Of a DNA stretch of 25,428 nt, positions 1 through 25,428 are shown piece after piece. The stretch comes from a virus, in the IMG/VR virus record IMGVR_UViG_3300045999_003007, positions 1-25,428 of that record. One strand, 5' to 3'. The notes beneath the pieces are model-generated. The model had not been told where the DNA came from, did no database searches, and saw only the letters and a program-made list of their open reading frames with translations. A program made the translations under genes and the position numbers. The first letter of the stretch is position 1. Each line of letters starts with the position of its first letter.

Positions 1-147
1 ATAAATACCATGTTGGCCATTGAATCCGCGTTGATTACTGCGACTCAGTTTGTCTGCAAGCCCATGAATGCCATGTCCGCGACATTCGACGACGACACCG
101 ATATCCGAGGGATCATGCAGGATTTCTCGATCTGGGGGCCGAGGTAA
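1..147 (+). CDS. C-terminal end of an unidentified phage structural protein (5' partial)
   Basis: Frame 1 is open from the first base to the TAA at 145-147 and encodes the last 48 residues of a protein ending ...FSIWGPR. The start lies outside the window. Directly upstream of a major tail protein gene, lambdoid phages normally carry the tail terminator or a head-tail/tail-completion protein, so that is the likeliest identity by position. The fragment itself shows no motif I recognise and the assignment is by context only. Confidence 0.6.
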   Translation: MNTMLAIESALITATQFVCKPMNAMSATFDDDTDIRGIMQDFSIWGPR

Positions 148-151
148 TGTA

Positions 152-180
152 TTGCGGAGCGGGGAAAACAGGTCTAGAAT
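152..180 (+). promoter_or_regulatory. Possible sigma70-type promoter for the major tail protein gene
   Basis: TTGCGG (152-157) and TAGAAT (175-180) are separated by 17 bases, close to a -35/-10 pair (3/6 and 5/6 matches). A second -10-like hexamer, TATTAT, lies at 188-193. The 80-base gap between the preceding stop and the tail gene is long for this tightly packed block, and the tail gene is followed by its own terminator, so an extra promoter here makes sense. It is sequence resemblance only. Confidence 0.35.
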
Positions 181-198
181 TGGATTGTATTATCTAAC

Positions 199-210
199 GT
201 CCGGCCGGAC
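199..210. repeat. Perfect 12-bp palindrome in the leader of the major tail protein gene
   Basis: GTCCGGCCGGAC is self-complementary over all 12 bases. It ends 3 bases before the Shine-Dalgarno AAAGGAG (214-220) and 17 bases before the GTG start at 228. It could be a protein-binding site or a small mRNA hairpin (4-bp stem, 4-base loop). It has no T-tract, so it is not a normal terminator. Confidence 0.6.
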
Positions 211-227
211 ATTAAAGGAGAATTACT

Positions 228-878
228 GTGGCATACGCATTTCCCGAGGGGTCACGTTTTCAATTTTCTACCACTTTTGCAACTGCAAAAACCATTTCTG
301 CGATGACAAACGCGAACCCGACGGTTTGCACATCGACGGCTCACGGTTACGCTGACAATGATGAGCTTCTCCTGACTTCTGGTTGGGAAGATGCGACTGA
401 CACAGTGTGGCGTGCTGACCAACTGACTGCTGACACTTTCAGTCTGGTTGGTCTGGATACCACAAACACTTCTTTTTACGCTGCTGGCGGCGGTGCTAAC
501 TCGACGGTTCAGCGCATTTCTGGCTGGACAGACATCCCGCAGGTTCTGTCGATTGCGACTTCCGGTGGTGATGCTCGGTTTACGACCATCAGCCCTCTGG
601 CGAAGCGCAATGCGATCAACGTGCCGACCGGATTCAACCCCACCACGATTACCCTGACTCTGGGTCACGATCCTTCGTTGGCTGCTTATGCGACCATGCT
701 TGGTATCTCCCGCGCACTGTCCAAGGTGGCCTTCAAGATGGTGATTTCTGGTGGCGGCACTACCTATGGTTTCGGTTACATGAGCGTGTCTGAGGCTCCG
801 TCTTTGAACGTGAATCAGGCCAATACCGTACAGGCCGCGATCACGCTGCTCGGACGCTCGATCTCGTATGCAACCTGA
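228..878 (+). CDS. Major tail protein (tail tube protein)
   Basis: A 216-residue protein proposed to form the stacked rings of the tail tube. It starts at GTG 228 behind a strong AAAGGAG at 214-220. The length, the Ser/Thr/Gly-rich beta-type sequence, and the placement just before the G/T chaperone pair and the tape measure gene all fit the siphophage tail tube. Residues about 30-105 (segments such as HGYADNDELLLTSGW and DTFSLVGLDTT) look like the beta-rich first half. The second half contains LTLGHDPSLAAY, and GFGYMSVSEAP near the end. Its own leader and a downstream terminator suggest high-level, partly separate expression, as expected for a protein needed in many copies. Assignment is by context and general character rather than a catalytic motif. 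Confidence 0.85.
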   Translation: MAYAFPEGSRFQFSTTFATAKTISAMTNANPTVCTSTAHGYADNDELLLTSGWEDATDTVWRADQLTADTFSLVGLDTTNTSFYAAGGGANSTVQRISGWTDIPQVLSIATSGGDARFTTISPLAKRNAINVPTGFNPTTITLTLGHDPSLAAYATMLGISRALSKVAFKMVISGGGTTYGFGYMSVSEAPSLNVNQANTVQAAITLLGRSISYAT

Positions 879-899
879 TCGGATCTGATCTGTTTCAAG

Positions 900-926
900 C
901 CCGGTCAATTGGCCGGGTTTTTCTTT
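900..926 (+). terminator. Intrinsic terminator after the major tail protein gene
   Basis: A 7-bp stem (C900-C906 with G911-G917, one G-T pair) with an AATT loop is followed by TTTTTCTTT. It sits 21 bases after the tail gene stop and just before the Shine-Dalgarno of the next gene, so readthrough probably gives lower expression of the downstream tail genes. Confidence 0.8.
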
Positions 927-942
927 GCCTAAAGGAGAAGTA

Positions 943-1332
943 ATGAAAGTCAAACTTGGAATGCGGCCTAAGAATTTCAAGCGTACCGTGAAGTTTCCGA
1001 TGCTGGACGGGACGGAAGGTGTGATCGAGGTTGTGTTCAAGTACCGGACTCGGACTGAGTTCGGGAAGTTCATTGACGACATGATGAATGCCGCGAATGA
1101 GCAGGCTGACGGTCAGACGGCTGAGGATCAGCGGGTATCTCTTGGTCGGGCGCTGGAAAAGACCAAGGAAGCGAATGCGGACTACATTCTCCAGATTGCC
1201 GAGGGTTGGAATCTGGAGGAGTCATTCGACCGGGATAATCTTGCTCAACTGTGCGACGAGATCCCCGGGGCTGCGATGGCGATTATGGACGTTTACCGTG
1301 CGGCGATTGTCGAGGGCCGGATGGGAAACTGA
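943..1332 (+). CDS. Tail assembly chaperone, lambda gpG-like
   Basis: A 129-residue protein equivalent to lambda gpG, which coats the tape measure protein during tail assembly and is absent from the finished virion. The ATG at 943 is chosen because AAAGGAG (931-937) is ideally spaced; an in-frame TTG at 925 lies inside the terminator's T-tract. The N-terminal part (KLGMRPKNFKRTVKFPMLDG, then VFKYRTRTEF) and the helical C-terminal half resemble the phage tail assembly chaperone family. It ends ...EGRMGN, with the slippery sequence GGGAAAC in the last codons, so a fraction of ribosomes should continue into the -1 frame to make a GT fusion of about 233 residues. Position between tube and tape measure genes is the classic one. 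Confidence 0.88.
   Translation: MKVKLGMRPKNFKRTVKFPMLDGTEGVIEVVFKYRTRTEFGKFIDDMMNAANEQADGQTAEDQRVSLGRALEKTKEANADYILQIAEGWNLEESFDRDNLAQLCDEIPGAAMAIMDVYRAAIVEGRMGN
1323..1329 (+). promoter_or_regulatory. Programmed -1 ribosomal frameshift site (GGGAAAC)
   Basis: The heptamer reads G GGA AAC in the G frame, the exact X XXY YYZ arrangement for tandem slippage, and the G stop TGA (1330-1332) follows immediately. Slipping one base back continues at CTG 1329 in the frame that is open to 1643. Lambda uses the closely related GGGAAAG at the same place. A perfect 5-bp hairpin with a 5-base loop lies at 1361-1375, but it is further away than usual for a stimulator. Confidence 0.88.
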
Positions 1333-1643
1333 GGCGAGCTGCGGAGGCGTTGTATCAGAAGCAGGACGACCCTGCGGCTCAAAATCCGTTTATTGCTGCG
1401 ATTATTGATGTTCAAAACAAAAATGACGTAGAGGTGTGGCCGGAGAACTGGCCGGTATTTGAAATCTTCGCCGGAGTTGGTACGCAATGGCGAATAGGTA
1501 TGGCAGGGCCGACTGGATTGGACTACAATGCCATATACCCTTTGCTCGACAGGGTTTTTGATTGTCGGGATGATTGGGATGATGCGTTTTTGTGCATCCG
1601 CGTTATGGAATCTGCTGCGCTTGAGGTGCTGAATGGCCGGTGA
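1329..1643 (+). CDS. Tail assembly chaperone T extension (DUF1799-like), made as a GT frameshift product
   Basis: The -1 frame continues from the slippery site for 104 codons and gives the T part of a GT fusion that would recruit the tail tube protein to the tape measure-chaperone complex. The segment contains WRIGMAGPTGLDYNAIYPLL, which matches the DUF1799 family found at this spot in many siphophages. The frame is open further upstream (a GTG at 1251), but no ATG with a good Shine-Dalgarno precedes the conserved part, and the heptamer at 1323-1329 explains expression. It overlaps the tape measure start by 11 bases. The junction is expected to read ...RMGN-LRRAAEAL. Confidence 0.85.
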   Translation: MRRAAEALYQKQDDPAAQNPFIAAIIDVQNKNDVEVWPENWPVFEIFAGVGTQWRIGMAGPTGLDYNAIYPLLDRVFDCRDDWDDAFLCIRVMESAALEVLNGR

Positions 1644-4600
1644 TGACAAAAGAAAGGCCCAGTTAGAGATTGGCGTTAATGCTGATCCGGCTGTCAATGG
1701 TCTAAGGCAAGTCGGCGATGAAGCCCTGAAAATGGGGCAGCAGGTCGAAAAAGGTGCTAATCAAGCATCGAAGGGGATGGACAAACTCCCCGAGCAGAGC
1801 AAAAAGGGCGCGGAGGGATTTGATCGGGCAACCAAGAGCCTGATCAATTCGATTCAGAGAACGACTGCTGCGATGGATGCTGGCGGTCGGTCAAGTGCAG
1901 ATTATTTCCGGTTGTTGGCGCAACAGAGAGGGGTTAGCACTGCTGCGCTTGATCCGTACCTAAAGCAGCTTGAAGAGGTCAACCGGCGTCAGTTGCAGGT
2001 AAATGGTGCGATTGCTGGCGCGTCTCGGTCGCTGGACAGCACGGCAAATTCTGCCAAACAATTGAACTTCGCGCTCCGGCAGGTTCCGGCGCAGTTTACG
2101 GACATTGTCACATCGCTACAGGGTGGACAACCTGCCTTGCAAGTTCTGCTCCAGCAGGGTGGTCAGTTGAAAGACCTGTTCGGCGGTGTTGGCGCTGCGG
2201 CGCAGGCTTTGGGTCGGTACATGCTGACCTTGGTGACTCCGCTGAATACCGTTCTTGCTGGTCTGGGTGTTTTGGCATTCGGATTCGTCAAGGGGTCTCA
2301 GGAGGCGCAGGAGTTCCAGAAAACGCTTGTTTTGACCGGCAACGCGGTCGGATTGACATCTGATCGGCTGGTCGATATATCGAGGTCTCTGGACAATTTC
2401 GGGACAACTCAGGCAAAAGGCGCGGAGGCGCTGAATCGCTTTGCCCAGACCGGGTTGATTGCGGCATCGAACCTTGAGCGGTTTGCTTTGGCGGCGATCA
2501 AGTTTGAGCAGGTTGGTGGGCCTGCTGTCGAGGAGACCGCGAAGGCTTTTGAGGAACTGGGCAAGAAACCGCTTGAAGCTGCGATCAGGCTGAACGAGAC
2601 AACGAACTTTTTAACCAAGTCGGTTTACGAGCAGATCAAGGCCTTGACTGAGCAGGGTCGGGTTACCGAGGCGGCGACCGTTGCTCAGAATGCCTATGCT
2701 GACGCGGTGGAAAAGCGAACTCCTGAACTGGTGGCAAGGCTTGGTCTGCTTGAGCGAGTCTGGGTCGGGATCAAGAACGCCACAAAGGAGGCCGGTGACG
2801 CGATTTTGGCGGTTGGCCGCCCAGAAACTGTTTTTGATCGTCTCGCGGAATTGCGTAAGCAGCTTGAAGATGCCCAGTCTGGTGATTCTGGGCTGAGGAT
2901 AAGAAATGCTCGTCGATCTCAGTTGTTTGGTACTGAGATTCCTAACACTGAGAATCTGAACGAGCAGATTCGGCTTTTGCAGAAGGCTATCTCTGCCGAA
3001 GAGGATCGAGCTGCTGCGGTTGCAAGGTCTGCGAAGGAAGTGAAAGACAAGATTCAGGCCGACAAGGAATACGAGAAGATTCTGAAAGAGGCCGAGAGTT
3101 GGATTAAGAAATTCTCGGATGCTCATACCCAGGCTCGGGGCGCGGTTGATGGTCTGACCAAGACTCAGGAAACTTTGATCGAGTTCCTGATGTCGGATGC
3201 GTACAAGAAGATGGCCGAGCCGATGCGTCAGAAGGCGCTTGCTGCCGCCTATGCTGCCATCGAGATTGAGAAGCAGGTGATCGCCGAGAAGGAGTTGCAG
3301 AAGGCCAATGCCGAGGCAACGAAGGCTGAGTTTGAGCGCACCGCTGCCTATGAAAAGGCTGCTGAGACCGCAATCAAGAACCTTGATCGCATACGGACTG
3401 AAAACGAGGCCTATGCTTTGTCGATTGAGCGCAATGTCTCTCTGGCCGAGGCGATTGAGCTTGTGACGGTTGCAAGGTTGAGAGAGCAGCAGGTTTCATT
3501 GGGTCGTGAGGGCGACCGGGATGTTGAGATCCTAGCGATCCAGCGGGAGATTGACGCGAGGCTTGCGGCTGTCAGCGAGTTGCGTCAGAAGAAGATCCGT
3601 GAGGATATTGAAAAGTCTGCGAAGGCGGCAGAAGAAGCATGGAAGAGGGCGGCGCAGAAGATCGAGGATTCGATTGTCGATGCGCTGATGCGTGGTTTCG
3701 AGCGTGGTGACGGGATCATTGAGAACCTGAAGCGCACGATTGAGAACACGTTCAAGACTCTGGTATTGAGGCCGATCATCCAAGCCGTTGTGTCCCCGTT
3801 CACGAGTTCCTTGATGGGCGGCGGTGCTGGTGGCATCTCCAACATTCTTTCTTCTGCAAGCGGGATTCAGAGCATTTACAGTGCGGTGACAGGTGGTCTT
3901 GGATCGTCGGTCGGAACCGCGATTGCAAATGCCGGAAGTCTATTTGGATCGCAGGCTCTTCAAGCGTTTGGGCTTGGGATGCGCGGGTCGGTTCTCGGGC
4001 CGGGGATGATGGGGCCGACGACCGCTGGTGCTTCTGGTGTTATGGGCGCTGGTGCTACTTTTGCCCAGGCTCTGCCTTATGTGGCTGCTGCGTATGTTGC
4101 CTACTCTGCGCTTGCAAGGCCCGGAGAGACTCGGGCTGGCGGTCAGTACGGGTTCAATTTTGGCGATGGATTGATCAATCAGCGGCGTGGAACCGTTGTA
4201 GGCAATGCGGCTCTTGGGGTCAACTTTCTTGAAGGCCCGAGCGGTGGGGCGACGAATGATCAGGCTGTCAGGGACGCGATTACAGCGACCGTAGGAACTA
4301 TCAATTCGATCTTGGCTGGTGTTGGCAGTCGGGCTTCGCTGACGGGCTTTCAGGCCGGTTTAGAGACATCCAGCAAGGGTCGGGGTGGTGTCTTTGCCGG
4401 CGGTAGGCTTTCGACCGGGGCGTTGTTCGGTGAGTCTGGTCAGGGTGACAACTACGCTGGGACGCTTTTTGAGTCATTCAGTACCCAGAGTCCTGATGCG
4501 GCGACCGCTCTGAAGAACTTCTCCATCGACCTGAAGCAGGCGACGATTCAGGCATTGCAGGCGGCAACGGATATCCCGCAGTCGATTGCGGACAAGATCC

Positions 4601-6387
4601 GAGACGTTGACGCCGAGGCATTGTCCGAGCAGGCTGCGAATGCGCTTGTCGAGCAGATCGCGGCGATTGTGGACTCGGTGTCTGGGCTGAAAGCTGCTCT
4701 TGCTGGACTGCCTTTTGAGGATGTCAAGAATCTCAGTTTCGATGCGTCAGTGAGTTTGATCGAGTTTGCGGGTGGTCTGGACAAACTGACAGGGAACCTT
4801 GCAACCTATTACGACAACTTCTTCACGGCGGCTGAGAAACAGGCTTCGTTACAAGACCAGATTGGGAATGCGTTTGACAGCCTGAATCTTGCTCTCCCGG
4901 AGACTCGCCAGCAATTCCGCGATCTGGTCGAGGCGCAGGACTTGTCTACCGAGGCAGGTCGGAAGAACTACGCTGCGCTGCTTTCGCTGTCTGGTGCGTT
5001 TGCTACGCTGACGCAGGGTGCGGATGAACTGGCGCAGGCTTCTCGTAGGACTGCTGAACAGATCGCAAGTGAGCGCACTGGACTTGAAAACAGGTTGCTT
5101 CAGATCGTCGGCAACACCCAAGAACTCAGGGCGCGTGAACTTGCAACGATTGATGAGAGCAATAGGGCGCTGCAAGAAAGGATCTGGCTGATCGAGGATC
5201 AGATCGAGGCCGATCAGAGGGCGATTCAGTCTGCCGAGGCTGCATTGTCTGGCGCAAAGACGGCGACCGACGCGGCATTCAGCGTGTTGCAGGCGTCTGT
5301 CAATGCTCAGAAGCAGGCTGTTCAGGCTTCGATTGATGCGGCCAGAGAGCAGATTGACGCTGCGAACGGACTGATATCCCTGCTTCGTTCTGCAACCCGT
5401 GATCTGCGCGGCCAGGACATCTCTGCTGCCGGTTCTGCAAGATCGTTCCTCACGCAGTCGATTGAGTCCGCGAGGACGACTGGATATCTCCCGGATCAGG
5501 CTGATCTTTCATCCGCGATTGAAACGATCCGTCGAGATATTGACACGACGAATTACGCTACTGCTTTCGAGGCGCGGCGTGATCGTCTCTTGCTTACGAA
5601 TCAGTTTGAGGAGTTGGCAAAACTCGCAGAAGACCAGATGACCGAGGCCGAAAAGCAGTTGAAGGCTTCCGAGGATCAGTTAAAGGCGCTTGATGAAGTT
5701 GTCAAGAATGCCCAAGATCAGTTGAATGCACTGCGAGGAATCGACACAAGCGTTAAGTCTGTCGAGCAGGCAATTGCTACGCTTTCTGCATCTATTGAGG
5801 CCGAGCGAACCGCAAACGCTCAGTTGATTTCTGCTCAACTTGCTGCGCAGGCTAATGCTGTCACAAGGGCGGCAACTGTCGGTTCTGTTGTCGCAAGTCA
5901 GTCTGCGTCTGATAATGGCAATATTCGTGTCACTGCAACGAATGTGGCTGACCTTTACCGTCAAGTTCTTGGACGAGAACCGGAAGCGGCTGGCTATCAA
6001 AATTGGGTTGAGGCATTTGGTAGTTATGTTGATCAACGCGAGCGTGAACTTTTCCTTGAGGCGGCGAAGACTGAACTTGCGGTTACTGGTCAACTCGGAA
6101 AGGTGTTTACATTTGCCAATGGTGGTATGCATACCGGTGGACTGCGGATTGTCGGTGAGCGTGGCCCAGAACTTGAGGCGACTGGCCCCGCGATGTATTG
6201 GGATGCGAATAAAACTTCGCGTATGCTTGCCGGAGGGAACATGTCCGAGGAAATCAGGGGACTGAGAGAAGAGGTTGCAATGCTGAGATACGAGACTCGG
6301 GCGACCGCGGTAAACACTGCCAAGACATCGAAGGTGCTTGAGCGCGTGACGCGTGATGGTGAATCTCTACTTGTGACGAACGCCTGA
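1633..6387 (+). CDS. Tail length tape measure protein
   Basis: A 1584-residue protein that sets tail length and probably helps DNA pass the host envelope. Residues about 148-185 carry the hallmark of the lambda gpH-like family (QVPAQFTDIVTSL, then LLQQGGQLKDLFGG), and a hydrophobic segment follows at about 197-219. A lambda tape-measure C-terminal-type region lies near 675-733 (ALMRGFERGDGIIENLKRTI), followed by a Gly/Ala-rich region. Long heptad-like helices with many Gln, Ala and Glu fill the rest, especially 1130-1420. Near 1434-1482 there is a DUF4214-like segment (VADLYRQVLGREPEAAGYQN). The end carries the usual GGLRIVGERGPELEATGP signature near 1500. The ATG at 1633 overlaps the T frame by 11 bases. 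At roughly 0.15 nm per residue a tail near 240 nm is expected. Confidence 0.95.
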   Translation: MAGDDKRKAQLEIGVNADPAVNGLRQVGDEALKMGQQVEKGANQASKGMDKLPEQSKKGAEGFDRATKSLINSIQRTTAAMDAGGRSSADYFRLLAQQRGVSTAALDPYLKQLEEVNRRQLQVNGAIAGASRSLDSTANSAKQLNFALRQVPAQFTDIVTSLQGGQPALQVLLQQGGQLKDLFGGVGAAAQALGRYMLTLVTPLNTVLAGLGVLAFGFVKGSQEAQEFQKTLVLTGNAVGLTSDRLVDISRSLDNFGTTQAKGAEALNRFAQTGLIAASNLERFALAAIKFEQVGGPAVEETAKAFEELGKKPLEAAIRLNETTNFLTKSVYEQIKALTEQGRVTEAATVAQNAYADAVEKRTPELVARLGLLERVWVGIKNATKEAGDAILAVGRPETVFDRLAELRKQLEDAQSGDSGLRIRNARRSQLFGTEIPNTENLNEQIRLLQKAISAEEDRAAAVARSAKEVKDKIQADKEYEKILKEAESWIKKFSDAHTQARGAVDGLTKTQETLIEFLMSDAYKKMAEPMRQKALAAAYAAIEIEKQVIAEKELQKANAEATKAEFERTAAYEKAAETAIKNLDRIRTENEAYALSIERNVSLAEAIELVTVARLREQQVSLGREGDRDVEILAIQREIDARLAAVSELRQKKIREDIEKSAKAAEEAWKRAAQKIEDSIVDALMRGFERGDGIIENLKRTIENTFKTLVLRPIIQAVVSPFTSSLMGGGAGGISNILSSASGIQSIYSAVTGGLGSSVGTAIANAGSLFGSQALQAFGLGMRGSVLGPGMMGPTTAGASGVMGAGATFAQALPYVAAAYVAYSALARPGETRAGGQYGFNFGDGLINQRRGTVVGNAALGVNFLEGPSGGATNDQAVRDAITATVGTINSILAGVGSRASLTGFQAGLETSSKGRGGVFAGGRLSTGALFGESGQGDNYAGTLFESFSTQSPDAATALKNFSIDLKQATIQALQAATDIPQSIADKIRDVDAEALSEQAANALVEQIAAIVDSVSGLKAALAGLPFEDVKNLSFDASVSLIEFAGGLDKLTGNLATYYDNFFTAAEKQASLQDQIGNAFDSLNLALPETRQQFRDLVEAQDLSTEAGRKNYAALLSLSGAFATLTQGADELAQASRRTAEQIASERTGLENRLLQIVGNTQELRARELATIDESNRALQERIWLIEDQIEADQRAIQSAEAALSGAKTATDAAFSVLQASVNAQKQAVQASIDAAREQIDAANGLISLLRSATRDLRGQDISAAGSARSFLTQSIESARTTGYLPDQADLSSAIETIRRDIDTTNYATAFEARRDRLLLTNQFEELAKLAEDQMTEAEKQLKASEDQLKALDEVVKNAQDQLNALRGIDTSVKSVEQAIATLSASIEAERTANAQLISAQLAAQANAVTRAATVGSVVASQSASDNGNIRVTATNVADLYRQVLGREPEAAGYQNWVEAFGSYVDQRERELFLEAAKTELAVTGQLGKVFTFANGGMHTGGLRIVGERGPELEATGPAMYWDANKTSRMLAGGNMSEEIRGLREEVAMLRYETRATAVNTAKTSKVLERVTRDGESLLVTNA

Positions 6388-6389
6388 TC

Positions 6390-7280
6390 ATGCAAGTTAT
6401 TCGACCCATCCCGTTCGTAACCTCGATGCTGATCAGCAGCAATGCGACTGAGCTTTATCCTACATGGGCGGCTGGAACGACTTACGCCAAGGATGCTTTC
6501 GTTGACTATCAGACGCACATTTATCAGTCTCTGGTCAACAACAATACAGGCAACATCCCGTCAACAAGCCCGACGCAGTGGGTGCTTGTTGGGCCGGACA
6601 ACACTCACGCGATGTTCGACTCTGAGGTGCAGACCCAGACGACAAGGACAACTCCGCTGAATATTACGGTAGCGCCCGGGCAGGTGTTCAACTCGCTTGC
6701 CGTGATGAATGTGGACGCCGAGGATTTGACGATCAGTATCCGGGATGGAGCTGGTGGGCCGATTGTTTACACCCGGACGATTGACCTTGACGATACACCG
6801 ATTCTTGATTGGTACATGTACTTTTTCGAGCCGTATGATTTTCGGGCGGATGTGATTCTGACTGATCTTCCTCCGTATCCGAACGGGCGCATTGAGTTGA
6901 GCGTTTCCAAGACTACAGGAACGGTCAGGGTGGGCTTGCTGACGTTTGGTAATGTCTACACCATAGGCAGGGTGTTGCAGGGCGCTCCCGTGGGCATTCG
7001 TGACTACTCGGTAAAGGAAACCGACGAATTCGGAAACACGACATTTGTTCAAAGGGCGTTTTCCAAGCGGATGGAGCCGTCAGTGTTTATGGATAATTCA
7101 CGCTTGAATTTCATCTTCAAACTGCTGTCAGAAATTCGTGCTACGCCTGTGGTCTGGATTGGGTCTACAGATTCCACCTACTCGCCTTTGGCCATGCTAG
7201 GATTCTACCGAGACTTTAACATTGACATTGCTTATGCGGACTATTCGCTAGTCCGACTTGAAATAGAGGGGCTTTCCTGA
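6390..7280 (+). CDS. Tail tip/baseplate protein with an N-terminal carbohydrate-binding-like segment
   Basis: A 296-residue protein beginning 2 bases after the tape measure stop. Residues about 26-68 (PTWAAGTTYAKDAFVDYQTH, then SLVNNNTGN and QWVLVGP) have the W-x-Y-x-G-x-x-V layout of chitin-binding-type (CBM5/12-like) modules. The rest is beta-rich and includes YVTRTIDL-like strands, DLPPYPNGRIEL and a conserved-looking VGIRDYSVKETDEFGNTTFV. I recall proteins of this type in siphophages and transducing particles just after the tape measure gene, usually annotated only as tail or carbohydrate-binding protein. Its position is where distal-tail or hub proteins lie, so a tail-tip role is likely. 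The exact function is not known to me. Confidence 0.7.
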   Translation: MQVIRPIPFVTSMLISSNATELYPTWAAGTTYAKDAFVDYQTHIYQSLVNNNTGNIPSTSPTQWVLVGPDNTHAMFDSEVQTQTTRTTPLNITVAPGQVFNSLAVMNVDAEDLTISIRDGAGGPIVYTRTIDLDDTPILDWYMYFFEPYDFRADVILTDLPPYPNGRIELSVSKTTGTVRVGLLTFGNVYTIGRVLQGAPVGIRDYSVKETDEFGNTTFVQRAFSKRMEPSVFMDNSRLNFIFKLLSEIRATPVVWIGSTDSTYSPLAMLGFYRDFNIDIAYADYSLVRLEIEGLS

Positions 7281-8002
7281 TGCCTATTACCGCACTTCCG
7301 ACACCTCCAAGCCGCGCTGATTCCGCTAACTTTGCGTCTCGTGCAGATGCGTTTCTTGCGGCCTTGCCGACATTCGCGACTGAGGCTAATGCGCTTGCCG
7401 TGGACGTCAACGATGATGCTGTTGCTGTGGCTGCTAGTGCTGCAAGTGCTGTAGCGGCTTCTGCTGCTGCTGTAGCGGCTTCTGGTGTCGTGGCATGGGT
7501 AAGCGGAACGACCTATTCTGTTGGTTTTGCGGTTTATTCTCCCGCCAATCTTTTGACATACCGCAGGAAGATTGCCGGGGCCGGGACGACCGATCCGAGT
7601 CTTGATACAACAAACTGGACTCTTGTTGTTGGGACTGGCGATGTTACCCAGACCGGAAACCAGACGCTTCAAAACAAAATTGTGGTTGAGAAAGTTTTCA
7701 CGATCACCGATGCTGCCGCGTTTGAACTCAACCCCGAGAATGGTGGCATACAGCTGATCACGCTTGGCGCGAACAGAACTCCGAAGGCGACGACATTTGC
7801 CGCGGGTGGGTCTGTAGTGCTGATGGTTGATGATGGGTCAACTTTTTCATTGACATGGAGCGACACTACTTTTGGGCCGTCTGGGGTTGTTTGGGAAACC
7901 GACAACGGCTCTCCTCCTACGCTTGCGACAACCGGGTATACGGTGATTGTGCTTTGGAAAGTTGCAAGCCAGGTTTATGGCGCTCGTGTGGGGAATGCGT
8001 GA
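7280..8002 (+). CDS. Tail fibre-like protein with Ala-rich helix and carbohydrate-binding-like segment
   Basis: A 240-residue protein whose ATG overlaps the previous stop by one base (TGATG). The N-terminus is proline-rich (PITALPTPPSRADSANF), a common opening of phage fibre and tail-tip proteins. An Ala/Val-rich stretch at about 48-69 looks like a trimeric coiled-coil stem. Then comes a W-x-x-G-x-x-Y module (VAWVSGTTYSVGFAVYSP, with TNWTLV further on) similar to the one in the preceding gene. Residues 117-130 (GDVTQTGNQTLQNK) are a typical fibre shaft motif, and a C-terminal beta domain follows. The likely role is attachment of, or connection to, the larger fibre encoded next. No receptor can be inferred. 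Confidence 0.65.
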   Translation: MPITALPTPPSRADSANFASRADAFLAALPTFATEANALAVDVNDDAVAVAASAASAVAASAAAVAASGVVAWVSGTTYSVGFAVYSPANLLTYRRKIAGAGTTDPSLDTTNWTLVVGTGDVTQTGNQTLQNKIVVEKVFTITDAAAFELNPENGGIQLITLGANRTPKATTFAAGGSVVLMVDDGSTFSLTWSDTTFGPSGVVWETDNGSPPTLATTGYTVIVLWKVASQVYGARVGNA

Positions 8003-9906
8003 TGCTGGCCAGAGCTTTGCTTGCCTCCAAATCAACACAACCTGCATACATCGAGGATGTTTTCTCGACTTGGCTCTACACCGGCAATGGTTCTACTCAG
8101 ACGATCAACAACGGGATTGATCTGGCAACCAAGGGTGGGTTGACTATATTCAAGGGCCGCTCTGGTGCTACTGATTGGGCTGTTTATGACACAACTCGTG
8201 GTGCTACCTTTGACTTGGCAACTAACACCACAGCAGCACAAACCACACAATCTACCGGCCTGACAGCATTCAATGCCAACGGGTTCAGCATCGGTGCACT
8301 TGCCAAGATCAACACCAACGCTGCTACATACGCCTCATGGACTTTCGCCAAGCAAGCCAAGTTCTTTGATATTCAAACATTCACCACCAACGCTTCTGGG
8401 GGCGCAACTGTTTCCCACGCACTAGGATCAACACCTGGATGTGTAATTATAAAATCAACTGGAACTACTCAGAACTGGTTTGTATATCACCGAGGACTGA
8501 CAATACCAAACGACTACATGATCAACCTGAACACCACTGCTGCAGAGCAAAACCAAGGCGCAGCGGTGTGGTCAGCAAGTTCATCTGCATTTACTATCAA
8601 CAACGGAACGCTATCAAATAGCACTGCCTATGTTGCTTATTTCTTCGCCCACAACGCCGGAGGCTTTGGCCTGACTGGTACGGACAATGTGATTTCGTGT
8701 GGGTCTTATACAGGAACTGGAGCAAGCGGGAACGCCATAAATCTTGGGTATGAGCCGCAGTGGTTACTCGTTAAAAGAGCAACAGGTAGTGCTGAACCGT
8801 GGTTGCTTTCTGACACTATGCGCGAATTGTCTATGACAACCTCACGCAGCCTACGGCCAAATTCCTCCGATGCGGAAGTTAATGACGGTATTTTTCAGCC
8901 TAGTTCCACTGGTTTTGTTGTCAATTTTGGCTCTGGAAATAGCAACGCTTCTGGAGAAACCTACATCTACATCGCCATCCGTCGCGGCCCAATGCGAGTG
9001 CCGACTAGTGGGACACAAGTATATAACGCGGAAACTTTAGGGCAAACATCTGGAGGAACTAGCCCCGGATTCAGGTCTGGATGGCCTGTTGATTTAATTC
9101 ATGTATACGGAAGGTCTGGAGCAGGGGATCATAATTTTGCTGATAGGCTTCGTGGCGAAACTGTTTTCTATACAAATCTGACAAACGCTGAAACGAGTAA
9201 CGCAACTTTTAAATGGGGGTACATGAACGGGGCGTATGACTCAGCATCAACTTCTACTAATCTTATAGGACATCTCTTCCGCCGCGCCCCCGGCTTCTTT
9301 GATGTGGTGTGCGATACAGGGACGGGATCAACGCACACAATTACTCATAATTTGGGGGCTGTGCCTGAGTTAATGATTCGTAAAAGCAGGTCGCAAGCAG
9401 CGACATCTTGGTATTGCTATGTTGCCAGTGAGGGCGCTTCACGTAGGGGGTTTTTGAACAACGACTCTGCTTGGGGTGGCCCAGACAATTCTATTTGGGG
9501 TGGGACAACTCCAACGAGCACTGTGTTCACTGTGGGGGCTGATGGAAATGTAAACAACAACACGTCTACTTACGTCACTTGCCTTTTTGCAACTTGCCCC
9601 GGCGTGTCTAAGGTCGGTTCTTACACCGGCACAGGTAGCACGCTGCAGGTCAACTGCGGGTTCGCGGCAGGTGCGCGATTCGTGCTCATTAAGGCCACAA
9701 GCACCACAGGCGACTGGTTGGTGTGGGATGTAGCGCGGGGGCTGGTTGCAGGCAACGACCCTTATCTGGCATTGAATTCAACCGCAGCAGAAGTCACTAC
9801 GACAGATTGGGTTGACCCCCAAAGTGCAGGCTTTGAACTTAGCAATGCCAGCGGGAACCTTGCTAACACGAACGGTGTTAGTTATATCTTTTTTGCGGTG
9901 GCCTGA
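8002..9906 (+). CDS. Tail fibre / receptor-binding protein with about six DUF7483-like repeats
   Basis: A 634-residue protein. The ATG at 8002 overlaps the preceding stop by one base; the open frame extends to 7855 but only inside the upstream gene. From residue 24 to the end it is built of about six divergent repeats of ~95 residues (roughly 24-118, 122-217, 230-326, 347-430, 432-530, 537-633). Each runs: glycine-rich strand (YTGTGS...), a hydrophobic G-x-x-P-x-x-hhIK strand (LGSTPGCVIIK, LGYEPQWLLVKR, LGAVPELMIRK, FAAGARFVLIK), a W-F/V-V-Y/W-D/H strand, an LNTTAAE-like turn and a closing Y-hhFFA strand. This resembles the DUF7483-type repeats of phage structural proteins. Base use is richer in A and AAC/ACA codons than the neighbouring tail genes, as is common in exchanged host-range genes. 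It most likely binds the host surface. Confidence 0.75.
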   Translation: MLARALLASKSTQPAYIEDVFSTWLYTGNGSTQTINNGIDLATKGGLTIFKGRSGATDWAVYDTTRGATFDLATNTTAAQTTQSTGLTAFNANGFSIGALAKINTNAATYASWTFAKQAKFFDIQTFTTNASGGATVSHALGSTPGCVIIKSTGTTQNWFVYHRGLTIPNDYMINLNTTAAEQNQGAAVWSASSSAFTINNGTLSNSTAYVAYFFAHNAGGFGLTGTDNVISCGSYTGTGASGNAINLGYEPQWLLVKRATGSAEPWLLSDTMRELSMTTSRSLRPNSSDAEVNDGIFQPSSTGFVVNFGSGNSNASGETYIYIAIRRGPMRVPTSGTQVYNAETLGQTSGGTSPGFRSGWPVDLIHVYGRSGAGDHNFADRLRGETVFYTNLTNAETSNATFKWGYMNGAYDSASTSTNLIGHLFRRAPGFFDVVCDTGTGSTHTITHNLGAVPELMIRKSRSQAATSWYCYVASEGASRRGFLNNDSAWGGPDNSIWGGTTPTSTVFTVGADGNVNNNTSTYVTCLFATCPGVSKVGSYTGTGSTLQVNCGFAAGARFVLIKATSTTGDWLVWDVARGLVAGNDPYLALNSTAAEVTTTDWVDPQSAGFELSNASGNLANTNGVSYIFFAVA

Positions 9907-9908
9907 GC

Positions 9909-10577
9909 ATGACAAGCGGCCTTTATCAAATAAAGAATACGATCAGCGGTGGCGTCTATATCGGACGCTCTGTTGATGTCGATAATCGCCTAACGCATCA
10001 CCGCAACGAACTGCGGCGAGGTGTTCATCGCAACCGCCGCCTTCAAAACTCTTGGAACAAGTACGGCTTAGAAGCTTTCAAATTTCAATTGCTGTGGGAA
10101 AAAAGTCCTGACGAGTTGTATGAGCTGGAGGGATTTGTTTTAGAGTTTTTGTGGGGCGATGAGCGGCTATACAACCATTACAAACTTTCCTACGGTGGTT
10201 TTGAGCCGGGCAACAAAATTGGTTGTTTTCCTCGCTCGGAAGAAACGAGGGAGCGGATGCGTCAAGCATTTATTGGTCGCGTATTTTCTGACGAACATCG
10301 AAACAAAATCAGAGTCTTAAAAACAGGCCTAAAAGCTTCTGAGGCTACGCGGAAGAAAATGTCGCAAGCCAAGATTGGCAAACCACGGTCAGCAAGCTTT
10401 TCTGAAAAGATGAGTGTGAAAATGACCGGTGAGGCTAACCCGATGTTTGGGAAAATTAGTCCTATGCGTGGTATGAAGTTCCCGACAATTGCCTGCGAGC
10501 ACTGCGGCAAAGAGTCTTCAAAAGGTAACTACCTGCGCTGGCACGGCGCAAATTGCAGGAGCAAAAATCATGAGTGA
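9909..10577 (+). CDS. GIY-YIG homing endonuclease with NUMOD3 repeats and zinc finger
   Basis: A 222-residue free-standing homing endonuclease. The GIY-YIG nuclease domain occupies about residues 1-90 (GLYQI at 4-8, VYIGR at 16-20, basic patch near 27-37, probable catalytic Glu in the DELYELEGF segment). Four NUMOD3 DNA-binding repeats follow at about 110-123, 127-140, 144-157 and 163-175, each with an S-E/D-x-x-R-x-K/R-h pattern ending in h-x-G. The C-terminus has a CxxC...H...C zinc site (C196, C199, H212, C216). It starts 2 bases after the fibre stop and overlaps the next gene by 8 bases. The more A/T-rich codon use differs from the flanking late genes and fits recent entry. It probably cuts allelic genomes lacking the gene. 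Confidence 0.92.
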   Translation: MTSGLYQIKNTISGGVYIGRSVDVDNRLTHHRNELRRGVHRNRRLQNSWNKYGLEAFKFQLLWEKSPDELYELEGFVLEFLWGDERLYNHYKLSYGGFEPGNKIGCFPRSEETRERMRQAFIGRVFSDEHRNKIRVLKTGLKASEATRKKMSQAKIGKPRSASFSEKMSVKMTGEANPMFGKISPMRGMKFPTIACEHCGKESSKGNYLRWHGANCRSKNHE

Positions 10578-11157
10578 AATCCGCATCCGCACCACCGGCG
10601 AAGTCATGACCGAGCAGGAGTTCCGGCGACTGCACAACACAAGTTTCCCGGCGCAACTCACCGAAGACATTCTTGAAGAGTTTGATGCCGACCCTGTGCT
10701 AGAAGGTCCGCAAGCCTCGAACCTTGAGTTCTGGCAGTACAGCCAGCGCCAGGGCGTCGAGCAGATCAATGGCAAGTGGTTCACGAAGTATATTGCTGGA
10801 CCTGTTTTTGTGGACAACGAAGAAGCAACGGCTGCCGAACAGCAAGCCGCCTACGTCGCGCAAAAGACCGCCGAGCGCAACGCTGCCTTGCAGCAGTCCA
10901 TCGTGACCGCCACCCAGGCGCGCCTCGACGCCTTCGCCCGTACGCGCAACTACGACAGCATGCTCTCTGCCTGCACCTATGCCACCTCTACGGTCACGAA
11001 ATTCCAGATCGAGGGTCAGTATTGCGTGGAGGCCAGAGACGCCACCTGGGCCGCGCTGTACGTCATGCTGGACGATATATTGTCTGGTGCAAGGCCTATG
11101 CCTAGCGGGTTTGCCGATATAGAATCCGAGTTGCCGGTATTGGCGTGGCCTAACTGA
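10570..11157 (+). CDS. Probable tail fibre assembly/accessory protein (DUF4376-like C-terminus)
   Basis: A 195-residue protein starting at ATG 10570 inside the end of the homing endonuclease gene. The open frame extends further upstream, but MSEIRIRTTGEVMTEQEF is the natural start. Residues about 95-135 form a charged/Ala/Gln helix (AAEQQAAYVAQKTAERNAAL). The C-terminal part (FARTRNYDSMLSACTYATS, then EARDATWAALYVMLDDI) resembles the C-terminal domain of many small phage proteins encoded right after tail fibres, often annotated as fibre assembly or DUF4376 proteins. Before the endonuclease moved in, it would have followed the fibre gene directly. Assignment rests on this resemblance and position. 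Confidence 0.6.
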   Translation: MSEIRIRTTGEVMTEQEFRRLHNTSFPAQLTEDILEEFDADPVLEGPQASNLEFWQYSQRQGVEQINGKWFTKYIAGPVFVDNEEATAAEQQAAYVAQKTAERNAALQQSIVTATQARLDAFARTRNYDSMLSACTYATSTVTKFQIEGQYCVEARDATWAALYVMLDDILSGARPMPSGFADIESELPVLAWPN

Positions 11158-11167
11158 CAGGTGAGAC

Positions 11168-11416
11168 ATGGATTGTCCAGAAAACCCGATGTGCCAAGAG
11201 GCAGCGGATCGAGCGGTAAAAAAAGTTTTTGCGATTCTTGGCGTGGATGTTGACAGGCCCGAATCTGTCGAGAACTTCCGCGAGGATTTGAGGTTCGGTA
11301 GGAAACTTCGCAAGGCTGCGGATCACGGTTTTCTTGCGTTGGTTGGGCTTATCGTGGTTGCAATGGGCGCAGCTCTCTGGGCCGGGATCGTATCCAAGAT
11401 CAATGGTGGTCACTGA
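11168..11416 (+). CDS. Small single-span membrane protein
   Basis: An 82-residue protein with a weak AGGTGA Shine-Dalgarno before ATG 11168. The first 50 residues are soluble and charged and include two early cysteines (MDCPENPMC). Residues about 54-75 form one membrane segment (GFLALVGLIVVAMGAALWAG), followed by a short tail. It lies upstream of the lysis genes and overlaps the phosphoesterase by one base. Small proteins of this kind are frequent near phage lysis cassettes, but I cannot name a family or decide whether it acts in lysis. Confidence 0.65.
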   Translation: MDCPENPMCQEAADRAVKKVFAILGVDVDRPESVENFREDLRFGRKLRKAADHGFLALVGLIVVAMGAALWAGIVSKINGGH

Positions 11417-12339
11417 TGCCGAAACGATTCTCGGATGAGGAGTTCATCACCGCGTTTCGATCTCTTGCCAGTCCGGTCGAAGTTGCCAAATATCTCGGGA
11501 TGGCTGAACGAGCCGTATACAAGCGCCGAGCCAGTCTTGAAGCGAGGTTGGGCATATCGCTTGTTTCAAACCCATCGCCAGATTTTCAAGGCGGGAACAA
11601 GGTGATGAACCACAGGATAGAGAACGGAAATATCCTGATCGGGTCAGATGCTCACTACTGGCCCGGGATCATCACCGAGGCGCACAAGGCATTTGTCCGG
11701 ATGGCGAAGAAGCTGAAACCGTCAGCGATAATTATGAACGGTGATGTGTTCGACGGCGCAAGGGTATCGAGGCATGATCCACTGTTCAAGTCACCGACCC
11801 CGACTGTAAAGCAGGAAATTGAGGCTTGCCGGGATCGACTGGACGAGATATCTGGGGCGTCGAAGAATTCCAAGTTGTTTTGGACTTACGGGAACCATGA
11901 CACCCGAATCTATCGGTATGTGATGAATGGCGCACCTGAACTCGCAGACCTGACTGGGGCCGATCTGTTCTCGTACTTCCCAGGCTGGAATCACGGGATG
12001 CTGATCAACATCAACGATGCGGTCGTGGTGAAGCATCGGTGGCATAACGGCATTCACGCTGTTTACAATAACGCGCTGAAATCAGGCAAGACGATTGTCA
12101 CCGGACACCTGCACCAACTGAAAATCACCCCGTGGAGCGATTACCTAGGTCGTCGGTATGGGGTGGACACAGGAACCCTTGCCGAGCCGTATGGGGCGCA
12201 ATTTGACTACACCGAAGGGAATCCTGTGAACTGGTGTTCCGGGTTCGCTGTCCTGACATTCAAGGACGGAAAGATGCTGCCGCCCGAACTCTGCGAGGTA
12301 ATCAACGGGAAAGCATACTTCAGGGGGGCCGAGGTGTGA
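11416..12339 (+). CDS. Metallophosphoesterase with N-terminal helix-turn-helix
   Basis: A 307-residue calcineurin-like phosphoesterase. Residues about 5-47 look like a helix-turn-helix (PVEVAKYLGMAERAVYKRR). The metal-binding motifs then appear in order: SDAHYW at 77-82 (D-x-H), NGDVFD at 108-113, YGNHD at 158-162, a histidine near 209 and TGHLHQ at 229-234 (G-H-x-H). All residues expected for a di-metal centre are visible, so an active phosphodiesterase or phosphatase is likely; substrate unknown. The HTH plus phosphoesterase layout suggests action on nucleic acid. The ATG overlaps the preceding stop by one base, and the gene belongs to the late block between fibre and lysis genes. Confidence 0.88.
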   Translation: MPKRFSDEEFITAFRSLASPVEVAKYLGMAERAVYKRRASLEARLGISLVSNPSPDFQGGNKVMNHRIENGNILIGSDAHYWPGIITEAHKAFVRMAKKLKPSAIIMNGDVFDGARVSRHDPLFKSPTPTVKQEIEACRDRLDEISGASKNSKLFWTYGNHDTRIYRYVMNGAPELADLTGADLFSYFPGWNHGMLININDAVVVKHRWHNGIHAVYNNALKSGKTIVTGHLHQLKITPWSDYLGRRYGVDTGTLAEPYGAQFDYTEGNPVNWCSGFAVLTFKDGKMLPPELCEVINGKAYFRGAEV

Positions 12340-12761
12340 AATACACCATCCGCGAGGTTCAGGTCTACGATTTGAGAGCAGTCGCGGACATCAAGCGGAT
12401 GCACAAGGTTTGCTTTCCGTATGACTCCTCATTTGAACCCAAGATCGGTCATTGGTGGATTGCGTATCACGCCGGAGAGCCGGTGGGGTTTGCCGGCATG
12501 AAGTTGTCCTCAAGGTGGATCGACTGCGGTTACCTTTGGCGATCTGGGGTGCTTGCAGACCATCGGGGCCGTGGACTTCAGGTTCGATTCATCAAGGCGC
12601 GGGAGCGCAAGGCACGGCAGCTCGGGTGGAAGTATCTGATCACCGACACATCCGACAATCCGTCGAGCGCGAACAACCTGATCAAGTGTGGCTTTACAAT
12701 CTATGACCCCTCGATTGAGTACGGATTCAGGCACACGGTTTACTGGAGAAAGGCGATCTAA
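12336..12761 (+). CDS. GNAT-family N-acetyltransferase
   Basis: A 141-residue acetyltransferase. The start is GTG 12336, which overlaps the phosphoesterase stop as GTGA and lies behind a G-rich Shine-Dalgarno (AGGGGGG). The acetyl-CoA-binding motif A is clear at about 72-88 (VLADHRGRGLQVRFI, the R/Q-x-x-G-x-G/A loop as HRGRGL). The C-terminal N-x-x-S-x-N-L-x-x-x-GF pattern at about 108-120 is also typical of the fold. The acceptor is unknown. Inside a late phage operon it could modify a host or virion protein. Confidence 0.85.
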   Translation: MKYTIREVQVYDLRAVADIKRMHKVCFPYDSSFEPKIGHWWIAYHAGEPVGFAGMKLSSRWIDCGYLWRSGVLADHRGRGLQVRFIKARERKARQLGWKYLITDTSDNPSSANNLIKCGFTIYDPSIEYGFRHTVYWRKAI

Positions 12762-12829
12762 TGGGCGCATGGGCTTGGTACTTCATCTTTTCCGCAGCAT
12801 TCTTGGTGCTGCTTTCATTCTGGCGGTGA
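12761..12829 (+). CDS. 22-residue hydrophobic membrane peptide
   Basis: A tiny open frame fitted exactly between the acetyltransferase and the holin. Its ATG overlaps the previous TAA by one base, and its TGA ends 3 bases before the holin ATG. An AAGG sequence lies 8 bases upstream. Nearly the whole peptide (WAWYFIFSAAFLVLLSFW) could be one membrane span. The exact packing favours a real gene over a chance frame. It may help or tune the holin, but no family is recognisable at this length. Confidence 0.5.
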   Translation: MGAWAWYFIFSAAFLVLLSFWR

Positions 12830-12832
12830 ATC

Positions 12833-13309
12833 ATGCTTGAAACTTTACTCGGTGGTGTGTTCGGTGGGCTTCTGAGGCTGGCCCCGGAAGCATTCAAACT
12901 GTTCGACCGTGCGAACGAGCGAAAGCACGAACTTGCAATGCTGAACGCTGAGATGGAATTCGCCAAGGTTCGCGGCGAGATCGCCATGAGGCAGACTGAG
13001 GCGCAGATGACAATGGCCGAAATGGATGCAATGGCAGAGGCGTTCAAGGAGCAGTCTGCGACCGCCCAGGCGGCAGGCAAGTTCATTGCTGGAATCTCTG
13101 CCTTGGTCAGACCGTCTGTCACATATGCTTTCGTGATCTGCTATTTCCTAGTCAAGTTTGCGTCATACCTGATGGCGCTGGAGCAGGGTGGGGAATGGAA
13201 GGATGTGATCATCCGTCTCTGGACGCAGGATGACGCCACGATCATGTTTATGCTGATCTCGTTCTGGTTCGTATCCCGGACGGTCGACCGATACAACGGC
13301 AAGGCATGA
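12833..13309 (+). CDS. Holin (GTA-type, 3TM holin family)
   Basis: A 158-residue membrane protein. The start MLETLLGGVFGGLLRLAPEA is an apolar/amphipathic helix. A charged coiled helix follows at about 25-80 (ERKHELAMLNAEMEFAKVRG), then membrane segments at about 84-116 and 134-150. This matches the 'holin of 3 TMs' family first noted in gene transfer agents. The lysozyme starts at its stop (ATGA overlap) and has no signal sequence, so a holin is required here. It should form inner-membrane lesions at a set time and let the lysozyme out. Confidence 0.85.
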   Translation: MLETLLGGVFGGLLRLAPEAFKLFDRANERKHELAMLNAEMEFAKVRGEIAMRQTEAQMTMAEMDAMAEAFKEQSATAQAAGKFIAGISALVRPSVTYAFVICYFLVKFASYLMALEQGGEWKDVIIRLWTQDDATIMFMLISFWFVSRTVDRYNGKA

Positions 13310-13770
13310 CTCAGAAAGCACTGGACATCGCAGCTGCGCTCTGCCGTCATTTCGAGGGGCTTGTCCTGCATCCATACCTTTGCAGCGCGGGGATTTGGAC
13401 TATCGGGTATGGAACGGTCTTTAAGCCTGACGGAACGAAGGTTTTGCCGACCGACCCTCCGATCACGAAAGAGACCGCAGAGGACTGGCTGATGAGTGAG
13501 TTGAGATCGAACTATATGGCCGGTGTTTTGAGAGCGTCTCCGGGCCTTCTGGCGCATCCTGAGGCACTCGGGGCGCTGTCGAGCTTTTCATACAACCTGG
13601 GAGTGCCAAGATACAGGGCCAGCACACTCAGGCGGCGGGTTGATGAAGGCGATTTCGAGCAGGCGCGGGTCGAGATCATGCGATGGACTCGAGGTGGTGG
13701 TCGTGTCCTGCCGGGGCTGGTGAGGCGCAGGAAAGCAGAAGCTGAATTTTTGAGGGCAGGAAATGGCTGA
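13306..13770 (+). CDS. Endolysin: lysozyme of glycoside hydrolase family 24
   Basis: A 154-residue muramidase that would cut the glycan strands of the peptidoglycan. The catalytic signature E-8aa-C-5aa-T is exact: E17, C26, T32 in HFEGLVLHPYLCSAGIWTIG. Cysteine replaces the aspartate of T4 lysozyme, as in part of the phage lysozyme family. The rest of the fold is recognisable (ALSSFSYNLG at about 84-93, STLRRRVDEGD, RWTRGGGRVLPGL, RRKAEAEFL). There is no signal peptide or SAR anchor at the N-terminus, so release depends on the holin encoded just upstream with an ATGA overlap. Confidence 0.95.
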   Translation: MTQKALDIAAALCRHFEGLVLHPYLCSAGIWTIGYGTVFKPDGTKVLPTDPPITKETAEDWLMSELRSNYMAGVLRASPGLLAHPEALGALSSFSYNLGVPRYRASTLRRRVDEGDFEQARVEIMRWTRGGGRVLPGLVRRRKAEAEFLRAGNG

Positions 13771-13972
13771 CGAAGCAGATAAAGCAGATGAGATGATCGA
13801 GCGCCAGATGGCTGCTGCGATCAAGGCAATTCAGGGAAATACGCGGATGAGACCAATCGGGCTTTGCTACTTCTGCCAGTCCGAGGTCGAGGGTGATGCG
13901 AGGTTCTGTGATAAGGATTGCCTTGCAGACTGGCAAAAAGAGCAAGACTGCAAGGCGCGGAACGGCGATTAG
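13763..13972 (+). CDS. Small zinc-finger protein (DksA/TraR- or DUF2116-like)
   Basis: A 69-residue protein overlapping the lysozyme end by 8 bases. The N-terminus is acidic and helical (MADEADKADEMIERQMAAAI). The C-terminal half carries a four-cysteine zinc site, CYFC...FCDKDC, the layout seen in TraR/DksA-type and DUF2116 zinc fingers. Phage TraR-like proteins act on host RNA polymerase, which would be a plausible role, but the helical part is too short to be sure. The stop overlaps the stop of the gene on the other strand (13969), so the two units meet tail to tail without a terminator. Confidence 0.75.
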   Translation: MADEADKADEMIERQMAAAIKAIQGNTRMRPIGLCYFCQSEVEGDARFCDKDCLADWQKEQDCKARNGD

Positions 13973-14187
13973 GGTAGTCGTTCGTCCTGAAGTCTGCCGG
14001 GGCGATTCCAGAGCATCATCGTCTGGCGACGGGCGTCAGGCCGGTTAAACCGATCCTTGTGGTATTCCTTCCCATCAGGGCCTACAAACAAGTCCTTGTT
14101 GGTGTAGTGCGGCAGGTAAGGAACGCACTTCACAACGAATACCGAGTACGGGAAAGTCTCGCACTCCAAGCTCTGCTCTTTCTTCAT
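13969..14187 (-). CDS. Hypothetical 72-residue protein
   Basis: The ATG at 14187 is preceded by GGAGGAGAA and overlaps the stop of the upstream gene as ATGA, which fixes the start. The protein is soluble, with segments CVPYLPHYTNKDLFVGPDGK and HKDRFNRPDARRQTMML. No domain is recognised. It is the last gene of a three-gene leftward mini-operon that runs tail to tail into the lysis block. Confidence 0.6.
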   Translation of the reverse strand: MKKEQSLECETFPYSVFVVKCVPYLPHYTNKDLFVGPDGKEYHKDRFNRPDARRQTMMLWNRPGRLQDERLP

Positions 14188-14303
14188 TTCTCCTCCGCGA
14201 GAATGGTCAAAACGATGATGGACAGCAGGAACAGCAGAAACACCGCTGCATCCTGCGAGTGAATATGCTCGACGGATCGAGCGATGTCGAGTTTCTGGAT
14301 CAC
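14184..14303 (-). CDS. Tiny single-span membrane protein
   Basis: A 39-residue product starting at GTG 14303, which overlaps the upstream stop (GTGA) and has AGGAG five bases upstream. Residues about 18-35 (DAAVFLLFLLSIIVLTIL) form one membrane segment, followed by AEEK. Overlapping start and stop at both ends and good ribosome-binding sites argue that it is real. Its function is unknown. Confidence 0.6.
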   Translation of the reverse strand: MIQKLDIARSVEHIHSQDAAVFLLFLLSIIVLTILAEEK

Positions 14304-14467
14304 TTGCACTCCTGATCGTAAATACCCTTGAAGTCGGGCCACTGCTTCGACTTGACTGCCTCGCAATACTCCGCGAGTTGCCGGTCGAGTTCTTTTGAAT
14401 CCTCGTGCCCCATGAAAGCAAAGGCCGCGAGAGCAAAGGTTGCAACTGCTGCGATTTTCATTTCCAT
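14300..14467 (-). CDS. Small exported protein with N-terminal signal or membrane segment
   Basis: A 55-residue protein. The ATG at 14467 has GGAGGA close upstream (a second ATG follows two codons later). Residues 4-19 (KIAAVATFALAAFAFMG) look like a short signal or membrane segment. The remainder (HEDSKELDRQLAEYC, KQWPDFKGIYDQEC) resembles the short Cys-containing C-termini (YCEMV...WPDYKG...C) of small proteins I have seen in other phages of Gram-negative bacteria. It heads the leftward mini-operon. No lipobox is visible, so it is not an obvious outer-membrane spanin. Confidence 0.65.
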   Translation of the reverse strand: MEMKIAAVATFALAAFAFMGHEDSKELDRQLAEYCEAVKSKQWPDFKGIYDQECK

Positions 14468-14511
14468 TCTTCCTCCGTGTTGTGGAGTCCTGATCATACC
14501 TACGAATAGGC

Positions 14512-14537
14512 AAAAAAAACCCCACGAGTTGTGGGGT
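14512..14537 (-). terminator. Intrinsic terminator downstream of ssb
   Basis: On the minus strand CCCCAC-AACTC-GTGGGG forms a perfect 6-bp stem with a 5-base loop and is followed by eight T residues. It ends the leftward unit that includes the recombination genes and ssb, 48 bases after the ssb stop. A second, T-less hairpin (GCTCAT/ATGAGC, 14542-14558) lies just before it. Confidence 0.88.
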
Positions 14538-14584
14538 CAAGGCTCATGGCTGATGAGCAGGGGAGGAAACAAGGGAATTCTACA

Positions 14585-15007
14585 TCAAAATGGCACATCC
14601 AGCGAATCATCAAACGGATCAGGCTCGATGTTCTTCTGCGCCGGTTTCTGGGCCTCTCTCGGGCGCTCCTGTCCATCGGGCTTGCCGCCGAGCATCTTCA
14701 TCTCGTTGGCGCGAATGGTGTAGGAAACGCGCTCTATGCCGTCCTTGTCGGTGTACTTCTGCGATGTCAGCTTCCCAGAGACATACACAAGCGATCCCTT
14801 CTTCAGGTACTGACCGCACACTTCTGCAAGCCTACCGAACACGGCAATCCTGTGCCATTCGGTCGAATCCCGTTTTTCGCCGCTGGCCTTGTCCACCCAT
14901 TTTTCTGTGGTGGCAATGCTGAAATTGCAGACGGTGTCGCCGCTGGGTAAATACTTTGTGTCAGGATCTTGCCCGAGATGGCCGATGATTTGAATGTGGT
15001 TAAGCAT
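14585..15007 (-). CDS. ssb: Single-stranded DNA-binding protein
   Basis: A 140-residue SSB of bacterial type. The OB fold spans about residues 1-105 (MLNHIQIIGHLGQDPDTKYL, then NFSIATTEKW, STEWHRIAVFGRLAEVCGQY, LKKGSLVYVSGKL). A Gln/Pro/Lys-rich linker leads to the acidic tip DPFDDSLDVPF, the docking peptide for partner proteins. It protects ssDNA in replication and in annealing by the Bet protein encoded upstream in the same leftward unit. AAGGAA precedes ATG 15007, 11 bases after the helicase-methylase stop. Confidence 0.97.
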   Translation of the reverse strand: MLNHIQIIGHLGQDPDTKYLPSGDTVCNFSIATTEKWVDKASGEKRDSTEWHRIAVFGRLAEVCGQYLKKGSLVYVSGKLTSQKYTDKDGIERVSYTIRANEMKMLGGKPDGQERPREAQKPAQKNIEPDPFDDSLDVPF

Positions 15008-15018
15008 TTTGTTTCCTT

Positions 15019-17214
15019 TCAGGCAAATAAGCCTTGTTGTGTAAGCATTGCTTCTTCGATGTTCTGGCAGGCTAGATCAAAGTACTGCGGCTTGAGTTCT
15101 GTCCCGACAAACCTTCTCCCCATCTTGACGGCACAGTATCCTTCGCTCCCGATCCCGGTGAATGGTGAGAAAACAAGATCGCCCGGATTCGTCCAGAGAT
15201 GAATGCACCGCTCGATCACATCAAGCTGCAACGGGCACATGTGCTTTTCGTCGTTCTCATCACGGGCCGGGAGTTTGTTTAAGGTTCGCCCTTGGTCAAT
15301 GTCATCCCAGATCGGGCTAGCGTACTTTTGCCACATTGCGACAGGAAGATCGTCTCCATGCGTTACACGGACTTCGGCATCTCCTGGTTTCCTCATGGTC
15401 ACAACGTAGTCGGGTAGACCCATTCGAGACATGCTTGCGTTTTCACGGATTGTCTTGTGAAGCAGTCCAAGTGCCTTAGTCCTTTGCATTGCCACTACTG
15501 GGTCTTTCCAGATGCACACTTCGGAGTGATAGATAAACCCTACTTCTTGAAACGCCCTGATAAGGTCTCCTCGGAAATCACGCAGCCCGATGAATCCTTG
15601 GCGCATCTTTGTGGTCGGAAGGTTCATGCAATGGAAACTGACATTGCGCCCCGGCTTGATGATCCTGAACAGTTCTGATATCAAGAACCTAAGCTGCGCG
15701 ACAAATTCTGCATCATCCTTGCAGTTCCCCATGTCGTGGTCACTGTTTGAGTAAACAAACAGATCGGCAAACGGAGGGGAAAAGACAGAGTAATCAATGC
15801 TGTTGTCCTCCATGCGCCGAGTCCACTTGACGCAATCCCCAAGATGAACCGTGAACGACTCCCCAGAGAATGTGTCCTCTCGATACTCGTCGGTGATCTT
15901 TTTTTGCCCTGACAATTCATGGTTCATGATGTCTTTCATATGCTCAATCATGTTAGCGCTCATCTCCTGATGTTGTGATTCCTTGCGTTTCAGATTCAAA
16001 AGAATCTGCCCCTCGTTTTCTGCTGTGAAGATGTGAACCTGTACGCTGCGCTTTTGTCCGAACCGGTGGCACCTGCGGACAGCCTGATAGAACTTCTCAA
16101 AAGAATCATCTAGGCCGACAAATGCCATTCTCGCGCAGTGCTGCCAATTCATCCCAAACCCGCAAATTTTTGGTTTGCTGATCAGGACTCTAAGGTCTCC
16201 ACGGCTAAATGCCATCATCTGCTCGGCCTTGTATTCTGCACTGTCTGACCCTTGCACATTGACAGATCCGGGTATCAGGCTTTGCAATAGCTCCGCTTCG
16301 TCGTTCAGATGACACCATATCAGCCACGGCCCAGATGATTCAGTGTTTACGACTTCAGCGAGCGCCTTGCATCTGGCTTCTATGCTTGCCCTTTGTGCTT
16401 GCCTGCGCTCCGTCATGGTTTGCGCTGGACGGCTGAAAAGATCGTTTCCAAGCGATTCCGATTCAATGACATGCTCAATATACTGAGGCTCCGGGAGAAT
16501 GTATCGAGAGCCATCGAACCCGATATCAGACGGGTTTCTAAGTACTACAGCCCATGTGCCCATCCACTCCCAGAATTTAGACGCTCCCCATCCCTTGAGC
16601 CTCCATGTCCCAGTGTCGCCTGTGTCATTTACAAAGTAAGTTGCAAGCATTTCTGTCCGTGACATCACCCCGAGGAATTCGCATTGATTCCCAAGTTCCT
16701 CAAAGTCATTTGGGCTTGGTGTGGCCGTGCAACTGAGCCTGTAAGGTATACCCTGCGCCGCGCTTATGATCCTTGTGCGCGTTTTGCCGTCATGTGCCTT
16801 GAGTATGCTGGATTCATCAAGCACGATCCCGTGCAGCGAATCAAAGTCAATTGAATCCATGCGCTCATAGTTGGTGATCCATACCCCAGATGAATCCGGC
16901 GACCCTCCATGCGGGACTCGCTTTACCTCGACGCCAAAGGTTTTTCCTTGGTCGATAGTCTGCTCGGAGACCGCCAAAGGAGCAAGTATCAAAACAGGCC
17001 CCTTCGCATGAGATGCCACTTCATCTGCCCATGACAATTGCATAAGGGTTTTTCCGAGTCCGGTATCAGCGAAAATGGCTGCTCTGCCACGGCGCACAGC
17101 CCAAGAAACAATCGCATGTTGGAAATCAAAAAGATTGGGATTGAGGTCTCCTGGCTTGTGACCAGTGGCTACCTCATGCCGTCTTTTGGAAGCAACAAAC
17201 TGATCGTAGTCCAT
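15019..17214 (-). CDS. SNF2-type helicase fused to a DNA methyltransferase
   Basis: A 731-residue two-part protein. The start MDYDQF at 17214 follows AAGGA and the MazG-like gene's stop; the frame extends upstream but without a better site. Residues about 28-440 are a superfamily 2 (SNF2-like) ATPase: Walker A ADTGLGKT (49-56), motif II LDESS (132-136, in place of DEAH), motif III TATPSP (163-168) and motif VI QAVRRCHRFGQKR (377-389). Residues about 445-731 are an amino-methyltransferase: SPPF (479-482, catalytic motif IV) precedes SPFTGIGS (683-690, AdoMet motif I) and RRFVGTELKPQYFDLA, the beta-class order of N4-cytosine/N6-adenine enzymes. It probably modifies phage DNA while moving along it. 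No nuclease domain is visible. Confidence 0.93.
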   Translation of the reverse strand: MDYDQFVASKRRHEVATGHKPGDLNPNLFDFQHAIVSWAVRRGRAAIFADTGLGKTLMQLSWADEVASHAKGPVLILAPLAVSEQTIDQGKTFGVEVKRVPHGGSPDSSGVWITNYERMDSIDFDSLHGIVLDESSILKAHDGKTRTRIISAAQGIPYRLSCTATPSPNDFEELGNQCEFLGVMSRTEMLATYFVNDTGDTGTWRLKGWGASKFWEWMGTWAVVLRNPSDIGFDGSRYILPEPQYIEHVIESESLGNDLFSRPAQTMTERRQAQRASIEARCKALAEVVNTESSGPWLIWCHLNDEAELLQSLIPGSVNVQGSDSAEYKAEQMMAFSRGDLRVLISKPKICGFGMNWQHCARMAFVGLDDSFEKFYQAVRRCHRFGQKRSVQVHIFTAENEGQILLNLKRKESQHQEMSANMIEHMKDIMNHELSGQKKITDEYREDTFSGESFTVHLGDCVKWTRRMEDNSIDYSVFSPPFADLFVYSNSDHDMGNCKDDAEFVAQLRFLISELFRIIKPGRNVSFHCMNLPTTKMRQGFIGLRDFRGDLIRAFQEVGFIYHSEVCIWKDPVVAMQRTKALGLLHKTIRENASMSRMGLPDYVVTMRKPGDAEVRVTHGDDLPVAMWQKYASPIWDDIDQGRTLNKLPARDENDEKHMCPLQLDVIERCIHLWTNPGDLVFSPFTGIGSEGYCAVKMGRRFVGTELKPQYFDLACQNIEEAMLTQQGLFA

Positions 17215-17215
17215 G

Positions 17216-17533
17216 TCATTCCTTGATAAATGCGCCCGACGGCGACATCTTGCCCTTGCGATCCTTGATCTCGTTGTAAGCAGATTCAAGGCAGTCAACG
17301 ATTCCGATTTTTCTGGTGGCGCAGTAGTTGATCAGGCACACCAACACATCCCCGACCGCATCCTGAATCGCCGCTTCGTCATTCTTGATCTCGGCATCCG
17401 CGAGTTCGCCCATCTCGCTCACGGCCTTGAGCAGCTGAGTGTAAGCCCTTGGGTTATCAAATATCCCGCGCTCCTTGGCCCATGCGATCACCAAGAATTC
17501 AAGCTCCTCGAAACACATAACTGGCTTGGTCAT
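17216..17533 (-). CDS. MazG-like nucleotide pyrophosphohydrolase
   Basis: A 105-residue all-helical protein. The ATG at 17533 overlaps the preceding stop as ATGA with AAAGGA upstream; longer in-frame starts lie inside that gene. The metal-binding helices of the MazG/DUF550 group are visible: SEMGELADAEIK at about 39-50 (E-x-x-E) and IQDAVGDVLVCLINY at about 56-70, where the usual E-x-x-D is D-A-V-G-D as in other phage members. Such enzymes hydrolyse NTPs or dNTPs to the monophosphate. In a phage this may adjust nucleotide pools or the host alarm response. It ends 1 base before the helicase-methylase start. Confidence 0.85.
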   Translation of the reverse strand: MTKPVMCFEELEFLVIAWAKERGIFDNPRAYTQLLKAVSEMGELADAEIKNDEAAIQDAVGDVLVCLINYCATRKIGIVDCLESAYNEIKDRKGKMSPSGAFIKE

Positions 17534-17730
17534 TTTTTTCCTTTCAGTGTGTAGGCAGCAATCATCTTGCCCGTTTTGGTTCTGGTCATATTGGTTTCGA
17601 TCTGTAGGCCCATGTCCCGGAGTTCGCTGACGCGAGCTGCGAGTCTGAGGCATCCGCACCCTTTGAGCGCATCAAGGGCTGTGATCGGTCGTTTCTTCAT
17701 CGCAGACATGATCCATTCGTTCTGGGTCAT
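17530..17730 (-). CDS. Small helix-turn-helix protein (HTH_39-like)
   Basis: A 66-residue protein starting at ATG 17730 with an ATGA overlap and GAGAGGA upstream. The pattern NEWIMSAMKKRPITALDALK, then GCLRLAARVSELRDMG and a basic beta-wing ending AAYTLKGKK, is that of the short winged-helix HTH_39 family common in phages. Sitting between the exonuclease and MazG genes, it may bind DNA as a regulator or accessory factor. The target is unknown. Confidence 0.82.
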   Translation of the reverse strand: MTQNEWIMSAMKKRPITALDALKGCGCLRLAARVSELRDMGLQIETNMTRTKTGKMIAAYTLKGKK

Positions 17731-18341
17731 TTCATCCTCTCCTCGATCTTGGATTGCATCTTTGTAACGGTCTCAAGGAATGCGGATACCTCCGTCTCGA
17801 TCTGCTTGATCAGCTTGTCATCCCGACTGACCCTGACCACAAACATCTGGATCTTGCTCGGGAGTCGAGGGTCGAACGAAACGAAATCGCACCAAGATCG
17901 CTCGGTGCAGGCCATCTGGAATTGCATCTGCCTCATGTACTCCGGTGGCGCAATCCCTGCGATAAGGTATTCCAGGTGCGTCCTCGATTCTGGGCACTTG
18001 ATCTCGATCAGACCGTCATCGCCTACCAGACCGTCCGGGCTGGCCCCGCACATCGGGATAAAGGGGTGGTTGATGAACCCGACCTGCTGGACAATCACGC
18101 AGTTCTCGGCCTCATACGATGACCTTGCGAACGGCTCCGTCTCAGTCCCCCACTTCATTGAGGCTGTAGTGAACATCTCGGTAGGTCTGCCGGTTAGCCT
18201 TTCGGTGATCAGTTGCACCCGATAATTCGCACGGCTGGCCGGTTCATCCCCGGTTTTTAGCTTCGCCATGACATCGTTAATCCTCGATGCCGTGACCCTG
18301 CCTAGTCTGGCTTCATGCCATTCAGTTGACCCTTGCTCCAT
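17727..18341 (-). CDS. YqaJ-type phage recombination exonuclease
   Basis: A 204-residue nuclease equivalent to lambda Exo. The ATG at 18341 is chosen for AGGAAGG just upstream; the frame extends 16 codons further without support. YqaJ motifs are present: QGSTEWHEARLGRVTASR (3-20), WGTETEPFARSSYE (64-77), SPDGLVGDDG (101-110, with D103), the catalytic IEIKCP (112-117, E113/K115) and Y-M-R-Q-M-Q-F-Q-M (135-143). It should degrade one strand from DNA ends and hand the ssDNA to the Bet annealing protein encoded just upstream. The stop overlaps the HTH gene start. Confidence 0.95.
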   Translation of the reverse strand: MEQGSTEWHEARLGRVTASRINDVMAKLKTGDEPASRANYRVQLITERLTGRPTEMFTTASMKWGTETEPFARSSYEAENCVIVQQVGFINHPFIPMCGASPDGLVGDDGLIEIKCPESRTHLEYLIAGIAPPEYMRQMQFQMACTERSWCDFVSFDPRLPSKIQMFVVRVSRDDKLIKQIETEVSAFLETVTKMQSKIEERMK

Positions 18342-18522
18342 TTTTGTCCCTTCCTGTGATTTGATCAATCGCTGCGCCGTAGCCCTCAACGAAACCGATC
18401 CTGAACACCGTCAGGACGATCGGTATCAGGTTCTCTGCCAACTCCCTCACCCGCTCGTCCTTGATGTCCGGGATTGTCATGCGGAACCGCTCGACGAACT
18501 CCTGTTCTTTCGGCGTCATCAT
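18322..18522 (-). CDS. Hypothetical 66-residue protein between bet and exonuclease genes
   Basis: It starts at ATG 18522, overlapping the bet stop (ATGA) with GGAGG seven bases upstream, and overlaps the exonuclease start by 20 bases. It is a helical, charged protein (MTPKEQEFVERFRM, DERVRELAENLIPIVLTVFR, GFVEGYGAAIDQI). No domain is recognised. Being wedged between the two recombinase genes suggests an accessory part in recombination, an inference from position only. Confidence 0.68.
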   Translation of the reverse strand: MMTPKEQEFVERFRMTIPDIKDERVRELAENLIPIVLTVFRIGFVEGYGAAIDQITGRDKNGARVN

Positions 18523-19325
18523 GTTCCAGCCTCCACGACCTGAGATGCAACCTTCTTCAGTTTCGCTCCGTGCGCGATCCAGAAATGCTTCTTCTCGGGG
18601 CTGTTCGGAATTTCCTTGAACGCCTTTTCTAGATGCTCCTGCCCCATCTCTGCGGCCATCTGAAGCATGGCGAAATGCTCGTTGTAGAACGCATCCGATT
18701 CCTCGGTGGCCGAGTTCTGGACAACAGACTCAGGGTTGCGCGAGTTGGTGAAATCCTCGATACCCTTGCCTTCCATCTCTTCCGCAGTCGGCTGCGATCC
18801 GATCTCAGGGAATGCCATACGCAGGGCTTGCGCTTGGGCACACTTGGCAAGTTGGCCATACGGACGTTTTGCCCACATCGCGTTCGGCGCAATGCTTTTG
18901 TCCTTGCCGCCCTTGACCGCATAATTCTCTTTCCAGCGCTCGACCGCTGTGAATTCGGCAATGAACCCATCCGCGATCTTCCGCTTGGCCGTGACCTTGC
19001 ACCATGCAGGATATGTGATCGAGACCCCGCCAATCGACTCGCTGACATCTGGGCCGAACTCCGGCTCGGTGATCCCGGCATACTCGCCAGACCTTGCCGC
19101 CTGAACGCGATACATCCCGATTCCGGGCATCACGACATCGCGCATTGCACCGGCCCTTGAGTCCCACATGGGGACGATATGCACGGGCTTCTGCATCGGG
19201 TCAAGTCCTGCTGCCTTGCAATACCCCAAGACCATCCTGATCGACTCAATAGAGCCACCTGGATACAGGCTAGACTGCAATACGGCCAGCAGCTTTGCCT
19301 CGTCAACTACCGCAACTTCGTTCAT
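18519..19325 (-). CDS. bet: Bet-type single-strand annealing recombinase (RecT/Bet superfamily)
   Basis: A 268-residue annealing protein. The N-terminal part is characteristic of phage Bet: LYPGGSIESIRMVLGYCKAA (20-39), GLDPMQKPVHIVPMWD (40-55), VVMPGIGMYRVQAARSGEYA (64-83). Next come a core with WCKVTAKRKI and AVERWKENY, and MWAKRPYGQLAKCAQAQAL. The C-terminal ~80 residues are acidic and variable. It pairs complementary ssDNA made by the YqaJ exonuclease two genes downstream; SSB is in the same unit. AGGAGG precedes ATG 19325, and it is the first gene leftward of the divergent control region. Confidence 0.95.
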   Translation of the reverse strand: MNEVAVVDEAKLLAVLQSSLYPGGSIESIRMVLGYCKAAGLDPMQKPVHIVPMWDSRAGAMRDVVMPGIGMYRVQAARSGEYAGITEPEFGPDVSESIGGVSITYPAWCKVTAKRKIADGFIAEFTAVERWKENYAVKGGKDKSIAPNAMWAKRPYGQLAKCAQAQALRMAFPEIGSQPTAEEMEGKGIEDFTNSRNPESVVQNSATEESDAFYNEHFAMLQMAAEMGQEHLEKAFKEIPNSPEKKHFWIAHGAKLKKVASQVVEAGT

Positions 19326-19358
19326 GGTTCCTCCTGTGTTGAAAGCGCCACCGTATCA

Positions 19359-19372
19359 CGGATTTGAATCCG
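19359..19372. repeat. 14-bp inverted repeat, candidate operator
   Basis: CGGATT and AATCCG arms are perfectly complementary around a 2-base centre. It lies in the divergent control region, 34 bases upstream of the bet start, where a dimeric regulator could control leftward transcription. Confidence 0.5.
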
Positions 19373-19378
19373 GAAACG

Positions 19379-19405
19379 AATACCCGTCTATTCCGTGTGG
19401 GTATT
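19379..19405. repeat. Inverted repeat AATACCC/GGGTATT, candidate operator
   Basis: Perfect 7-bp arms separated by 13 bases, with arm centres about two helical turns apart (20 bp), as often seen for dimeric repressor sites. The right arm overlaps the candidate -35 of the rightward operon. Confidence 0.5.
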
Positions 19406-19464
19406 GCGCCACAGGCATTGCAATCCTGTAATCTGGGAGTTCTTACAACAACGGAGGAATTGAA

Positions 19465-19644
19465 ATGAATCACGGTGACATGACAATCATCGTCAGGATG
19501 CAAGTTGGCAGGAACGCGGTGGAAATAGAAAAGGTTATTTCTGCCTGTGCCACCGAAGAGGATGTGTTCGTTAATTTTGTTTTCCGGGACATGGTTGCAC
19601 AAGTGAAACAAGCCGCAATCGCAAAAGCGGGGGGCCGGACATGA
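19465..19644 (+). CDS. Hypothetical 59-residue protein, first gene of the small-gene operon
   Basis: The ATG at 19465 has a strong GGAGG (19453-19457), and the stop overlaps the next start as ATGA. The protein is short, beginning MNHGDMTIIVRMQVGRN, with a middle ISACATEEDVFVNFVFRDM and a basic end. No family is recognised. Tight coupling to the following gene and the good ribosome-binding site support it as real. Confidence 0.7.
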   Translation: MNHGDMTIIVRMQVGRNAVEIEKVISACATEEDVFVNFVFRDMVAQVKQAAIAKAGGRT

Positions 19645-19832
19645 ACACCGACCACGTTGTGATGAACGCCAAGACAAACGAGTTCGAGTGCCTGCACTGC
19701 GGGAGCACTTACAAGCCGACAATGCCAGCGCCGGTGTCGCTTTTCGTTAAGATGACTCGCGAGTTCAGTAGGATTCACAAGCATTGCAAGCGCTCAATCG
19801 TCATTGAAAAAACAGAAGGAGAGAAGGCATGA
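19641..19832 (+). CDS. Small zinc-binding protein
   Basis: A 63-residue protein with an ATGA overlap at both ends. ECLHCGSTYKP at 16-26 gives CxxC and KHC near residue 48 supplies His/Cys ligands, so one zinc site is likely. Similar mini-proteins (a CxxCG knuckle, then a helix ending in HxxC) are common in phage early regions. Function unknown. Confidence 0.75.
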   Translation: MNTDHVVMNAKTNEFECLHCGSTYKPTMPAPVSLFVKMTREFSRIHKHCKRSIVIEKTEGEKA

Positions 19833-19984
19833 GCACCATCCCAGAAATCTGCATGGAATACACGGCGGTCTTCCACACAATGAAACTTGAGACGTTTATC
19901 GCGTTTGGAGTTGGTTTGGTGCTGGGCATGGTCGTGGCGGTGTTGCTTGGCACAGATGGCAAGCCGAAGGGGTGCGAGAAATGA
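19829..19984 (+). CDS. Small single-span membrane protein
   Basis: A 51-residue protein, start fixed by the ATGA overlap with the previous gene and AGAAGGAGAG upstream. Residues about 22-42 (TFIAFGVGLVLGMVVAVLLG) form a glycine-containing membrane helix, followed by a basic tail. Function unknown. Confidence 0.68.
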   Translation: MSTIPEICMEYTAVFHTMKLETFIAFGVGLVLGMVVAVLLGTDGKPKGCEK

Positions 19985-20217
19985 CAGACCTTGAGACAGA
20001 AATTGTGCGACAGATACATGAACTGTCGAAAGAGTTAATTGCATTGCGCGAACGCGTGGCAGTTCTGGAAGCCACTTCGATTCGGTGCAATCAGGAGGGG
20101 CTGCCCGTAGAAACGCTTGGTTTTCGTCCGTGTGTCAGCGTCGCTACCGGCAACCCAGATTGGTACAAGCACAGTAAGCAGATTGCGGAAACAATTCGAG
20201 CAAGGGGGAACGAATGA
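19981..20217 (+). CDS. Small coiled-coil protein with a shared IRARG C-terminus
   Basis: A 78-residue protein starting at ATG 19981 (ATGA overlap). Residues 2-35 (TDLETEIVRQIHELSKELIA and on to RVAVLEA) are a leucine-heptad helix. The end (HSKQIAETIRARGNE) is nearly the same as the end of two downstream genes (IADIIRARGQA, IAAAIRGRGEK). It therefore belongs to the mosaic family of this operon although its N-terminus differs. Function unknown. Confidence 0.72.
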   Translation: MTDLETEIVRQIHELSKELIALRERVAVLEATSIRCNQEGLPVETLGFRPCVSVATGNPDWYKHSKQIAETIRARGNE

Positions 20218-20254
20218 CACGCGACGACATCACCCGCATGGCGCGGGAGGCGGG
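20214..20254 (+). repeat. Direct repeat, copy 1 (start of the MTRD family genes)
   Basis: These 41 bases match 20802-20842 with a single mismatch (C/A at the ninth base) and cover the first codons of two paralogous genes 588 bases apart. Such near identity over coding sequence points to a recent duplication or conversion. Confidence 0.8.
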
Positions 20255-20540
20255 TCTGTACAGCGGAACCCCGCGCACTCCAAGCACCGGACGCATGATC
20301 GAAAAACGACTTGAACGCTTCGCCGCCCTTGTTGCCGCAGCCGAGCGTGAGAAACACAGGTATGACATCCACTCATGCGGCCCTACCTGCGAGCGGTATG
20401 CCTGTATTGCTACGCGTGAGGCAGTGAAGGCAGAGCGTGAGGCTTGCGCCAAGATTGTACAATCTTTTGATCCATATAGTCGATGGAGTACTCTGTGCAA
20501 CCACATTGCGGACATTATCCGAGCGCGGGGGCAGGCATGA
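20214..20540 (+). CDS. Hypothetical phage early protein, MTRDDITRMAREAG family (long copy)
   Basis: A 108-residue protein with an ATGA overlap at both ends. It opens with MTRDDITRMAREAG, continues with RFAALVAAAERE and ends IADIIRARGQA. Many phages carry proteins with this opening and an AEREACA segment; their function is not known to me. Compared with the copy at 20802, it has an extra ~35 residues (a Cys-rich piece around SCGPTCERYACIATREAV) flanked by two AERE units, as if an internal repeat had been expanded. Confidence 0.78.
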   Translation: MTRDDITRMAREAGLYSGTPRTPSTGRMIEKRLERFAALVAAAEREKHRYDIHSCGPTCERYACIATREAVKAEREACAKIVQSFDPYSRWSTLCNHIADIIRARGQA

Positions 20541-20764
20541 CCCGCGATCAATTTGAATCAGTGCTTGCCGACAAAGGAATTGCGTATATTGACGACACAA
20601 CCTGGCGAGTGGCTCAGGTTGCGGCTGACGCACGGAAGGGTGAAATTGAGCGCATACTGCTTAGGTTGCATCACATGGCGGGTGGGCGGCACAATTTTTA
20701 CAAAGTGGCTGTCCATGTAATTCAGGATGAACTTAATAAACCACACAAAGCAAATGTTCTTTGA
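20537..20764 (+). CDS. Hypothetical 75-residue protein of the MTRD group
   Basis: The ATG at 20537 overlaps the previous stop (ATGA). It starts MTRDQFESVLADKGIAYIDD, then WRVAQVAADARKGEIERILL, and ends with a basic His-rich part. Only the first few residues match the neighbouring family, so the relation may be limited to a reused translation start. Function unknown. A 37-base gap with a good AAGGGGAAG site follows. Confidence 0.68.
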   Translation: MTRDQFESVLADKGIAYIDDTTWRVAQVAADARKGEIERILLRLHHMAGGRHNFYKVAVHVIQDELNKPHKANVL

Positions 20765-20801
20765 CGGCATCGGTGGTGCAAAGTTAAAAAAAGGGGAAGA
20801 A

Positions 20802-20842
20802 ATGACACGAGACGACATCACCCGCATGGCGCGGGAGGCGGG
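20802..20842 (+). repeat. Direct repeat, copy 2 (start of the MTRD family genes)
   Basis: Second copy of the repeat at 20214-20254. Similarity resumes further on in both genes over the RFAALVA/AERE segment, with more silent differences there. Confidence 0.8.
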
Positions 20843-21026
20843 GTTTGTTGGATTTGATGGGGACAACGGTTCTTTGCGCCGCTTTGCCGCCCTTGTCGCT
20901 GAGGCCGAGCGCGAGGCGTGTGCGAAGTTGACCGATGCAGAGGCTGATTGGTGGCCGGGAAATAGCCACGGATTGTACGCGAGCAGAAACATCGCAGCCG
21001 CCATTCGGGGAAGGGGAGAAAAATGA
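20802..21026 (+). CDS. Hypothetical phage early protein, MTRDDITRMAREAG family (short copy)
   Basis: A 74-residue paralogue of the 108-residue protein at 20214. The start at 20802 is fixed by AAGGGGAAG and by near identity of the first 41 bases to the other copy (one mismatch). It contains RRFAALVAEAEREACAK and ends NIAAAIRGRGEK. The middle (DAEADWWPGNSHGLYA) is unique. Function unknown. Confidence 0.78.
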   Translation: MTRDDITRMAREAGFVGFDGDNGSLRRFAALVAEAEREACAKLTDAEADWWPGNSHGLYASRNIAAAIRGRGEK

Positions 21027-21157
21027 GCGACGAACAGTTAATAGATGCAGTTGCGACCCTTTGGGTTGAAAACGGAGGGGATACAGAAGGCATCCAATGG
21101 TGCTGGCGAAAAATCTCAGAGGCAGTTGAAGCCAAAATCAAGGAGAAGAACACATGA
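21023..21157 (+). CDS. Hypothetical 44-residue protein
   Basis: The ATG at 21023 overlaps the preceding stop (ATGA) and has AAGGGGAGA upstream; the stop overlaps the next start. The sequence (MSDEQLIDAVATLWVENGGD, then WCWRKISEAVEAKIKEKN) looks like two short helices. No family is recognised. Confidence 0.65.
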   Translation: MSDEQLIDAVATLWVENGGDTEGIQWCWRKISEAVEAKIKEKNT

Positions 21158-21279
21158 ACGACGACCTCGACGAAACACCAGGGCCGCCAAGCGAACCCGA
21201 GGATGCAGGTATCTGTGACAAGTGCGGAGGAGCGGATTACCAGCGGTGGGGCGGGTGCCCGTGCAGGGAGGCGACATGA
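21154..21279 (+). CDS. 41-residue zinc-knuckle protein
   Basis: Overlaps both neighbours by 4 bases and has AAGGAGAAG upstream. The first 18 residues are acidic and proline-rich, followed by CDKCGG...GCPCR, a four-cysteine zinc site. Function unknown. Confidence 0.66.
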   Translation: MNDDLDETPGPPSEPEDAGICDKCGGADYQRWGGCPCREAT

Positions 21280-21458
21280 TCTGCCAGCACTGCAATTCGC
21301 GCATGGCCGTGCTGCAGACGCGCACCTTCACCGACGAGGCCCGAGGCTTTGTCTACATCGAGCGCAGACGGCAGTGCGCGTGCGGCCGCAGGGAAACGAC
21401 CATCGAGCTGCCGAAAGAGAAGTTCTCTGAACTGATTTATCAACCGGAGGAAATATGA
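21276..21458 (+). CDS. Zinc-ribbon protein (NrdR/Ogr-like N-terminal ribbon)
   Basis: A 60-residue protein starting at ATG 21276 (ATGA overlap). MICQHCNSRM, then IERRRQCACGRRETTIEL, is the layout of the NrdR and Ogr/Delta-type zinc ribbons (CxxC, then an RRR-x-C-x-C/G turn). NrdR's ATP-cone is absent, so it is only the ribbon. It could be a small DNA- or polymerase-binding regulator. It is one of three zinc mini-proteins in this operon. Confidence 0.78.
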   Translation: MICQHCNSRMAVLQTRTFTDEARGFVYIERRRQCACGRRETTIELPKEKFSELIYQPEEI

Positions 21459-21778
21459 AACTGAAGATCGCCGCTGTAACCCTGCTTTTCCCAGTGTCCG
21501 TCATGGCTGAATTCTTTGACGGCAATCAACTTTTGGCCCGGATGAATGGAACCGCGATTGATCAGGCAATCGCCACCGGATATGTCATGGGAGTGTTTGA
21601 CGCGCATCAAAATGTGTCGCACTGCGCCCCGGATCGAATTGTAAGCACAGACCTTGTGAACGGCATGAAGCTTTACCTAGAGCATTCATCGACGCGGAAC
21701 ATGCTTGCCAGCGCGGATATGCTTCTGAGCGCCGCTTTCGAGGCGATGTGGCCGTGCAATTCCAAGTCTAGGATATAG
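21455..21778 (+). CDS. Secreted Rap1a/Tai-like protein
   Basis: A 107-residue protein with a signal peptide (MKLKIAAVTLLFPVSVMA, cleavage near 18/19) and GGAGG upstream of ATG 21455. The mature part follows the Rap1a/Tai pattern: FFDGNQLLARM (20-30), AIATGYVMGVFDA (38-50), HCAPD (56-60), a KLYLEHSSTRNMLASADML helix (72-90) and a closing AFEAMWPC (94-101). C57 and C101 could form the family's disulfide. Rap1a members are immunity proteins to type VI secretion amidases, but many relatives have no assigned role. In a phage it would act in the periplasm. It is the last gene of the rightward operon and overlaps the HNH gene on the other strand by 11 bases. Confidence 0.75.
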   Translation: MKLKIAAVTLLFPVSVMAEFFDGNQLLARMNGTAIDQAIATGYVMGVFDAHQNVSHCAPDRIVSTDLVNGMKLYLEHSSTRNMLASADMLLSAAFEAMWPCNSKSRI

Positions 21779-22118
21779 GCTTTCTGATCGGGGAATACGG
21801 CTCTGTGGGCTGGTATTCCTCTTTCTTCTTCACCGAGTCATGGCAGCGCTTGCACAGCGGTTGCCAGTTCCCCGAGTCCCAGAAAAGACGCATATCACCT
21901 TTGTGTGGGATGATGTGATCGACCACATCGGCTCGGTTCAGAATCCCGTCTTTCGCACAGTACGCGCAGAGCGGATGCTTCGACAGGAAAGCTTCTCTAG
22001 CGGCCCTCCACCGTCCGTCATAGCCTCTGCTGCTCGACGACCCGCTCGGACGCCATGACGGGCTTGGTATGGCCTTTCTGGACGGTAGAGCGCTAAGTCT
22101 AGGCTTTAGCGTTTTCAT
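21768..22118 (-). CDS. HNH endonuclease
   Basis: A 116-residue nuclease. MKTLKPRL at 22118 is taken as the start; the upstream ribosome site is weak and an in-frame ATG exists at 22148. The N-terminal third is Ser/Pro/Arg-rich (SWRPSGSSSSRGYDGRWR). The HNH fold follows: CAYC (51-54), VVDHIIPHKGD (65-75, catalytic DH), NWQPLCKRCHDSVK (84-97, N and H), with four cysteines for a structural zinc. Enzymes with this LFWDSGNWQPLCKRCH form are common in tailed phages, where they assist packaging or act as homing nucleases. Here it lies far from any terminase gene in the window, so its role is open. Confidence 0.9.
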   Translation of the reverse strand: MKTLKPRLSALPSRKAIPSPSWRPSGSSSSRGYDGRWRAAREAFLSKHPLCAYCAKDGILNRADVVDHIIPHKGDMRLFWDSGNWQPLCKRCHDSVKKKEEYQPTEPYSPIRKPIS

Positions 22119-22275
22119 TTCGCAGTGCCCAAGCCTTGATCTCGGCACATTCGGATCTGATCGTGGCGCAGAGGAGACTGATTTCTAGGTTGTCGTGCTT
22201 CCCGCAGTCGCGCATGGCGATGTTTAGGTCACGGACGGCATTGTTGATGTTGCAAAGGTTTTCGGCTGGATTCAT
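22099..22275 (-). CDS. Hypothetical 58-residue protein
   Basis: An open frame of 58 codons from ATG 22275 to TAG 22099-22101, overlapping the HNH start by 20 bases. It reads MNPAENLCNINNAVRDLNIA, MRDCGKHDNLEISLLCATIR, then SECAEIKAWALRN: a helical protein with four cysteines. The Shine-Dalgarno is weak. It fills an otherwise empty gap in a packed operon, which supports it. No family recognised. Confidence 0.55.
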   Translation of the reverse strand: MNPAENLCNINNAVRDLNIAMRDCGKHDNLEISLLCATIRSECAEIKAWALRNENAKA

Positions 22276-22332
22276 AGGTAATGCCGGTCTATTCCCGGCT
22301 GTCAGAAGTTGTGTACAACGCCGAATCTCGCG
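22276..22332. other. Short gap with two inverted repeats in the leftward operon
   Basis: This is the largest non-coding gap in the leftward replication operon. It holds GCCGG...CCGGC (22283-22299, 7-base loop) and GTTGT-GT-ACAAC (22308-22319). Neither has a T-tract. They could be an attenuating hairpin or a protein-binding site before the gene at 22275; there is no stronger evidence. Confidence 0.4.
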
Positions 22333-22713
22333 TCACTCCGCATTGGAGTCTACCGCAAGGATCTGCACCTTGACCATACCCTTGACCTCGTCCTCAAATT
22401 TGAACGTAGGCAGAAAAAGCCGGTCATTGACATTGATCGCGGCGGCAAGCCCGTCGAGCAGGTATTTTGCGCTGGCGACCATATTGTCCGAGTCCCGGTG
22501 TCGTCTGTCTGGGGGGTAAAAGATCACGTCGAGCTTGATTCTTGATGTCGGGTTCGCTTGGATATGTTCGATGGCAGAATCCAGCTTCGCTGAGACCGCC
22601 AGCAGGTAGCAGGACTCCTTGTACTTCTTGGCAGCTTTTGCTCTTACCGCCCAGTGAATCCTCGCGTTCGGGCTGAGTTGAGACGGGGGCCACGGGAAAG
22701 ATATCTCGGTCAA
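22333..22713 (-). CDS. rusA: RusA-type Holliday junction resolvase
   Basis: A 126-residue resolvase. The probable start is TTG 22713, overlapping the upstream stop as TTGA, which gives the usual RusA opening MTEISFPWPPSQLSPNARIH. The longer frame upstream is inside the neighbouring gene. The aspartate-rich active site is seen in YPPDRRHRDSDNMVASAKYL (66-85), followed by LLDGLAAAINVNDRL. RusA dimers cut four-way junctions symmetrically, which would resolve recombination intermediates made by Bet/Exo before packaging. Confidence 0.93.
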   Translation of the reverse strand: MTEISFPWPPSQLSPNARIHWAVRAKAAKKYKESCYLLAVSAKLDSAIEHIQANPTSRIKLDVIFYPPDRRHRDSDNMVASAKYLLDGLAAAINVNDRLFLPTFKFEDEVKGMVKVQILAVDSNAE

Positions 22714-23000
22714 TTTTTGCTCACTTTCAAGATTTCGTTTTCGATCATGTGTTGCATCGTCTTTATGTACGCCTGATCCCACATCTCGCGCCGCTCGTCT
22801 CGGGTCATTGTCGATCCCTGATCCAGCGCCGAATGGCAACGGTAGCACAACGCGGACACCAGGGCATCGGACACCTTGATGCCCATACCTTTACCCTGGT
22901 TCCGGTGCGCGGCCACCACAGTGCCATCCTGAGTCCCACAATGGGCGCATGGACACTGCCGGACAGCCTCAAGCAGCTTCTTTGACCGAAAGATAGGCAT
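22710..23000 (-). CDS. YbcO/DUF1364-like putative nuclease
   Basis: A 96-residue protein. The ATG at 23000 is preceded by AAGGA; the frame continues upstream into the methyltransferase gene. It shows C-x-C-x-x-C (CPCAHC, 16-21), an AH pair (31-32) within VVAAHRNQGKGMG, and CYRCHSALDQ (52-61). That arrangement matches the YbcO/DUF1364 family of HNH-like phage proteins that usually lie next to rusA or ninG. It overlaps the methyltransferase end by 32 bases and rusA by 4 bases (TTGA). A structure-specific nuclease role is likely. Confidence 0.8.
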   Translation of the reverse strand: MPIFRSKKLLEAVRQCPCAHCGTQDGTVVAAHRNQGKGMGIKVSDALVSALCYRCHSALDQGSTMTRDERREMWDQAYIKTMQHMIENEILKVSKN

Positions 23001-23913
23001 TGATCCTTGCTCCAATCCACCGCACAACCGGCACCGCCCAGCTGTTGCCGAGCGCCTTGTACCTCGGGCCTTCTGGGCACTGATCGGGGGGCTTGCCGCG
23101 CCAAGGGATTGCTGTGTACACGCGAGGGAATCCCTGCAAACATTCAGCCTCGTCCGGGGTCAATCTTCGCCATGCGTCACCGTGTTGGATACAGACGAAT
23201 CCATCTGCACGACTGTATTCATGCGCTGTAGTTTGAAGGCATGGATGCGTTGTCCCCTGCTGATACGGGTCTGAATCCCGGCGCACGCCGTCGAACTCAA
23301 AAAGAACCTTGGCGGGATCGAACCCGTCTCGAGCACTTGCGACAACGAACACACGGCGGCGTCGTTGGGCCAGGCCGAAATATTGGGCGTCGAGGACTCG
23401 CCACGCGACTGCTCTTTCGGGGCCAAACACACAACCAGCGTCCGTCCATTTGTCCCCTGGCGGGATGATCGGATCATCTTCGCCGGCAAGTCCTGCAAGA
23501 AAGCACCCGAAGGCGTTGTCCTTTGTGCTGAGAACTCCTGGCACGTTCTCCCAGAAGATGATGGCGGGCTGATCGCCTCGCTCGCGTCGAACAGTGTCAA
23601 TTGCATTGGCGATCTCGCAGAAGGTCAGGGAAAGATTGCCGCGAGCATCGTCAAGCGACTTACGCAACCCGGCTACGGAAAAAGCTTGGCATGGCGTGCC
23701 ACCGCAAAACACGTCCGGCGCTTCGACCTCACCAGACAAAATGCGCTCCGGCAGTTTGGCCATATCGCCAAGGTTCGGCACATCTGGATAGTGGTGTTTC
23801 AGCACCGCAGAAGGAAACGGTTCGATCTCCGACAGCCATGCTGCTCTCCATCCGAGTGGATGCCACGCCACGCTTGCGGCCTCGATTCCGCTGCATACTG
23901 ATCCGAATTTCAT
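22969..23913 (-). CDS. C5-cytosine DNA methyltransferase (orphan)
   Basis: A 314-residue Dcm-type enzyme with GGAG ahead of ATG 23913. Conserved motifs are in order: I (KFGSVCSGIEAASVAW, 2-17), IV (GGTPCQAFSVAG, 71-82, catalytic C75), VI (WENVPGVLS, 121-129), VIII (LAQRRRRVFVV, 181-191), IX (LTPDEAECLQGFPR, 251-264) and X (ALGNSWAVPVV, 287-297). The target-recognition part between VIII and IX is short, which suggests a short recognition sequence. No partner restriction enzyme is seen, so it probably protects phage DNA from host restriction. The end overlaps the YbcO-like gene by 32 bases. Confidence 0.96.
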   Translation of the reverse strand: MKFGSVCSGIEAASVAWHPLGWRAAWLSEIEPFPSAVLKHHYPDVPNLGDMAKLPERILSGEVEAPDVFCGGTPCQAFSVAGLRKSLDDARGNLSLTFCEIANAIDTVRRERGDQPAIIFWENVPGVLSTKDNAFGCFLAGLAGEDDPIIPPGDKWTDAGCVFGPERAVAWRVLDAQYFGLAQRRRRVFVVASARDGFDPAKVLFEFDGVRRDSDPYQQGTTHPCLQTTAHEYSRADGFVCIQHGDAWRRLTPDEAECLQGFPRVYTAIPWRGKPPDQCPEGPRYKALGNSWAVPVVRWIGARINAYLSVKEAA

Positions 23914-24269
23914 ATCTCCACCCCGTTTTGTATAGCGAACGCTTGGAGGAACTCGATCAGTTCCGTCATCTCGTTTTTTGTCATCCTGCTGGTCGACGTG
24001 CCGAGAACGACGAAGTTACCGTCGATTCCGGGCACGACATCCTGTTTTTTGAGCGCTGCAGTTGCCATAATCTTCCACGACTCAGGCGGCAGCTTTCTCC
24101 CGTGCCAGATTACGTTGCGTGAGATTTCGTTGAGCAAGCTCCACATGAGCGCATTTTGCTCTATTGACCTCGGCGCGGCCTTGACATCGACCTTGTAACC
24201 CTCTGGAGCGTTCCTGACATACTCGATGGCCCTGCGCCGTGCTTCGTCGTGGACTAGGTAGAAGATCAC
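23910..24269 (-). CDS. ninB: NinB-like recombination protein
   Basis: A 119-residue protein starting at GTG 24269, which overlaps the upstream stop (GTGA) with GGAGGG just before. NinB features are clear: the EQNALMWSLLNEISRNVIWH helix (37-56), GRKLPPESWKIMATAALKKQ (57-76), and TSTSRMTKNEMTELIEFLQA with a C-terminal GVEI. NinB of lambda (orf family) binds ssDNA and can replace RecFOR in Red recombination. It fits with the Bet, YqaJ and SSB genes in the other leftward unit. Confidence 0.93.
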   Translation of the reverse strand: MIFYLVHDEARRRAIEYVRNAPEGYKVDVKAAPRSIEQNALMWSLLNEISRNVIWHGRKLPPESWKIMATAALKKQDVVPGIDGNFVVLGTSTSRMTKNEMTELIEFLQAFAIQNGVEI

Positions 24270-24511
24270 TTTCCCTCCTTCACTTTTTTCTTGACTATCG
24301 CGGCGACTTCATCTCTCGCCTGAGTTCCGGCGTGCTTCTCGATGATCCAAAGCATTGTCCTTGCGCCGATTCGATTCGGATAGGTTGACATTACGATCCG
24401 CACTTGGCAATCCCGGCATCCCATGTGGTACAGGCCGCATATCGGGTTCTTGCTGTGCGCGATACAGCTCTCACAGGTCGTCTGCGAATCGGTCAACGAT
24501 TCTTGGGTCAT
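24266..24511 (-). CDS. Hypothetical cysteine-rich 81-residue protein
   Basis: The ATG at 24511 lies inside the helicase gene's end (41-base overlap) with AGGAAA seven to eight bases upstream. The N-terminal half has six cysteine/histidine positions (CESCIAHSKNPICGLYHMGC, then RDC), enough for a zinc or iron-sulfur site. The second half is a basic helix ending IVKKKVKEGK. The family is unknown to me. It may help the replication or recombination proteins around it. Confidence 0.7.
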   Translation of the reverse strand: MTQESLTDSQTTCESCIAHSKNPICGLYHMGCRDCQVRIVMSTYPNRIGARTMLWIIEKHAGTQARDEVAAIVKKKVKEGK

Positions 24512-25428
24512 GTATGAGTTTCCTGTCTACGAAAGACATCGGCAATCCTCTCGCGGTGTCCACGAACTGATGGCTGTCGGAATCAATCCACATCTTGAAC
24601 CACTCTGAGTGGTCTCCGTTTCTCTGCTTGGTGTTCATGAGAAGACAGTCTGGGTCTGTCTCGGCGACAGGCTGTCCGTTGTGCCTCTGGTTCTCTTTCT
24701 TCCGGTTGCGCCAGACCATGAATACATTGTCCACCTGATCGGTGATCGCCCCAGACCCCTTCACCGCATTCTGATCGGGCGGCGTCTCGGAAGAGTCCTG
24801 CTTGCGAATGTGATGCACAAGGTGAATATGGATGTTGTGATCACGCGCCAAGGCCGTAATCTCATCCACAAAGTCTTTTTGACCATTGAAATCATCCTCC
24901 CCCCGCACACACTTCATAAGGCTGTCAATGAAAACATGCTTCACCCCAAGTTTCAACGCGGAGTATCTCGAAACCGATATAACCTGATCCGGGGTCACGG
25001 TTCCCTGCTGGTCATAGAACCACAAGCGATCGTTGGTAAACACCTTCATCTGCCCTAGCAGAATCCGCGCCTGTTCGATCCGCTCCCGCTCTGGTAGGTT
25101 GTCAAGTGACATCCCCGCAAACTGTCTCAGCATCCGCGTTATCGACCGCTTAGGCTTCATCTCAAACGAGGCAATCATCACCCGCTCGCGTTGTTGAATG
25201 AGTCCAAGCGCAATCTGGCCCGTGATAAGGCTCTTCCCAGAATTGTTGGAACCGGCGTAGATCGTGACCTCGCCATCCCGAAAAGCAAAGTATTCTTTCG
25301 TCGAGTTCCAAGGCAAGAGTGTGTGCCGCTCGACCCGCTTATTGGTGATGTCATCTGCAATTTCATCAAGCCACAATCCGGCAGGCTTGACGTGCTGCTG
25401 CGCGTCTGTGGCCTTAAGATATGCCTTT
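24471..25428 (-). CDS. Replicative DNA helicase, DnaB/T7 gp4-type C-terminal domain (5' partial)
   Basis: The frame is open to the window edge, so the true start lies outside; a TTG at 25376 is not needed. About 318 residues are visible. The RecA-like motor has Walker A GSNNSGKSLITG, a DnaB-like FEMKPKRSITRML, Walker B KHVFIDSLMK, LVHHIRKQDS (H3-type motif) and VKGSGAITDQVDNVFMVWRN. The incoming residues AYLKATDAQQHVKPAGLW resemble the linker that joins a TOPRIM primase to the helicase in T7 gp4-like proteins (KDAN-x-x-Lxx), so a primase half may be encoded upstream. It should unwind phage DNA at the replication fork. Confidence 0.9.
   Translation of the reverse strand, partial: KAYLKATDAQQHVKPAGLWLDEIADDITNKRVERHTLLPWNSTKEYFAFRDGEVTIYAGSNNSGKSLITGQIALGLIQQRERVMIASFEMKPKRSITRMLRQFAGMSLDNLPERERIEQARILLGQMKVFTNDRLWFYDQQGTVTPDQVISVSRYSALKLGVKHVFIDSLMKCVRGEDDFNGQKDFVDEITALARDHNIHIHLVHHIRKQDSSETPPDQNAVKGSGAITDQVDNVFMVWRNRKKENQRHNGQPVAETDPDCLLMNTKQRNGDHSEWFKMWIDSDSHQFVDTARGLPMSFVDRKLIHDPRIVDRFADDL

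Follow-up and report, generated by a model that had tools for sequence, protein, structure and literature searches.

It might be asked what a phage gains from a protein that joins a helicase-like motor to a DNA methyltransferase in one chain and carries no nuclease. The question is raised by a gene on the viral contig IMGVR_UViG_3300045999_003007, the whole of which (25,428 bases) was analysed here and is referred to as the window. The plus strand of the window carries tail genes, including those for the major tail protein and the tape measure, and the minus strand carries the early genes. The helicase-methyltransferase gene is one of the latter and occupies 15019..17214 on the minus strand, as defined by its open reading frame and translation (731 aa, from the ATG at 17214 to the stop codon at 15019) and by Pfam and PHROG matches. 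The original prediction had given exactly these coordinates, the strand being absent from it. According to the alignment the ATG at 17214 is the start shared with the relatives. A TTG start at 17298, which would give a reading of 759 aa, was rejected as unsupported; the extension overlaps the upstream gene.

The neighbourhood is that of a recombination operon with ssb alongside, as had been predicted. All of the following genes are on the minus strand. Directly upstream lies a gene for a MazG-like pyrophosphohydrolase (17216..17659; PHROG 1992/715, PF03819), whose stop codon is 1 base ahead of the helicase-methyltransferase ATG, and beyond it are genes for a lambda-type exonuclease (17727..18389; PHROG 149, TIGR03033) and a Bet single-strand annealing protein (18519..19325; PHROG 2449, TIGR01913). 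The next gene downstream, after a gap of 11 bases from the stop codon, encodes a single-stranded DNA-binding protein (ssb, 14585..15007; PHROG 44, TIGR00621). RusA and a DnaB-like helicase are also encoded further along the window. The early region contains a second DNA methyltransferase gene, of the C5-cytosine type (22969-23913, minus strand), and C5 methyltransferases were seen near several relatives too (L087, L092). A homing-endonuclease-like gene adjoins the tail genes (9909-10577, plus strand).

The protein consists of two well-defined halves. Residues 1-434 (15913..17214) form a SNF2-type two-lobe ATPase according to an AlphaFold2 model (built on 63 aligned sequences, mean pLDDT 85.3), in which residues 21-431 match the INO80 ATPase with Z 30.9 and rmsd 3.3. 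Its motifs are GLGKT (motif I or Walker A, residues 52-56, 17047..17061; G52, G54 and K55 invariant in the 63 relatives), DESS (motif II, residues 133-136, 16807..16818), TATPSPND (motif III, residues 163-170) and QAVRRCHRFGQ (motif VI, residues 377-387, 16054..16086; Q377, R381, R384, G386 and Q387 invariant). The second half, residues 454-726 (15037..15855), is a DNA methyltransferase domain (PF01555, E 1.4e-14). Its catalytic motif IV, SPPF (residues 479-482, 15769..15780), is invariant in the 63 relatives, and its AdoMet motif I, FSPFTGIGSEG (residues 682-692, 15139..15171), has G687 and S690 invariant. Because SPPF precedes the AdoMet motif, which is the beta order, the methyltransferase belongs to the beta class. 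The Pfam models SNF2-rel_dom, Helicase_C and N6_N4_Mtase all scored above their curated cut-offs. The closest solved methyltransferase is the beta-class TTHA0409 (PDB 2zie/2zif/2zig), a chain without helicase whose function is putative; residues 453-726 of the model match it with 25% identity and rmsd 2.2-2.3 (VIA-align Z 26.7 to 2zif/2zie). The original prediction of SF2 motifs fused to a beta-class N4/N6 methyltransferase, with SPPF ahead of the AdoMet motif, is thus borne out, and residues 445-731, whose failure to model as a methyltransferase would have spoken against it, do adopt that fold.

Two details of these motifs deserve comment. Motif II had been read correctly as DESS rather than DEAH, but the hint that this is an oddity did not hold. 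DESS is present in all 63 diverse fused relatives, and the whole block D133-E-S-S136 with the isoleucine that follows is constant in the 63 aligned members. A degenerate or defective motif is ruled out by this invariance, and judged from the aligned sequences DESS is a hallmark of the helicase-methyltransferase family. The SPPF motif, as is known for this class of enzymes, favours N4-cytosine and leaves N6-adenine possible. The motif is therefore indecisive, and cytosine N4 is the more likely of the two predicted targets of methylation.

The original prediction also implied that this architecture is rare, which is not the case. A search for it, as that prediction had proposed, showed that 372 of 50,697 phage records match the window protein in tblastn, 304 of them at a coverage of at least 80%, with the two halves either fused or in two adjacent genes. 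Eight plasmid records matched at the same coverage (at least 80%), and the family also occurs on contigs of Pseudomonadota, Bacteroidota, Bacillota, Ktedonobacteria and others, plus methanogen contigs. The protein falls into PHROG 16, a phage 'DNA helicase' family (profile E 1.1e-72, residues 44-750 of the 759-aa reading). In that family a SNF2 helicase precedes an N4/N6 methyltransferase, either within a single chain or in neighbouring co-directional genes, and this feature was found in the 63-member alignment. Genes of mycobacteriophages and arthrobacter phages annotated as 'DNA helicase/methylase' belong to the same family. In a long variant of 839-876 aa, carried by mycobacteriophage Cornie among others, motif II reads DEA[SA] and SPPF is replaced by SIPF. 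In four loci of this variant (L086:3989-6508, L087:35-2665, L091:3923-6448 and L092:3992-6601) SIPF was accompanied by an insert of ~80-100 residues before the AdoMet motif. To judge from these changes, the activity or target of the long variant may differ from that of the SPPF forms.

In many phages each half has a gene of its own; the two genes adjoin and carry the annotations 'DNA helicase' and 'DNA methylase'. The separate helicases end in Y-x-P...[LIVM]-P-x-[WF], and [LIVM]Px[WF] was present in 48 of 56 distinct C-termini. No LPx[WF]-type motif was found in any of 286 distinct linkers of fused proteins. The LPx[WF] end of the helicase probably docks on the partner methyltransferase, a role that would be needless after fusion.

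Coupling of SNF2 ATPases to methyltransferases in phages has been described by Iyer and colleagues as a 'DNA methylase-helicase dyad' (PMC5512222). The helicase-methyltransferase architecture itself is therefore known and the family is annotated; as far as we could find it is uncharacterised, since a search of the accessible literature yielded no experimental characterisation of PHROG 16 helicase-methyltransferases. The likeness to the Dar proteins of phage P1 seen in the original prediction is real in so far as DarB also links a SWI2/SNF2 ATPase to a phage DNA methyltransferase and has been proposed to act in anti-restriction. Kinship with DarB, however, fails on class, domain order and the LPD36 domain. 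DarB has a gamma-class methyltransferase with NPP(Y/F), EcoKI/TaqI-like and placed before the helicase, together with LPD36 (PMC5512222), whereas the window protein is beta-class, with SPPF and motif IV before motif I, and has its helicase (1-434) ahead of the methyltransferase (454-726) with no room for LPD36. Moreover, DarB is a virion protein while the window gene lies in an early-type operon.

Membership of the type III or type ISP enzymes, which had also been considered, is likewise not supported. Like the window protein, these systems (LlaGI and LlaBIII among the type ISP) combine a motor with a methyltransferase, and type III Mod is also beta-class. Type ISP enzymes, on the other hand, are gamma-class with a nuclease, whereas the window protein is a beta-class SPPF enzyme whose chain begins directly in the helicase, with no N-terminal nuclease domain. 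In contrast to type III systems there is no separate Res, the neighbours being the MazG-like, ssb, exonuclease and Bet genes. The window protein differs from both types in having a SNF2 motor and a recognition region that is conserved rather than diversified. As originally noted there is no nuclease in the chain: none of the nuclease families was matched by Pfam, profile searches or PADLOC, and for this reason the helicase-methyltransferase is not a restriction enzyme. The DISARM genes DrmA, DrmB and DrmC were absent among the neighbours tested, and a DrmD model matched with E 0.001, far below the cut-off.

A clue to the role of the protein may lie at its extreme C-terminus. The last residues include QQGLF (residues 726-730, 15025..15039, minus strand), which resembles the motif by which proteins bind the bacterial beta-clamp, for which the consensus pentapeptide QL(S/D)LF has been published (PMC9690074). 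The tail lies past the last helix of the methyltransferase, and the pLDDT falls there, averaging 75 over residues 721-730 and reaching 50 at residue 731. Both QQGLF and the MPSLFD of the long variant lack parts of the canonical motif. In the near family (~79 loci, 78-90% identical) nearly all tails read Q-x-[GDS]-L-F, their distance from the helix varying, and distant members end in QLTLF, QISLF, QIDLF, QLSLF, QLSLL or MPSLFD, so that the exact published consensus (QLSLF) occurs in some relatives. In the split systems the tail remains on the methyltransferase.

The statistical weight of the tail was assessed with 142 members, made non-redundant by their methyltransferase core, in comparison with shuffled tails. 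[LIM]F was found in 87 of 107 short-variant tails (shuffled mean 15.1) and in all 34 long-variant tails (6.9); Q..[LIM][FLV] was found in 54 of 107 short-variant tails as against 3.1 after shuffling, and in 1 of 34 of the long variant. About one fifth of the short-variant tails are without [LIM]F. As a control, the remaining open frames of these loci were scored at their C-termini, where [LIM]F occurred in 85 of 1146 cases, no more than in shuffled sequences. Because all six leucine codons and both phenylalanine codons occur in the tail, selection acts on the protein. In five clostridial contigs (L313, L318, L322, L323 and L326) a zinc-ribbon-like ending, CxCPxCG...CPxCG, was seen in place of the LF tail.

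A further control came from SPPY methyltransferases that stand alone in phages, two families of which were scored for [LIM]F in the last 20 residues. The first group had it in 12 of 66 members (12.1 after shuffling) and the second in 24 of 59 (6.3 after shuffling); by the same measure the helicase-linked family had it in 92 of 116 and 42 of 44. An LF tail that is simply part of the methyltransferase fold is ruled out by its absence in one standalone group and its position beyond the last helix, and a tail unique to helicase-linked enzymes is ruled out by its partial presence in the second group. From these control groups it follows that neither the fold nor the helicase requires the tail, which several phage methyltransferases seem to have acquired as an addition. 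Individual standalone SPPY enzymes (L513, L509, L541 and L421:796-1812) end in QIDMF, QLVMF, NLDLF and QAELF. Tethering to the clamp may thus be a wider habit among phage orphan methyltransferases, as far as such endings can tell. In the openly searchable literature no earlier account was found of a phage or bacterial DNA methyltransferase that binds the clamp.

Clamp genes were also found near some of these systems. Since clustering of gene neighbours was contaminated by spurious antisense open reading frames, only genes confirmed by Pfam or PHROG were used. One such gene is p081 of Alteromonas phage XX1924 (L088:5038-6051), which bears the annotation 'hypothetical protein'; it encodes a DnaN-like protein with all three Pfam clamp domains and sits between the methyltransferase and helicase genes. 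DnaN starts 11 bases downstream of the fused gene in another locus (L284), overlaps the end of the fused gene in a third (L111) and lies ~1.6 kb upstream in a fourth (L331). Clamp genes are rare in phages, two DnaN queries having matched 129 and 102 of 50,697 records, and a directly adjoining clamp gene was present in only 3 of several hundred loci. These adjacent genes support a link with the clamp without proving it, the cases being few and the counts coming from different collections.

Archaea use PCNA instead of DnaN, and its partners carry PIP boxes of the QxxLxx[FW] type. The three archaeal-associated tails found here read QVGLDAWI, QASLLSF and QASLFTF, two of them near-identical in the motif, while, of all 50 QxxL tails, only 8 have an aromatic residue at the PIP position. 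More archaeal copies were sought in 393 genomes of the phylum, where the gene was carried only by the two already found. A shift of the tail towards a PCNA-type PIP box in archaeal hosts is no more than a lead from three tails.

In all 62 of 62 relatives conservation was higher in the methyltransferase half than in the helicase (61% as against 49%). Within the methyltransferase half, residues 561-611 (15382..15534, minus strand) form the most conserved block, with a column identity of 0.71-0.88 in blocks of 20 residues. At the position of this block beta-class enzymes usually carry their target-recognition region, and restriction-linked enzymes usually diversify in that region. In the alignment of the relatives no hypervariable recognition region was found in the methyltransferase half. 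Since conservation peaks in the block at the usual site of the recognition region, a single target, the same or nearly the same, is suggested for the whole family.

Taking these observations together, we propose that the protein is a clamp-tethered, ATP-assisted modification enzyme that would act on newly replicated phage DNA; we give this reading a probability of about one half. The free tail QQGLF would hook the DnaN clamp of the host and so bring the enzyme to the fresh duplex behind the fork. There the SNF2 motor, of which the fold is modelled, would travel along the duplex or remodel it at the expense of ATP and thereby present the target base. The beta-class SPPF domain would then methylate an exocyclic amine, rather of cytosine (N4) than of adenine (N6), in a target that would be identical or nearly so throughout the family. 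The resulting mark might shield progeny DNA from host restriction or label the DNA as that of the phage; for a benefit in anti-restriction the argument is drawn from what is generally known of phages. The two halves would work as one machine, and where they are encoded by separate genes LPx[WF] probably stands in for the covalent link. That a translocating methyltransferase is tied to replication had already been suggested in the original prediction and is likely, since the tail, the DnaN neighbours of some relatives and the ssb and recombination context all point there.

Both elements of this proposal have counterparts in eukaryotes. The best analogue of ATP-assisted methylation is fungal DNMT5, likewise a single chain of SNF2 ATPase and DNA methyltransferase, which performs ATP-dependent maintenance and, according to its description, does not depend on the replication machinery (PMC13297926). 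It differs from the window protein in its C5-cytosine chemistry and its unrelated class of methyltransferase. A clamp-coupled methyltransferase is known in DNMT1, which has a PCNA-binding motif (PMC9690074); the window protein would share with it a clamp-motif link to newly replicated DNA. DNMT1, however, is a eukaryotic C5 enzyme without SNF2 motor and is unrelated to the methyltransferase half of the window protein. More tentatively, and as a possibility to which we give somewhat less than even odds, one replication-coupled machine might be common to phages from many phyla of bacteria and to some viruses of archaea, a machine in which a DNMT5-like motor-methyltransferase is combined with a DNMT1-like clamp tether (PIP-like in archaea) and leaves one conserved mark on nascent DNA.

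Other explanations have to be weighed against a clamp tether. The enzyme might be a stand-alone anti-restriction protein that uses its SNF2 motor to scan phage DNA and has no link to the clamp, like the DarB-type dyad, the tail serving some other end. The methylase-helicase dyad has indeed been proposed to act in anti-restriction (PMC5512222), orphan methyltransferases are common in phages and the window itself encodes a second one of the C5 type. But the LF tail, its likeness to the clamp motif and the neighbouring clamp genes would be left unexplained, and the diversification of specificity expected from an arms race was not seen; we regard this explanation as rather doubtful. The tail could also dock on the helicase half of the same protein or on another partner, for example SSB, given that motifs so short are easily confused, that ssb is adjacent in the window and that SSB genes were repeatedly found in the neighbourhood of relatives (31 loci, cluster 11). 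Such docking is unlikely in view of the retention of the tail where the halves are separate genes, its recurrence in standalone phage methyltransferases without fused helicase and a consensus which is that of clamp partners.

The remaining alternatives assign the methyltransferase a lesser or a different part. A clamp-recruited helicase for fork remodelling or recombination, with a regulatory or dispensable methyltransferase, would suit the recombination operon and the close likeness to SNF2 remodellers, yet it is precisely the methyltransferase that is the better conserved half in every relative compared, with an invariant catalytic SPPF, which makes this explanation very unlikely. Least probable, with hardly any chance of being right, is that the protein is half of a restriction-modification or exclusion system with a nuclease encoded elsewhere. 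Some mycobacteriophages do have an HNH gene immediately upstream, but it is not beside most of the relatives examined, no HNH gene adjoins the gene in the window, and PADLOC matched generic methyltransferases and weak helicase models only.

New, as far as we could find, are the clamp-binding-like tail, the docking motif restricted to split systems and the conserved methyltransferase half without a hypervariable recognition region; neither the tail nor the docking motif was described in the papers that could be searched. If the tail does bind the clamp, it gives a concrete reason for the link of the methyltransferase to replication, and prokaryotic viruses would use the clamp-coupled methylation known from eukaryotic DNMT1. 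A gene family present in hundreds of sequenced phages as 'helicase/methylase, function unknown' would become testable at two residues, L729 and F730, with DnaN as the candidate partner. The coexistence of split and fused forms is, in addition, a natural test of the communication between motor and methyltransferase.

Some members of the family showed irregular gene structures. On two mycobacteriophage contigs (L182 4001-7510 and L189 4001-7498) the helicase-methyltransferase is interrupted by an intein-like in-frame insertion of ~330 residues, with the conserved cysteine of the HxCPLQ motif as insertion point. In Flavobacterium phage snusmum6-1 (L085 3959-7024) an annotated endonuclease gene, possibly a homing insertion, separates the helicase gene from the methyltransferase gene of a split system. 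In EBPR podovirus 1 (L082 1241-3483) the methyltransferase gp50 seems to be annotated too short, an antisense gene having been called over its 5' part, and the frame of gp50 is open from the helicase stop codon onward.
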